From NCBI GenBank assembly GCA_027491785.1, contig JAOZGJ010000026.1, positions 1 through 53,527 on the forward strand: a stretch of 53,527 nucleotides of DNA. The letters are read 5' to 3'. Below, one piece after another: positions 1 to 53,527 of this stretch (position 1 is its first letter; every line of letters begins with the position of its first letter). The position numbers and the translations under genes are program-made. Under the pieces are notes generated by a model that saw only the letters and a program-made list of their open reading frames with translations, had not been told where the DNA came from and did no database searches. Source of the stretch: Thermoproteota archaeon (GTDB lineage Archaea > Korarchaeota > Korarchaeia > Korarchaeales > Korarchaeaceae).

Positions 1-1338
1 TTTGTAGTTAAGACTGAGGATATATTACACAGAACTCCTGTATGTTGGCGGTGCAAGACACCGCTTGAGATAGTTCCAATGAAAGAATATTACTTAAAGC
101 AGATGGATCTAGTGCCGGAACTGGAGAAGTACCTGGATGTGGTTAAATTTTATCCAGAATGGGCATCTAGCTACTGGAGAGACTGGTTAAAATCCATAAG
201 CTCTGACTGGCCTATCTCTAGGAGGAGATACTATGCTACAGAAATACCTGTGTGGTACTGTAAGAGCTGCGGAAAGCCTGTGATTCCTCCTCCAGGAAAA
301 TACTACCAACCTTGGAAGGAGGATCCTCCTTTCGATAAGTGTCCACATTGCGGATCTACTGAGGGCTTTGTGGGGGATGATAGGGTCTTCGATACGTGGA
401 TGGACTCTTCCATTTCCTCCTTAGTATACAACGGCTATGGCTGGGACGAGGAACTGTTTAAGAAGCTTGGATCTAGCGATATAAGGCCTCAAGGCAAGGA
501 TATAGTCAGAACCTGGCTTCATTACTCATTCTTAAGGGTACATCAGGTGCTGGGAAAACCGGCGTTCAAGCATGTCTGGATATCTGGTATGGGATTAGAT
601 GAGAAAGGAAGGGCGATGCATAAGAGCCTTGGAAACATAATATATCCCTGGCCTCTCTTTGAAAGGTATGGGGCCGATGCTGTAAGGTTCTTCGGAGCTG
701 CTGAGGCACATCATGGTTCTGATTTCAGGATATCTGAGAGGAAGGTGGAGGGCGCCTATAAATTCCTACAGAAGTTATGGAATGTAGCTAGGTTCATCTC
801 TCAGTTTGAAGAACCTAGAGGGATGCCTGAACTCAGCCCCACAGACCTATGGATATTAGGAGAACTTAACAAGGTGATAACGAGATCTATGCGGGGTTAT
901 GACAGGTTCGATTTCTTCGATCCTGCAAACGGAGTTCGCAGCTTCATCTGGGACGTATTCGCTCCCCACTATATAGAGCTCGTTAAGGGTAGAGCATATA
1001 GGGATGAAGGTATGGGCTCCATTGCCGCCCAATGGACCCTGCATTACGTCTTAAGATCTATCTTGAAGCTAGCAGCTCCAATAATCCCTCATATAACAGA
1101 CTATATATGGAGGAAGATCTATGGAGGAACGGTCCACAAGGAGCTCTTTCCTGAGGTAAGAGAGGAGTGGTACACGCCCTATCTAGAGCTAGGAGAGGAA
1201 ATTATGGAGTTTAACGGTAGAGTATGGAAGATTAAAAAGGAGAATGGGATGAAAATGAGGGATCCTATCTCCATAGAGATACCTACTAAGCTAAAACCGT
1301 TTGAGGAGGACCTGAGGATACTACATAATATAACCTAA
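1..1338 (+). CDS. valS: valyl-tRNA synthetase, 3' part (5' end outside window)
   Basis: Charges tRNA-Val in the cytoplasm. The reading frame is open from base 1, so only the C-terminal 445 residues are present. Visible are the class I catalytic stretch DWPISRRRYYATEIPVWYC, a zinc-binding insertion with CKSCG and CPHCG, DDRVFDTWMDSSISSL, RPQGKDIVRTW (ValRS-like rather than IleRS-like) and the anticodon-binding helical domain with SDFRISERKVEGAYKFLQKL. The KMSKS loop reads AMHKSLGN, a variant with Ala-Met-His before KS. The protein lacks a long C-terminal coiled coil, as usual in archaea. Distinguishing ValRS from IleRS rests on these motifs alone, but is fairly secure. Confidence 0.92.
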   Translation, partial: FVVKTEDILHRTPVCWRCKTPLEIVPMKEYYLKQMDLVPELEKYLDVVKFYPEWASSYWRDWLKSISSDWPISRRRYYATEIPVWYCKSCGKPVIPPPGKYYQPWKEDPPFDKCPHCGSTEGFVGDDRVFDTWMDSSISSLVYNGYGWDEELFKKLGSSDIRPQGKDIVRTWLHYSFLRVHQVLGKPAFKHVWISGMGLDEKGRAMHKSLGNIIYPWPLFERYGADAVRFFGAAEAHHGSDFRISERKVEGAYKFLQKLWNVARFISQFEEPRGMPELSPTDLWILGELNKVITRSMRGYDRFDFFDPANGVRSFIWDVFAPHYIELVKGRAYRDEGMGSIAAQWTLHYVLRSILKLAAPIIPHITDYIWRKIYGGTVHKELFPEVREEWYTPYLELGEEIMEFNGRVWKIKKENGMKMRDPISIEIPTKLKPFEEDLRILHNIT

Positions 1339-1348
1339 CATGAACTAA

Positions 1349-1369
1349 TCTTTTCTATTTTCCCTCTTT
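1349..1369 (+). terminator. pyrimidine/T-rich terminator after valS
   Basis: A T- and C-rich run (TTTTCTATTTTCCCTCTTT) begins ten bases after the valS stop. Archaeal RNA polymerase terminates at T-rich tracts without a required hairpin, so this is a plausible terminator. The purine-rich run at 1395-1421 is the mirror case, giving a pyrimidine-rich tract downstream of tRNA-Ser on the minus strand. Confidence 0.5.
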
Positions 1370-1461
1370 AATCAATATAATACCCTATATCGGTAAAGGA
1401 GGGAAAGGGAAGGAAGGGAATTCTTGTTAAATCAAGTGAGATCGCTGATGGCCTATCGTGG

Positions 1462-1566
1462 CGCCGGGGGTGGGATTCGAACCCACGAGGCCCGTAAGGG
1501 CCACCGGATCTCGAGTCCGGCCCCTTGCTTTGCCGAGATTAGGCCCTCTGGCTAGGGTACCCCGGC
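1462..1566 (-). tRNA. tRNA-Ser(CGA) with enlarged D loop, probable intron
   Basis: Acceptor stem GCCGGGG/CCCCGGC, discriminator G, T arm GTGGG-TTCGAAT-CCCAC, long variable arm with GGCCC/GGGCC, and anticodon arm CCGGA-CTCGAGA-TCCGG give anticodon CGA (codon UCG). D stem CCCU (1554-1557) pairs with AGGG (1522-1525), but the loop between them is 28 nt where about 9-12 is normal. The extra sequence can form GCC/GGC pairing and is best explained as a noncanonical intron in the D loop of the kind known from thermophilic TACK archaea. The exact splice sites are not resolved. CCA is not encoded. Confidence 0.93.
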
Positions 1567-1603
1567 TCTTCCTTCATCATCAACCTATTTGAGAAAATGG
1601 AGC

Positions 1604-1612
1604 TATAAATAT
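1604..1612 (-). promoter_or_regulatory. TATA box of tRNA-Ser
   Basis: AATATTTATA reads on the minus strand about 40 bp upstream of the mature tRNA 5' end, which would place the transcription start about 16 nt before it. Confidence 0.5.
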
Positions 1613-1699
1613 TGCCATTTCTAGGATGGCTTGGATTAGGTCCTCAGGCAGGATAAGATTTTTCTAATGATTTAAACAAGCTAAGAATGAGAAGATGCT

Positions 1700-2284
1700 A
1701 TGGCAGCTAATGGGGATGTTATAGCTGGTATCGACCTAGCGGTTACTAGGCCATCGACCATAGCTGTACTGTCAGAATCAGGCTGTATAGAAGTTCGTCA
1801 TTTAAAATTTAATGAGCTGATATCTGAGCTATCCCATGCTAGATTAGTAGCCGTAGATGCGCCTCTCTCACTTCCCAATGAAGGAGCATTTAGGGATTTT
1901 GAGAGGGCTTTACTTAAGAGGGGCTATAGGCTCCTTCCCCTCTCCCTAACTTCAATGAGGAAATTGGCTAATATAGGTATAGAATTGAAGAATATTTTAG
2001 AGAATGAGGGTGTTGTTGTTCTGGAGACGCATCCAGCATCCGCAAAGAGAGCCTTGGGCTTATCTGACGACGATCTCGTAAATATTATGAAAAAGTTACG
2101 CTTTTGCAAAAAACTACCTAGAAATAAGGATGAGATTGACGCGTTAGTATGCCTATTAGTAGCTCTCCTATACGTAAATGGAAAAACTGAGGAGATTAAA
2201 GGGGAGGAAGGATCCATGGTACTTCCATTACCAGGAGTCCGATATGAAGAACTTGAGTTATGCTGCTTCCAAAATACATTTTAG
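1700..2284 (+). CDS. DUF429 family protein, predicted RNase H-fold nuclease
   Basis: The 194-residue product starts AGIDLAVTRPSTIAVL, the acidic first strand of the RNase H-like fold used by DUF429. It continues with VAVDAPLSLP (second acidic strand, about residues 50-60), ETHPASAKRALGL (about 110-122) and a late KDEIDALVCLLVALLY helix containing the last acidic residue. This is the family layout. The biological substrate is unknown. The start codon lies at the expected distance from a TTTAAAC TATA-like box at 1670-1676, so the message may be nearly leaderless. It stands just upstream of the polymerase D gene, 21 bp away, possibly cotranscribed. Confidence 0.8.
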   Translation: MAANGDVIAGIDLAVTRPSTIAVLSESGCIEVRHLKFNELISELSHARLVAVDAPLSLPNEGAFRDFERALLKRGYRLLPLSLTSMRKLANIGIELKNILENEGVVVLETHPASAKRALGLSDDDLVNIMKKLRFCKKLPRNKDEIDALVCLLVALLYVNGKTEEIKGEEGSMVLPLPGVRYEELELCCFQNTF

Positions 2285-2305
2285 TAATGGAGGGATGTTA
2301 GCTAG

Positions 2306-3745
2306 ATGGCACAGCAGGTAAAGATCCTGAAGAAGTTGTTAGTAAAGGGGTTTAACGTCTCTCCAGAGGCTCTAGAAATTCTGAGCAGTTTAGATGAGGG
2401 AAGATTAGATCATGTATTTGAGCTGATCTCAAAGGTGGATAAGGCAGTCATTGAACCTCAAGACCTGCTCCCCTTATTAAAGAAGGAGACAAGACCACAG
2501 ATCGAAAGGAAGCCATATGAGATCCCAACCAGAGTGGACGATATAGTCGTTTTAAAGGCACCTAGGGAACTGGGTGTGAAGGGGACGGTTGATGAGTTCA
2601 TAAACATAATCAGGGATAGGTTCGAGTTCCTTAAATCCATCCTGATTAGGAAGAGTAGCGTAGATCCTATACCTATAGCCGATCTAAAGGCGTCCACTAG
2701 GAGAAATGGAGATAACATCTTGATAATTGGCATGGTGATGGAGAAGAGGGTGTTCAGGGATTTCTCAATTAGAATGTCGCTAGACGATGAAACCGGGTCT
2801 ATACCCGTAATATTCAAGAAAGGTAGTAGATATTGGGATAGAGCTGATAAGGTACCAATAGACAGCGTGCTTGCAGTAAAAGGGACCTTTATAAATGGTA
2901 GGATATACGCTGAGAGTTTTAGGGTACCTGATCTTGATGGGAATCTGGTGAAGCCTGGATCCGCTGAGGGAAAAGCTGTACTGATCAGTGATACCCATAT
3001 GGGAAGTAGGTATTTCAACGAAAAATCCTTTAACATGTTTATAAAATGGTTAAACAGCGATTTAGCTTCTGATGTTAGCTACCTAATAATATGTGGAGAT
3101 CTAGTCGATGGAGTTGGTGTTTACCCTAATCAGGAGGATGAGCTGAGAATAGCTGATGTATATAAGCAGTTCAATCTCGCTGCTTCTTTCTTAGAGCGTA
3201 TACCCAAGGACATCAAAATCCTTTATATACCTGGGAACCACGAACCAGTTCGACAAGCCGAACCTCAGCCGGTCATACCGAGCGAGTACCTAGATGAACT
3301 ATTAGAGGTAAGGCCTGACCTAGTTTCTCTACCTAATCCATCAATGATCGGGATAGGTGATGTCAAGATACTCTTGTACCACGGGAGGAGTTTAAACGCA
3401 ATCTTCAAGCATATTCCGGGACTCCAGCCAATAAGACCGGAGACTGTAGTCGAAGCAATGATTTGGATGCTCAGGTTAAGGCATTTAGCACCTATTTATG
3501 GGGAACATCCGCTATCTCCAGAGGAGAAGGATTGGCTTCTCATAGACGACATACCTCACATACTTCATACAGGCCATATACACGTCTATGGTGTGGGAAA
3601 GTATAAGGGAGTCAATCTAGTGAATTCAGGGACGTTTGAGAATGAAACCCCCTATATAAAGAGTTTGGGAATAGAAGTAACTGTTGGAAAAGTCCCTGTC
3701 GTTAATTTAAAAAATCTAGAGATAGAGATAAAGAACTTCGCTTAA
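2306..3745 (+). CDS. polB: DNA polymerase D small subunit DP1 (3'-5' exonuclease)
   Basis: Proofreading subunit of the archaeal replicative family D polymerase; the large subunit DP2 is not in this window. Of 479 residues, the N-terminal 90 form a helical DP2-independent region, about 110-220 an OB-fold (DNILIIGMVMEKRVF, IPVIFKKGSRYW), and 225-475 a calcineurin-like phosphoesterase. Metal motifs are intact: SDTHMGS, CGDLVDG, PGNHEP and HTGHIHVYG. An intact DTH motif indicates an active exonuclease, unlike the degenerate eukaryotic homologues. It converges on orc1/cdc6 with one base between the stops, next to a candidate origin. PolD excludes classical Crenarchaeota as the source. Confidence 0.97.
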   Translation: MAQQVKILKKLLVKGFNVSPEALEILSSLDEGRLDHVFELISKVDKAVIEPQDLLPLLKKETRPQIERKPYEIPTRVDDIVVLKAPRELGVKGTVDEFINIIRDRFEFLKSILIRKSSVDPIPIADLKASTRRNGDNILIIGMVMEKRVFRDFSIRMSLDDETGSIPVIFKKGSRYWDRADKVPIDSVLAVKGTFINGRIYAESFRVPDLDGNLVKPGSAEGKAVLISDTHMGSRYFNEKSFNMFIKWLNSDLASDVSYLIICGDLVDGVGVYPNQEDELRIADVYKQFNLAASFLERIPKDIKILYIPGNHEPVRQAEPQPVIPSEYLDELLEVRPDLVSLPNPSMIGIGDVKILLYHGRSLNAIFKHIPGLQPIRPETVVEAMIWMLRLRHLAPIYGEHPLSPEEKDWLLIDDIPHILHTGHIHVYGVGKYKGVNLVNSGTFENETPYIKSLGIEVTVGKVPVVNLKNLEIEIKNFA

Positions 3746-3746
3746 C

Positions 3747-4931
3747 TTAACTTATACCCATCTGAGCCAGTAAAGATTTCATCTGCCTTATAGGAAGGGC
3801 TGTTCTCTCCACGATTTTGGTATTACCTCTAGCTCCTCCATACTCCATCTTTATTTCTATCAGTCCTTGGGACTCAAGCTCTCTTAAAATACTACTGACT
3901 CTCCTCATAGTGAGAGGTTTAACGCCATAAGAGGAGGCTCTTCTCTTGTATGTATTATAGATTGTTCCCGTTCCAGGTCTTATGCCGGGTATCTCTAATA
4001 CATCAGTAATCGCTGCGAGAATAAGCCTGTGATGTAGAGGTAGAGTTCTTATCGTTATAGAGACCTCTTCCTCATTAACAGTATCTATCGCTCTCTCAGC
4101 ATGACTTACCCTGAGTTTATCGGCTCTCTCACTTTCAGCTAGCTCGGCAGCCATCCTAAGAATATCTATTGCTCTTCTAGCGTCTCCAGATTCTTGAGAT
4201 ACCTTAGCAGCAATGTACTGCAGGGCTTCATCTTCCCACGTACCGACCTTGAGTCCCAAGTCTGCTCTCTGCCTGAGTATTTGATAGAGTTGAGGTTGAT
4301 TGTATGGAGGGAATTGGAGCCTGTTAGGTTCAAAGCTACTTCTTTCTCTGGGATCAAGCCTCTCTAAGAAATCCATCGTGTTACTGATAACCACCAAGCT
4401 TATGCTCAGTTCTTCAGGTAAATCGTAGTTAAGCCTAGTAAGGGTATAAAGAAGCCGGCCTCCATCCCTTTTAACTAAAAGATCAACCTCATCTAGTATT
4501 ATCACAAGCCTTAAGTGAGATGATGTATAAGCTTCAACGAATTTATCCCATAAAACATCGAAAGGATAACCTGATGGAGGAACTAGGACTTGCATAGCTC
4601 TGTTAAGCTGGTATAGGACTCTGTAGGCTGTAGTTGCCTGACTACAGTTGACATAGGCAAATTTAGCTCTTAGATTGGGATATTCATTCTTGTATTTCTT
4701 TATTACATGCTTTACTACTGCAGTCTTGCCAGTACCTGGTTTACCTATGAAGGCCGTATCGCTAGGAGGCTGATCTGATAGGAGGTCTGAGAGTATTCTA
4801 GAAAATTGAAATATTTGTTCTTCTCTACCTGGAAGATTATCTGGTATATAGGAATCACGGAGAACCCGTTTATCTTTAATTATGGAATATGAGATATAAG
4901 AAGTGTTAATAAACGTTTCATCAAGCGACAT
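3747..4931 (-). CDS. cdc6: Orc1/Cdc6 origin-binding initiator
   Basis: AAA+ protein that binds origin repeats and loads MCM. The 394-residue product has Walker A GKPGTGKTAVV (about 62-72), Walker B LVIILDEVD (about 141-149), sensor 1 VVISNTMD, sensor 2 SGDARRAIDILR (about 253-264) and a C-terminal winged helix from about 300. The ATG is preceded by GGAGGG six bases upstream and a TTTAAA box at 4978-4983. Repeated boxes in the upstream region (5024-5199) look like its own binding sites, the usual arrangement of initiator gene beside origin. Confidence 0.97.
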   Translation of the reverse strand: MSLDETFINTSYISYSIIKDKRVLRDSYIPDNLPGREEQIFQFSRILSDLLSDQPPSDTAFIGKPGTGKTAVVKHVIKKYKNEYPNLRAKFAYVNCSQATTAYRVLYQLNRAMQVLVPPSGYPFDVLWDKFVEAYTSSHLRLVIILDEVDLLVKRDGGRLLYTLTRLNYDLPEELSISLVVISNTMDFLERLDPRERSSFEPNRLQFPPYNQPQLYQILRQRADLGLKVGTWEDEALQYIAAKVSQESGDARRAIDILRMAAELAESERADKLRVSHAERAIDTVNEEEVSITIRTLPLHHRLILAAITDVLEIPGIRPGTGTIYNTYKRRASSYGVKPLTMRRVSSILRELESQGLIEIKMEYGGARGNTKIVERTALPIRQMKSLLAQMGIS

Positions 4932-5024
4932 GAGTTTCCCTCCGCTCGGACCTGAATATGGTGTGGAGCATCTGGGATTTAAACCTATTGTTCATTTAAG
5001 AGAGAAGTCTTCTAGTAATAATGT

Positions 5025-5038
5025 GATATGATGGAGTT
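5025..5038 (-). repeat. ORB-like box, inverted copy
   Basis: On the minus strand it reads AACTCCATCATATC, matching 12 of 13 core positions of the two direct copies. The bases TGATATGAT (5024-5032) also form a perfect 9-bp inverted repeat with ATCATATCA (5046-5054). Confidence 0.65.
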
Positions 5039-5074
5039 AATATAAATCATATCATAATAGTATGTGAGTAATTT

Positions 5075-5091
5075 CCACTCCATCATCTCCG
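5075..5091 (+). repeat. ORB-like box, direct copy 1
   Basis: CCACTCCATCATCTCCG, preceded by TT. It is identical over 17 bp to the copy 41 bp downstream, close to four helical turns, so both would face the same side of the helix. Confidence 0.75.
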
Positions 5092-5115
5092 TTATGGAGA
5101 GACCCTCCTTATTAT

Positions 5116-5132
5116 CCACTCCATCATCTCCG
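5116..5132 (+). repeat. ORB-like box, direct copy 2
   Basis: CCACTCCATCATCTCCG, identical to copy 1. It is preceded by TAT rather than TTT. Confidence 0.75.
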
Positions 5133-5160
5133 AAATTAGGAGCATTGAATAGAAACACAA

Positions 5161-5199
5161 CTCCTTCCACTCCATTCATCATAGATGGAATGGAAGGAG
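5161..5199. repeat. long imperfect palindrome at ecfT 3' end
   Basis: CTCCTTCCACTCCAT on the left matches the complement of ATGGAATGGAAGGAG on the right at 14 of 15 positions. It includes the ecfT stop codon and a degenerate TTCCACTCCAT box, so it may be both a transcription stop hairpin for ecfT and an extra initiator site. Confidence 0.6.
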
Positions 5200-5943
5200 C
5201 TGAAATGGCGCTTGGAGTGAGATGAGTATACCGATTATTATAATAACTATCGAATAGAGGACTACGATAACATCCTGCCAGCTATACTCATAAATCGCAT
5301 AGCTAGTTCTTTTCCCCAAAGCCCCAAAAGCCTTAGTTTCCAGAGCTTCTGCTAATTGATGTCCTCTTCTAATAGCTATTATTATCATAGGTATCAATAT
5401 GGGTATCATCTTCCTTATTCTTTCAAAGAACCCTCCCCTCTCAACCTCATAGCCCCTACTAGCTTGAGAGGTTACTATCATCACGACATCATCAGCCAAT
5501 ACAGGTATGAATCTGAGGGCTATTATGAAGGAGAATGTTATTTGTAGGGGAACTCTTAGCTTTGTAAGTAAATCCCCAATCTCAGCTGGACTTGTACCAG
5601 CCATGAATATAGCAGAAGCTATTATCATACTTATTAATCTCAGGACCATTGCTAGGCTGAAATAAAGGCTTCTTGTAGTTATGTAATTCAATATGATTAA
5701 AAGTATGATAAATATCAAGGAAGCTTTCAAGGATCTCTTTATTCTATTCTCCGACTTAGATAATAAAATTAAAGGAATTTGCGATACTAATGAAAATATC
5801 TGAATAAGTAATGAGGGGCTAATTAAAGGGAGCGCCACAAAGACTGCAAACATTAGGAACTTAGTCAGTGGGTTAAGACGTGAATAAGGTGTTTCACCAA
5901 CCTGAACTCTGAAGATATCTATCATGGCTAAAGGATCTATCAT
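5179..5943 (-). CDS. ecfT: ECF transporter transmembrane component (EcfT/CbiQ type)
   Basis: Membrane coupling subunit of an energy-coupling factor importer for vitamins or metal ions. The 254-residue protein has about six hydrophobic segments (for example FLMFAVFVALPLI, LIFIILLIILNYI, VIVVLYSIVIIIIGILISL). It has the two cytoplasmic coupling-helix signatures in degenerate form: ASRGYEVERGG (about 162-172) and ALETKAFGALG (about 198-208). It starts directly after the stop of the first ATPase gene, so the three genes form one operon. No substrate-binding S component is encoded nearby; S proteins from elsewhere probably plug into this module. Confidence 0.88.
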   Translation of the reverse strand: MIDPLAMIDIFRVQVGETPYSRLNPLTKFLMFAVFVALPLISPSLLIQIFSLVSQIPLILLSKSENRIKRSLKASLIFIILLIILNYITTRSLYFSLAMVLRLISMIIASAIFMAGTSPAEIGDLLTKLRVPLQITFSFIIALRFIPVLADDVVMIVTSQASRGYEVERGGFFERIRKMIPILIPMIIIAIRRGHQLAEALETKAFGALGKRTSYAIYEYSWQDVIVVLYSIVIIIIGILISLQAPFQLLPFHL

Positions 5944-6711
5944 TTAATCACCTATCAGGGACTTGATGATATACTTATAGGGTGGTATCAAGCCATTTGT
6001 AGCGAGCCCTCTTATATCTGAGAAAACATCATTAGGTCTTCCTCTGTTTATTATAGATCCCCGCTTTAAGACCAAGAGGATATCTGGATTCAGCTCTTCT
6101 AACCACTCCAAATCATGAGTAACTATAATGACGCCCCTTCCCTCTTCCCTAATCCCCCTAAATATTTGGATTAGGGATTCCTTAGAGAGGCTATCCTGTC
6201 CTATTGTTGGCTCATCAACAGCTAGAAATCCAGTCTTCATGGCTAAAATGCAAGCTATAGATAGCCTCTTCATCTCTCCTCCACTTAATGACCAAGGGCT
6301 CCTATTTCTCATCTCCCATAATCCTACCTCCTCTAAGGCCTGTCTTACTAATTCTCTTGTTTCATCTGAGTTTATTCCTAAAGATTTGGGGCCAAACGAT
6401 ACCTCTTCATACACGGTATCTGAGAAGAACATATGCTCAGGGTTCTGGAAAACCAAACCTACTTTCCTAGCGAGTTGCGCCACGCTCGCTTCTCTAGTGT
6501 CTATCCCATCCACGAGGACCCTTCCCTTCATTTCTCCTCTGTAGAAGTGAGGTATGAGCCCGTTCAGCAACCTAAGCAAAGTCGACTTACCAGAACCATT
6601 AGGCCCTATTACCCCATAGATCTTCTTCCCCTCAAACTCGATTGTTATATCCCTAATAGCTGATGCGCTTGTTCCCTCATATCTGAAGCTTACTTCCTTT
6701 ATCTCTATCAT
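5944..6711 (-). CDS. ecfA: ECF transporter ATPase component 1
   Basis: One of the two nucleotide-binding subunits driving the ECF importer. It has Walker A GPNGSGKSTLL (about 35-45), Q loop FQNPEHMFF (about 88-96), ABC signature SLSGGEMKR (about 142-150), Walker B FLAVDEPT and H-loop IIVTHD (195-200). Its ATG overlaps the TGA of the upstream ATPase gene (ATGA), implying translational coupling. Residues about 39-91 are identical to the paired ATPase and the DNA differs at one base in 161 there, while the rest is ordinary paralogue-level divergence. Confidence 0.93.
   Translation of the reverse strand: MIEIKEVSFRYEGTSASAIRDITIEFEGKKIYGVIGPNGSGKSTLLRLLNGLIPHFYRGEMKGRVLVDGIDTREASVAQLARKVGLVFQNPEHMFFSDTVYEEVSFGPKSLGINSDETRELVRQALEEVGLWEMRNRSPWSLSGGEMKRLSIACILAMKTGFLAVDEPTIGQDSLSKESLIQIFRGIREEGRGVIIVTHDLEWLEELNPDILLVLKRGSIINRGRPNDVFSDIRGLATNGLIPPYKYIIKSLIGD
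6437..6597. repeat. 161-bp tract shared with second ECF ATPase gene, copy A
   Basis: Bases 6437-6597 match 7252-7412 at 160 of 161 positions (G at 6484, A at 7299). Identity stops abruptly at both ends, pointing to recent gene conversion rather than constraint, since third codon positions are also identical. Confidence 0.95.
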
Positions 6712-7535
6712 CTAATGTTCCTCCTCATAGATATTAGGAGCTCTCCAACAGTCAAGGGTTTATCGTCTACTCCATAGCTTTTGGCTAATTTGACAACGGT
6801 AGGTGGTCTGACCCCATAAACGGATATGTCTTTCATATAAAGGAGATCCCTAGGATTTCCTTCCCTCACTATCTGCCCATTAGATATCACTATTATCCTA
6901 TTAGCCCTATGAGAAAACAGATCAAGTCTATGTTCAGCAACTACTATTGCAATTCCCTCTCTATTTAAATTTCCGAGGACCTTTACTATCCTAGCGGAGC
7001 TGAAGGGATCTAACTCGCTAGTAGGTTCGTCTAGGACTATAACGAACGGTTTCATGGCAAGTACTGAGGCTATGGCTACTAATTGCTTCTCTCCTCCGCT
7101 CAATTCGTAAGTTGATTTCTTTCTCAAATATTCTATTCCCAATTTTTCTAATACCCAATCTATCCTTTCCCTCATCTCTTCTCTAGATAGCTCTAAATTC
7201 TCTAATCCGAAAGCTATCTCCCTATCTACCCTGAGAGTCACTATCTGATTATCAGGGTTCTGGAAAACCAAACCTACTTTCCTAGCGAGTTGCGCCACAC
7301 TCGCTTCTCTAGTGTCTATCCCATCCACGAGGACCCTTCCCTTCATTTCTCCTCTGTAGAAGTGAGGTATGAGCCCGTTCAGCAACCTAAGCAAAGTCGA
7401 CTTACCAGAACCGCTTAGACCCGTTATCAGGAGAAAGTCGCCTCTATTAATCTGTAGGTTTATCCCCAGAAGAGCTGGCCTTTCACTGCCCTCGTACTTG
7501 AAAGATACATTATCTATTTCTATCACTGGAGGCAC
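6708..7535 (-). CDS. ecfA: ECF transporter ATPase component 2
   Basis: Partner ATPase of the ECF core, 275 residues. Walker A GLSGSGKSTLL (about 38-48), Q loop FQNPDNQIV (about 91-99), ABC signature ELSGGEKQL (about 144-152), Walker B FVIVLDEPTSELDP and H-loop VVAEHRLD are all intact. The QNPDNQ and ELSGGEKQ motifs are typical of EcfA1/CbiO. The start is GTG at 7533-7535. A TATA-like ATTATAAT centred 25.5 bp upstream supports this start and suggests a leaderless message. First gene of the three-gene ECF operon. Confidence 0.93.
   Translation of the reverse strand: MPPVIEIDNVSFKYEGSERPALLGINLQINRGDFLLITGLSGSGKSTLLRLLNGLIPHFYRGEMKGRVLVDGIDTREASVAQLARKVGLVFQNPDNQIVTLRVDREIAFGLENLELSREEMRERIDWVLEKLGIEYLRKKSTYELSGGEKQLVAIASVLAMKPFVIVLDEPTSELDPFSSARIVKVLGNLNREGIAIVVAEHRLDLFSHRANRIIVISNGQIVREGNPRDLLYMKDISVYGVRPPTVVKLAKSYGVDDKPLTVGELLISMRRNIR
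7252..7412. repeat. 161-bp tract shared with first ECF ATPase gene, copy B
   Basis: Partner of 6437-6597, offset 815 bp, same orientation, one mismatch at 7299. It encodes the block from Walker A (SGKST) to the Q loop (FQNP). Confidence 0.95.
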
Positions 7536-7556
7536 ATGCGCATACCGTCAAAAAAG

Positions 7557-7564
7557 ATTATAAT
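7557..7564. promoter_or_regulatory. shared divergent TATA box, ECF operon / eS1
   Basis: ATTATAAT is a perfect palindrome. Its centre is 25.5 bp from the GTG of the ECF operon (leaderless spacing) and 37.5 bp from the eS1 ATG, leaving about 12 nt of leader that contains GAGGG. Confidence 0.55.
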
Positions 7565-7597
7565 ACCTCTCACTGAAATGCTGCCGAGGGATATTGA

Positions 7598-8251
7598 ATG
7601 CCTAGGAGAAGGGCAAGAAGAAAGGGTGTGTCAAAGACTTGGTACCAAGTTTACGCCGTCGATGTATTCCCTGATCAGTGGATAGGTGAAACTCCAGCCA
7701 GTGATCCAGAGAAACTTCTTGATAGGAACGTTGAAGTCTCCGTTAGGGATATAACAGGGGACTTTATGCATGAGAAATACAAGCTCTGGTTCCGTATATT
7801 TAAAGTGGATGGGAACAAGGCATACGCCAGATTCATCAAGGAAATGCTAAACAGAGATTATATGAGGTCTATAGTCCAGAGGAGGAGCTCTAGGATAGAT
7901 ATCCAGACAGATGGCGTAGCTGGAGATGGTAATGAGATTAGGGTCTTCACCTTGATTGTGACAGCCGTTAGAATAAAGAACAGTCAAAAGCATGCGATTA
8001 GAGAGAGGGTTAATGAATACCTAAAGAAAATAATACCAGAGCATACTGTAGAGGATCTAATCAAGTCCTACATATTCGGGGAACCCATACCAATACTCTC
8101 TGAAATCCAAAAGGTCGCCTCTAAGGTAGCTCCCGTGAAGTACGTGGAGCTCAGGAAGATGCTATTACTTAAACCATCAGAAACTTCCATCGAGGCACAA
8201 ACTGCAGAGGTGCAAGAAGAGATTGGAAGTAGCGCTTCTGGCGGCGGGTAA
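7598..8251 (+). CDS. rps3ae: ribosomal protein eS1 (S3Ae)
   Basis: Small-subunit ribosomal protein shared by archaea and eukaryotes. The basic start MPRRRARRKGVSKTWYQVYAV, IGETPASDPEKLLDRNVEV, NYL-type core DYMRSIVQRRSSRID and IPEHTVEDLIKSYIFGEPI are family hallmarks. The length of 217 residues is usual for archaea. GAGGG lies eight bases before the ATG. The C-terminal tail (EEIGSSASGGG) is encoded by DNA that also encodes the first residues of the next gene, which overlaps by 29 bp. Confidence 0.96.
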   Translation: MPRRRARRKGVSKTWYQVYAVDVFPDQWIGETPASDPEKLLDRNVEVSVRDITGDFMHEKYKLWFRIFKVDGNKAYARFIKEMLNRDYMRSIVQRRSSRIDIQTDGVAGDGNEIRVFTLIVTAVRIKNSQKHAIRERVNEYLKKIIPEHTVEDLIKSYIFGEPIPILSEIQKVASKVAPVKYVELRKMLLLKPSETSIEAQTAEVQEEIGSSASGGG

Positions 8252-9284
8252 AGGCAAGAGGCTTTTACCCGCTACAGAGACCAGGCCTAAACCCTTACTT
8301 CCAATAGCAGGTTCTACCCTCTTTGAATACAACCTACTTGCCGTTCAGGATACATCCACCATATATGCAGTTGTCAGCTATAGGAGAGACCTATTTTCGG
8401 AATTATCTAAGAGATACCACTTCTCCCTAGTTGATCAAGGGGATCCCTTAGGCACTGGTCATGCGGCCTTAAAGTTAGAAAACCATGTAAAGGAGAGCTT
8501 CCTTCTCATCTACTCCGATATATACCTACCTCCAGGAACAAAGGACCTGATAACTTCCTTGGTAGATAAATATGACCATATAGTAGCGGTATCTCCCGTG
8601 GATAAGCCTTGGGAATTCGGCGTCATTGAACTGAAGGACGACTTACTCATGAGGATTGTGGAAAAACCTAATAGAGGAGAGGAACCATCTAATCTGGTAA
8701 TAGCTGGGGCATTTTACCTTTCTCAGTCGATCTTCGATCACCTTAGAAAGATAGGCTTCTCTCCTAGGGGAGAGATCGAACTTACTGATGCCTTAACTCT
8801 CGCGGCTCAAAAGGGGGAAAGAATAGGGATAGTTAAAATTTCACCTTGGATTGATGCAGGGAGGCCATCAGATTTCCTCGAGGCTCAGAAGCTTCTCCTT
8901 CAAGATATCATAACGGGACGCAGGAAGAAGCCCGAGAACTTCAAATTAGAAGGTAATGTCCTCATTTCGGAAAGAGCCGAAATAATTAACTCTGAAATCC
9001 ATGGGCCCCTAGCTATTGGACGATGCGAGGTGATCGGCTCAAGGTTAGGTCCCTACACGTACTTGGAAGATGGCTCCCAAGTGATGGCGTCTAAGGTAAA
9101 TAATTCCGTAATCATGAATGGAAGCATGGTAGAATCGTCAGAGATTAGGAACTCTCTCATCACCGACCTATCTGAGATATCTAAATCAGAGTTAGCAGAT
9201 GTAGTTACGGCATCCTCGATAAAGGTGAGAAACTGCCATATTAGTGCCATGAAAGTATGGGGGGACAAGATTTGCTCTACCTAG
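8223..9284 (+). CDS. sugar-1-phosphate nucleotidyltransferase with left-handed beta-helix tail
   Basis: Activates a sugar phosphate with UTP or dTTP. The N-terminal 230 residues are a GT-A type pyrophosphorylase with ALLAAGKGKRLLP (4-16), TRPKPLLPIAG, LLIYSDIYL (metal-binding Asp) and EKPN. From about 245 to 340 hexapeptide-like repeats (LEGNVLISERAEIINSEI, IGRCEVIGSRLG, LEDGSQV) form a beta-helix, as in GlmU-like archaeal enzymes, though no acetyltransferase His is obvious. The start must be the TTG at 8223 or earlier because the nucleotide-binding loop begins at codon 4. This creates a 29-bp overlap with eS1. Confidence 0.88.
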   Translation: MEVALLAAGKGKRLLPATETRPKPLLPIAGSTLFEYNLLAVQDTSTIYAVVSYRRDLFSELSKRYHFSLVDQGDPLGTGHAALKLENHVKESFLLIYSDIYLPPGTKDLITSLVDKYDHIVAVSPVDKPWEFGVIELKDDLLMRIVEKPNRGEEPSNLVIAGAFYLSQSIFDHLRKIGFSPRGEIELTDALTLAAQKGERIGIVKISPWIDAGRPSDFLEAQKLLLQDIITGRRKKPENFKLEGNVLISERAEIINSEIHGPLAIGRCEVIGSRLGPYTYLEDGSQVMASKVNNSVIMNGSMVESSEIRNSLITDLSEISKSELADVVTASSIKVRNCHISAMKVWGDKICST

Positions 9285-10470
9285 CGACCACTATCTTCAC
9301 TATGTCCCTATGGCTTAATACATGATCTAAGGAGATCCTCCTCTTATTTCTCACATCTATCCCATAAAGCGCCTTCCTCGCTATCTCACTATGTATCTTT
9401 TCAGCTAAATCCTTAACAGTACCGTTCTCTGGGAGTATTATCGAATCGGGAAGCACGTTGCCATCCTTATCTGACAGCTTTGTCTCATTCTCCACTGGAA
9501 AAACGACCTTCATCTTTAACACCTTATAGACTGCTGTTTCGAGGGAATCTTGGACGCCAGTACTGCCGAATTTATCGAGAACTTTCTCCCTTATCGTATC
9601 TAGGGCCCTCAGCTGAGCCTTTGTTAGTTTACTCTCATCTATTATCTCGAAATCAGGATCTCCAGGCTCGTACCTGATGAGTCCCGCCTTAGCCGCCTTC
9701 CTGAGTATGAGCTCTGCCTCCGCAGATACTGGTACCACAGGTTCATTCAATTCCTCACTTAGCCTGTTAATATTGCTCTCCGCTTCAGGAACGTCTATCT
9801 TATTAGCAGCGATCACAAAAGGCTTGCCTCTCTTTAAGATTTCACGAGAAAAACTCAGTAATTGATCTTCATTCCATTCTATAGGAGGTTTCTCTAAGGA
9901 TAATTCATCGATAACTTCTCTTATAGTCTCTTTCCTTATATCAAGCCCAGATAGTACCTCATACAAGGCAGAATCTATAGAGGCACCTCCAACGATTCTA
10001 CCCCTTATTTTACTTTTAGCTCTCTCTATTATTGAAGCTATCCAAAGGGCGAATTCCTCTTTAACGATTATTACATCCTCTAAAGGATCATGAGAGGATG
10101 GAGGAACTGGATTTCCTTCCTCATCTGTTGAACCGGATGTATCCACTATTATTATATTCACACTTGCTCTTCTAAGGTCGTCAAGAAATTTGTTCCCTAG
10201 ACCTCTCCCCTTATGGGCTCCTCTGACTAATCCAGCCACATCTAAAAGCTTCACTGGTACATACCTGTACCTACCATTGCACCATCCATACTTCGGCTGA
10301 CATCTCACCCCAAACTCCGTGCAGACGGACTTGACTCTGATGAACCCAACTCCTTCATTCGGGTTTATCGTGACAAAGGGTCTATTACCTCTCTCAGCTT
10401 CTACTAATGTAGCTGCTGAGAAGAAGGTGGTCTTTCCAACGTTGGTCTTTCCCACCAAGCCTATGAGCAT
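9277..10470 (-). CDS. OLA1/YchF-like Obg-family GTPase with TGS domain
   Basis: Ribosome-associated GTPase family member, 397 residues. G1 is GKTNVGKTTF (7-16), G3 region DVAGLVRGAHKGRGLGNKF (about 77-95, the family signature) and G4 NKID (about 218-221). A C-terminal TGS domain (about 325-397) ends VLSHRDIVKIVVAR. An insertion with CTEFGVRCQPKYGWCNGRYR before G3 is typical of the archaeal version of this group. It overlaps the convergent nucleotidyltransferase gene by 8 bp and shares a palindromic TATA box with eL15 on the other side. Its exact role in translation is not known. Confidence 0.92.
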   Translation of the reverse strand: MLIGLVGKTNVGKTTFFSAATLVEAERGNRPFVTINPNEGVGFIRVKSVCTEFGVRCQPKYGWCNGRYRYVPVKLLDVAGLVRGAHKGRGLGNKFLDDLRRASVNIIIVDTSGSTDEEGNPVPPSSHDPLEDVIIVKEEFALWIASIIERAKSKIRGRIVGGASIDSALYEVLSGLDIRKETIREVIDELSLEKPPIEWNEDQLLSFSREILKRGKPFVIAANKIDVPEAESNINRLSEELNEPVVPVSAEAELILRKAAKAGLIRYEPGDPDFEIIDESKLTKAQLRALDTIREKVLDKFGSTGVQDSLETAVYKVLKMKVVFPVENETKLSDKDGNVLPDSIILPENGTVKDLAEKIHSEIARKALYGIDVRNKRRISLDHVLSHRDIVKIVVAR

Positions 10471-10490
10471 CTCAACTATCGGACTATCAA

Positions 10491-10500
10491 ATTTTAAAAT
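10491..10500. promoter_or_regulatory. bidirectional palindromic TATA box, GTPase / exosome superoperon
   Basis: ATTTTAAAAT is a perfect 10-bp palindrome centred at 10495.5, exactly 25.5 bp from the first base of both divergent start codons (10470 minus, 10521 plus). One TBP site can therefore serve two leaderless transcripts. Confidence 0.7.
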
Positions 10501-10520
10501 CCATTAGGGTCGGGACTTGA

Positions 10521-11132
10521 ATGCAGGGTGTAAACTTGACGGTAGCAGGAAGGTACACTGAGAAGCTCATCTGGAGAAAGCGGGAAGAGGAGGATCTCTC
10601 AAGGTTGTGGAGAGATAGACTGATCCGATGGAGGCGAGAGCCTGCAATAGTGAGGGTAGACAGGCCTACTAGGATAGATAGGGCTAGAAGCCTCGGCTAT
10701 AGGGCAAAGCAAGGTTTTATTATTGCTAGAGTCAGAATAAGGAAAGGAGGAAGAAGAAAGAGCAGACCCAGATCAGGTAGAAAACCAGCAGGTCTTGGTA
10801 TATTGAAGCTAACTCCTGGAAAGAGCATAAGGCAGATAGCTGAGGAAAGAGCCGCAAGGAAGTTCCCCAACTTGGAGGTACTCAATTCGTACTATGTAGC
10901 AGAGGACGGAAAGTATTACTGGTATGAGATAATCCTCGTGGATCCCCATCATCCTGTAGTGAGATCGGACCCTAGGATTAACTGGATCATCAATCCTGCC
11001 AATAAAAGGAGGGTATTTAGAGGCCTTACCAGCGCAGGTAAGAAGTCTAGGGGACTTAGGTCCCATAGAGGAATACCTACAATAGTTAAAAGATTTAAAA
11101 GGAAGAGAAGACTTGCTAGATTGAGGGTCTGA
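10521..11132 (+). CDS. rpl15e: ribosomal protein eL15
   Basis: Large-subunit protein, 203 residues, very basic. Hallmarks are [35 protein letters not shown] in segments, the [18 protein letters not shown] loop, [24 protein letters not shown] and the tail [15 protein letters not shown]. The N-terminus differs from the usual MYKYIREAW start but aligns from [10 protein letters not shown] onward. First gene of the exosome superoperon, six bases before the next start. The ATG sits 25.5 bp from the TATA centre, implying a leaderless mRNA. Confidence 0.97.
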
Positions 11133-11138
11133 CCTCAA

Positions 11139-11591
11139 TTGCCCGGTATCTTCCCAATTTCCGCTGAGATAACAACCATGGTCTATCCGACAGAGGTGGA
11201 AGATAAGGTTAAAAATATAATCTTTTTACTCATAAAAGAAGAGAAAATTGAGATGAAAGAAGAAAAATTCACGAGTTACTATGGATATTCCTTTAAAGTT
11301 ATAAAAATATCCCTTAATAAGGAGAAAGCTACAACCATTTTAAGATCCATAATATGCAGCCTAAAAGAATATGAATTTCTAGGGTTACTAGAGGATATCG
11401 ACTCTCACATTGATGGGAGGAATCTATATATCAGGCTAGATAAGCAGGATCTTGCCTCTGGAAGGATCGCTCTTTATGATGGGTCGCCAGGAGGCTATGT
11501 AAGGGTTAAGTTTACCTTCCAGAAATCCATCTTAGCTGCCCTAAAAGACGGTCTAGTTGATTTAAGGGGTTATGAATGTATGCAGACATAA
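11139..11591 (+). CDS. COG1325 family RNA-binding protein (exosome-operon protein)
   Basis: The 150-residue product belongs to the archaeal COG1325/DUF54 family, predicted RNA-binding and long associated with the exosome by gene order. Visible are EITTMVYPTEVEDKVKNII (start of the ferredoxin-like fold), the central EEKFTSYYGYSFKVI and the near-C-terminal DIDSHIDGRNLYIRLDKQ, which is the most conserved family segment. The start is TTG at 11139, six bases after the eL15 stop. It overlaps the Rpp30 gene by 16 bp. Its molecular function is not experimentally settled as far as I know. Confidence 0.87.
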   Translation: MPGIFPISAEITTMVYPTEVEDKVKNIIFLLIKEEKIEMKEEKFTSYYGYSFKVIKISLNKEKATTILRSIICSLKEYEFLGLLEDIDSHIDGRNLYIRLDKQDLASGRIALYDGSPGGYVRVKFTFQKSILAALKDGLVDLRGYECMQT

Positions 11592-12196
11592 TTGAACCGA
11601 AAAATCCTGAAGACCTGACTTCTATGAGAGAAAAAGCTTTTTCCCTAGGATATGGAATACTTGGGGTTGTGGGGGAGGGACCTGAGTCAGAAGACACATT
11701 TAAAGTATCTATTGTGAGAACTGCTGATTTATCTCTCGAAGCAAGGCATATCAAGAGATTTTCCGGTATAATAGCTGTTAAGCCAAATAGTTTAGAAGAT
11801 GCGAGGAAAGCTACAGCTAGCAAGCTTGTTGATGCTATAATAGCTACATATGATAAAGTAAGGCCCAGTTTTGATTATGTCTGCGCTAAGCAATTAAAAC
11901 GTAATGAGGGATCCTTGATAATACCAGTTCGCCCACTTCTGAGCTATGTGACACGCAATCCTCAAATTCTTAGAAGTGTGAGGCTTGAATTAAAAATAGC
12001 CATAAAAGCCGGTGTTTACCCAATTATTGCATCTTTTGCCTCTAATGTGAACGAAGTAGTCCCACCTAGGGTTCTCACGTCCTTCGGAGAATTCTTCTTC
12101 GATTTAAAAAGGGGCCAGGCGAAGATGTATGTGAAAGACTTTCCTAAATATTTGATAAGCCAAGATAGAAGATTAAAGTTAAGAGGAGTAGTCTAA
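11576..12196 (+). CDS. rnp3: RNase P protein component Rpp30 (Rnp3)
   Basis: Protein subunit of RNase P, which matures tRNA 5' ends, with a TIM-barrel-like PHP-related fold. The 206 residues contain MYADIIEPKN at the start, the strand KFSGIIAV-like segment IKRFSGIIAVKPNS, FDYVCAKQLKRNEGSLIIPVRPLLS (about 95-125) and GVYPIIASFASNVNEVVPPRVL near the C-terminus. It ends one codon before Pop5 (TAAATG). Rpp30 and Pop5 form a heterotetramer, so adjacency fits stoichiometric production. Confidence 0.87.
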   Translation: MYADIIEPKNPEDLTSMREKAFSLGYGILGVVGEGPESEDTFKVSIVRTADLSLEARHIKRFSGIIAVKPNSLEDARKATASKLVDAIIATYDKVRPSFDYVCAKQLKRNEGSLIIPVRPLLSYVTRNPQILRSVRLELKIAIKAGVYPIIASFASNVNEVVPPRVLTSFGEFFFDLKRGQAKMYVKDFPKYLISQDRRLKLRGVV

Positions 12197-12517
12197 ATGA
12201 GGTTCAAAATACCTATCAGCATAAAAGAGCGCAGGAGATACATTTGCATTCAAACAAACCTTTCAAAAAATGAACTGACAAGATCCCTTGAGAAAATGGT
12301 GAGACAGCTGGCGGGAATTAAAGGTATGGCTTATTACAGGTTCTTGGTAATATCAGCCGGTAAAGATATATATGTGATTAAAACAACAGAACCTTCCATA
12401 AAAGCTATTCTTACTGCAGTTATGATGATGATATACGAGGATAATAAAGATATTAATATATTAGGGATATCAGGGACCCTTCGTAAGGCTAAAGGACTTT
12501 GTAAACATGATTCATAG
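12197..12517 (+). CDS. rnp2: RNase P protein component Pop5 (Rnp2)
   Basis: Small RNase P subunit that pairs with Rpp30 and activates the catalytic RNA. The 106-residue protein begins RERRRYI-like (KERRRYICIQTNL), followed by an RNA-recognition-type fold with LAGIKGMAYYRFLVI and KDIYVIKTTEPSIKAILTAVMM, and LGISGTLRKAKG near the end. Length and gene position directly after Rpp30 match the archaeal superoperon. Identification relies on both sequence pattern and context. Confidence 0.87.
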   Translation: MRFKIPISIKERRRYICIQTNLSKNELTRSLEKMVRQLAGIKGMAYYRFLVISAGKDIYVIKTTEPSIKAILTAVMMMIYEDNKDINILGISGTLRKAKGLCKHDS

Positions 12518-12553
12518 GTAGCATGATGCGACAACTAAAAAGATAGGGAAAAC

Positions 12554-12592
12554 TCTATATGTCCTAGCAAGGTTCAATGAATGATCATTGAA
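12554..12592 (+). promoter_or_regulatory. psmA promoter with inverted repeat at the start site
   Basis: TCTATATG (12554-12561) is a TATA-like box in the only sizeable gap of the superoperon. About 25 bp downstream TTCAATGA (12573-12580) and TCATTGAA (12585-12592) form a perfect 8-bp inverted repeat with a 4-nt spacer, straddling the expected transcription start and ending just before the GGGGTGA ribosome site. Confidence 0.5.
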
Positions 12593-12605
12593 GTGGGGTG
12601 AACGA

Positions 12606-13316
12606 ATGTTTCCGCAAGTAACAGGATATGATAGAGCGATCACAGTCTTTAGCCCAGATGGGCGCCTTCTTCAAGTAGAGTATGCCCTCTCTGCTACTAA
12701 GAGAACTCCCCTCGCTATGGGAATAAAATGTAAGGACGGGGTTGTCCTCTTAGCACTTAGGAAGTATCTATCTCCCCTCGCTATCCCTCCTGAAAAGATA
12801 TATAAGATAGATGAACACATAGGCGCTATAGCTGCGGGTCTCGTCGGAGACGGGCTCGTCCTTATAGAGAAGGGGAGGGTGGAAGCCCAATACAATAGGC
12901 TAATATATGGAGAACCGATTACTGTAAAGAATCTAGCTAAGAAGATAGCTGTTTACAAACAGCAATTTACGCAGTATGCAGGCTTGAGACCTTTCGGGGT
13001 GATGATGATACTAGGGGGGATAGATAATGGCCCGGAGCTCTATGTAACTCATCCAGGAGGGGCCTTCTATAATTATGCAGCATTTGCAGTTGGAAAGAAT
13101 TCCGATAAAGTAAATGAGAGCTTTAAACAGACCTATAAGCCTGATTTGTTGCTCGATGACTGCCTTAAATACTCGATAAAGACGGTCATGGATTTAGAAG
13201 AAGGCGAGATAGAGGCCAAATTACTAGAGATAGCTGTAGTTGAACTAAAGACAAAGAAGTACAGGAAATTATCCAAGGAAGAAATATCAAAGTATGTTGA
13301 AGAGGCTAAAGGGTGA
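12606..13316 (+). CDS. psmA: proteasome alpha subunit
   Basis: Forms the outer rings of the 20S proteasome. The ATG at 12606 is chosen over an upstream TTG (12588) because GGGGTGA precedes it by five bases and the protein then starts MFPQVTGYDRAITVFSPDG, the normal alpha N-terminus with the gate-forming YDR. Also present are RLLQVEYAL, the pore Lys region GPKIYKI-like EKIYKIDEHIGAIAAGLVGDG and LYVTHPGGAFYNYAAFAVGKNSD in parts. At 236 residues it is the usual length. The beta gene found here is 29 kb away. Confidence 0.97.
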   Translation: MFPQVTGYDRAITVFSPDGRLLQVEYALSATKRTPLAMGIKCKDGVVLLALRKYLSPLAIPPEKIYKIDEHIGAIAAGLVGDGLVLIEKGRVEAQYNRLIYGEPITVKNLAKKIAVYKQQFTQYAGLRPFGVMMILGGIDNGPELYVTHPGGAFYNYAAFAVGKNSDKVNESFKQTYKPDLLLDDCLKYSIKTVMDLEEGEIEAKLLEIAVVELKTKKYRKLSKEEISKYVEEAKG

Positions 13317-13317
13317 T

Positions 13318-13998
13318 TTGTTGCCCGAGCCTGTTATCGCGAGAATCTCTCGCGCCGGTAAGAAGTTTGAGATATATGTATATCCTGAGAAGGCCTATAA
13401 GTTTAGGGAAGGAAAGAAGGTGGATATTAGGAACATTCTAGCCGTTGAAAATGTATTTACTGACGCTAGAAAGGCTCTGAAAGTATCCTCATCTGACCTT
13501 AAGAAGGCCTTCGGGACCACAGATCTCTATGAAATCGCTAAGGTGATATTGAGGGAAGGAGATGTACAATTAACATCAGAATATAGAAAGAAACTACAGG
13601 AGGAGAAGGTGAGGTGGATAATCAATTACATACATAAGAACTTCGTAGATCCCCAAACAAACCTACCACATCCTGTATCTAGAATAGAAAAGGCTCTGAA
13701 AGAGGCTAGGGTTAAAGTAGATCCACTAAAAGAACCGGAGCAGCAAGTAAAAGACGTTGTTGAACAGCTAAGGAGGATTCTCCCTCTGAAAAGCGGTCAG
13801 GTAATAATGTCAATCAAGGTCCCTGCCTCGGTTTGGGCTAAAGCTCGTTCCTTACTAGCAGGTCAAGGTAATATAGTATCTGAGAAATGGTCTGAAGACG
13901 GATCTCAGGTCATGTTCAAGGTAGAACTTCCCATAGGCGCTCAGATGCTGGTACTCGATAGAATTGGAGAAATGGGAGGTCAGGCTGAAGTTGAGTGA
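13318..13998 (+). CDS. sbds: ribosome maturation protein SBDS/Sdo1
   Basis: Archaeal homologue of the Shwachman-Bodian-Diamond protein that helps release an anti-association factor from the 60S/50S subunit. Three domains are visible: the N-terminal FYSH domain ([29 protein letters not shown] through [11 protein letters not shown], in parts), a helical middle ([27 protein letters not shown]) and a C-terminal ferredoxin-like domain ([17 protein letters not shown]). The start is uncertain: TTG at 13318 or 13321 follows GGGTGA and gives the usual short lead before VIAR; a TTG at 13294 is possible. Confidence 0.94.
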
Positions 13999-14683
13999 GG
14001 CTGTAATTTTTGTTAAAAATAGGGAGATAGTTGTCCCAGGGCAACCTCTGGCTAAAGGTAAGCTTAATCTTGGTAAGGACGTTTATCGAGATAAGTTTGG
14101 TATAATAAGAGCTAAAAAACTTGGCTTAGCCGATGTGAAAGAGGATCGCATATCAGTTGTCCCTCTATCTGGTGTCTATGTACCGAAAGAGGGAGATATT
14201 GTAATAGGGATCGTATCCAAAATAACTGGATCGACAATAGTTGTGGACATAAGGTCTCCTTACCAAGGCGCCATTCCCGTACCGAGGGGTAGAGCTATTG
14301 AGAGGGTTAACATGAAGAAATATAAGCTAAATCTTGGCGATGTTGTCTTAGCTAAAGTAAAGGCCTTTGATGGATCTTCCTCTCTACTCCTTACAATAGA
14401 CATGGAGGGATTAGGGAAGCTAGAGGGTGGCTATTTGCTAGAGGTAGCACCAGCCAAGGTACCAAGAGTTATAGGGAAGAGGCAGTCCATGCTGACCATA
14501 CTCAAGGATAAGACTAGGAGCGACATAATAGTCGGCGATAATGGAAGGATATGGGTGAAAGCTCCCTCTTTAAAGGAGTTATTAGCTTTAGAGAAGGCTC
14601 TGCGCAAGATAGAGGCAGAATCTCATGTCTCGGGTCTAAGTGATAGAATATCCTCATTCCTAAGCCAAGAGCTATCGAGCTAG
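13991..14683 (+). CDS. rrp4: exosome cap subunit Rrp4
   Basis: RNA-binding cap of the archaeal exosome. The product has an N-terminal domain with [14 protein letters not shown], an S1 domain ([20 protein letters not shown] to [15 protein letters not shown]) and a KH domain ([19 protein letters not shown], with the GxxG-like IGKRQS loop). The TTG at 13991 is preferred because GGGAGGT lies ten bases upstream; a TTG at 13964 would extend into SBDS coding sequence. It overlaps the SBDS stop by 8 bp, so the two are probably translationally coupled. Confidence 0.96.
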
Positions 14684-14700
14684 TTGGAGAGGTGTTGATT

Positions 14701-15453
14701 ATGCCCTTATATATTGAGAAGAAACCCGAAGTTTTGATAACCGAGGAAGGTATAAGGACGGATGGTAGGAAACCCCGTGAGCTAAGACCTGTTAGGATGA
14801 CTGTTGGGATATTGGATAAGGCAGATGGGTCTGCTTTTATTGAATGGGGAGGAAACAGAATATTAGCAGCCGTATTTGGCCCTAGAGAGGTCCATCCTAA
14901 GCATCTAGTTCTTCCAGATAAGGCCTTAATAAGAGCTAGATATAACATGGCTCCCTTCTCTACTCCAGAGAGGAAGAGGCCCGGGCCTGATAGAAGGAGT
15001 ATTGAGCTATCAAAAGTAATAAGGGAAGCACTGAGGCCAGCTATATTCGTTGAGAACTATCCAGGATCAGTAATTGATATATTCATTGAGGTTCTCAGAT
15101 CCGATGCTGGAACCAGGGTTGCCGGAGTTAATGCTGCTTCCATGGCTCTTGCAAATGCAGGAATAGCTATGAAAGGCTTGGTCGCTGCATGCGCAGTGGG
15201 TAGGGTCGGAGATTTCGTGATTTGTGATCCAAATCACGATGAAGACATGTGGGGAGATGCCGATATGCCAATGGCGATGCTCATGGAATCAGAAGAGATA
15301 ACCCTGCTACAAACAGATGGTCCGATGACGGAAAGTCAGTTTAAGGAGGCCTTGGAACTGGGCAGAAATGCCATTCGATTCCTATACGAAATGCAGAAGG
15401 AGGCTTTAAAAAGGCCTTATCAAGTTATTGAGAGATCTGTGAGAGGTGATTGA
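14701..15453 (+). CDS. rrp41: exosome catalytic subunit Rrp41
   Basis: Phosphorolytic 3'-5' RNase PH-type subunit of the exosome hexamer. It shows IRTDGRKPRELRPV, AEVYGP-like AAVFGPREVHP, the phosphate/RNA-binding GPDRRSIELSKVIREAL, DAGTRVAGVNAAS and the catalytic acidic region CDPNHDEDMWGDADMPMAM with the DADMP aspartate. All catalytic landmarks appear intact. The ATG at 14701 follows GGAGAGGTG by seven bases. The TGA overlaps the Rrp42 ATG (TGATG), coupling production of the two partners. Confidence 0.97.
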   Translation: MPLYIEKKPEVLITEEGIRTDGRKPRELRPVRMTVGILDKADGSAFIEWGGNRILAAVFGPREVHPKHLVLPDKALIRARYNMAPFSTPERKRPGPDRRSIELSKVIREALRPAIFVENYPGSVIDIFIEVLRSDAGTRVAGVNAASMALANAGIAMKGLVAACAVGRVGDFVICDPNHDEDMWGDADMPMAMLMESEEITLLQTDGPMTESQFKEALELGRNAIRFLYEMQKEALKRPYQVIERSVRGD

Positions 15454-16262
15454 TGGTGCTGGAATCCGAGTTAGTCACTCACAATTTACTGAAAGATTAC
15501 ATAAGGGATTTAGCCTCTAAAGATCAGAGGATAGATGGAAGAGGCTTACATGACTTCAGGCCCATAGAAGTGAGAGATGGGACGTTTACTAAGGCTGAAG
15601 GTGAGGCTTGGCTTAAGCTCGGTAATACCCAAGTCTTGGTTGGAGTCAAGGCTGATGTCGGTGAACCATTTCCAGATACTCCAGACAAAGGAGTCCTCAT
15701 CTCGAACACAGAGTTACTCCCTCTAGCCTCTCCTACATTCGAACCAGGACCTCCTAACGAAAATTCTATAGAGGTCGCTAGAGTCGTGGATAGGGCTATA
15801 AGAAGTGCCGATGCAATCGATATGTCATCCTTGGTTATAGTGGAGGGCAAGCTGGTCTACATGATCTTCTTAGATATGTACGTCCTTGACTATGATGGGA
15901 ATTTGGAAGATGCTCTGACTATAGCTTCCCTTATAGCATTAGCTCGTGCAGAGATACCAGAAGTTGAAGTAAACGAAGACGGAGAGCTTACAATCAAGGA
16001 GAGTAAATGGAAATTGAAACTGAAAGACATCCCTATAAACTTCACATTTGTGAAGATAGGAGATAAACTCCTCCTTGATCCAGTCTTGGAGGAGGAGCAA
16101 GTTTCTGATGCGGCGATAACTCTAGCAATAGACAAAGAAGGTAGAGTTTGCTCAATTCAAAAGAAGCATGGCAAGTTTACCATGGAAGAGATTATAAAAG
16201 CCACCAGCATTGCTCGTAACAAGTGGCCCCAGATTGCAGATAAGATTATGGAGGCGATATGA
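15453..16262 (+). CDS. rrp42: exosome noncatalytic subunit Rrp42
   Basis: Structural partner of Rrp41 in the hexameric ring, needed for RNA binding and activity. The 269-residue protein has QRIDGRGLHDFRPIEV, LGNTQVLVGVKADVG, FEPGPPNENSIEVARVVDRAIR and MYVLDYDGNLEDALTIASLIAL. It has the RNase PH fold without the Rrp41 catalytic aspartate pattern. The ATG at 15453 shares bases with the Rrp41 stop and is preceded by GAGAGGTGAT. The stop abuts the eL43 start. Confidence 0.97.
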   Translation: MVLESELVTHNLLKDYIRDLASKDQRIDGRGLHDFRPIEVRDGTFTKAEGEAWLKLGNTQVLVGVKADVGEPFPDTPDKGVLISNTELLPLASPTFEPGPPNENSIEVARVVDRAIRSADAIDMSSLVIVEGKLVYMIFLDMYVLDYDGNLEDALTIASLIALARAEIPEVEVNEDGELTIKESKWKLKLKDIPINFTFVKIGDKLLLDPVLEEEQVSDAAITLAIDKEGRVCSIQKKHGKFTMEEIIKATSIARNKWPQIADKIMEAI

Positions 16263-16511
16263 ATGACCAAAGCTCCGAGATCTAAGCTTAGAACTCCTAG
16301 ATACGGGCTTAAAATTAGGAAGAGAGTTGAATATATTCTTCAGAAATCAAAGAGAACATATAAATGTCCATATTGTGGGGCATTGGCCGTTAGAAGAGTT
16401 AGACTCGGTGTTTGGAAATGTGAAAAGTGTGGAAAGGTCTTTACAGGAGGGGCTTGGGAGCCCTTCACAGCGGTAGCTAGGAGCGCAGAACTAGCAAGGG
16501 AGAGGGCTTGA
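16263..16511 (+). CDS. rpl37ae: ribosomal protein eL43 (L37Ae)
   Basis: Small zinc-binding large-subunit protein of 82 residues. The zinc ribbon KCPYCGALAVRRVRL-WKCEKCGKVF (about 37-60) carries two CxxC pairs, followed by FTGGAWEPFTAVA, the conserved C-terminal motif. It starts immediately after Rrp42 and its stop overlaps the Brix start by 4 bp. Its place between exosome and Brix genes is conserved in archaeal superoperons. Confidence 0.97.
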   Translation: MTKAPRSKLRTPRYGLKIRKRVEYILQKSKRTYKCPYCGALAVRRVRLGVWKCEKCGKVFTGGAWEPFTAVARSAELARERA

Positions 16512-17080
16512 TTCTCATAACAACAACGAGAAGACCCTCTCAAAGAACACGTTCCTTTGTTAGAGATTTATATCATGTGATCCCAAATGCTATAAGGAGA
16601 AATAGGGGGAAAATGTCTTTGGAAGATGTAAATGAAGTTGCTCTCAAGCTTGGGGCAGAGAGAGTCCTTGTGGTTGGTACTAAGAGGGGCAACCCCTCTT
16701 CTTTATACTTCTTTAGACCTACACCCATGGCTATGAGGCCTCTGTCTCTAATATACCTTAGAGGAGTTACCCTCAGAAGGGAGATCATTAAGAAGAGAGC
16801 TCCCCCACCGAGAGGACTATGTATTTCGTGCGAATCGGAGATGTTACTCGAGTTAGCTAAAGTATTTTCGCTATCTCTGAAGGCGAAGGAAATTGGTTTA
16901 TCTTCCCTAGAGAACCTTAATAAGTTCGATCAAGAGTGTTCTACATCCCTTCACCTAGCTCCTGAGAAGGAATCGAACGTCTTATCTGCCGCTTCCTTCT
17001 TTAGTATAATTCCCTTGACCGAAATAGGTCCGAGGATGCGTATAGGAGGGTTTGAACTATTTGATGGAGGTAGCCTGTAG
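16508..17080 (+). CDS. Brix domain (Imp4-like) ribosome biogenesis protein
   Basis: Archaeal single-domain Brix protein of 190 residues, related to eukaryotic Imp4/Brx1 factors that act on pre-rRNA. It starts LITTTRRPSQRTRSFVRDLYHVIPNA in segments, the characteristic N-terminal strand and helix, then GKMSLEDVNEVAL, RVLVVGTKRGNPSSLYFF and RPLSLIYLRGVTLRREI. The TTG start at 16508 overlaps the eL43 TGA. It overlaps Pcc1 by 17 bp at the 3' end, with GGAGGG inside its coding sequence serving Pcc1. Confidence 0.92.
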   Translation: MILITTTRRPSQRTRSFVRDLYHVIPNAIRRNRGKMSLEDVNEVALKLGAERVLVVGTKRGNPSSLYFFRPTPMAMRPLSLIYLRGVTLRREIIKKRAPPPRGLCISCESEMLLELAKVFSLSLKAKEIGLSSLENLNKFDQECSTSLHLAPEKESNVLSAASFFSIIPLTEIGPRMRIGGFELFDGGSL

Positions 17081-17288
17081 ACTTTTTATAGGATTTGATG
17101 AAGAAGAGGAGGCTATCATATTCTATAGATCCCTCGCTCCCGATTTCAAAGAGTTCAATATAAGCGTTCAGGATAAGGTAGTGAGAGTTAAGATCGAAGG
17201 TCTCAGACCATCTAAAGCTAGGGCAATATTAAACAGCATATTAAGGATCGCTCAGCTTAATGAAGAGATAAGAAATTTACTGACCTGA
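17064..17288 (+). CDS. pcc1: KEOPS complex subunit Pcc1
   Basis: Small dimerising subunit of KEOPS, which makes the t6A modification of tRNA. The 74-residue protein MEVACRLFIGFDEEEEAIIF and the later VKIEGLRPSKARAILNSILR match the Pcc1 alpha/beta pattern, with the second helix carrying conserved R and ARA residues. The ATG at 17064 (or TTG at 17061) follows AGGAGGG at 17045-17051. Last gene of the superoperon. It converges on the GT2 gene with a 12-bp overlap of the 3' ends. Confidence 0.85.
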   Translation: MEVACRLFIGFDEEEEAIIFYRSLAPDFKEFNISVQDKVVRVKIEGLRPSKARAILNSILRIAQLNEEIRNLLT

Positions 17289-17978
17289 TATCTTGGGGTA
17301 CGCAGCGAAAGGTCTCTCAAATAGTGTAACGAGGATACCATTATAGATCAAATAGAATAAGGACTCCGCAATACCTCTTTCCCTCACCCTTCTTATCGAT
17401 GTGTAAACTACCATTTTAGGAAGAAATCTGAGCTTTCCTCTTTTATAGGCATTCATGGACAGGAGAGCATCCTCTGAAACAACCACGTCCTCTCTAAAAC
17501 CACCTAATTCTCTCAAAACATCACTTCTATAAGCGGCATTAAATCCTAAGAAATGGGGTCTACCGATCGAAAGTGTAAATCTGACTAGTATATCGTACGA
17601 TATAATATAAGAAACTAACGAAGTAAACCCACCATCCTCTAAAGGATAAGCAGGACCTGTAACACCTACAATATCATTATTAAAACCTCTCCTAATTGCC
17701 TCCGACCATCCTCTAGCAATAACAGTATCTGCATCTACAAAGGCGATAATGTCCCCCCTAGCCATCTTAATACCAGCATTTCTAGCCTTTGCGGGGGAAT
17801 CGTAGATAGTCGAGCTTTTGACCACATCGGCATACCTCTTAGCGATGCTTACTGTAGAATCCTCACTTCCGCCGTCAATTACTATTATCTCATCTACCCC
17901 ATCATTCCTTAATGCCTTTAGGGATCTCTCAATATACCTACCTTCGTTGTAGGAGGGCATGACCACGGAGATCATCAT
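17277..17978 (-). CDS. family 2 glycosyltransferase
   Basis: GT-A fold transferase of 233 residues. ISVVMPSYNEGRYIERSL (3-20) is the nucleotide-sugar binding strand and loop, EIIVIDGGSEDST follows, and FVDADT (about 86-91) holds the DxD metal site; SEDALL at about 166 is the likely acceptor-side ED motif. A weak hydrophobic stretch near the C-terminus may touch the membrane. Its ATG overlaps the stop of the DUF92 membrane protein by one base (TAATG), so both are one operon, suggesting a shared role in lipid or surface glycan synthesis. Donor and acceptor cannot be told. Confidence 0.88.
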   Translation of the reverse strand: MMISVVMPSYNEGRYIERSLKALRNDGVDEIIVIDGGSEDSTVSIAKRYADVVKSSTIYDSPAKARNAGIKMARGDIIAFVDADTVIARGWSEAIRRGFNNDIVGVTGPAYPLEDGGFTSLVSYIISYDILVRFTLSIGRPHFLGFNAAYRSDVLRELGGFREDVVVSEDALLSMNAYKRGKLRFLPKMVVYTSIRRVRERGIAESLFYLIYNGILVTLFERPFAAYPKISGQ

Positions 17979-18784
17979 TAGAAGACACCTATAATCAGCG
18001 CTATTATAGCGGTCAAGCCGGTGGAGAAAAGGTTAACAGTATGGTTATTTAGCCAAGCCATACCAGATACCATATAAGGAGAGTCCTCATAGCATAAAGT
18101 AGGATCCTCAACTATTCTATCGCCAGATTTACATCTATATCTGACTTGTAATACTCCCAAGTAGCTATCTATGATGCTGCAGAAGAATCCCAATATGGAA
18201 GCGGTTAGGAATCCGTGAAAGTCTACCATAGAGATAGATAAAGCCTCTAATGGTATTATGAAGGATCCTAATAAACTAGCTAATGTTCCTAATGGAGAAA
18301 CGGCACCTGAAGTTCCAGGAGGAACTTCTTTTAAGTTGTGTATCATTACAGGAGGCCTCCTGCTGAGTACGCCTATCTCGCTTCCTAACGTATCGGAGAG
18401 GGCTCCTGAAAGAGAAGAGAGAAAAGCTATAATAGCCGGTTCCCACATGGAAACTGAATAAGACGCTAAGGCAAGTGTAGGGAAAAATAGATTGGCAAAG
18501 ACATTTTTCCATGTCCTGGCGCCACCTTTTAGCTCGGCAGCTCCTATATACTCCTTGGTCTTGTACTTATACTTGGTAAATATTGAGCCCAATAAGAAAA
18601 ATGTCACCAGCATGAGTCCGGCAGGAAATCCCCCAGCTATAACAAATATTGTACCAATAAGCAGCCCTGTTATAAATCCAGCTAGGTCTACGGATTTATG
18701 GAAATACCCAATCCATCCAACTGACACGATGAGAACAAATCCAGCGATAGTGCTGACTGTACTTATCTCTCCCACCATTTTCAT
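17978..18784 (-). CDS. DUF92/TMEM19 family integral membrane protein
   Basis: The 268-residue protein has about six hydrophobic segments and DUF92 hallmarks: GFPAGLMLVTFFLLGSIFTKYKYKTKE in parts, GARTWKNVFANLFFPTL, SSLSGALSDTLGSEIGVLS (about 124-142) and PGTSGAVSPLGTLASLLGS (about 155-173). Plant members (VTE6) are phytyl-phosphate kinases, and archaeal members may phosphorylate prenyl alcohols for membrane lipids, but this is inference. It is translated with the GT2 gene. Upstream lies the tRNA-Pro promoter region, transcribed the other way. Confidence 0.9.
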   Translation of the reverse strand: MKMVGEISTVSTIAGFVLIVSVGWIGYFHKSVDLAGFITGLLIGTIFVIAGGFPAGLMLVTFFLLGSIFTKYKYKTKEYIGAAELKGGARTWKNVFANLFFPTLALASYSVSMWEPAIIAFLSSLSGALSDTLGSEIGVLSRRPPVMIHNLKEVPPGTSGAVSPLGTLASLLGSFIIPLEALSISMVDFHGFLTASILGFFCSIIDSYLGVLQVRYRCKSGDRIVEDPTLCYEDSPYMVSGMAWLNNHTVNLFSTGLTAIIALIIGVF

Positions 18785-18806
18785 TCAAACCTTAAGTTGG
18801 ATAATC

Positions 18807-18816
18807 GTTTAAAAAT
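18807..18816 (+). promoter_or_regulatory. TATA box of tRNA-Pro
   Basis: GTTTAAAAAT is centred about 34 bp before the mature tRNA-Pro 5' end, in the expected position for a short-leader tRNA transcript. Confidence 0.5.
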
Positions 18817-18845
18817 GAGGATAGTGGATAATTATGGGTCATATT

Positions 18846-18919
18846 GGGGCCGTAGTCTAGCTAGGTAGGATGCCAGCCTGGGGCGCTGGTGGTCCCGGGT
18901 TCAAATCCCGGCGGCCCCA
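18846..18919 (+). tRNA. tRNA-Pro(GGG)
   Basis: Acceptor GGGGCCG/CGGCCCC with discriminator A, anticodon arm CCAGC-CTGGGGC-GCTGG giving anticodon GGG, and T arm CCCGG-GTTCAAAT-CCGGG-like pairing. It is 74 nt with no intron and no encoded CCA. Confidence 0.95.
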
Positions 18920-18929
18920 CATCTGCTAT

Positions 18930-20474
18930 TTAGTTCTCAGGTAGCCCTTCTACCAATCTATCTGACAAAACCTTAATTATCCTGACAGTTAGGATATCTC
19001 CTACCCTGAAGCGCTTTCTCGCCTTTATCCTGACAACCGGACCTCCTTTAACTGGATAAGCATAGATACTTCCTCTTCTATACGATGGAGCAATTATAAC
19101 GGCTATTCTTCTTCCTAACAGTTCTCTTTTTCTCATTTTGTTCAGATCTATAGCAGTTCTAGCGATCTCCCTAGAGTAGTTATCTACCTTAACTCTATAA
19201 CCAGAAAAGGCAGTTCCAGGTAACGGCCTGAACTTATAAACTGTTATTTTTTCTGATCCTAGCCTAAATGCTTCATACATAACCTTGATTGTATTTTTAG
19301 CTGTACTTCTCGTTTGCCCTGGTAAGCTATGTATGAAATAGGCGTAAGGTCTCAAGCCAGCCTCCTTAAGCAGTTTTATTGCCTTTAATGAATCCTCTGG
19401 CCTACAAGGTCTTCCTATTACTTCCGCATGACTAGGATCTCCCGTTTCGACGCCAATGTGTATTGGAGAGCCTCTAAGATACTTTCCTAATAAGCGAGCC
19501 ACTTCCTCATCCACTAAGCAGGGCTTTACGTTTTCAGCTTCAAAGAAGACATTATGCTCATCCGATATAGATTTAACTCCTTCTAGTAAGCTTTTTAGGG
19601 CTTTTATATTGGGCCCCGGTATGGAAGGATGCGTCAAAGGACCATCTACAAGGTATTCTCTACCATACTCTAGGAAGTCAGCTCCACTCAGTACTACCCT
19701 CCTAACCCCCAATCTAACGAGGGCTCTTATCTCACTAAGTATATCATCTACATCTCTGGACTTAGGTGTGCCGTAAAGATATGGGATAGAACAGTATCCG
19801 CATCCAGGAGGAATGTTCTGAGGGCATATAAGCCTCTTCCTAAGATCTTGCTTGTAGCAAGCCTGACAAACTTTGCATATATCTAGTGAAGCTCCTATCT
19901 TGGGCCTATTAAAATTAGAGCAACTTCTTACTACTTCTACATAGACCCTAGCGCTCTTGTAGTGAGGAATTGTGTTATAAAATCTAATTGCTTCAGTTGA
20001 AGGTCTAAATCTACGCATATCTTGGGATTTCAAGTAAGAGATTTTAGTTAGCTTACCACCGGGAAATATCAAGTTCGGTATTCCTTCTAAGCTGTCTGGA
20101 ATAAAACCAGAGGATAATCCTTTCTTTAAGAGCATCTCGAGAGCCAGCTCTCCTTCTCCCCATACCCCAAGATCGAAATTCAGCTTACCTACTACACTCA
20201 ATTCGGATGTTATGGGGCCACCTAGGATCTTAGGTCCTTTAAACATCATAACAGCCTTATTTACTGCCGGCTCATCCATGCTCATTGCGCTGACAAGGAG
20301 GACATCGAATCCTCTCCACTTGGATCTTAGATAATCTTCTATCCTCATTATCTTATAAGGGACATTAAACATCTCCAGTAATCCGGCAATAGCTCTAGGA
20401 CCGGCTCCTATCACATCTAAAGATGAAAGCCTTTTTCCCTCACCGGCAGCCAGCGCATCTAATATTAGGAACAT
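18930..20474 (-). CDS. radical SAM protein with B12-like N domain and TRAM tail
   Basis: The 514-residue protein resembles the archaeal COG1031 group of Fe-S oxidoreductases. Residues 1-120 look like a Rossmann/B12-binding-like domain (ILGGPITSEL). The cluster motif is CPQNIPPGCGYC (about 212-223), a CX7CX2C spacing instead of the usual CX3CX2C. Just before it lie CKVCQACYK and an isolated Cys, a possible second cluster. VVLSGADFLEYG and HIGVETGDP are radical SAM core strands. The last 60 residues (VGDILTVRIIKVLSDRLVEG) look like a TRAM RNA-binding domain, suggesting an RNA substrate. Function unproven. Confidence 0.82.
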   Translation of the reverse strand: MFLILDALAAGEGKRLSSLDVIGAGPRAIAGLLEMFNVPYKIMRIEDYLRSKWRGFDVLLVSAMSMDEPAVNKAVMMFKGPKILGGPITSELSVVGKLNFDLGVWGEGELALEMLLKKGLSSGFIPDSLEGIPNLIFPGGKLTKISYLKSQDMRRFRPSTEAIRFYNTIPHYKSARVYVEVVRSCSNFNRPKIGASLDICKVCQACYKQDLRKRLICPQNIPPGCGYCSIPYLYGTPKSRDVDDILSEIRALVRLGVRRVVLSGADFLEYGREYLVDGPLTHPSIPGPNIKALKSLLEGVKSISDEHNVFFEAENVKPCLVDEEVARLLGKYLRGSPIHIGVETGDPSHAEVIGRPCRPEDSLKAIKLLKEAGLRPYAYFIHSLPGQTRSTAKNTIKVMYEAFRLGSEKITVYKFRPLPGTAFSGYRVKVDNYSREIARTAIDLNKMRKRELLGRRIAVIIAPSYRRGSIYAYPVKGGPVVRIKARKRFRVGDILTVRIIKVLSDRLVEGLPEN

Positions 20475-20493
20475 CCACAGTTACTTGATTCAT

Positions 20494-21036
20494 ATGGTTT
20501 CTAAACGGTACCTATCTGAAGATCACGATAAGTTGTTACATGATGTATACCTTAAGAGCGAATACAGGAAAAAAATAATGGAAGTAAAGGGAAAATTGAT
20601 TAAGAATATATCAGATATAGGCGATAAGAAGATAATTGCAGTTGGAGATAAGGTAACAGCGTCTCTCATTAACATGGGAAAGCCTCCAAACATAGCTGTA
20701 ATAGATTTGAGGGAGAAAAGGGAGGATAACTGCTCAACTGTCCGACTTTTAAATGGATATGTGATTTTAACTTCTAAGAATCCTCCGGGGACCATAACTT
20801 CGAGCTCATGGGATACGATACATCTGGCTATTCGTATGGCTCAAGTAGGATTCAAAGTGGCTATAATCGTCGAGGGAGAGGAAGATCTTCTTGGATTCCC
20901 CTCAGTTATATTGGCGCCAAATGGATGGCTTATGGTGTACGGACAGCCGAATCTAGGAATGATCTCAGTGGATGTAGATTCTTCTGTTAAGGAGGAGGCT
21001 ATTAGTCTCCTTCTTGAAGCCTTTCTTCCGATCTAG
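20494..21036 (+). CDS. GTP-dependent dephospho-CoA kinase (DUF359)
   Basis: Catalyses the last step of archaeal coenzyme A synthesis using GTP. The 180 residues contain the family blocks IAVGDKVTASLINMGKPPNIAVIDLREKRE in pieces, LTSKNPPGTITSSSWD, VEGEEDLLGFPSVILAP and YGQPNLGMISVDV. These include the GD, D-x-R/K, NPPGT and EGEEDL residues seen in characterised members. ATG at 20494 is chosen over a TTG at 20485. It diverges from the radical SAM gene with about 19 bp between starts, and its 3' end overlaps the convergent archaeosine transglycosylase gene by 35 bp. Confidence 0.93.
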   Translation: MVSKRYLSEDHDKLLHDVYLKSEYRKKIMEVKGKLIKNISDIGDKKIIAVGDKVTASLINMGKPPNIAVIDLREKREDNCSTVRLLNGYVILTSKNPPGTITSSSWDTIHLAIRMAQVGFKVAIIVEGEEDLLGFPSVILAPNGWLMVYGQPNLGMISVDVDSSVKEEAISLLLEAFLPI

Positions 21037-22777
21037 GTTTAACATGTCTCCTTACAGCAATGAAGGGATGGTCTGGATGAAACTCCCCGTATTCCATCCC
21101 CGATAGCAAGGCCCTACCTGTACCTAGGAGCTCATCTTTATCATTTACTATAAGCACTTCGCTCCTAGGTCTGATTGAAGGATCTGCTGACTTAACGAAT
21201 TTCACAAAGACAGTGGTTCCCCTAGCTACCGTTTCCGCGAATCTCTCTTTTATCACAACCCTAGCAGTTGGTGATGGTAAGATCTTAAGCATGAGCATGG
21301 CTCCACTTAAACTAGGTATGAACATACCATCACTAGATCTGATATAGCCGATGGTCATCCCCTCTATTAGAACCTCCCTAGGCATACCCGTCCTCTTAGA
21401 TCTTCTGATTGAGGCACCCTTACCAAGTTTGGCTAAAGAAGGATGATATTGATATGCTAGCAAGGACGAAACTATCTCCTCATCGGTAGGCTCATCACCG
21501 ATTTCCCCTTCATAAGGATATACAGTTTGACCAAAGGGATATGTGTACTTCAATCCAATGGGAACTGCTCCATATAATGCTCTCCTAAAATTGCGCTTAG
21601 ATTTAATGGTCTTCAATCTCCCTCTAGCTCTGATGATCTCGGGTCTAAAGAATGTTTCTGGACCGGAGTATTGTATACCAGATATTTTTGAAAAAGGCTC
21701 TCTCATCTCCAATAAATCCGAGTAGTCCTTAAATACATGCTCAAGTGCTTTATAGAGCTGGGGATGAAATCTAGACCTCTCCTGAACTAACTCCCATAGC
21801 CACTCACCCCTTATTGCTTCACGAACCTTTCTTATCTCACTTAAAGAAACATAGAGGTTATGTTTTGCTATCAGCGATTTTCTTTTATCCTTCGGAAGCT
21901 CTTTGACCTCCTTTGGCGTATAACTAGAACAAACAGGGCATGTACAAGGGAATTCCTCTATCTCGTCCAAGGATAGTGTACCGTGAGGCGTCATATATCT
22001 ATCTTGCTCTGCGTATAAAGCGTATGCAGCAGAATCGAAGGAGTCGGCTCCAATAGCAGCAAAGAAAGCAAAAGTCGAAGGATGACCTATACCCCAGAAA
22101 TGAAATGGCTTTCCAGAACTCAGTATAGATCTTATTAGAAGGAAATGATCTGCCTGTAGGGAAAAATCATATCTCTCCAAAGCAACTTTAAGGGAACCAA
22201 CACCATTATAATCGAATCCTAGATCCCTTATCTTTCTAGCACTATACTCGACCAAATCCCTATAAATTGAACCTTGAGGAGTCCCAACCCATAGAGTCCC
22301 TTCTAATTCATCCCTCATATTAGCCCATTGCTCAGCATTCTTCAGAGTTATGAAAACACCTTGCTCTGCATTCCTCCTCTTAATCTCGGAAGACATTGGG
22401 ACATCTAAGATGGATCCTATATCCGATCCTATCCTATGCTGGAACCTGACGATCTCTTCGTTGCTTACCTCGATACCACCATACCTGTATATCTGGTAGG
22501 CGCCTGAGTCTGTCATTACAATACCATCAAAACCTAAAAGCGAATGAATGCCCCTCTCAAGGGCTTTCGTTCTCATGTCTTGAGATTTGAAGATGATATA
22601 GGAATTTGTGATAAGTGAATTTATGCCGATCTCCTTCATTTCTCTTGGTTTAACTACTGGTTTATTTGGGTTATAGACCGGGAAGAATTCGGGTAAAGTT
22701 AATGTACCGGACTTCGTTCTTAGATCAGATAATCTCGCTGATGCATCATGTTTCCTCACTCTAAATGTAAGATCCAT
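21002..22777 (-). CDS. tgtA: archaeosine tRNA-guanine transglycosylase (arcTGT)
   Basis: Replaces guanine 15 in the tRNA D loop with preQ0 on the way to archaeosine. The 591-residue enzyme has the catalytic barrel (TNSYIIFKSQ, GIVMTDSGAYQIYRYGGIEV with the active Asp at about 90), the zinc site region FPCTCPVCSSYTP (about 278-290) and C-terminal domains ending in a PUA domain (about 515-590: ARVVIKERFAETVARGTTVFVKFV). The full archaeal architecture is present, unlike split versions. Archaeosine stabilises tRNA at high temperature, fitting a thermophile. Confidence 0.96.
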   Translation of the reverse strand: MDLTFRVRKHDASARLSDLRTKSGTLTLPEFFPVYNPNKPVVKPREMKEIGINSLITNSYIIFKSQDMRTKALERGIHSLLGFDGIVMTDSGAYQIYRYGGIEVSNEEIVRFQHRIGSDIGSILDVPMSSEIKRRNAEQGVFITLKNAEQWANMRDELEGTLWVGTPQGSIYRDLVEYSARKIRDLGFDYNGVGSLKVALERYDFSLQADHFLLIRSILSSGKPFHFWGIGHPSTFAFFAAIGADSFDSAAYALYAEQDRYMTPHGTLSLDEIEEFPCTCPVCSSYTPKEVKELPKDKRKSLIAKHNLYVSLSEIRKVREAIRGEWLWELVQERSRFHPQLYKALEHVFKDYSDLLEMREPFSKISGIQYSGPETFFRPEIIRARGRLKTIKSKRNFRRALYGAVPIGLKYTYPFGQTVYPYEGEIGDEPTDEEIVSSLLAYQYHPSLAKLGKGASIRRSKRTGMPREVLIEGMTIGYIRSSDGMFIPSLSGAMLMLKILPSPTARVVIKERFAETVARGTTVFVKFVKSADPSIRPRSEVLIVNDKDELLGTGRALLSGMEYGEFHPDHPFIAVRRHVKPRSEERLQEGD

Positions 22778-22832
22778 TTTTAACAGCCTCAGAAGAAATA
22801 AAATAATAAATAAAAAGGAAAGGCTAGAATGG

Positions 22833-23075
22833 TCAGGCTAATCCATTTCCTGACGTTCTAAGTGTGTTCCGGCCCTTGGGGGTAATAAAGACCCTCTCCC
22901 CCCTAAACCTCCTCCTCCTAGTAATTAGACCCTTATTAGAGAGGTACTTTAGAACGAATTCCCTCGCAACCCTGTCAGGAATTAGTTCAGAAGCAACAAC
23001 ACCGTCATTGCCTGCCTTTTCAAGTTTCCGTAATATCCTTAGGTGCGCATCCATCAGAACCCTCAATTTATTCAC
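22833..23075 (-). CDS. small winged-helix DNA-binding protein
   Basis: The 80-residue product has a pattern of helices and wing: AHLRILRKLEKAGNDGVVASELIP, REFVLKYLSNKGLITRRRRFRGERVFITPKGRNTL, in pieces. This resembles MarR/PadR-like single wHTH proteins of archaea (a recognition helix followed by a basic RRRR wing). The GTG start at 23075 is supported by the leader context. The target is unknown; the 22-bp perfect palindrome in its own leader is an obvious autoregulation candidate. It lies between arcTGT and geranylgeranyl reductase and need not relate to either. Confidence 0.7.
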   Translation of the reverse strand: MNKLRVLMDAHLRILRKLEKAGNDGVVASELIPDRVAREFVLKYLSNKGLITRRRRFRGERVFITPKGRNTLRTSGNGLA

Positions 23076-23082
23076 CTTTCGC

Positions 23083-23137
23083 CGTCATCCGGCAAAGCCG
23101 GAGGGATGACGACGTGGGAGGCTCAGCTGAGCCTCCC
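23083..23137 (-). promoter_or_regulatory. GC-rich structured leader with perfect palindrome
   Basis: On the minus strand a 22-bp perfect palindrome (23116-23137; arms GGGAGGCTCAG and its complement) is followed by a second hairpin (23083-23111): CGTCAT, CCGGC, loop TTT, GCCGG, ATGACG with a 4-nt bulge. The block is far richer in G+C than its surroundings and ends seven bases before the GTG of the winged-helix gene. TTTTATA (23163-23169, minus) would start transcription right at the palindrome. It could be an operator, an RNA switch or a separate small RNA. Confidence 0.6.
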
Positions 23138-23278
23138 AACTAGGTGTATGATCTTTTTTGGCTATAAAACTTTACCTATATGGCTTACCACTCTACGCTT
23201 TATTCCGTCAATTGACTAATTTTAGGGATTAGAGAAAATACTGAAATAGGACCCACATTAGGTAATCCGGTGCGAACC

Positions 23279-24418
23279 ATGGAATGGGATGTGATAATAG
23301 TTGGCGGTGGACCTGCAGGTCTATCTGCAGCTAAATACTCCGCCAAACTAGGATTGAAAACACTCCTATTTGAAGCTTACTCTGATATAAAGGCATGGAA
23401 GCCTTGTGGAGAAGGGGTAAGCAAGGAAACGTTCGAAACTGCTGGAATAGAACCAAAACCAGGAATCGTAGCTAACGAATTGAACATGAGAGTTTATTCG
23501 CCTTCGGGTAAATATGTCGAGATACCCCTTCATGGATTCGCGATAAACAAGGATCTATTCCTACAGGAAATGGCTAAAGAATCTCTTAAGGCAGGTGCCG
23601 AGTTTAAGATAGCAGAGCGAGTTAATAGTGTAGTGAAAGAAGGAGATAAGGTCGTTGGTATCAGAACTGCTAGAGGAGAGGTATTTAAGGCTAAAGTTAC
23701 AATAGGTGCTGATGGTTACAATTCCGTTATTGCTAAAACATCTGGTCTGAATAACAGCTCTGAGCTAATACCTGTCTATCAATACAAGATGGTAGGAGTA
23801 GAACTAGACTCCTATAAGACGGGTCACATATATGTAGGATCGATGGCTCCCGGAGGGTATGCTTGGATCTTCCCCAAAGGTGATGATATAGCTAACGTTG
23901 GTATAGGTGTGAGAACAGGACCACCTAAGGTTTATTTAGATAAATTTATTAAAGAAAGACCTAATATATTTAAAAAAGCTAAAATAATGGGAGTAGGGGG
24001 TGCAGCAGTGCCTATAGGAGGAATTGCAAAGGAATACATAGGGAACGGAGTTATCTTGCTTGGGGATGCTGCTGGTATGGTAATTCCCTTCACAGGCGCT
24101 GGTATTCATTCTTCCATAGCTGCTGGTAAAGCAGCGAGTAAGATAATAAAAGAAGCTATAGAGAAAGGAGATACTTCAGCAGAGACTCTCAATTTCTTTA
24201 ACAGGGAATATGAACCTTGGCTAAAGAGAATAAAGGATAGCTTGAGGGCTATGAGAGTATTTGAGAAGCTTGGAGATAGTGATCTCGATCAACTAGCAGA
24301 CATCCTGAGTTACGAGGACATTATAAACCTAGCTAATGGAATTAACCTTAAAGACGTGGCAATGAAGCTAATGAGATATCCCTCACTTGCTGTAAAGATA
24401 GCGAAAGCACTTCTATAG
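23279..24418 (+). CDS. geranylgeranyl reductase (digeranylgeranylglycerophospholipid reductase)
   Basis: FAD enzyme that saturates the isoprenoid chains of archaeal membrane lipids. The 379 residues begin with the dinucleotide-binding VIIVGGGPAGLSAAKYSAKL, then KPCGEGVSKE (about 43-52, the conserved cysteine motif of the family), AKVTIGADGYNS, GYAWIFPKG (typical of the family) and LLGDAAGMVIPFTGAGIHSS. ATG at 23279 preferred to GTG 23270. Followed 13 bp later by trmI on the same strand. Small GGR-like paralogues exist in archaea, so the exact substrate is inferred. Confidence 0.94.
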   Translation: MEWDVIIVGGGPAGLSAAKYSAKLGLKTLLFEAYSDIKAWKPCGEGVSKETFETAGIEPKPGIVANELNMRVYSPSGKYVEIPLHGFAINKDLFLQEMAKESLKAGAEFKIAERVNSVVKEGDKVVGIRTARGEVFKAKVTIGADGYNSVIAKTSGLNNSSELIPVYQYKMVGVELDSYKTGHIYVGSMAPGGYAWIFPKGDDIANVGIGVRTGPPKVYLDKFIKERPNIFKKAKIMGVGGAAVPIGGIAKEYIGNGVILLGDAAGMVIPFTGAGIHSSIAAGKAASKIIKEAIEKGDTSAETLNFFNREYEPWLKRIKDSLRAMRVFEKLGDSDLDQLADILSYEDIINLANGINLKDVAMKLMRYPSLAVKIAKALL

Positions 24419-24431
24419 GAGGGATACTATT

Positions 24432-25214
24432 TTGCCTATAAAGGAGGGGGATATAGCCCTCCTGATTATTTATAGCAAGAAGGGAAGACCGAAGAAGTTT
24501 CTCATCAAGATAGAAAGGAAAAAGGTGTTACATACACATAAAGGCGCTATAGATATTGGCTCGTTAATAGGGAAAGACTGGGGTATAGTTACTAAGACTG
24601 CTAAGGGGACTCCCGTAGAGGTTCATAGGCCCACCCTAGCTGATATAGTGGAAAAGCTCGGTAGATCTACCCAGATAATATATCCAAAAGATTCAGGCTT
24701 TATCTTACTTAAATCTGGAATAAAGCCAGGAGATAAGGTCGTTGAAATAGGCACTGGCTCTGGGGCACTCACTCTAGTACTAGCAACGTTCTTAGGGCCT
24801 GAAGGGAAAATCTATAGCTATGATATAAGGGAAAAATCACTTAAGATGGCTGAACGAAATCTAAGTATGCTTGGGCTCTCTAATGTTGAGCTGAGGTTGA
24901 AAGATGCTAAGGAAGGAATAGACGAAAGTGATCTAGATGCTGTATTCATGGATATACCTGACCCTTGGGAGCTACTTCCTCTTATATACCCTAAATTAAA
25001 GCCAAATGGGATCTTTATATCTTTTGTGCCTTCCTGTGAGCAAATAAGCAAGGTAGCCTTAGCTGCTAAAGAAACCGGATTTAGCCTTATCGAAATACAT
25101 GAGATATTAGATAGAGAATTTGAGTGTAACGAAAAGAGAACAAGACCCTATCCAAGGATGATAGGGCATACTGGCTTCATAATAATTGGCAGGAAAATCA
25201 AGAGTTCCTCCTAA
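24432..25214 (+). CDS. trmI: tRNA (adenine-N1)-methyltransferase TrmI
   Basis: Methylates A58 (and A57 in some archaea) of the tRNA T loop. The 260-residue protein has a small N-terminal beta domain, then RSTQIIYPKDSGFILLKSGI, SAM motif I VVEIGTGSGALTLVLA (about 97-112), YSYDIREKSLKMAERNL and motif IV MDIPDPWELL (about 175-184), the Trm61/TrmI signature. The start is TTG at 24432, after GGAGGGATA. Its 3' end overlaps the convergent Zn-ribbon gene by 17 bp. Confidence 0.94.
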   Translation: MPIKEGDIALLIIYSKKGRPKKFLIKIERKKVLHTHKGAIDIGSLIGKDWGIVTKTAKGTPVEVHRPTLADIVEKLGRSTQIIYPKDSGFILLKSGIKPGDKVVEIGTGSGALTLVLATFLGPEGKIYSYDIREKSLKMAERNLSMLGLSNVELRLKDAKEGIDESDLDAVFMDIPDPWELLPLIYPKLKPNGIFISFVPSCEQISKVALAAKETGFSLIEIHEILDREFECNEKRTRPYPRMIGHTGFIIIGRKIKSSS

Positions 25215-25536
25215 CGGCTTTAAAGACAACTTCATATTCACCAGGTTCTATTTCAGCTATTGAGGCATCTTCCAACATAGTTTTCCCTAAATCGATTACC
25301 CACTCCCCGGGTGATACCTGCCTCAAAAAAGCCTCCCTAATTAGACTTTCATGAGATTCAAGTAGATAATCGTTATCTTTACCTCTCCTTTCCTTTGATG
25401 GCTCCTTTTCCCTTAAAACTAAGAATTCTAGATCTTTAGAGCCACATAATGGACAAGAATCTATCAGAGGATCGTCTGAGCCTTCTAAATCCTTAACATA
25501 TCCACAGGACTTACAGACTAAGAGGACCTTCAGCAA
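25198..25536 (-). CDS. zinc-ribbon protein, COG3364/OapC-like
   Basis: The 112-residue product has an N-terminal zinc ribbon (LVCKSCGY and SCPLCGS, two CxxC pairs about 22 apart) and a C-terminal beta-rich segment PGEWVIDLGKTMLEDASIAEI-EPGEYEVVF. The latter matches the tail pattern of archaeal COG3364 proteins that are encoded beside DUF2073 and Era-like GTPase genes. It is the last gene of that trio here, overlapping the preceding gene by 7 bp. The linkage is widespread in archaea; the function is not established. Confidence 0.72.
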   Translation of the reverse strand: MLKVLLVCKSCGYVKDLEGSDDPLIDSCPLCGSKDLEFLVLREKEPSKERRGKDNDYLLESHESLIREAFLRQVSPGEWVIDLGKTMLEDASIAEIEPGEYEVVFKAVRRNS

Positions 25537-25802
25537 AGCTTCCCACCTGATAGTAGAATCCCATTACCATGCTTACGCAATCTAATGCGCCCGTCATGTA
25601 TGAGAAAGAGATCCTTCTTTAGGATCTTCTCTACCTCAAATCCAGAAGATTCCCCTTCATGTCTAGATAGTAGACTCTCCATCGCTGAAATTACTGCCTC
25701 AGGATCGATGGATCTTGTTATTATTACATTACCATCCTCTAAAAAATTGATAACTTCTTGAACATTTTTCTTAGAGAACTCCTCTAGAAACAGGATGGTC
25801 AA
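25530..25802 (-). CDS. DUF2073-like small protein
   Basis: A 90-residue protein in the middle of the GTPase/Zn-ribbon trio. The segment NVIITRSIDPEAVISAMESLLS followed by SGFEVEKI resembles DUF2073, in which a strand, a helix beginning with PEEE-like residues and a GIEI-like strand occur in this order. It is shorter than usual members, so the assignment leans on position. Its start overlaps the GTPase stop by 4 bp (ATGA). It may be a regulator or partner of the GTPase. Confidence 0.6.
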   Translation of the reverse strand: MTILFLEEFSKKNVQEVINFLEDGNVIITRSIDPEAVISAMESLLSRHEGESSGFEVEKILKKDLFLIHDGRIRLRKHGNGILLSGGKLC

Positions 25803-26455
25803 CTGGCAGCCACCTCTATTATAGCGTCATACAACTTTTCCATGTTGTCCCCCCTTAAAGCAGATATCGGAACAACCTTATCTTCAATAAAGGCTTTCTC
25901 AACTCTTAACGGCTTGGAATACGGTAAATCTATCTTATTTGCAACTACTATATATGGAACATCTCTAGCCTTCAAGTTTCCTGCTATGACCCAATTAACC
26001 TGAGATGTAGGATCTTTGGTCGAATCTAATACAATGAGGGCTACATCAACGCGTTCCATCGATTTTATTGCCTCTATAACTCCTCTAGCTGCTTCTGCTG
26101 CCCTCTCCAAGGCCTCCTCCTTCTTAAAACCGTATCTGAGGAAACTTCTATACGTAATCCTTGTAGCGATTCCTGGTGTATCTATAACGTCCATTATGAG
26201 AGAAGAACCATTCTTAAGCTTTAAGGAGACATTCTCCATAATACTAACAGATCTTGTCTCGTGAGGTACTCTACTTACAGATCCTAGCTTCTCTCCCACG
26301 AAATCCATGCATATCCGGTTAGCTAGCGTAGTCTTGCCCGAATTAACGGGACCATATATTCCTAATACTATCTTCTTTTTCTTCTTGAATAGCTTGGAGA
26401 ATATTCTAGAGAGGAAACTGTTACCTTGATGGGGATAGACCAACTTAGCTAGCAT
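25799..26455 (-). CDS. Era-like GTPase of the archaeal GTPase/DUF2073/Zn-ribbon trio
   Basis: A 218-residue GTP-binding protein with G1 GIYGPVNSGKTTLA (about 32-45), G2-region ETRSVSIMENV, G3 VIDTPGIATRITYRSFLRYG (about 90-110), G4 VANKIDLPYS and G5 ISALRGD. An N-terminal basic stretch (FKKKKKIVL) could bind RNA or membrane. The YRSFLRYGFKKEEALERAAEAARGVIEA region after G3 is typical of this archaeal group. First gene of the trio, with TTTATATC upstream at 26481-26490 as promoter. Cellular role unknown. Confidence 0.85.
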   Translation of the reverse strand: MLAKLVYPHQGNSFLSRIFSKLFKKKKKIVLGIYGPVNSGKTTLANRICMDFVGEKLGSVSRVPHETRSVSIMENVSLKLKNGSSLIMDVIDTPGIATRITYRSFLRYGFKKEEALERAAEAARGVIEAIKSMERVDVALIVLDSTKDPTSQVNWVIAGNLKARDVPYIVVANKIDLPYSKPLRVEKAFIEDKVVPISALRGDNMEKLYDAIIEVAAS

Positions 26456-26532
26456 TTTCCCGTTTAAAAGGGGATTTCATCGATATAAAGGAAGATAACT
26501 AAATGTATTACATGATAAATACCCTGTTATAA

Positions 26533-27867
26533 CTAGCTCAATGTAATACGTTCTCCCAATTTTGGTATGTAAGTTCGGATACCTCTCTTCTCGAGTTTTC
26601 TCCTTAGTTGTATCATCTTATCGTATTCTCCATGCACTAGCATGACCTCCTTAAGCCCTTTTCCCCAAAGCTTTGATATGAAATTAATTAAATTTGGCTG
26701 GTCGGCATGAGCAGAGAAGTCAGCAAATTTTACATCGGCATCTATATGTATAGAAGAGCCGTCCGGTAGTTGTAAATCTCTCACTCCATCTAATAATAAC
26801 CGCCCTCTAGTACCTCTGACCTGATACCCTGTTAAGTATATCAAATTGCCTCTTTTTGTGCCATAATGCTTGAGATATGTCAAGACAGGTCCTCCCTGAA
26901 GCATACCAGATGTTGTGATAACTATAAAGGGTTCACTCAGCTCTAGGAGCTCATCTCTATTTCTTACCTCCTCTATAGCCCTATGATCAAATAGGCCCCT
27001 CTTACTCTCTCTAATCCTCCTTTGGAGTTCTGGTCTTAACCAAGACCAGTACATAGAATAAAATTTGGAAACTTCTCTTATCATACCGTCTACGAAGATC
27101 GGCACCTCTTGAAGAAAACCCGACTCTATATAATGGATCAATGTAAGTAAAACCTCCTGGGATCTTCCTAGCGCGAACGCTGGCACTATTACTACACCAC
27201 CCGATCCCAAGACTTTCTCTACATCTTCAACGAATTTTCTCTCTACCTTCTTTCTAGAAGGATGTATATCCTCATCACCTCCGTATGTGCTCTCTATTAT
27301 CAGATAGTCGACTTCTGGAAGGTTCATATCAGCTCCCCTTAGCGTCCTTGTATTTGTAGTGTTCAGATCTCCCGTATATAGCACGGATACACCCTTGGGA
27401 GACTTCAAATATATCATAGCCGAGCCAAGAACGTGGCCAGCATTAAAGGGAATTAACTTCCATCCATCGATAGGCTCCATGGCCAACCCAAATCTAATGG
27501 ACTTCTCCTTCCTCCTCAGTAGAGTTATATCGCTAGCATTATAAGGCTTAGCTTCATCTTCAGATACTAAATTTAAGTAATCTCTGAGCAGTATTTCCGA
27601 GATATCAACAGTAGGCGGTGTAGCAAATAAATCGCAATCCCATTTAGACAAAATCGCTGGCGCATATCCAGAATGATCTAAGTGGGCATGAGTGAGGATT
27701 AAAGCGGAAATTTCTCCCTCAGGATCTATAGGACACCTCTCTCTACCTTTACCTCCTAGATTAACCCCCGAGTCTAGGATTATCGAGCCACTATCATCCG
27801 ATATCTCAATGCTGGATCTACCCACTCCTCTAGCTCCTCCTAAGAAGCTTACCTTCACGTCAGCCAT
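26533..27867 (-). CDS. beta-CASP metallo-beta-lactamase RNase (aCPSF2-like)
   Basis: RNA-processing nuclease of 444 residues. Metal motifs: LILTHAHLDHSGYAP (about 55-69), GHVLGSAMIYL, YTGDLNT, and in the C-terminal part SAHADQPNL and VHGEYDKM. The beta-CASP insertion has ESTYGGDEDIHPSR, PAFALGRSQEVLLTL and ITTSGMLQGGP. No N-terminal KH domains are present, so it is the aCPSF2-like group rather than aCPSF1. Its ATG overlaps the purB stop by 8 bp. Endo- or exonuclease specificity cannot be told from sequence. Confidence 0.92.
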   Translation of the reverse strand: MADVKVSFLGGARGVGRSSIEISDDSGSIILDSGVNLGGKGRERCPIDPEGEISALILTHAHLDHSGYAPAILSKWDCDLFATPPTVDISEILLRDYLNLVSEDEAKPYNASDITLLRRKEKSIRFGLAMEPIDGWKLIPFNAGHVLGSAMIYLKSPKGVSVLYTGDLNTTNTRTLRGADMNLPEVDYLIIESTYGGDEDIHPSRKKVERKFVEDVEKVLGSGGVVIVPAFALGRSQEVLLTLIHYIESGFLQEVPIFVDGMIREVSKFYSMYWSWLRPELQRRIRESKRGLFDHRAIEEVRNRDELLELSEPFIVITTSGMLQGGPVLTYLKHYGTKRGNLIYLTGYQVRGTRGRLLLDGVRDLQLPDGSSIHIDADVKFADFSAHADQPNLINFISKLWGKGLKEVMLVHGEYDKMIQLRRKLEKRGIRTYIPKLGERITLS

Positions 27868-29233
27868 AGCTGCGTGCCTCCTTCAGGAACTCTCTAGCTC
27901 TGTAGAACTCTTCCCTAGCAAGATCTTCTCCTACTCCTATGTAGCTGGACGGATCCAAAAGGTCCTTTAGCTCATTAGGTGACAGTACATTTCTAACAGA
28001 TTTGTCTTCTATGGCAATTTCAAATATGCTTTTCCCTGTAGAATAGGATCTCATAGATAATTTTCTTACAATTTCGTGGGCGGTTTGCCTACCTACCCCC
28101 TTCTTTACAAGGGCTATCATTAGCCTCTCGCTCAAGGTTAGATCCCTGTATCTCTCTAAATTTTCCTTTATTCTATCTCTATTTATTCTTAAATTCTCTA
28201 TAACATCTGATAATGTAACAATCTGTTCCTCTAGAAGGAGAAAGGCCTCAGGTAGGAAGCATCTCTCTGCTGAACTATTGGTTAAATCTCGCTCATGCTC
28301 GAGAACTATGTTTTCGAGTGCCGCTACGACGAGAGACCTCATTATTCTAGCCAAGCCACATACCTTCTCACTTTTTATAGGATTTCTCTTATGGGGCATA
28401 GTGCTAGATCCAACCTGGCTGGTCTCTTCAAAGTACTCTTCTAATTCTCCTATCTCTGTTCTGTGGAGATTTCTTATTTCATTACCTATATTATCTAGAG
28501 CTGATGAATAGAGGGACATCGTAGATATTAGGTAAGCTAATCTATCTCTAGGGACAATCTGAGTTGATATTTCCGCTTGCTTCAATCCTAATTCCTTTAA
28601 AACCTCTTGTTGTAACATTATGGGATTATCGACGCCAAGTTCGACAAGAGCAGCCATAGTTCCAACTGCTCCACTGATCTTGCCCACGGAAGCATCTTCT
28701 AAGGCAAGAAGCATCCTCTCTGCAGATCTCCTAACTAAATAAGACCAGAGGGCAAACTTTAAGGAGAGAGGTATTGGATCAGCAATCACACCATGTGTTC
28801 TTCCTAGGGCAGTAATGCCTACAGCTTCCTCCCCTCTACTAATTATGGCATTAAGAAGACGGATAGATCTCTTCATAATTAGGCGACCAGCCATTTTTAT
28901 TTGGAGAGCCATTGCGGTATCTAGGATATCGTTCGAGGTAACTCCCAGATGAACATATCCTCCATAAGTACCCGATTTTCTAGCTAGAACTTTCACAAGA
29001 GCCATCGTTTCATGCTTTGTTTTTTCTTCTTCTTCCTTAACTTCCCTGTATGTAATCTCATTAGAAGCCCTCTCGATAGCATCGGCAGCTTCTTGCGGTA
29101 TTATATGGTACTTCGCTTGAACTTTAGCAAGGGCAGCCTCCACTCTAGCCATTAGGCGTATCTTATTTTCCGGTTCGAATATCTTTCTCATCTCCATAGA
29201 GCCATATCTATAATCAATTGGATGTACTTGCAT
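27860..29233 (-). CDS. purB: adenylosuccinate lyase
   Basis: Acts twice in purine synthesis: on SAICAR and on adenylosuccinate. The 457-residue protein has the superfamily signature GSSTMPHKRNPIKSEKV (about 272-288), the substrate region HLGVTSNDILDTAMALQ (about 96-112) and LGRTHGVIADPIPLSLKFA with the catalytic His. Length is normal. It overlaps hel308 at its start by 20 bp and the beta-CASP gene at its end, within a tightly packed minus-strand run from 33.9 to 26.5 kb. Confidence 0.97.
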   Translation of the reverse strand: MQVHPIDYRYGSMEMRKIFEPENKIRLMARVEAALAKVQAKYHIIPQEAADAIERASNEITYREVKEEEEKTKHETMALVKVLARKSGTYGGYVHLGVTSNDILDTAMALQIKMAGRLIMKRSIRLLNAIISRGEEAVGITALGRTHGVIADPIPLSLKFALWSYLVRRSAERMLLALEDASVGKISGAVGTMAALVELGVDNPIMLQQEVLKELGLKQAEISTQIVPRDRLAYLISTMSLYSSALDNIGNEIRNLHRTEIGELEEYFEETSQVGSSTMPHKRNPIKSEKVCGLARIMRSLVVAALENIVLEHERDLTNSSAERCFLPEAFLLLEEQIVTLSDVIENLRINRDRIKENLERYRDLTLSERLMIALVKKGVGRQTAHEIVRKLSMRSYSTGKSIFEIAIEDKSVRNVLSPNELKDLLDPSSYIGVGEDLAREEFYRAREFLKEARSYG

Positions 29234-31328
29234 GATAGACAGACCTCGCCTGGTCGATCAACTCCTTAGATAACTTCTTCCCAATTCCGGGAAGCTTCTC
29301 CAGATCTTCTGAGGTGGATAAAGCTATATCTTTAACGGTTCTATATCCTCTATCATACAGTATTTTAGCTCTAATTCTACCAATCCCCTTAAGCGATACG
29401 AGGGGAAGTAACTCCTCTGGTACACCATATCTCATTCTCATGGATATTTTCCTTAACCAATCAGATATCTTATGTTTACCGAGAAGCCTGACTATCTCAG
29501 AATACGCATAGCAGAGCCAGGTAGCTGTTTCTGATAGCCCTCTCAGATCGCCAGGTTCTACTCCTAATTTCTCCTCTATTTCCCCTTCACTAACTCCAGA
29601 GATCCACATATTAAGGGAGAGAGCAGCTTTAGTCACTTGGAGAAGCTCAGGAAGAGATGATATGGGGGCCTCTTCTAGGGGGATAAGCATTTCTATCTCT
29701 TCTGCTGCCTCTTCAAGTATAGATCGCCTTCCCCTCAGCATTGATACTCTGGGCATGTCGGGCAACATGGCAATCAATTGCAATACAGGGAGGTCTAATG
29801 CCTCTGAGCGATTGAATCTTCTTTCCAGCTCATCCACCGATTGAATCATAATATATGCGGAAGATGGATCCACATAAAGCTCAGATACTCTTTTGCCTAT
29901 AGAAGTAGCCCTATACCCGGCTCTGTCTTCGATAAGGAAGCCTTCCTCCTCTAGAGAAGAGAGGACATATGGAAGAGATCTCTCTAAAATTCTTCTCCCC
30001 CCCTGTACAAATAGAAGCGTCTTCTGAAATATTTTATATAGATCGTCCTTACCCATGTATCCTTGAGATGAGATCAGGGCCAATACATGGTTTCTCAATT
30101 GGGATATGTCGTAAAGAGAAGAAGAGATAGGTTCCGGTTCTGAAGAGAGATACCTCTTAAATACCATGTTAACATCTCTTTCGCTATTTACAATTATGAA
30201 CGCTTCTCCATACCTATCATATCTAGGCCTACCTGCCCGGCCTGCCATCTGCCAAAATTCCATAACAGAGATAGGGACAATCCTCCCAACGGTTCTGTCA
30301 TATCTCATGTAGGAGCTTATAATGACCGTTCTAGCTGGTAGGTTAACGCCGGCTGCTAAGGTAGGTGTAGCGGTTATTATCCTCAAATCCCCTCTCTTGA
30401 ATGAGCTCTCTATAACCTTACGTAGCTCAAATGGGAGACCTGCATGGTGAAATGCGACTCCTCTTCTTATAACAGATGCGAGTCTATCAATTAACTTAGA
30501 GGAGGAATAAGCAGATAGCTTTAAAACATCCACAAGATCTTCAAGTTCTCTTCCCTTTAAATTAAGCTTCTTAGCTAGCTTCTCAGCCCATGAAACAGCA
30601 TCTGCCCTCCTATTATAGAAAACTATAACCTGTCCTCCCGACCTCAAGCTTCTCTCCACTAAGGGAAGAACCCCTCTGCCTGAAAGAGGTTCTGTTGTTC
30701 CATCCCGATATATAAGCGTCCCATCGAAAAACATACCCGCTCTTAAGGGAACCGGTCGCCAATCTACCCGTATGGGCTTAGCATCTAACCATTTAGATAT
30801 CTCGTCCAAGTTAGTTATGGTAGCACTTAGAGCTACTCTCCTAGCGTATTTATTATTATACAAGAACTTAGAAACGGCCATCTCTAATGTAGGGCCTCTG
30901 TGAGGATCACCCACATAGTGGACCTCATCTAATACTAGTAAAGAGATCTCGGATAACCAAGAGGATCTATGTCTCTGGACGGAGTCAAACTTCTCATAGG
31001 TCATGATGACTAGATCATATTCTCTCAATGGCTCCTCCGAGGAATCGTAATCTCCGATAGATATTCTAACCTTCCATTCATCGAATATATGGGAAAACTC
31101 CTCATATTTTTCGTAGGCTAAGGATCTTAAGGGAGCTAGATAGAGAACTTTCCCTCCATTTTCTAGTTCCTCATTCATTATCATCTCGGCAGCGAGAGTT
31201 TTACCTGACGCTGTAGGTGCCGCTAGGACGAAGCTTCCCTTCTCAAGGAGTCCCTGTTCTATTATAACTCGTTGAGTTGGATAAAGACTATTTACACCAG
31301 CTCTTTTCAATAGGACATCTAAATTCAT
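29214..31328 (-). CDS. hel308: Hel308 DNA helicase
   Basis: Ski2-like 3'-5' helicase that remodels stalled replication forks. The 704-residue protein shows Q-motif YPTQRVIIEQG, motif I AAPTASGKTLAAEM (about 37-50), motif II LDEVHYVGD, motif III ALSATITN, motif IV region VIVFYNRRADAVSWA, motif V TPTLAAGVNLPARTVI and motif VI QMAGRAGRPRYD. A winged-helix and ratchet domain follow, and the end has helix-hairpin-helix LVSLKGIGRIRAKILYDRG and LEKLPGIGKKLSKEL. It lies four bases after the mcm stop, linking fork repair to replication. Confidence 0.96.
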   Translation of the reverse strand: MNLDVLLKRAGVNSLYPTQRVIIEQGLLEKGSFVLAAPTASGKTLAAEMIMNEELENGGKVLYLAPLRSLAYEKYEEFSHIFDEWKVRISIGDYDSSEEPLREYDLVIMTYEKFDSVQRHRSSWLSEISLLVLDEVHYVGDPHRGPTLEMAVSKFLYNNKYARRVALSATITNLDEISKWLDAKPIRVDWRPVPLRAGMFFDGTLIYRDGTTEPLSGRGVLPLVERSLRSGGQVIVFYNRRADAVSWAEKLAKKLNLKGRELEDLVDVLKLSAYSSSKLIDRLASVIRRGVAFHHAGLPFELRKVIESSFKRGDLRIITATPTLAAGVNLPARTVIISSYMRYDRTVGRIVPISVMEFWQMAGRAGRPRYDRYGEAFIIVNSERDVNMVFKRYLSSEPEPISSSLYDISQLRNHVLALISSQGYMGKDDLYKIFQKTLLFVQGGRRILERSLPYVLSSLEEEGFLIEDRAGYRATSIGKRVSELYVDPSSAYIMIQSVDELERRFNRSEALDLPVLQLIAMLPDMPRVSMLRGRRSILEEAAEEIEMLIPLEEAPISSLPELLQVTKAALSLNMWISGVSEGEIEEKLGVEPGDLRGLSETATWLCYAYSEIVRLLGKHKISDWLRKISMRMRYGVPEELLPLVSLKGIGRIRAKILYDRGYRTVKDIALSTSEDLEKLPGIGKKLSKELIDQARSVYHASTSN

Positions 31329-31332
31329 TGTT

Positions 31333-33480
31333 TCATCCTTCTAATAGCCTTATCTTGCCACCAGGAGGGAATATTATCAAGCCATCCTCATTCAGTTTTC
31401 TAAGTATGTCCTCTATTACATATTCCTTATGCTCCAAATGCAACTTCTCCGCAGCTTTCTTTACCACTACCTCACGATCTATAATGCCATCCTCGGATTC
31501 TGATGCTAAATCTCTTATTATCTGATAGACAATCTCTCTTCTCTTTACAGCCGGAAAAGATACACCTGTCATTAATCCGGTAATATCCAGCATCCCTGAA
31601 ACCACATCATAACTAGCGCCCTCAAGCATTATCTTAACTAACTGGATTGCCCTCTCTGCGTCCTCTTCGGTGACCTCCTTTCTGAGATACATCCTCGCTC
31701 TTGCCTCACTTAATCTTATTAGGGCCTCTAATTGTCTCGGAGTTATTGCTATGGTCTCAAACATGGGCTCCCTCTCGTCTTCGCTACCCATGCCCGATTT
31801 CCTCATCTCAACATAAAATTCCTTAATTTTCCTTGCGGCTCCTTCCGTGAGGACAGGATCTATGTTCTGCCTCGCATAAGCGATATACTTCTTTAGCAAG
31901 GAAGGATCTATTGGGGGCTTTGCCTCAGGGTTTCTCCCCATCCTAGTGACTAAAATATGCTCTGCTACCATATTATCAGCTTCTGGCCTTGGTCTATCCT
32001 TCATTATGAAAACTAAGTCAAACCTAGATAGGATCGTTGGAGGTAGATTTATGTTCTCTGCTATCGATACGTAATCATCATACCTACCCTTTTTTGGATT
32101 GGCCGCAGCTATTATCGTAGTCCTTGCATTTAAAGTAGCGACTATACCAGCCTTAGCTATAGATATGGTCTGCTGTTCCATGGCTTCGTGTATTGACCTT
32201 CTATCATCCTCATTCATCTTATCAAACTCGTCTATACACGCTACGCCTCTATCCGCTAGCACCAGTGCCCCTGCCTCAAGAGTCCACCCACCAGTCGTAG
32301 AATCCCTTACAACTGCTGCTGTCAGACCAGCAGCAGTTGATCCCTTACCAGTTGTATATAGGCCCCGTGGAGCCAACTGCGAGGTATATTTCAATAGCTG
32401 GCTCTTAGCTACACCTGGATCTCCGACCATGAGTATGTTTATCTCACCCCTGACCTTGGAACCATCTGGTAGGAACTTAGTGCTTCCTCCGAAGAGGGCA
32501 TAAGCTATTGCCCTCTTAACTTCTATCCAGCCGAATATGGATGGGGCAATGGACTTAACTATGAGATCCTCTAACTCGCCTTTTGAGGATAGCTTCCATA
32601 TTTTTTCTTCATCCTCCGGTGTTATTTCAAGTCTCTCATACACCCTGTTCGGAACATCTACGTGGATCACCTCTAGATATCTCCTATAAATTGGTCCTTC
32701 ACTCCCTCTTTCCTCTCTCTTAGCTGGCCTTATTCTTATTATACCCGTAATCTTCACTCTATCTCCCGGCTTTACTTCATCTACTAGGTCATCTAGTAAT
32801 ATTCCATCTATATGCTCAGGCATCATACCTGGGGGAAGGTCTTCAGGCCTCTCTTGGATTCTCACTGATCTCCAGCGCACAAATTCACTTAATTCGTGAT
32901 CAAATTTCATTGGAGAATTACATTCAGGACACCTTTCTGGAGGTCTGAATCTTCCACCTATTATGTCAACGCTCTCTATCCTACCACATTCAGGATTTGT
33001 ACAGACGAAAACAGCTTTAACCAACTTATCGTATATAGCGGAGACTCTAGTTATTATACCCCCTATTTCAACGAGTCGACCTATTGAGAACTTAGTTACG
33101 TCCCTCAGAGAAGTCTTTGTTGGTATATTGTAGAACCTGAGGTGAAATCTACCCTCGCTATATACCCTTAGCCTATCTTCTCTGATAAGATCTCCCAATA
33201 GATCATTAACTAGATCCTTTAGGGCAAGGGAGCCTGCCTTCATGTGAATCGATGGATGTATTATTATATCCTCTGCTATCTCCCTGAATTCAGGATTAAA
33301 ATTGTATATATGCTCCCAGTTTATGTTCAACGAGTTTCTCTGATCTTCTATCATTTGTCCTAGAGATTTTCTGTAAATAGGTTCTCCAGAGTCATCAACA
33401 TAGAACTGTATGAATTCCTTATACCTCTCTGAAAGCTCATCTAAGTCCAATAGAGGCGCTCTCTCAGCCATTACCCTCAT
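31333..33480 (-). CDS. mcm: MCM replicative helicase
   Basis: Replicative DNA helicase of 715 residues. The N-terminal domain has a zinc site CTNPECG...CPECN (about 165-200). The AAA+ core has Walker A MVGDPGVAKSQLLKY (about 350-364), helix-2 insert region GKGSTAAGLTAAVVRD, Walker B ACIDEFDKMNEDDR, sensor 1 IAAANPKKGRYD and arginine finger LSRFDLVF. A C-terminal winged helix ends the protein. It overlaps gins23 by 17 bp; this gins23-mcm order is known from Sulfolobales. Confidence 0.98.
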   Translation of the reverse strand: MRVMAERAPLLDLDELSERYKEFIQFYVDDSGEPIYRKSLGQMIEDQRNSLNINWEHIYNFNPEFREIAEDIIIHPSIHMKAGSLALKDLVNDLLGDLIREDRLRVYSEGRFHLRFYNIPTKTSLRDVTKFSIGRLVEIGGIITRVSAIYDKLVKAVFVCTNPECGRIESVDIIGGRFRPPERCPECNSPMKFDHELSEFVRWRSVRIQERPEDLPPGMMPEHIDGILLDDLVDEVKPGDRVKITGIIRIRPAKREERGSEGPIYRRYLEVIHVDVPNRVYERLEITPEDEEKIWKLSSKGELEDLIVKSIAPSIFGWIEVKRAIAYALFGGSTKFLPDGSKVRGEINILMVGDPGVAKSQLLKYTSQLAPRGLYTTGKGSTAAGLTAAVVRDSTTGGWTLEAGALVLADRGVACIDEFDKMNEDDRRSIHEAMEQQTISIAKAGIVATLNARTTIIAAANPKKGRYDDYVSIAENINLPPTILSRFDLVFIMKDRPRPEADNMVAEHILVTRMGRNPEAKPPIDPSLLKKYIAYARQNIDPVLTEGAARKIKEFYVEMRKSGMGSEDEREPMFETIAITPRQLEALIRLSEARARMYLRKEVTEEDAERAIQLVKIMLEGASYDVVSGMLDITGLMTGVSFPAVKRREIVYQIIRDLASESEDGIIDREVVVKKAAEKLHLEHKEYVIEDILRKLNEDGLIIFPPGGKIRLLEG

Positions 33481-33952
33481 CCCTTATCTCTAGAAAGGCA
33501 TTCATCCACTCATCTAGCACTAGCTTTAGTGCGTTATAAAGGATGAGCTCTTCTAAAAGTAAATTTTTTGGAGATTTGTTCGTTTTCAGGGCGAGAGAGG
33601 TCCTAATGTAGTTCAATATCTTACTTATCCTCCTGTTTATTAAGGCTAGGGAATCCCTCCTAATTAGGGAATCTTCCGGTGTCGACTTTAAAATTTCTCT
33701 AATTAGGGAGTATGTATGAGGAGGGAGCTCCAAGGGGGTTATTGAAACTCTTTCCTTGTAATAAAGCTCACTAATAACCTTTGGATTTTCATCTTTCTTA
33801 GATACGAATCCCTCTCTCTCTAATTCATCTGCTAACCACTTAGGTACCTCTGCTTCAACTCCTTTAAATAATCTTATATCGATTCTCTCTAAATCTATAT
33901 CTCTTTTAGGTATTACCTTGACATAATGAAGTTTCTCTAACGTTCTAGCCAT
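33464..33952 (-). CDS. gins23: GINS complex subunit Gins23
   Basis: Component of the CMG-like replicative helicase. The small beta domain (VKVIPKRDIDLERIDIRLF, EAEVPKWLADELEREGFV) comes first and the helical A domain (about 80-160) second, the order of Gins23 rather than Gins51. ATG at 33952 gives 162 residues; an in-frame GTG at 33976 would add eight residues but would lie in the AT-rich promoter shared with nadK. Overlap with mcm indicates coexpression. Confidence 0.88.
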   Translation of the reverse strand: MARTLEKLHYVKVIPKRDIDLERIDIRLFKGVEAEVPKWLADELEREGFVSKKDENPKVISELYYKERVSITPLELPPHTYSLIREILKSTPEDSLIRRDSLALINRRISKILNYIRTSLALKTNKSPKNLLLEELILYNALKLVLDEWMNAFLEIRDEGNG

Positions 33953-33993
33953 TCTTCTAGATATCAATATAAACACCTTAAGTAAGGGAAAGC

Positions 33994-34881
33994 ATGTTAA
34001 ATAAGGTCAACTGTCGGATTCATGCGATGCTAGTGAAAGGCTCTCCGGTAAACAGGGTATCGTTAATATATAATAGTAGTAAGCAAAAGACCCTGAAGCT
34101 AGCTGAAGCTATCGAAAAAAGCCTAATTTCCGCTGGTATAACTATAGTGGATCATAGCTCTGCACCTGATATGGTTATAGTAATAGGAGGTGATGGTACC
34201 CTACTCAGGGCATTCCATCAAATACAAGGGAAAGTTCCACTACTGGGTGTGAAGGATGGGACTTATGGCACGTTATTGGAGGTAGATCCAGATGAAATAG
34301 AGTATTTATCTGATATACTGAAGAAGGGAATGTACTGGCTTGAACAGGCGAGCACAATAGAGACTGTGGGGAAACCTAGGCTTATAGCTCTAAACGAGTT
34401 CCTTATAAGGAGTGGAAAGATAGGAAAATCATCCAAACTTGGAATAGCTGTCGATTCCGTTCCTACGGGTGAGTGCATCTGTGACGGAGTTATAGTATCC
34501 ACTCCAACCGGATCATTAGCATATTCCCTTGCAGCAGGAGGTCCTCTACTGGACCCAAGATCTAGTGACATGATTGTATCTTATGTAGCCCCTTGGCCTC
34601 CAAGCCTTACTTTGGCAGTAAAGTCCTTTGTCATTCCCTTAAATTCTAAGGTAGAGATCTGGTCATCAGAACCTTATATTTATGTGATAGCCGATGGCAT
34701 GTCCCCTGTTAGGATTTCTCCCCCCATCAAAGTCACTGGTTCTAATACTAAGGCAATATTAGTGAGGTTATCTCCAAACCCTGCCGATTTTTACAAGAGA
34801 ATTGCTAAGAGGATGGTACCAAGGAGGCTCACAGGTATAATGGATTACCTAAAGACGGGGACGTCCCCCCAAAATCTTTAA
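33994..34881 (+). CDS. nadK: NAD kinase
   Basis: Phosphorylates NAD to NADP. The 295-residue protein contains SLIYNSSKQKTLKLAEAIE, the hallmark VIVIGGDGTLLRAFHQI (about 53-69) with GGDGT, and VSTPTGSLAYSLAAGGPLLDP (about 168-188), the second conserved nucleotide-binding block. ATG at 33994 lies about 24 bp from an AATATAAAC box (33966-33974), so the message may be leaderless; ATG at 34027 is an alternative. It diverges from gins23. The stop codon overlaps the TATA element of tRNA-Leu. Confidence 0.95.
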   Translation: MLNKVNCRIHAMLVKGSPVNRVSLIYNSSKQKTLKLAEAIEKSLISAGITIVDHSSAPDMVIVIGGDGTLLRAFHQIQGKVPLLGVKDGTYGTLLEVDPDEIEYLSDILKKGMYWLEQASTIETVGKPRLIALNEFLIRSGKIGKSSKLGIAVDSVPTGECICDGVIVSTPTGSLAYSLAAGGPLLDPRSSDMIVSYVAPWPPSLTLAVKSFVIPLNSKVEIWSSEPYIYVIADGMSPVRISPPIKVTGSNTKAILVRLSPNPADFYKRIAKRMVPRRLTGIMDYLKTGTSPQNL

Positions 34882-34883
34882 AT
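34876..34883 (+). promoter_or_regulatory. TATA box of tRNA-Leu, inside nadK 3' end
   Basis: CTTTAAAT, centred 29 bp before the tRNA-Leu 5' end, overlaps the TAA of nadK. Confidence 0.5.
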
Positions 34884-34908
34884 TACCCAAGCTGGATCCT
34901 TCTCATTG

Positions 34909-34993
34909 GCGGGGGTGGCCGAGCCAGGTCAAAGGCGGCGGACTCAAGATCCGCTCCCTTAGGGGTGCGAGGGTTCAAATCCCTCCCCCCGCA
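34909..34993 (+). tRNA. tRNA-Leu(CAA)
   Basis: Acceptor GCGGGGG/CCCCCGC with discriminator A, D arm GCC..GGC, anticodon arm GCGGA-CTCAAGA-TCCGC giving CAA (codon UUG), long variable arm CTCCCTTAGGGGTG and T arm GAGGG-TTCAAAT-CCCTC. It is 85 nt, without intron or encoded CCA. The last 19 bases overlap, antisense, the 3' end of the membrane regulator gene. Confidence 0.95.
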
Positions 34994-36147
34994 TGGGACC
35001 TATTCCCCTCCTCAAGCAGCTCCTTTAATACCGGATTGAGTTCTATCATCTTGGTCTTGCCTAAAGAAGTTCTCCTTATCGCACCTAGAGAATCGAGCCT
35101 TTTTAATACTCTAGAGACCTTACTTTTCGAAAAACCTGTCAGTTCCGGTAGCTCTTTTTGTTCTATTTTTCCGTTCTTACTCATTAATATGTCGACTATA
35201 CTCCTTTCATCTCTATCTAATTTTTCAATTAAGTCTCTGTACTTTGATATATCTTCTTCATCCAATACAAATTCCTCATCTCCACTAGTCCAGCCCTTTA
35301 AAACAGCTCTCTTCTTAGTGGTTCTCCTATACAAAAATAGGATCGTAGAACCAGTTATAATGTTTGAAACTATGATAATTATAGCTATCTCAAGGAAAGG
35401 GAAACTTTCTTCCTTTTTGACTGTCGTACTAGTTACTGGAGTGACATTCTTAATAGGTGTTGTGATAGGAGCCTCGCTTAGAATCTTGAATTCCAAGATA
35501 AAGTCCCACCCAGCTCCTCTTGGTGGTCCAAATGTCCTCCATACCGCAGTTAACCTGCCAGAAAGAGAGTCCATCTCGACTATGCCATTCGAGCCAACCT
35601 TAGTTATACCCGCTCCATAAGGGAGGATTGCTCTCATGGTGGAGGTATTATAGTAAACAGTTATGTTAGGCATGTACATTCTGTAAGCAAATCTATATCT
35701 ACTATCCGATAGCCTTACTAAAGCTGTAGAAGGCTTAAGAGTGAATGTGAAGGATATGTTCTTTATATTTCCCGGCCTTAATCTTTTGGGAAATGTAATA
35801 AGCAGTACGTCGTTGAATGACTCTGTTTTGACCTTCTTTACTGTTATGTTACCAAGTAGAGGCCTGTAATCTTGGACTCCCTTTTTTGGATTCTCCATAG
35901 CGATTCCTATGGGCACTATAGGGAAAGTTATCGAGCCGATAGTCCCATTATATTTATCTGATACTACGATTTCAGCGATTATCGTAATTTTTACAGAGGA
36001 GTTCTCGAAAAGTTCGGTGTTTACATTCATCCTATTTATAAAGGCCCCATTACTTGGTTCACCAGACACTCCAATGATAGATGTGAGCGAGCAGAGCATC
36101 ATGGGGAGCAACATTATTATTGCTAGCATCGTTGCGTTTCGTTTCAT
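34975..36147 (-). CDS. membrane-tethered winged-helix protein
   Basis: No named family recognised. The 390-residue protein has a signal peptide (MKRNATMLAIIMLLPMMLCS), an extracytoplasmic beta-rich domain of about 220 residues with several N-glycosylation sequons (NYT-like NST, NIT), a transmembrane helix (EIAIIIIVSNIITGSTILFLY, about 252-273) and a cytoplasmic winged helix (DRDERSIVDILMSKNGKIEQ...SKSKVSRVLKRLDSLGAIRR, about 310-370). This is a one-component sensor-regulator layout seen in archaea. The last codons and stop lie inside the tRNA-Leu gene on the opposite strand. Confidence 0.82.
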   Translation of the reverse strand: MKRNATMLAIIMLLPMMLCSLTSIIGVSGEPSNGAFINRMNVNTELFENSSVKITIIAEIVVSDKYNGTIGSITFPIVPIGIAMENPKKGVQDYRPLLGNITVKKVKTESFNDVLLITFPKRLRPGNIKNISFTFTLKPSTALVRLSDSRYRFAYRMYMPNITVYYNTSTMRAILPYGAGITKVGSNGIVEMDSLSGRLTAVWRTFGPPRGAGWDFILEFKILSEAPITTPIKNVTPVTSTTVKKEESFPFLEIAIIIIVSNIITGSTILFLYRRTTKKRAVLKGWTSGDEEFVLDEEDISKYRDLIEKLDRDERSIVDILMSKNGKIEQKELPELTGFSKSKVSRVLKRLDSLGAIRRTSLGKTKMIELNPVLKELLEEGNRSHAGGGI

Positions 36148-36233
36148 CGTGCTTCACCTTTTCTCAAGATACATGCGAGACGCACTAAATAACCTTATTA
36201 ATATATACCGGCTCTAGTCGATAGGAGATCTGT

Positions 36234-36644
36234 TTGAGGTCAAAAATTCTCATGAGAAAGATCATTCAATGGATAGATACACTGAATAATAGAGCCTCCT
36301 ATCCAGATGTTGAGATAGTTGTAGAAGGAGCTAGAGATATAGAGGCACTAAGAGGGATAGGCATTAGAGGAAAATTTACCTTAGCGTCTCTCCTACTTAG
36401 AGAGATAAAGAATGAAGGATACGAGAGAGTAAATGATAAGACATTTATTATTCTTACGGATTTTGATAAAGAAGGTATATCACTTTACAAGAAATTAAAG
36501 AGAACTATAACAGAACTAGGAGGTAGAATAGATGACTTCCCTAGAAAGCAGTATGCATCCTTAAAGTTCCCACCTCTCATAGAAGAACTGGAGAGCTTTA
36601 CCAGAAGGAGGGTGGAGAATTGGGATTACCTGAGAATACAGTAG
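36234..36644 (+). CDS. small Toprim domain protein (UPF0292-like)
   Basis: A 136-residue protein made of little more than a Toprim domain: EIVVEGARDIEALRGIGI (catalytic Glu, about 23-40) and FIILTDFDKEGISLYKKL (DxD, about 77-94). Archaeal stand-alone Toprim proteins of this size are annotated UPF0292, and the bacterial relative RnmV cleaves 5S rRNA, so a nucleic acid cleavage role is possible but unproven. TTG at 36234 follows GGAGAT by four bases; ATG at 36252 is the alternative. A TATATA box sits at 36201-36206. It overlaps the next gene by 25 bp. Confidence 0.8.
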   Translation: MRSKILMRKIIQWIDTLNNRASYPDVEIVVEGARDIEALRGIGIRGKFTLASLLLREIKNEGYERVNDKTFIILTDFDKEGISLYKKLKRTITELGGRIDDFPRKQYASLKFPPLIEELESFTRRRVENWDYLRIQ

Positions 36645-37120
36645 GCATTAAGGTGATAATTGAAGCGGAGATTTATCCTACGGAAGACCCTAGAAAAGTT
36701 TTTCGCGCTATAAATACAATAGTCCCTTTTAATGAGGAAATGGATGATGTTGAGATCTCTGGAGATGAGATAAAGCTTATAACTATTAGAAAGGAAGGTC
36801 ATGAATCCTTAATAAAACTTAGATCTTCGCTTAGAAGTAATAAAATCTTAGATACGGCTAGGAGCCTTTTATTAACTAGAAGGCATGAATTAAGGCCTCT
36901 AAGGTTCCATAAGCAGGCAGCTTATGGAGGCAAGGTAAGGCTATGCGATAAGGACGAGATATCCCCTCTTGGGGTAATAACTCTTAGAATAGAATATGAA
37001 GGTGATCCTGTAATCTTAGCTAACTGGCTTACGCCTAAAACAGAGAAAGGAAGACCTATTGAAGAAGCGACGATACAAGATCTTCTTCATGGAACTAATT
37101 CGGATAGAACTAGAGATTAA
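36620..37120 (+). CDS. UPF0201 family protein
   Basis: The 166-residue protein matches the archaeal UPF0201/COG1931 family: IIEAEIYPTEDPRKVFRAINTI at the start, KLRSSLRSNKILDTARSLLL in the middle and RFHKQAAYGGKVRLCDKDEISPLG followed by VITLRIEYEGD near the end (in parts). It has no established function. The TTG start at 36620 is supported by AGGAGGGTG five bases upstream within the Toprim gene. Gene order Toprim-UPF0201 suggests a shared, probably RNA-linked role. Convergent with tRNase Z, overlapping by 11 bp. Confidence 0.85.
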   Translation: MGLPENTVGIKVIIEAEIYPTEDPRKVFRAINTIVPFNEEMDDVEISGDEIKLITIRKEGHESLIKLRSSLRSNKILDTARSLLLTRRHELRPLRFHKQAAYGGKVRLCDKDEISPLGVITLRIEYEGDPVILANWLTPKTEKGRPIEEATIQDLLHGTNSDRTRD

Positions 37121-38018
37121 TAGTCATAAAATCTTTAGCTACTATTATCTCTCCATCAAAGGCCTTAGAAGCTTCTTTTTTAAACTTCGCCAGATCCTCC
37201 TCCCTATATCTAGCACTAAAATGAGTGAGAACCAGCATTTTTACATTGGCGGCTTTTGCAACTTCTCCTGCCTCTAGAGCAGTACTATGCCCAGTCATTA
37301 TGGCCCGATCTTTCAATTCATTAAGGTACGTGGCTTCATGAATTAGCATATCCGCTCCACTTGCTTTATTTATCACGGATTCCACTGGTCTAGTATCTGA
37401 TGAGTAAACCAGAACAGGTCCCTCCCTTGGCGGGCCCATTACCTCCTGAGGTTTTACTATTCTTCCGTTCGGAAGTTTAACGGAATAGCCCTTCTGGAGC
37501 ACTCCTCGAAGAATTGGAGGTACTCCAAGTTTATCCGCCTTCTCAGGATCAAACCGGCCTGGCTTCTCCTTTTCCCTTATTTTAACTCCATATGTCTCAA
37601 AACCGGCATGGTTTACCGGGAAAAATTCTAATAAGAACTTATTAAGGCTAAATATCTTACTTATTTTTATCTCATCGAATGATATTTTAAACTGATGTCT
37701 AGAACCCGTTACATTCTCTATCCTTCTAATTATATCTTCTAAATCAGATGGTCCTATTATATGAAGTTCTGAGCTTTTTCTGAGAATTCCTAATGTCTGA
37801 ATCAGTGGAAGGAGACCGAAGAAATGATCTCCATGTAAATGTGTAATGACTACATTTTGTATCTTCATTAAGCTTTCTCCTGCCTTAATCATCTGCCTTT
37901 GAGTTCCTTCTCCACAATCCAGCAATATAGAGTCACCTAATGTCTTTATTAGTATAGATGGCAATCCCCTATCATTTGTAGGTATGGCAGAACTTGTTCC
38001 CAGGAACCTGACCTTCAT
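37110..38018 (-). CDS. rnz: ribonuclease Z (tRNase Z)
   Basis: Endonuclease that removes 3' trailers from tRNA precursors, needed here because no tRNA gene in the window encodes CCA. The 302-residue short form shows FLGTSSAIPTNDRGLPS, LLDCGEGTQRQM, metal motif ITHLHGDHFFGL (about 59-70), MGPPREGPVLVYSSDTRP, LIHEATYL and LVLTHFSARY. The exosite region EKPGRFDPEKADKLGVP is typical of tRNase Z. It lies one base after the methyltransferase gene, in a tRNA-modification pair. Confidence 0.96.
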   Translation of the reverse strand: MKVRFLGTSSAIPTNDRGLPSILIKTLGDSILLDCGEGTQRQMIKAGESLMKIQNVVITHLHGDHFFGLLPLIQTLGILRKSSELHIIGPSDLEDIIRRIENVTGSRHQFKISFDEIKISKIFSLNKFLLEFFPVNHAGFETYGVKIREKEKPGRFDPEKADKLGVPPILRGVLQKGYSVKLPNGRIVKPQEVMGPPREGPVLVYSSDTRPVESVINKASGADMLIHEATYLNELKDRAIMTGHSTALEAGEVAKAANVKMLVLTHFSARYREEDLAKFKKEASKAFDGEIIVAKDFMTINL

Positions 38019-38019
38019 A

Positions 38020-39054
38020 CTAGGGTAACCTCGCTATCCATAAATGCCTAATCAAAGATCTATGCTCCCTTATATAGAAACTCTGAACGGGTTCATATCC
38101 CGAGTCGATGAAAAGATTCTCATTTAGGTAACCCTCAGGAGATGATATGGCAATCCAGCCTCCTTTTCTAAGATAATCAGGTGATTTTTCAACGAATTTT
38201 CTCACTAATTCATTGGAGCTAAAACCAATAGGTTTGCTTATCCTACCATAAGGAGGATCTGTAACTATCCTATCAACCTTGTCCTCTAAATCCAAATCTA
38301 GAGCATTCCCAAGCATTAACTTAAATCCCTCTAAAAATCCGTATGCAATTAGATTACTCTTTGTTTCAAAAAGCATTCTACTATTTATATCAGCGCCTAT
38401 CACTTTAGCGCCAATAGATAATGCCTCCAAAGCTATACCACCAACTCCTACGAATGGATCTAGTACTACATCATTCTGCTTAGTTCTAGCTAGATTAACC
38501 ATAGCCCTAGCTAGGGTAGGTCTCATAGATGCTGGATGAACGAAAGGCCTGGCTGCAACCTCTTTTATCTTGAATAATGCCCTATCAATCTCATATTCCT
38601 TTAGGAAAATGATAATTAGATCGGAGGTAAGTAGGGCAACCACTTCTATATTTGGATTATCTAAATCTACTTTAGCTCTCGGATTTTTGGAGAGTATCCA
38701 TGAACCAAGCTCTCTCTCAAGGTCTGTTCTCCTTATCCACCTGCAACATCCTCTAATTCTAACTGCTGTGGCTCTAAATCTACCTATAACCCCAGGAGGA
38801 TCTATTTCACTAAGTTTCTCCTTAAGGGTATCTCTAGAGTCCAGTATAACTAGTAATTTTCCAAACTGCTTTGTGAAGGCAAGTCTATCCCTCAATGAGT
38901 TTTTGATAGAGATGTTCATGTCAGCATAAAGAATAAGAGCTGAGTCCACTTCCTTTACTACCCTATAACCTACCTCGAGAGCTTCTAAAACTGCCTTGAC
39001 TTCCTCTCTCGGTAGAGATGGGTGCTCTCCTGAGAGGAGGAATACCTCCCTCAT
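38020..39054 (-). CDS. THUMP-domain tRNA guanosine methyltransferase (Trm-G10/Trm11 type)
   Basis: Predicted to methylate N2 of G10 in tRNA. The N-terminal 160 residues (FLLSGEHPSLPREEVKAVLEALE) are the ferredoxin-like and THUMP domains. The Rossmann methyltransferase follows with VLDPFVGVGGIALEALSIGAKVIGADIN in parts (motif I, about 198-212) and the catalytic IVTDPPYGRISK (about 263-274). The DPPYGR motif is that of Trm11/Trm-G10 rather than Trm14. ATG overlaps no neighbour; NOG1 ends at the preceding base, so the genes form one operon. Confidence 0.93.
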   Translation of the reverse strand: MREVFLLSGEHPSLPREEVKAVLEALEVGYRVVKEVDSALILYADMNISIKNSLRDRLAFTKQFGKLLVILDSRDTLKEKLSEIDPPGVIGRFRATAVRIRGCCRWIRRTDLERELGSWILSKNPRAKVDLDNPNIEVVALLTSDLIIIFLKEYEIDRALFKIKEVAARPFVHPASMRPTLARAMVNLARTKQNDVVLDPFVGVGGIALEALSIGAKVIGADINSRMLFETKSNLIAYGFLEGFKLMLGNALDLDLEDKVDRIVTDPPYGRISKPIGFSSNELVRKFVEKSPDYLRKGGWIAISSPEGYLNENLFIDSGYEPVQSFYIREHRSLIRHLWIARLP

Positions 39055-40086
39055 CTATTCGGTTTCCTCCTTTAAATAATCTAGTAGTAACTCCTTTAAT
39101 ATCGGCAATCCAGTTCCATCCTTGGCTGATATCTTTACAAAAACTATATTTTTTTCATTTAAATAGCTAATTATTTTATTGAATTTTTCTCTGTACTCCT
39201 CCCCCAGATCTACCTTGTTTATTATAGCTATCATATGATGCTCCAGAGAACTGAAGAGCTCCTCAAACAATGAAACTTGCTCCCTTATAGAATATCCGCA
39301 GATTTCAGTGGGGTCAAAGATGTATAAGACAGGGCCTTTTAAGTGCTTTAAGGCCACTATAGCCTGTAACTCGATCTTATTTCTCTTATATAGTGGTCTA
39401 TCAAGCAAACCAGGGGTATCTATGAATTGCACTTTCTTCCCTCTCAGCTCTCCATGCCCGATTATTAACCCCCTTGTTGTGAAGGGGTAAGGAGCTATTT
39501 CAGGTGTTTTTGTAGTTAACTTAGAGAGTAAGGTACTCTTTCCAGTGTTAGGCATTCCTGCTATTATTACAGTTATTATTCCAGTGTCTAAGTCTGGTAA
39601 GTTTCTTAAGGCAGATACCATCTCTCTTAAGAAATCTATTTCTTGGTTCACTCTCTTAAGGACAGAGGATATTCTACCAAGAGCTTCTCTTCTTAATTGT
39701 ATCATAAGATCAGGATCATTCACTTTCTTTATTCTAGTTATATAAATTTTAGATAATCTCTTTATTAATTTAGAGGCCCATTGAACTGCTCCTAAAGAAT
39801 GCTTCATACGGTCGATGCTCGCTGTTACATCAAGCAGCTCTCTATAGAAAGGGTCCAATCTCTCTATGCTCGGAAATTTTTTAACAACTTTATCTAACCT
39901 GCTTGTTATGGTATCAGAAATTACCTGTATTCTTGATACTTCTCTTGCTTTATAGATGAGCAATTTATCTCCCCTACTCCTAATGGGCCTCGATTTTCTA
40001 AATGCTCTTCTAAACGAGATATCCAATATATCATCTACATTTAATGGTATTACAGCCTGCTTGAATGGATTTGGCAATTTAACCAA
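39055..40086 (-). CDS. NOG1-type ribosome assembly GTPase
   Basis: Obg-family GTPase related to eukaryotic Nog1, acting in large-subunit maturation. The 343 residues start with the Nog1 helical domain (DPFYRELLDVTASIDRMKHSLGAVQWASKLI, in parts), followed by G1 IIAGMPNTGKSTLLSKLT (about 176-193), TTRGLIIGHG (G2), FIDTPGLLDRP (G3), IINKVDLG (G4) and KISAKDGTG (G5). The start is TTG at 40086. It lies within a minus-strand run of tRNA- and ribosome-maturation genes downstream of a site-2 protease. Confidence 0.94.
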   Translation of the reverse strand: MVKLPNPFKQAVIPLNVDDILDISFRRAFRKSRPIRSRGDKLLIYKAREVSRIQVISDTITSRLDKVVKKFPSIERLDPFYRELLDVTASIDRMKHSLGAVQWASKLIKRLSKIYITRIKKVNDPDLMIQLRREALGRISSVLKRVNQEIDFLREMVSALRNLPDLDTGIITVIIAGMPNTGKSTLLSKLTTKTPEIAPYPFTTRGLIIGHGELRGKKVQFIDTPGLLDRPLYKRNKIELQAIVALKHLKGPVLYIFDPTEICGYSIREQVSLFEELFSSLEHHMIAIINKVDLGEEYREKFNKIISYLNEKNIVFVKISAKDGTGLPILKELLLDYLKEETE

Positions 40087-40087
40087 C

Positions 40088-41209
40088 TCAAGTTAGGAAG
40101 AACAGCAGCACATTATATATCAGTATTAGAGCCAAAGGAGCTGATATGGCCCATGTTAACTTTCTCGCCAATGCATCATCCCCAAGGTACATGGTTAGTA
40201 ATTCCGATAGGACCAGACCTCCATCTAATGGCAGTATTGGCAAGGCATTCAAGCCTGCTAATCCTAAGTTAAAAAGCAGGAGAAATTCGAATAGCTCTAC
40301 GAGCTGAATGACGATATAACTAGGAAGTGGCACTATTGGCTTATAATACGGAAAAGGCGATAGTCTAACGCCTAAAAATGCAATATTTGGATTATCTGGT
40401 CTAGATCCCAGTTTAACAATAAAGGGACCCCTATCCGTGATCACCCGAACATCTTCTCCAGGATGGTACTTCCTCAACGCTTCTATCAGGGACCTGACAT
40501 CTGTAACTTTATAATTCCCTATTTGCTTAATTATAACATTATTAGGTAATATGCCGTAAGATGGACCATTTTGAAATACATTTTCCACATAGACCCCTGA
40601 GGGAGAATATAAAAATCCAGGAAATATGGAAAGTGCTATTATAATAAAGAGCAACGATGTAAGGATATTCATGAAGATGCCGGAGGAATATACTCCCATT
40701 TTACGTATATGATCAAGTTTTTTTATTGAATCCTCATCCGGCTCTACGAAGGCCCCTATGAAGAGAAATAGAATGAAGAAGGAGATTTTCTTTACCTGAA
40801 CACCTACGTATGTACTGGCAGCAGCGTGTCCGAATTCGTGAACAACTAGCACGATGAATATCGAGAGAAGAACGGGTACACTTAAATCAAACGTCACTCC
40901 TGGTATAACAGGCACTATTCCAGCTACCTTAGGTCCAGAAATTGTACTAATTGTTATCTGAATCAAATATACTAAAGTTATCGCAGAGAGTGCGAGTAAG
41001 GAAACTATACCTAACTTAAGGAAAGGTCCTATAACCCTACTCAACGATTTAAATATTTTTGAGAAATTTTCAGGTGGAAACGACAGTTCTATATAAAATA
41101 TATTGACCTTCAATCTATCCTTGCCTATATATTTACCTATAAGAGATCCAATGAGATAGGCAGCAATCCAGAAGATGAGAAAGTCTACTAGGAAATCTTG
41201 GGAGATCAT
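40088..41209 (-). CDS. site-2 protease family intramembrane metalloprotease
   Basis: Polytopic membrane protease of 373 residues with about six transmembrane helices. The zinc motif VLVVHEFGHAAAS is at about 120-132 and the second metal site ILPLDGGLVLSEL near 325-337, a LPLDGG form of the usual NPDG. Between them a PDZ-like segment (ENVFQNGPSYGILPNNVIIKQIGNYKV) sits in the extracytoplasmic loop. Such enzymes release membrane-bound regulators; the tethered winged-helix protein at 35-36 kb is a conceivable, untested target. Starts two bases after the M20 peptidase stop. Confidence 0.92.
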   Translation of the reverse strand: MISQDFLVDFLIFWIAAYLIGSLIGKYIGKDRLKVNIFYIELSFPPENFSKIFKSLSRVIGPFLKLGIVSLLALSAITLVYLIQITISTISGPKVAGIVPVIPGVTFDLSVPVLLSIFIVLVVHEFGHAAASTYVGVQVKKISFFILFLFIGAFVEPDEDSIKKLDHIRKMGVYSSGIFMNILTSLLFIIIALSIFPGFLYSPSGVYVENVFQNGPSYGILPNNVIIKQIGNYKVTDVRSLIEALRKYHPGEDVRVITDRGPFIVKLGSRPDNPNIAFLGVRLSPFPYYKPIVPLPSYIVIQLVELFEFLLLFNLGLAGLNALPILPLDGGLVLSELLTMYLGDDALARKLTWAISAPLALILIYNVLLFFLT

Positions 41210-41211
41210 CT

Positions 41212-42327
41212 CTAACCCTGAGGTCTAAACAAATGAGCGAGGATTTCAGCTACTTTGTACACTGACGGTAGAAGCACATATTCATCAGCAGAATGGTGGT
41301 TTCCTCCCTGTGGTCCGAATATTACGGGCCTTATCCCTTTCATCCTATAGAGGTAATTCGCATCGGATACTGTCCTATATATATCTACATCTAATTTATC
41401 ACCTATAACCTCCTTTGCTGTTGCTTGAATTTCTTCTATGAAATCATCATTCTCTGATAATTCATATGGTTCCATGAATGGCGTAGGCCTCTTCATTAGA
41501 GATATCTTTATCTTAGCTTTCAGTTCTGGGGTTTTCTTAAGGTGTCTCATAAATTTCTTCCTTATAACTCCAGGATCGTTCCTCGGTGGATAGTGTCTGT
41601 CAAGTCTTACCAAGCATCTATCTGGATGTGCTATGATTAGCTCAGGAGACTTTATACTGAGCGGAGCTACACTTCCCCCTATTCCATCTACCTTAGGTAA
41701 ATCAATAGCCCAGAGGATGATCTTAGCAGCTTCTATAACTGCATTAATTCCTGCCACCTCAGTACCTGGAGCTGCTAGTCCCCATACATCCACATCAAAT
41801 ACGAACCTACCAAAAGCTCCTCTAAATAGCTTCATATTAGTGGGTCCAGCAACTATGGCCTTATCTACCTCCGGGAGTATGCCGCTTTTTAGTAACTCAT
41901 AGGTTCCCCTGCTAAATCCCTCAGCGTCGCATACAGCGGCAAATATAAGTCCTTTACTCTTATCCCACTTTGATGCTGTAATTAGGACCTCCATCATTGC
42001 AGCGAGCATGCTTTTATCATCAAACACACCAAGTCCATATAGTTTATCGTCTTCTATATCGCCCCAAGGGCTTTTAGTCCAATTAGTATATATTTCGAAG
42101 GTATCCGTGTGGGCTAATAGAAGAATGTTATCTTCATCTTTGGCGTTGAGAAATGCTATTACATTACCAGCGCAATCTTTTACCGGTTGATGTATTACCT
42201 TATCCGCATATCTGGAAAGGGTATCCGTTATATAGTAAACCACCTCACCCTCTCTTCCTCTAAAGCTCTTTATACCAACTAGGTCTATGAGCATCCTCTT
42301 TATTCTATCTTGATCTACAAGGCTCAT
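41212..42327 (-). CDS. M20 family metallopeptidase (ArgE/DapE-like)
   Basis: Zinc amidohydrolase/peptidase of 371 residues. Catalytic landmarks are NILLLAHTDTF (about 71-81), LYGLGVFDDKSMLAAMME (metal-bridging Asp, about 94-111), AAVCDAEGFSRG (general-base Glu) and GNHHSADEYVLLP near the end (metal His). A lid/dimerisation domain covers about 180-295. The substrate, whether a peptide, acetyl-amino acid or carrier-bound intermediate, cannot be told. It follows the proteasome beta gene by nine bases, consistent with a proteolysis-linked operon with the site-2 protease. Confidence 0.92.
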   Translation of the reverse strand: MSLVDQDRIKRMLIDLVGIKSFRGREGEVVYYITDTLSRYADKVIHQPVKDCAGNVIAFLNAKDEDNILLLAHTDTFEIYTNWTKSPWGDIEDDKLYGLGVFDDKSMLAAMMEVLITASKWDKSKGLIFAAVCDAEGFSRGTYELLKSGILPEVDKAIVAGPTNMKLFRGAFGRFVFDVDVWGLAAPGTEVAGINAVIEAAKIILWAIDLPKVDGIGGSVAPLSIKSPELIIAHPDRCLVRLDRHYPPRNDPGVIRKKFMRHLKKTPELKAKIKISLMKRPTPFMEPYELSENDDFIEEIQATAKEVIGDKLDVDIYRTVSDANYLYRMKGIRPVIFGPQGGNHHSADEYVLLPSVYKVAEILAHLFRPQG

Positions 42328-42336
42328 TGTGTATCC

Positions 42337-42933
42337 CTATGCGGTCTTAAGAGGTATGTATAGGGTCTTAGGCCCAGATCCAGATATGAGCAATAGATCG
42401 ATGCCATCGCCTGATAGGGCATCTCTAGATATAGCTTCTCTCATTGCCATTTCAGCGAGGTTTAATGCATCATCACTCGATAGATCCTCCCTATATCTCC
42501 TCTCCAGTATTCCTGTGGCGATCTGAGCTCCAGTTCCTACCGCTGCAAACTTCTCCTCCATGAGTCCCCCAGCAGGATCTAAGACCAGTATCTTGGGAAC
42601 ATCATCCTCTAGCCCTCCTACTATGAGCTCAGCATAATATATGCCTTTAAACCTACCTTGATACAGTAAGAGAGAGAGCAGTTTAGCTACATTAGTAGGA
42701 CTAGCCTCTCTCTCATGATCTAACTCATACATAGTCATATTAAATCTGGCTACATCGATAAGTTCTTGAAAATCACCCGGCAAGCCTGCCGTTGAAATGC
42801 CTACCTTGTTATTGAACAGGAAGACCTTTTTAGCAGACTTGCTTAATACGAAAGTACTATAGGATACCCTCCTATCAGCTGCTAGGACGACACCGTCCTT
42901 AAACCTTATACCGATTGCTGTAGCTAGCACCAC
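42337..42933 (-). CDS. psmB: proteasome beta subunit lacking Thr1 (noncatalytic type)
   Basis: Inner-ring 20S subunit of 198 residues starting at GTG 42933 after AGGGTG. Aligning KDGVVLAAD17RR and SKSAKK33 fixes residue 1 as Ala: the start reads MVLATAIGIRFKDG, with Ala where the nucleophilic Thr belongs and no Gly before it. Asp17 and Lys33 remain. Self-processing and peptidase activity are therefore unlikely. Crenarchaeal genomes carry a comparable noncatalytic beta beside an active one, so a second beta gene is expected elsewhere. The open frame continues upstream through tRNA-Thr but that part is not protein. Confidence 0.93.
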   Translation of the reverse strand: MVLATAIGIRFKDGVVLAADRRVSYSTFVLSKSAKKVFLFNNKVGISTAGLPGDFQELIDVARFNMTMYELDHEREASPTNVAKLLSLLLYQGRFKGIYYAELIVGGLEDDVPKILVLDPAGGLMEEKFAAVGTGAQIATGILERRYREDLSSDDALNLAEMAMREAISRDALSGDGIDLLLISGSGPKTLYIPLKTA

Positions 42934-42956
42934 TGTAACACACCCTTTACAAATGG

Positions 42957-43031
42957 AGCCCCGGGCGGGATTCGAACCCGCGACCTCCGCCTTACCAAGG
43001 CGGCGCTCCAACCGAGCTGAGCTACCGGGGC
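42957..43031 (-). tRNA. tRNA-Thr(GGU)
   Basis: Acceptor GCCCCGG/CCGGGGC with discriminator U (usual for archaeal tRNA-Thr), D arm GCTC..GAGC, anticodon arm CCGCC-TTGGTAA-GGCGG giving GGU (codon ACC) and T arm GCGGG-TTCGAAT-CCCGC. It is 75 nt with no intron and no CCA. TTTATAAAT at 43056-43064 on the same strand is a well-placed TATA box. The proteasome beta start is only 23 bp downstream. Confidence 0.95.
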
Positions 43032-43065
43032 CCACCTTACCATTAACTGAATCTCTTTATAAATA

Positions 43066-44745
43066 CTATTTTTGGTTCTTCCGATATCGTAGCATAATTC
43101 CTATAGATAGAGTTATTATTAATAGGATCGCTAAATATGGCATTAAACTCACGTACTGCCTATATACTGAGATTTTCACTATGATCTTAGATCCTCTAGG
43201 GAAATAGCCACTATAGCTTGAAGAGAGAGTAGATATATAGATAAAGAGGCCTTTATCATCCGAATACCACATGTAGTAGGTGGATGGAAGTTTGCTCTCG
43301 ATACGAACGTTCTTTATATTTTCTTTTAAAGCCTTTAACTTAATGTATATTGTAGGTATAGTATTGGTTAAATAAATCTCATAGCTATTATCTGTAATGG
43401 CCTTAACTCTGTATTGTGGTATACTCTTATCACCTATTTTTAAAGAAGGATCTCCTAGGACTACCTCATATGCTGCTTCGGTATTTTCGATACCTTCCTT
43501 CTGAAATTCCTTTATATGAATGTTATTGACAGCCATAACAGCTTCTCCTATAGAGTACCCATCCATTAGCATCAAAGTAATGAGATCGGGATAGGACGTA
43601 CCTGCCTCTGAGCTAATACTGAATTCCACTTTCCTAGAGCCAATATAAGCAAAGGCTCCAGCTTGGAGCATAGAATAGGCTATCGATCCTTCAGGACTCT
43701 CCAGCTCTGAAAACCTTAAAGTATCACAGGATAACGTGATCGCTATTGAACCATCAAGATCCGTCTTCTCTATGAGGGAGGATGTTATTATAGGATAGCC
43801 ATCGCTCTTTAAAGCCATTACATATGGATTCCCATGCAAATTTAGGTAAATTATACCACCCTTCGCATCGCTCAATATTGATAGTGAGGTTTCTGAGGTT
43901 ACATTGCTATATGACACATCAGGATGTATTATCTTAGAATCGTAACCATAGAGCGAAGATATATATTCTATTTTATGGGCTAAAGGGAGGCCATCCTCCA
44001 GAGAGATGCCTCTTACAACCTTATTTGAGATCGAACGTTCAAAGGTGGGTCCTGAGAGAAGCATGAAAGGAGTATCTATAGTAATCCCAGTTATCACTCC
44101 AAGCGGTATATCTAGGAATGGATCTTTGTCCACGTTTAATGCTATCTTTAGAACTCTCTCATATCTTCTGTAGTTATAATCAACTATGGGTTCGGTGATC
44201 ATGATCAAGTAGCCCACACCTTTTAGCGATGATGGATCTACTTTAATGCTGTCCATATCTATCATTCTGGCTCCTTTTAGTATTGCCGCATATGCTGCTA
44301 AAATAGCATACTCGACTCCATCTGTGCTGAAAAATAAAATAGCATACTTGGATCTCCTCTTGGATATGCTCCCTATGATACCATTCATCTCGCTTAGGAT
44401 GGAATGAACTTCGCTTCTATTGTACAGGATATCTGGTTTATTAATTTCATGTAAATAGACTAAAAGATATGCTAAGTCTCTAGGATTTAGTCCATTTATA
44501 TTTATATCTCTACTTATTTTAACCTTCCTTACCGGTATTCCCATCCTCTTGAGCCTTCGATCGGTCTTAGTAATGTTGCCTGACAGAACTATCCTGTAGC
44601 TGTCATTTAATGAAGATATGTAATAAGCTGCGGTTTTGACATCGTCAGTTAAATAAATTGAAGGTAAATTTTTTGAACTAGATAGTGGGAGATACTGGAA
44701 TAATATGATGGCCAGTAAGAGATAAAGAAGCTTCAATTCAATCAT
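43066..44745 (-). CDS. membrane-anchored gingipain-like (C25, caspase-fold) peptidase, predicted
   Basis: A 559-residue surface protein when started at ATG 44745: signal peptide MIELKLLYLLLAIILFQ, ectodomain, and one C-terminal helix (PYLAILLIITLSIGIML) with a basic cytoplasmic tail. The ectodomain has the clan CD dyad pattern: IIYLNLHGNP with His about 304 and IAITLSCDT with Cys about 340. It is followed by AGAFAYIGSRK, GYSIGEAVMAV and VLGDPSLKIG, all typical of peptidase family C25. A beta-sandwich-like region follows before the anchor. Substrate unknown. Overlaps the upstream small gene by 8 bp, so the two are coexpressed. Confidence 0.75.
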   Translation of the reverse strand: MIELKLLYLLLAIILFQYLPLSSSKNLPSIYLTDDVKTAAYYISSLNDSYRIVLSGNITKTDRRLKRMGIPVRKVKISRDININGLNPRDLAYLLVYLHEINKPDILYNRSEVHSILSEMNGIIGSISKRRSKYAILFFSTDGVEYAILAAYAAILKGARMIDMDSIKVDPSSLKGVGYLIMITEPIVDYNYRRYERVLKIALNVDKDPFLDIPLGVITGITIDTPFMLLSGPTFERSISNKVVRGISLEDGLPLAHKIEYISSLYGYDSKIIHPDVSYSNVTSETSLSILSDAKGGIIYLNLHGNPYVMALKSDGYPIITSSLIEKTDLDGSIAITLSCDTLRFSELESPEGSIAYSMLQAGAFAYIGSRKVEFSISSEAGTSYPDLITLMLMDGYSIGEAVMAVNNIHIKEFQKEGIENTEAAYEVVLGDPSLKIGDKSIPQYRVKAITDNSYEIYLTNTIPTIYIKLKALKENIKNVRIESKLPSTYYMWYSDDKGLFIYISTLSSSYSGYFPRGSKIIVKISVYRQYVSLMPYLAILLIITLSIGIMLRYRKNQK

Positions 44746-45070
44746 TTCCCCCACACATATGTTTAAGCAAGAGGAAGTAATGAAGGTTCCCAAAACCATA
44801 TTCTCTAACGACTCCTTCGAGGTCTAGGGATATCAAGCATGGACTCGAACAAACAGGGGTTCTCTTTACGGAAAACGCAACATATTTCCATTCATCTTCC
44901 TCTCCCAGAAAATCAGATAGCGAGGACAGTTTCTCCTTGGATGATAGGATGGATCTTATAAAGGTGATGGTGAGATCGGCTATTATATCTAAAGCTTTAT
45001 CTGTTCTAAAGCCGTGCTTTTTAGCTAGATCTCTTACTAGTTCGGATATTTTGCTTTCTACCTCCTCCAA
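44738..45070 (-). CDS. small protein of unknown function upstream of C25-like gene
   Basis: Not recognised. The 110-residue product is predicted cytoplasmic, with an N-terminal helical half (VESKISELVRDLAKKHGFRT, DIIADLTITFIRSIL) and a C-terminal half with three cysteines (PVCSSPCLISLDLEGVVREYG and a final HMCGG). The CSSPC and later Cys could bind metal or form a disulfide. Translation overlaps the start of the surface protease gene, so the pair is likely functionally linked. Start ATG at 45070, with TATA context confused by the tRNA-Gly gene 25 bp upstream. Confidence 0.65.
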   Translation of the reverse strand: MEEVESKISELVRDLAKKHGFRTDKALDIIADLTITFIRSILSSKEKLSSLSDFLGEEDEWKYVAFSVKRTPVCSSPCLISLDLEGVVREYGFGNLHYFLLLKHMCGGND

Positions 45071-45094
45071 TTGGATGCACCCAAGATCGGATGG

Positions 45095-45168
45095 TGCGGC
45101 CGCCGGGATTTGAACCCGGGTCTCCGGCTTGGAGGGCCAGCATCCTATCCAGGCTAGACTACGGCCGC
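45095..45168 (-). tRNA. tRNA-Gly(UCC) with C33
   Basis: Acceptor GCGGCCG/CGGCCGC with discriminator A, T arm CCGGG-TTCAAAT-CCCGG, anticodon arm CTGGC-CCTCCAA-GCCGG. The seven-base loop gives anticodon UCC (codon GGA) but position 33 is C instead of the near-universal U. It is 74 nt without intron or CCA. A minus-strand TTTTTAG box at 45193-45199 is a plausible promoter. Confidence 0.93.
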
Positions 45169-45356
45169 TGATCCTTAGTGAGAGTTACGAATCTAAAAAC
45201 CTTTTGCAGTGATATATCATATATATCTTTCTTTATGGAGTTACCTTTTAGCATTAGGTTAGTAGAAAATAGGCCGCTACTTGAAATGTATCTTAAAATT
45301 AAATAAGATAGCAGCGCAATGCCCTATGGGCTATGGGGATATAAGATTACCGCAAC

Positions 45357-45366
45357 ATTTATAAAT
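45357..45366 (+). promoter_or_regulatory. TATA box of tfb
   Basis: ATTTATAAAT is a perfect 10-bp palindrome centred at 45361.5. Transcription should start near 45387, which excludes the ATG at 45319 and supports a GTG start at 45406/45409. The remaining 45169-45356 stretch holds AT-rich inverted repeats (around 45211-45227) and no gene that I can see. Confidence 0.6.
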
Positions 45367-45405
45367 CCAAAATCAGGAGTACTATTCGGCAATTTACTAA
45401 GTTGG

Positions 45406-46422
45406 GTGGTGGGTTACCTGTCTAAATCTGAGGAGAAACGTAAAGATATTAAAAGGACTTCTGAAGTTGAGGAGGAATTTCGTTGCCCTCGGTGTGGAAG
45501 CACGAATATAGTGGAGGATCCGGAAACTGGCTATCTGGTATGCCAAGATTGTGGGTTAATTATCGATTCCAACATACTCAATTTCTCTAAAGACTGGAGG
45601 GCATTTGATTCGGATGAATATATGGAAAGAGCCCATGCAGGTGCCCCAGTTACTCCATTAAGGCCTAGCTTTGGTTTAGATACTGAGATAACTCTAACTC
45701 GCGGATTAAGTAAGAAATCAGTAAATCAGCTAAAAAGGACGCAGAAGCATGTGGCTGATTCTAAGGAAAAAACAGTAGAACCTGCTTTAAGGAAGATAAG
45801 GGATGCAGCCGAGTCCTTAAATATACCGCAGGAAACCATAGAAGATGCTGCTACTTTATACAGGATGGCAGCTCGTGCAGGGCTAGTTAAGGGAAGGAGC
45901 ATGGATGCTATGGTAGCAGCAGTCATATATGCAGCATGCAGGAGAACCGATGTTCCAAGGACCTTAGAAGAAGTATCTAGGTACTTCTCATTGGAGGAAA
46001 AAGAGGTCGGAAGAAGCTTTAGATTTCTCTTTAGGAAACTTGGTATACAAATACCTCCACCTAAACCAGAGAACTTCGTCTATCTCATATGCTCCAAATT
46101 GAATTTGCCCGAAGAAATTGCTACTCAAGCTATTAGGATAATAAAAATAGCTAAGCGCAACGGAGCTACTATGGGAAGGGAACCCGTTGGAGTTGCTGCA
46201 GCAGCTGTTTATATGGCTTGCCAAGAGCTAGGAATACATAGAACGCAGAGAGAGCTGGCTCAGGCTGCTAATGTCACTGAAGTGACCGTACGAAATAGAT
46301 ATAAGGAACTAATACAAAAAGCTAGAAAGGAATGGCTTGAAGAAATACAAGAAGAGAGGTTATCAGAGATAAAAAGGAGGATCTCTGAGAAAATCAAGGC
46401 ATCCTCCCAAGCACGAGAATGA
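45406..46422 (+). CDS. tfb: transcription initiation factor B (TFB)
   Basis: Recruits RNA polymerase to TBP-bound promoters. The 338-residue protein has an N-terminal zinc ribbon FRCPRCGSTNIVEDPETGYL then VCQDCG, the B-finger/linker region with WRAFDSDEYMERAHAGAP, and two cyclin folds (about 130-225 and 225-320; GRSMDAMVAAVIYAACR and GREPVGVAAAAVYMACQ are the paired cores), ending in the recognition helix TEVTVRNRYKEL. The frame is open to ATG 45319 but the added residues resemble no TFB and lie upstream of the TATA box. GTG 45406 or 45409 is the likely start. Confidence 0.95.
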   Translation: MVGYLSKSEEKRKDIKRTSEVEEEFRCPRCGSTNIVEDPETGYLVCQDCGLIIDSNILNFSKDWRAFDSDEYMERAHAGAPVTPLRPSFGLDTEITLTRGLSKKSVNQLKRTQKHVADSKEKTVEPALRKIRDAAESLNIPQETIEDAATLYRMAARAGLVKGRSMDAMVAAVIYAACRRTDVPRTLEEVSRYFSLEEKEVGRSFRFLFRKLGIQIPPPKPENFVYLICSKLNLPEEIATQAIRIIKIAKRNGATMGREPVGVAAAAVYMACQELGIHRTQRELAQAANVTEVTVRNRYKELIQKARKEWLEEIQEERLSEIKRRISEKIKASSQARE

Positions 46423-46426
46423 GAAC

Positions 46427-46435
46427 ATATTTATG
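46427..46435 (+). promoter_or_regulatory. TATA-like box before rpoP
   Basis: ATATTTATG begins five bases after the tfb stop and lies about 40 bp before the rpoP ATG, leaving room for a short leader with GGTGAT. rpoP may thus have its own promoter. Confidence 0.4.
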
Positions 46436-46470
46436 TGCGGTATCTAAGTAAATCGCTCTTGGTGATGCTG

Positions 46471-46614
46471 ATGTACCAATGCCTGAGATGCGGATATGTA
46501 TTCACTAAGGAGGAGATGGAAGAATATTTTAAAGACTTCAAATGTCCTCGTTGTGGTTATAGGATATTAAGAAAGGTTAGAAAGGAAGAACCCAAGGTAG
46601 TTAAGGCGATTTAA
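46471..46614 (+). CDS. rpoP: RNA polymerase subunit P (Rpo12)
   Basis: Small zinc-binding RNA polymerase subunit, homologous to eukaryotic Rpb12. The 47 residues are MYQCLRCGYVFTKEEMEEYF, then KCPRCGYRILRKVRKEEPK: two CxxC pairs about 17 residues apart and the basic RxLxK tail of the family. The ATG at 46471 follows GGTGAT by four bases; ATG at 46465 would add two residues. It stands between tfb and the signal peptidase gene, and the next start is two bases after its stop. Confidence 0.94.
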   Translation: MYQCLRCGYVFTKEEMEEYFKDFKCPRCGYRILRKVRKEEPKVVKAI

Positions 46615-46615
46615 A

Positions 46616-47158
46616 TTGACAGATAGCGCTAATAAATGGCTTGGTAAGGAGTTAATAGTTCTAGCTGCTCTCTTCATAGTTTTTCTGTTATTTTTCAAAG
46701 TAGCACTTCCACTTCTCACAGGAGTAGAATCACCGTTCACTGTGGTCACTTCAGGTTCCATGAGGCCCACATTAGAGGTAGGAGACCTGCTCATAGTGAT
46801 AAAAGAAGATCCTTACCGGCTTAAAGTAGGGGATATTATAGTATTTAGAGTTCCTTGGTCGAGCTCTCTTATAGTTCACAGAATTGTGAGAATAGCTATG
46901 AGCCCTAACGGTCCTATATTCTTCACAAAAGGTGATAATAACCTAGTTATGGATCCTGGTTATAGGACAATGGACGATATATATGGAAAGGCAATATTCA
47001 GGATTCCCTACGTAGGAGGAATCCTTGAAATTTTACAGAGTCTCCCAGCAAAAGTGGCTATAGTAGGAATAATAGTAGGAATATTGCTATACGAATATTC
47101 TCAGAGGATGAATGTAGAGATAGGAGAGGATAGTAACGAGGATCAGATGGAGCTATAG
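46616..47158 (+). CDS. sec11: signal peptidase I (Sec11 type)
   Basis: Cleaves signal peptides at the outer face of the membrane. The 180-residue protein has an N-terminal anchor (LIVLAALFIVFLLFFKVALPLL), the catalytic Ser in TSGSMRPTLEVGD (about 46-58), His instead of bacterial Lys in LIVHRIVRI (about 82-90) and an Asp in FTKGDNN, as in the Ser-His-Asp archaeal/ER type. A second hydrophobic segment (VAIVGIIVGILLYEY) lies near the C-terminus. Starts at TTG 46616, probably cotranscribed with rpoP. It would process the surface protease and the membrane regulator of this window. Confidence 0.95.
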   Translation: MTDSANKWLGKELIVLAALFIVFLLFFKVALPLLTGVESPFTVVTSGSMRPTLEVGDLLIVIKEDPYRLKVGDIIVFRVPWSSSLIVHRIVRIAMSPNGPIFFTKGDNNLVMDPGYRTMDDIYGKAIFRIPYVGGILEILQSLPAKVAIVGIIVGILLYEYSQRMNVEIGEDSNEDQMEL

Positions 47159-47256
47159 TTGCACAGAATAGAGATGAAGGGTAAACATACAGATATTCTT
47201 ATTATACGTTAATTTATTTGACCTATTAATTCTGTACTATATCATACCAGAGTCCC

Positions 47257-47267
47257 TTTTATATAAT
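47257..47267 (+). promoter_or_regulatory. TATA box of tbp
   Basis: TTTTATATAAT includes the palindrome TTATATAA centred at 47262.5, 22.5 bp before the tbp ATG, suggesting an almost leaderless mRNA. TBP would bind its own strong promoter. Confidence 0.6.
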
Positions 47268-47284
47268 AGATCAACCCGGTAACA

Positions 47285-47935
47285 ATGAGTTGGGAAAATA
47301 TGCCATTCGACAATGACAAAAGCGGATTGATAGAAGAGAAAGTTTCTAGGGAAAGTGATATAGAAAAAATGCTAAGCGAGCTAAGGGAGCCTGAGATCAC
47401 CATACAAAATGTAGTATCCTCTGCTGACATTAGGCAGAGGCTGGATCTCCATGAAATAGCTAGGAAAATTAAAAAATCTAGATACGATCCAGAGAAGTTC
47501 CCAGGACTTGTCCTTAAATTAGATGAACCTAAGGCGGCCCTACTATTATTCAGTAGTGGTAAATTTGTTTGCACTGGTACAAAATCAGTCGAGGAATCAG
47601 CTAGAGCTATCAATGCGGCAATAGAGGTGCTAAAAAAGCATGGTATAGAAGTGAAGAGAAGACCTCTTATAAAGGCAGAGAATATAGTTGCCTCTGCCAG
47701 ATTATTTATTAAGGTAGATATAGAGAAGTTAGCTCTAGAACTACCTAATACACTCTATGAGCCTGAGCAGTTTCCTGGCCTGATATTTAGAATGAAAGAT
47801 CCGGATGTTGTGTTTCTTATATTCGCATCGGGTAGCTTGGTATGTACTGGGGCTAAGAAGGAATCGGATGTAAAGAGAGCAGTATATAAACTTAGGAGGA
47901 TACTAGCTGAAGGTGGCTACTTGGTATTTGATTGA
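47285..47935 (+). CDS. tbp: TATA-box binding protein (TBP)
   Basis: General transcription factor that bends promoter DNA. The 216-residue protein has the two pseudo-repeats: ITIQNVVSSADIRQRLDL with DPEKFPGLVLKLDEPKAALL, and KAENIVASARLFIKVDI with EPEQFPGLIFRMKDPDVVFL, each followed by FSSGKFVCTGTKS or FASGSLVCTGAKK. An acidic N-terminal extension of about 35 residues (SWENMPFDNDKSGLIEEK) precedes the core, longer than in most archaeal TBPs. It lies 0.9 kb after tfb, with rpoP and signal peptidase between. Confidence 0.96.
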   Translation: MSWENMPFDNDKSGLIEEKVSRESDIEKMLSELREPEITIQNVVSSADIRQRLDLHEIARKIKKSRYDPEKFPGLVLKLDEPKAALLLFSSGKFVCTGTKSVEESARAINAAIEVLKKHGIEVKRRPLIKAENIVASARLFIKVDIEKLALELPNTLYEPEQFPGLIFRMKDPDVVFLIFASGSLVCTGAKKESDVKRAVYKLRRILAEGGYLVFD

Positions 47936-48006
47936 ATTGAATATCTGAGAAATGCTTCTTGGACTACCTTAATATTCTTTTAACTTTAGGTAACTGGGGT
48001 GATCTC

Positions 48007-49104
48007 ATGGTGAAGACTACAGTTTCCGTTATAAAAGCAGATGTAGGAGGTCTTGCAGGCCATCATATCGTTCATCCTAGGCTTAAGAAGATAGCCACAG
48101 AAGAACTATCTAAGGCCAAGGATAGCAGACTTATAGAGGACTTCTATGTGACCTCAGTCGGCGACGACCTTCAATTGATTATGACTCATAGGAGGGGAAC
48201 GGAAAACCCAGAGATACATGAATTAGCTTGGAACACCTTTAAGAAAGCTACTGAGGTAGCTAAAGAACTAGGTTTGTACGGCGCTGGTCAAGATCTCTTA
48301 AAAGACGCATTTTCAGGCAATCTCAGAGGAATGGGTCCAGGGGTAGCGGAAATAGAATTTGAAGAGAGGCCTTCTGATCCAATTGTGATATTCATGGCCG
48401 ATAAGACGGAGCCCGGGGCATTCAATTTTCCAATGTTTAAGACCTTTGCTGATCCATTTAACACAGCTGGTTTAGTTATAGATCCCAGGTTACATGACGG
48501 CTTCATTTTTGAGATAATGGACGTCATAGAGAGCAAAACAGTTGAAATGTCCTCTCCAGAGGAGATGTATGACATCCTCTCCTTAATAGGAACTCCTAGT
48601 AGGTACATAGTGAGGAGGATCTTCAGGAAATCAGATAGGGAGATAGCAGCATGCGTAAGTACCACTAGACTTAACTTAATTGCCGGTAAATACGTGGGGA
48701 AGGACGATCCCGTAGCTATAGTGAGGGCTCAAAGTGGCTTTCCTGCCTTGGGCGAGATATTAGAGCCATACTCATTTCCCTTCCTAGTTGCTGGTTGGAT
48801 GAGAGGATCTCACCATGGCCCTCTAATGCCTGTCTCTGAGGCAGATGCAAGACCTACTAGATTCGATGGGCCGCCTAGGATAGTTGCTTTAGGTTTTCAA
48901 GTTCAGAACTCTAAGCTCATAGGTCCAAGTGATCTGTTCTCCGATGTAGCATTCGAAGAAGCCAGAAGGATGGCTAATCTCGTAACGGACTACATGAGAA
49001 GACATGGTCCCTTCATGCCTCATAGACTAGGACCCGAGGAAATGGAATATACTACCCTCCCAAAGGTTCTAGAGAAACTAAAGGATAGATTTAAGCCCGA
49101 GTGA
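48007..49104 (+). CDS. fbp: bifunctional fructose-1,6-bisphosphate aldolase/phosphatase
   Basis: Unidirectional gluconeogenic enzyme of archaea that condenses triose phosphates and then removes a phosphate. The 365-residue protein begins MVKTTVSVIKADVGGLAGHH, the family N-terminus with metal ligands, and has LYGAGQDLLKDAFSGN, GMGPGVAEIEFEERPSDP and MADKTEPGAFNFPMFKTFADPFNTAGL (in parts). ATG 48007 follows GGGGTGATC and is chosen over an in-frame ATG at 47959. It converges with triosephosphate isomerase, which makes its two substrates, overlapping by 14 bp. Confidence 0.97.
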   Translation: MVKTTVSVIKADVGGLAGHHIVHPRLKKIATEELSKAKDSRLIEDFYVTSVGDDLQLIMTHRRGTENPEIHELAWNTFKKATEVAKELGLYGAGQDLLKDAFSGNLRGMGPGVAEIEFEERPSDPIVIFMADKTEPGAFNFPMFKTFADPFNTAGLVIDPRLHDGFIFEIMDVIESKTVEMSSPEEMYDILSLIGTPSRYIVRRIFRKSDREIAACVSTTRLNLIAGKYVGKDDPVAIVRAQSGFPALGEILEPYSFPFLVAGWMRGSHHGPLMPVSEADARPTRFDGPPRIVALGFQVQNSKLIGPSDLFSDVAFEEARRMANLVTDYMRRHGPFMPHRLGPEEMEYTTLPKVLEKLKDRFKPE

Positions 49105-49780
49105 TCTCAGTAAAAGGTTCTATTAACTCTCTAATTTTTTTGTATGGATCTGGGCTCTTAGCTACAGCTGATGCTACCAGTACGCCATAGCTTCCCAGCT
49201 TTATTGCTGCTTTTACATCCTCTCCACTAGTTATCCCAGCACCACAAACGAGATCTACATTTGGATTTACATCAACTATGGCCTTGAGAGAGTCCACTAT
49301 CACCTCCGGTTTGGCCTTTGATACGGGAATTCCTGTACCTATGAGCTCAGGAGGCTCTATAGCAACAGCATCTGGCTTTAAGGCAGATACAGCAGCAGCT
49401 TCCTCTGGAGTTGGAACACACACAATCGAGGAGAGGTTTAGATCTCTCAGTATCTTAATTACCTCACTTATATGATGCAAGCTCACCTGCCTTTCAGAAT
49501 GGTTTACTATAGCTCCAGCTCCTCCTGCTATCTTCACAAAAGCTGGTGGTATGTGTCCTGTATAAGCCCCTGCGCTGATTGGATCTACATGCTGAGCATA
49601 AATAGGTATTTCAACACTGGAGGCTACGGCTCTAAGATCTGCTATATTAGGCGCTACCCCGATGAGAATGCCAGTCTCTCTCCATACATCCTCAGCAGCC
49701 CTAGCTACTCCTATAGCATTATCCCCTGAAGATTCTAAATAAGCCTTGAGATTAATTAAGAGCCTCGGAATCTCTGTCAT
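49091..49780 (-). CDS. tpiA: triosephosphate isomerase
   Basis: Interconverts glyceraldehyde-3-phosphate and DHAP. The 229-residue archaeal short form has the catalytic Lys in LINLKAYLE (about 8-16), the electrophilic His in AIVNHSERQ (about 90-98), the base Glu in VAIEPPELIGTG (about 139-150) and phosphate-binding VCGAGITSGED and GVLVASAVAK. It would feed the neighbouring FBP aldolase/phosphatase. A 14-bp palindrome directly before its ATG may be an operator. Confidence 0.97.
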   Translation of the reverse strand: MTEIPRLLINLKAYLESSGDNAIGVARAAEDVWRETGILIGVAPNIADLRAVASSVEIPIYAQHVDPISAGAYTGHIPPAFVKIAGGAGAIVNHSERQVSLHHISEVIKILRDLNLSSIVCVPTPEEAAAVSALKPDAVAIEPPELIGTGIPVSKAKPEVIVDSLKAIVDVNPNVDLVCGAGITSGEDVKAAIKLGSYGVLVASAVAKSPDPYKKIRELIEPFTEITRA

Positions 49781-49804
49781 AGGGATACATCCCTTAAATT
49801 TTAA
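49781..49804 (-). promoter_or_regulatory. tpiA promoter with 6-bp inverted repeat
   Basis: AGGGAT-AC-ATCCCT (49781-49794) touches the tpiA start codon and lies next to TTAAATTTTAA (49794-49804), an AT-rich TATA-like element that could also serve the divergent DUF89 gene at 49834. Confidence 0.4.
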
Positions 49805-49833
49805 TCAATTTTTCGGTCATACTACTGAGAAAA

Positions 49834-50700
49834 ATGAAGATAGATTACAGATGTCCCGCTTGCATACTTAAAGTAGCTGCGAGAGAGGCTCAAATACTGG
49901 AGCCAAGTGTAAGGCTACCCTTTATTAGAGAGGTAGTGAGGATTCTTAATAGTGAACTTGATAAAGCTCTCACACCAGCTCACATTGCCTATTATAGGGA
50001 AATACTGCTCCAGAAATTCTCAGGGAGGAAAGATCCTTATAAAAATATCAAGCATCAGTTGATGACTATCATAAATGAGAAGATCATCCCTCTAATTAAT
50101 GAAGAATTATCTAACCTCCCAGAAGGCTATCATAGATTTAGATGGCTGGTGCTTAATTCATCGGCTATTAATGGTTATGAGGTTCCTCTCTATAGTGGAA
50201 TGGATCTAATAAATCAATTTATGAAGGTAATAAGAAAGGACTTGCAGATAGATCATTCCGAAGAAGTCTTTGACCTGATCTCTAAGATGGGTTCTAATGA
50301 CATAATCTCCCTGATCTTAGACAACGCCCACGAAGCTCCTGTGGATCTGTTACTTGTAAAGTATCTCAAGAATATAGGTAGAACGGTATACGTTTTCGCT
50401 AGAAAGAACCCATCAGCTGATGATATAACCTATGAAGAGCTGAAAAACATCTATAATAGTCCGTACATCTTTGCTCTTGAATCCCCCCTCGGTGTAATGG
50501 GCGAAAAAGAGAGCGAGGTAAATATGAACATACTTAGATCATCAAGGTTAATTATTGCAAAAGGCATGGCTAATTATGAGACATTAACAGAAGTGGATCT
50601 AGGTGTACCAGTATTTCACCTAATGACTCTTAAATGCGAAGCCGTAGCTGAGAGCATTGGAGGAAGCCTAGGTAGTCCAGTAGCCTTGCTGAGGAGGTGA
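49834..50700 (+). CDS. DUF89 family metal-dependent phosphatase
   Basis: The 288-residue protein belongs to DUF89 (COG1578), related to damage-control phosphatases that hydrolyse abnormal sugar phosphates. It has an N-terminal CPAC motif (DYRCPACILK) typical of the archaeal branch, the metal site ISLILDNAHEAPVDLLLVKYL (about 163-183) with DNA.E.. D pattern, ARKNPSADDIT, and IIAKGMANYETLTEV near 249-263. It lies next to sugar-phosphate genes, which suits a metabolite-repair role, though this is inference. Stop and AMMECR1 start are separated by four bases. Confidence 0.9.
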   Translation: MKIDYRCPACILKVAAREAQILEPSVRLPFIREVVRILNSELDKALTPAHIAYYREILLQKFSGRKDPYKNIKHQLMTIINEKIIPLINEELSNLPEGYHRFRWLVLNSSAINGYEVPLYSGMDLINQFMKVIRKDLQIDHSEEVFDLISKMGSNDIISLILDNAHEAPVDLLLVKYLKNIGRTVYVFARKNPSADDITYEELKNIYNSPYIFALESPLGVMGEKESEVNMNILRSSRLIIAKGMANYETLTEVDLGVPVFHLMTLKCEAVAESIGGSLGSPVALLRR

Positions 50701-50704
50701 TCCT

Positions 50705-51316
50705 ATGGATGAGTTTACACTGGAGGAAGGAGCATACTTGGTTAGGTTAGCTAGGAGATCAATTGAGATTTATATGACGAAAGGCAGATTCCTTGAAGTT
50801 AAAGTGCCATATAATAAATTGGAAAAACCATTTGGTGCTTTTGTAACACTAAGTACATTCCCTGACGGCATGCTGAGAGGATGTATTGGGTATCCTGAAC
50901 CGATTTTACCTTTATATCAAGCCGTTATTAGGGCTGCTGTAGCAGCGGCTTTCGAGGATCCGAGGTTCCCCCCTCTCTCTGAGGACGAGCTAAGTAGCAT
51001 AACAATTGAAGTATCCATATTAACTCCTCCTGAGAGGATAGATAACAAAGTTATCAGTAGAGAAAGCTTACCTCGAGTTATTAAGGTTGGAGAGCACGGA
51101 ATAATAGTAAAAAGAGGATTCTACTCCGGCCTCTTACTTCCGCAAGTTGCGACCGAGTATTCATGGAATTCTGCAGAATTTCTCAGCCAGACATGCCTTA
51201 AAGCTGGATTGTGGAAGGACTGCTGGCTGCATGAAGGTACTGAAGTCTATATATTCTCAGCAGAGATCTTTTCAGAGAAAGCACCTAAGGGAGAGATAGC
51301 TAAAAAGGAGATTTAA
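50705..51316 (+). CDS. AMMECR1 domain protein
   Basis: A 203-residue member of the universal AMMECR1 family, of unknown biochemical function. The diagnostic LRGCIGYPEPILPL is at about 58-71, preceded by PFGAFVTLSTFPDG and followed by AAFEDPRFPPLSEDEL and IEVSILTPPERI. The C-terminal half has GLLLPQVATEYSWNSAEFLSQTC. Its start is preceded by GGAGGTGATC, one of the strongest ribosome sites in the window. The gene sits between DUF89 and a glycosyltransferase in one direction. Confidence 0.95.
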   Translation: MDEFTLEEGAYLVRLARRSIEIYMTKGRFLEVKVPYNKLEKPFGAFVTLSTFPDGMLRGCIGYPEPILPLYQAVIRAAVAAAFEDPRFPPLSEDELSSITIEVSILTPPERIDNKVISRESLPRVIKVGEHGIIVKRGFYSGLLLPQVATEYSWNSAEFLSQTCLKAGLWKDCWLHEGTEVYIFSAEIFSEKAPKGEIAKKEI

Positions 51317-51318
51317 CA

Positions 51319-52497
51319 ATGCTTAAGGTTTACATATCTCCTCTCGGTATAGGATTTGGTCATGCCTCTAGGTGTGTCAATCTAGCTAAAAGGCTTAGCA
51401 GAGAAGGTTTCCGGGTGTTCTTCTCGGCATACGGGGATGCCATAGACTACATTCGGAGAAATATGCCGGAGGCAGATTTAATCGAGGGGGGCGAAGAAAT
51501 CATCTGGAAACAGAAGCCGGACGGCCAGCCGGACATAAAAAAGACCCTTGCTAGTATATCCGATTTTAAAAAATTCATAAAACATTTGAGGAGAGAGAAG
51601 GAGAATATAGAATATATCTCTCCGGATGTAGTGATTTCAGACTCTCGGGTATCGACCCTTGTCGCTTCACAATATCTAGGAGTATCTAGCGTAGTTATAT
51701 TGAACCAGCCTAAGCTTCTCCTCTCCCCGCTATTTGATAGATCCATTATCAACAGGAGTTTAGGAGATGAATACCCATCTATATCTAAAATATTTGAAAA
51801 ACTAGTGAATTCTGCCATTACTAGGTTTTGGGGCCTAGCTTATGCCTCTATAATAGCGGACTTTCCTCCTAATGATAGCATATCTAGATTTCATACGAGC
51901 GACCTACCCAAATCTCTAAGCGATAGGGTAGTATTCTCGGGTCCTCTTATCCAACCGAAATGTAAGGAGTATAGATCAGAAAATATGATTCTGATCATGA
52001 TATCTGGTCCGAAAAAAGAGAGGGAATCTCTAGCCGAGGATATAATGGGTTTAATCAAGGATATCCCTATAGATCTTAAGGATTATAAGTTCGTTATATC
52101 TCTAGGGGATCCCAGTAAGGAGGAAGTCCTCGAGCTGTCTAGTAATATAACAGTATATAGCTGGTTACCGAATAAATGGGAATACCTAAGTAAAGCTAAG
52201 GTCGTGGTATCTAGGGCAGGTCATACTACCATCTCGGAGTCTTTAATATGTGGTAAACCTCTTCTCTTAATACCAGTTTCAGGCCAAACAGAAAAGATAG
52301 AAAACGCTAAAAATGTACAAGATATGGGTTTAGGTATACTTCTAGACCAGGACTCGATAAAAACCAGCTTTTTTAAGGCAATTAGATCACTACTCAAAGA
52401 GGAATTCTTAGAGAGGGCTGATCACTTTAGGAGGAAGTATGAAAAATGGGATTTCATTGATCGCGCTATAGGTGTGGTAGAAGGTGTAATTTACTGA
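51319..52497 (+). CDS. GT28/MurG-like glycosyltransferase
   Basis: GT-B fold transferase of 392 residues. The N-terminal acceptor domain starts VYISPLGIGFGHASRCVNLAKRL (glycine-rich loop with GHxxR), and the C-terminal donor domain has VYSWLPNKWEYLSKAKVVVS then RAGHTTISESLICGKPLLLI (about 305-325), the UDP-sugar binding pattern, and GQTEKIENAKNV. Archaea use such enzymes for lipid or glycan glycosylation; donor and acceptor unknown. The ATG follows AAGGAGAT and lies two bases after AMMECR1. Its 3' end nearly touches the convergent coiled-coil gene. Confidence 0.88.
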   Translation: MLKVYISPLGIGFGHASRCVNLAKRLSREGFRVFFSAYGDAIDYIRRNMPEADLIEGGEEIIWKQKPDGQPDIKKTLASISDFKKFIKHLRREKENIEYISPDVVISDSRVSTLVASQYLGVSSVVILNQPKLLLSPLFDRSIINRSLGDEYPSISKIFEKLVNSAITRFWGLAYASIIADFPPNDSISRFHTSDLPKSLSDRVVFSGPLIQPKCKEYRSENMILIMISGPKKERESLAEDIMGLIKDIPIDLKDYKFVISLGDPSKEEVLELSSNITVYSWLPNKWEYLSKAKVVVSRAGHTTISESLICGKPLLLIPVSGQTEKIENAKNVQDMGLGILLDQDSIKTSFFKAIRSLLKEEFLERADHFRRKYEKWDFIDRAIGVVEGVIY

Positions 52498-52498
52498 T

Positions 52499-52990
52499 TT
52501 ACTGGACTAATGACTTCACGATAGCCCACTTAAGGAGGCGAAATACCCTTTCTAGATCGTCTGGCGAACTTAATTTTATTTTTAAAGCCTTCAATCTTCC
52601 ATCAGGTTGCTTATCCAATTCAAACTTACCCTTATATTCCTCAATTTTCCTAACAAGAAAAGAACTTATGGGTCTCTCTCTGGTATCTATGAATACTTCT
52701 TTAGCTGGAGTGAATATTAGCGAGCCATTATTTCGATCTAATCTAGCAACTCCCAATATGGTACCATCATCCGAAACTACTTCTCTCTCTTCTACTCCTT
52801 CTTCTCTTCTGGCTGCTGGCGAAGCTCCCAGCTTGTCGGCCGTGATGAGTGTTTGCTCTAAAAGTACCTCATCCAAAGATTCCATCATCTGTCTTAGCCT
52901 CAAGATCTCCTTCTCTAACTTATCTATTCTTCTTTTCAAATAGGTACGCAATTGAAGCAAGTTTCTTATTCTTTCATCTCTTTCTGACAA
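52499..52990 (-). CDS. coiled-coil protein of unknown function
   Basis: Not assigned to a family. The 163-residue protein opens with a strongly predicted coiled coil (LLQLRTYLKRRIDKLEKEIL and RLRQMMESLDEVLLEQ, about 9-47), a short linker and a beta-rich C-terminal domain (ILGVARLDRNNGSLIFTPA, FIDTRERPISSFLVRKIEEY, RLKALKIKLSSPDDLERVFRLLKWAI). This layout resembles small conserved proteins of the TACK group. It overlaps the lysyl-tRNA synthetase 3' end by 17 bp, so it is translated from the same transcript. Confidence 0.75.
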   Translation of the reverse strand: MSERDERIRNLLQLRTYLKRRIDKLEKEILRLRQMMESLDEVLLEQTLITADKLGASPAARREEGVEEREVVSDDGTILGVARLDRNNGSLIFTPAKEVFIDTRERPISSFLVRKIEEYKGKFELDKQPDGRLKALKIKLSSPDDLERVFRLLKWAIVKSLVQ

Positions 52991-53527
52991 TTTTACCTTC
53001 CTCTAATGAGCGCCGGTATAGCTCCTTAAATTTATCTATACCAATTCTCCTTATTAGAGGACCGAGCTTTGGACCTTGAGGCTGGCCAAGCAGCATCATA
53101 TATATCGTTTGAAAGAACGTCCTTATTGGCACCTCTAGCTTCCTAGCAGTATCAAATGCTAAATTCTGGATATCTTCCTCCTTCATATCGCCCTTTAATT
53201 TCCTTACGAAGAGATCTATTGCATTAAGTACGGAATCCTTTACCTCTACGCTTTTTATCTCAGCTGTACCAAAATTCTCCACGTAATTCTTCGCATAATA
53301 CACATACTTCCTAAACATTTCCTCATTTAATAGGGATTCAGGTTTCACATCATAATACTTAGAGATTAAATCAGCTGCAACTCTCAACAAGGCATCAAAT
53401 TCCATATCCTTTGGGAGCATGGTAATGACGTTAAGTACGGCGGTATACCTATATGGCCAAGGAGCAGGGACTCCTCTCATTAGGTAAGTATATTCCATTA
53501 ACCTTTTCAGAGTTATCTTATCCCTCT
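52974..53527 (-). CDS. lysS: lysyl-tRNA synthetase class I, 3' part
   Basis: The frame is open to the window edge, so only the C-terminal 183 residues are here. The all-helical C-terminal domain and the ending FFQTIYMMLLGQPQGPKLGPLI match class I LysRS, which typically ends FKALYEVLLGQERGPRLG. Residues KITLKRLMEY and the PAPWPYRYTAVLN region are the anticodon-binding part. Catalytic HIGH/KMSKS motifs lie outside. Class I LysRS is common in archaea and absent from most eukaryotes. Confidence 0.85.
   Translation of the reverse strand, partial: RDKITLKRLMEYTYLMRGVPAPWPYRYTAVLNVITMLPKDMEFDALLRVAADLISKYYDVKPESLLNEEMFRKYVYYAKNYVENFGTAEIKSVEVKDSVLNAIDLFVRKLKGDMKEEDIQNLAFDTARKLEVPIRTFFQTIYMMLLGQPQGPKLGPLIRRIGIDKFKELYRRSLEEGKIVRKR

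Follow-up and report, generated by a model that had tools for sequence, protein, structure and literature searches.

A candidate replication origin with lineage-specific initiator boxes beside orc1/cdc6 in a korarchaeal genus

Introduction

In the solved Orc1-ORB complexes, one Orc1 monomer occupies each inverted-repeat box and contacts it asymmetrically (PMC6742236, in excerpt), which makes the role of the mirror half of the ORB puzzling. The ORB is contacted by four arginines of the Orc1 winged helix (excerpts of PMC9738581). The common ORB of Ori-Finder 2 is TCCA[CG]T[TG]GAAA[TC][GA]AAGGGGT (PMC4164010, in excerpt), and boxes are known to vary between origin families in haloarchaea (PMC3528665, likewise in excerpt). 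Literature searches naming the Korarchaeota returned, among the matches listed, no paper describing a korarchaeal origin or its boxes, and a search for Korarchaeum cryptofilum together with DoriC matched no papers. In the excerpts of PMC5333045, PMC3984812, PMC12999951 and PMC5850607, Korarchaeota served merely as a group name; the stem of the name was absent from the main text of PMC4010727, PMC4164010, PMC12141716 and PMC4588119. A prior prediction of the place of the origin considered here is quite possible, and the novelty may lie in its box grammar and the wing change of its initiator.

The window analysed here is a stretch of 53,527 nucleotides that forms contig C75 of the draft genome of a heat-loving archaeon, apparently a korarchaeon (1,786,789 bp, 114 contigs, 95.47% complete, 6.96% contamination). 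A sequence-only reading had proposed a replication origin upstream of its orc1/cdc6 gene. This interpretation was supported by relatives, through the plan of the boxes, their confinement and the strand composition of two genomes.

Results

Two identical 17-bp boxes spaced 41 bp apart had been reported in the sequence-only reading. They were found as CCACTCCATCATCTCCG at 5075-5091 and 5116-5132, both on the plus strand and 41 bp from start to start. Their placement upstream of orc1/cdc6 and 1.3 kb from the DNA polymerase D gene was also correct. With up to three mismatches allowed, these were the only two matches in the window, against 0.20 expected, and two matches were reached in 1 of 100 shuffles. 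The two were also the sole exact copies in the whole draft genome, where the 10 other matches each carried two or three mismatches and the reversed-pattern control gave 16. A degenerate version of the box, allowing at most one mismatch, matched 19 times in the draft genome and 27 times as reversed control, so single weak sites carry no meaning. The features of the locus are listed in Table 1.

Table 1. Features in and around the box cluster, in window coordinates.
Feature	Position	Strand	Evidence and remarks
DNA polymerase D small subunit (DP1) gene, convergent with cdc6	2306-3745	+	NF003118, 492.1 bits (cut-off 445); PF04042
orc1/cdc6 initiator gene, 394 aa, Orc1-1 type	3747-4931	-	TIGR02928, 323.8 bits
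TTCAGGTC (minus strand), conserved, close to where cdc6 transcription presumably starts	4949-4956	-	GA[CT][CT]TGAA in 14/14 genus genomes
TTTAAA, probable cdc6 TATA box	4978-4983	-	present in 13/14, at 92-95 bp from the box A start; absent in G002
AT-rich stretch left of box A, candidate unwinding element	5010-5069		77% A+T
Inverted copy of the sequence-only reading, core GATGGAGT at 5030-5037	5024-5042	-	15/19 consensus matches; unconserved
Box A, 19-mer TTTCCACTCCATCATCTCC	5072-5090	+	28.7 bits in leave-out PWM scan; same position in 14/14; overlaps the box at 5075-5091
Box B, TATCCACTCCATCATCTCC	5113-5131	+	22.7 bits; A-B spacing 38-42 bp in 14/14; overlaps the box at 5116-5132
Weak third direct box (D-like), ACACAACTCCTTCCACTCC	5155-5173	+	14.6 bits; weak counterpart by eye in the alignment columns of several relatives
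CbiQ/EcfT-type transporter gene, 3' end overlapping box E	5179-5943	-	PF02361, 76.1 bits
Box E, inverted, TTTCAGCTCCTTCCATTCC (minus strand)	5187-5205	-	25.7 bits; B-E spacing 69-75 bp in 14/14

A total of 61 genomes were searched. The orthologue was present in 14 of 16 members of the genus (G000-G015); in G005 (63% complete) and G007 (78% complete) only the orc paralogue was found, and both were left out (n = 14). The upstream alignment showed one plan in all 14 genomes: box A on the plus strand, box B on the same strand 38-42 bp further on and box E on the minus strand 69-75 bp past B. Weaker boxes C (minus strand) and D (plus strand) were seen by eye between B and E in several of them and were excluded from the motif. 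Box E falls inside ecfT/cbiQ, at the 3' end of the coding sequence. It had been overlooked in the sequence-only reading, along with the weak direct box at 5155-5173; the feature drawn there ended at 5199, splitting box E. The same reading had named an inverted copy facing the direct boxes across a 35-bp AT-rich core. The copy exists, with 12 of 13 matches between its minus-strand sequence ACTCCATCATATC and ACTCCATCATCTC, but it occurred at the same place in just 2 of the 14 genomes, G000 and G003 (the latter with one change), and the facing arrangement was limited to these two. The conserved inverted partner, box E, stands on the opposite side of boxes A and B. In G009, an unrelated GGAGTG adjoined box A.

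The stretch left of box A contained 67-77% A+T in all 14 genomes. The segment spanning A through E had 47-63%, and the first 60 bp to the right of E had 43-72%. In the window, 5041-5072 reached 81%. On the far side of the AT-rich stretch, no full box was conserved across the 14 genus genomes (full box 2/14, half-box-like element 14/14). Box A and the GA[CT][CT]TGAA element were separated by 122-126 bp in 13 genomes and by 136 bp in G002. The element is possibly an inverted half-box, or only an initiator-like transcription start. A C-rich stretch, GAGACCCTCC, lies directly left of box B in the window. Relatives showed GAGAG- and GGAGTGT-type elements next to boxes B and E, at places corresponding to window positions 5092-5112 and to the sequence right of 5205; these are possibly a G-string or the site of a second protein.

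The conservation upstream of cdc6 foreseen in the sequence-only reading extended beyond the genus. The best box score was unreached in 150 dinucleotide-model resamples for each of the three genus genomes tested (G000, G002, G010). The family consensus was loosened after the family sequences had been seen; with it, a box above chance was found upstream of cdc6 in six of eight family genomes. In five of these (G016, G020, G019, G022, G023) the best score was reached in 0 of 150 resamples, and in G018 in about 1%. The best box was not above chance in G017 and G021. In the family genome G019, all three boxes of the plan were retained, with offsets of 250, 290 and 369. In eight more distant archaea, the best P was 0.053, belonging to a 16/19 korarchaeal-type match in G042. 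The korarchaeal box was not found in the class- and phylum-level relatives G025, G026 and G027; the G024 match started at contig base 34 and so was without an upstream region. G026, of the same phylum and outside the family, showed by eye a perfect dyad, GTTCCAGTGGAAC, which resembles the canonical ORB core, far upstream of cdc6 (L198, G026:C9:323500-324300). Two tRNA-like stretches separated it from cdc6. In G055, a control outside the phylum, TCCA[GC]TGGAAAT was found upstream of cdc6.

Confinement of the cluster was assessed by motif scans in which the target and its nearest relatives had been removed from training. These leave-out scans covered four sequences: the whole of G010, a complete one-contig relative of the same genus (1,590,757 bp, 49.0% GC), contig G012:C1, 280 kb of G001:C4 and the window. 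The origin cluster ranked first in all four. Summed bits at the origin and at the next cluster were 79.1 vs 51.2 in G010, 71.7 vs 37.8 in G012:C1, 88.0 vs 42.7 in G001:C4 and 91.7 vs 16.9 in the window. In G010, 33 matches exceeded 17 bits, with 3 at the origin, 28 within ORFs elsewhere and 2 as single sites outside ORFs. Two of the 28 shared one ORF, 450 bp apart, and the runner-up cluster near 899,900 lay across the beginning of a small ORF at 899,922. A scatter of boxes through the genome was thus seen neither in the window's own draft genome nor in the scans of complete G010 and of parts of G012 and G001. A regulon search with the boxes gave nothing convincing.

Strand composition was measured as gene-strand-corrected cumulative GC skew at four-fold degenerate sites; it was computed together with raw skew, after the raw curve was already known. 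A skew change at the locus, which the sequence-only reading had expected of an origin, was seen at the boxes in two long-contig relatives, but the window by itself was uninformative (p 0.43). In G010 (209,339 sites), the minimum was at 1,377,874 and the boxes at about 1,378,749, some 0.9 kb apart. The maximum at 586,903 was 49.7% of the chromosome away from the minimum, and the amplitude was reached in 0 of 5000 block permutations. A two-change-point fit gave 1,378 and 586 kb; the bootstrap interval of the former was wide (1,264-1,490 kb, 200 resamples), so the sub-kilobase fit is not to be over-read. In G012:C1 (911,588 bp), the minimum at 298,995 was about 0.6 kb from the boxes at about 298,394 (0/5000 permutations).

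Other measures agreed less closely. Split by gene strand, the four-fold minima were at 1,377,874 (plus) and 1,411,384 (minus) in G010 and at 411,288 (plus) and 289,929 (minus) in G012:C1. Non-ORF sites of both had a GC skew of opposite sign to the four-fold sites, with a maximum at 1,331,692 and a minimum at 704,974 in G010. AT-skew minima were at 1,303,613 in G010, 75 kb from the boxes, and at 281,548 in G012:C1, 17 kb from them. In G001, for which 280 of the 883 kb of the contig were covered, the GC sign was reversed, with a maximum at 196,867, boxes at 192,660 and p 0.25; its AT-skew minimum was at 188,930 (p 0.015). An opposite skew sign at an origin has been described for Haloferax volcanii ori3 (PMC12999951, in excerpt). 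Raw GC skew was set aside: it followed gene strand in the window, and its detrended minimum in G010 was at 762 kb, with the other extreme at 1,579 kb. Altogether, the skew evidence gives good but not conclusive support to an origin at the boxes.

The order DP1-cdc6-boxes-ecfT was kept in all 14 genus genomes, although one locus (L021) covers only the end of DP1. Among the eight family genomes, DP1 was convergent in five, co-directional and farther away in two and not seen in one (L037, at a contig end); ecfT was upstream in six. Two neighbouring genes, which look by eye like ABC/ECF-type ATPases, have in common blocks of 47 and 113 identical bp separated by a single base (6437-6597 and 7252-7412), which suggests a recent gene conversion. 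A second Orc paralogue, divergent at 26% identity, was located at G000:C80:33430-34488 (L010). No box cluster was seen by eye upstream of this paralogue in G000, G010 and G012. An in-frame TGA of the paralogue, listed for seven genus genomes, was dismissed for G001, where it precedes the real start and is therefore trivial.

The solved structures nearest to the window Orc1 by sequence and fold were Aeropyrum Orc1 (2v1u, DNA-bound) and Sulfolobus Orc1-1 (2qby_A). Its AlphaFold model had a mean pLDDT of 89.8 and Foldseek TM scores to the query of 0.79 (2v1u) and 0.85 (2qby_A). The helix motif [TS]xRR was common to 22 family orthologues, seven archaea outside the phylum and 2v1u. The wing of the winged helix read YGG[AS]xGNTK in all 22 family orthologues compared. 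Of the seven archaea outside the phylum, six contained GRYG in the wing and one contained GRHG; the motif of 2v1u is RGRYGKT. G025, of the same class and another family, had neither wing motif and lacked [TS]xRR. In the window Orc1 (P0001), residue 342 begins the helix and residue 364 the wing motif; the model is less certain at the wing (pLDDT 68, residues 361-370). Some of the arginines that contact the ORB may be the wing arginines changed here.

Boxes A, B and E of the 14 genomes gave 42 boxes, selected by consensus likeness, which favours invariance; in them T3, C4, T8, T12, C13 and T17 were invariant, A6 was present in 35 and C7 in 31. Self-identity of the box was 0.683 at a shift of 9 bp and at most 0.43 at the other shifts tested (3-13). 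Palindromic pairing was at most 0.31; for the canonical ORB string it is 0.71. With the 9-bp self-match high and palindromy low, the box TTTC[AC]A[CT]TCC[AT]TC[AC]N[CT]TCC consists of two 9-bp direct units. The first carries TTTCCACT, half of a normal ORB. The box thus keeps the TTTCnACT half of the ORB and carries a 9-bp direct repeat (TCnnCTCC) in place of the mirror half. The exact ORB dyad core (TCCA[CG]T[TG]GAAA[TC]) was found neither in the window nor in the 280 kb of G001:C4, and its two matches each in G010 and G012:C1 were not at the origin. Its absence from all four korarchaeal origins scanned bears out the claim that the box is lineage-specific. The best match to the 20-base ORB upstream of cdc6 in the genus was 17/20 (G013), overlapping box B and its run and lacking the TCCA half.

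Discussion

The locus is very probably a chromosomal replication origin (oriC) beside its initiator gene. Support comes from the box plan in 14 of 14 genomes, the confinement of the cluster, the identity and order of the genes and the skew turn in two relatives. Weighed against it were the lack of a conserved full box on the far side, the overlap of box E with coding sequence and the skew inconsistencies. We infer that the window's own chromosome fires at this locus. Orc1 would bind A, B and E in a set orientation: TTTCnACT would be read by the winged helix, as elsewhere in archaea, and the extra 9-bp direct repeat by the changed wing. Bound Orc1 would deform the region, and the DNA would open in the AT-rich stretch that separates box A from the cdc6 promoter. 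There, Orc1 would deliver the MCM helicase and two forks would depart. Orc1 may also repress its own promoter, which is located in the same stretch.

The boxes could instead be operators of cdc6 transcription, for autoregulation by Orc1 or another regulator, with no origin at the locus. They sit in the cdc6 promoter region, box A keeping its distance from TTTAAA in 13 of 14 genomes, and an archaeal paralogue, Orc1-2, is a regulator (excerpts of PMC9738581). The skew turn and the opposite turn half a chromosome away would remain unexplained by operators, and the complete relative contained no cluster elsewhere comparable to that at the boxes; we consider an operator role without an origin improbable. 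Operator and origin functions of the boxes can coexist. Very little weight falls on conserved repeats without initiator function, either as a terminator hairpin of the ecfT operon or as chance repeats in a pyrimidine-rich leader. The arms 5158-5175 and 5185-5202 are able to pair (89% complementary) and box E overlaps the ecfT 3' end. Boxes A and B, however, are direct repeats that cannot pair together, the spacing is kept in 14 of 14 genomes and the best box score was unreached in the resamples of the three genus genomes. For a hairpin, nothing convincing was found.

A minor or inactive origin is about as improbable as operators alone. The main origin would then lie elsewhere, or replication would be origin-independent, as in Thermococcus kodakarensis (PMC5663688, in excerpt). 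The wide skew interval and the inconsistent signs among relatives would agree with such a state, but the skew of G010 completes only one period, its two extremes lying half a chromosome from each other, and the second orc paralogue had no box cluster upstream in the three genomes viewed by eye.

Each korarchaeal box might hold a pair of 9-bp half-sites in head-to-tail order, on which two Orc1 protomers would sit next to each other, a suggestion that is tentative and on balance rather unlikely. If true, an ordered initiator pair would form on the DNA, instead of the one protomer per dyad of the ORB, and the rewritten wing, YGG[AS]xGNTK for xGRYGxT, would be the matching protein change. A lineage that keeps one ORB half, with the other replaced and the wing rewritten, offers a natural experiment on the role of the mirror half. 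The locus would also provide a concrete origin for a deep archaeal branch, with coordinates in the complete relative G010.

In its overall layout, the locus resembles oriC1 of Sulfolobus and of haloarchaea: it is upstream of an Orc1-1-type gene, has boxes in both orientations and an AT-rich neighbour, and carries the TTTC(C/A)ACT half of the ORB. The C-rich run left of B and the G-rich run right of E, seen by eye in several relatives, are like the ORB G-string of oriC1-type origins. Unlike these origins with their dyad-core ORB, the second half of the box is a 9-bp direct repeat and the AT stretch is without a conserved full box on its far side. Inverted boxes together with an AT-rich stretch also recall the Sulfolobus origin with a ucm/UBP element in its unwinding region (PMC12141716, in excerpt). 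The haloarchaeal candidates in the excerpts of PMC3528665, unlike the present boxes, were picked for a G-string and inverted ORB repeats. In the same excerpts, haloarchaeal Orc and ORB families are linked, and here too the box sequence tracks the family of the adjacent initiator.
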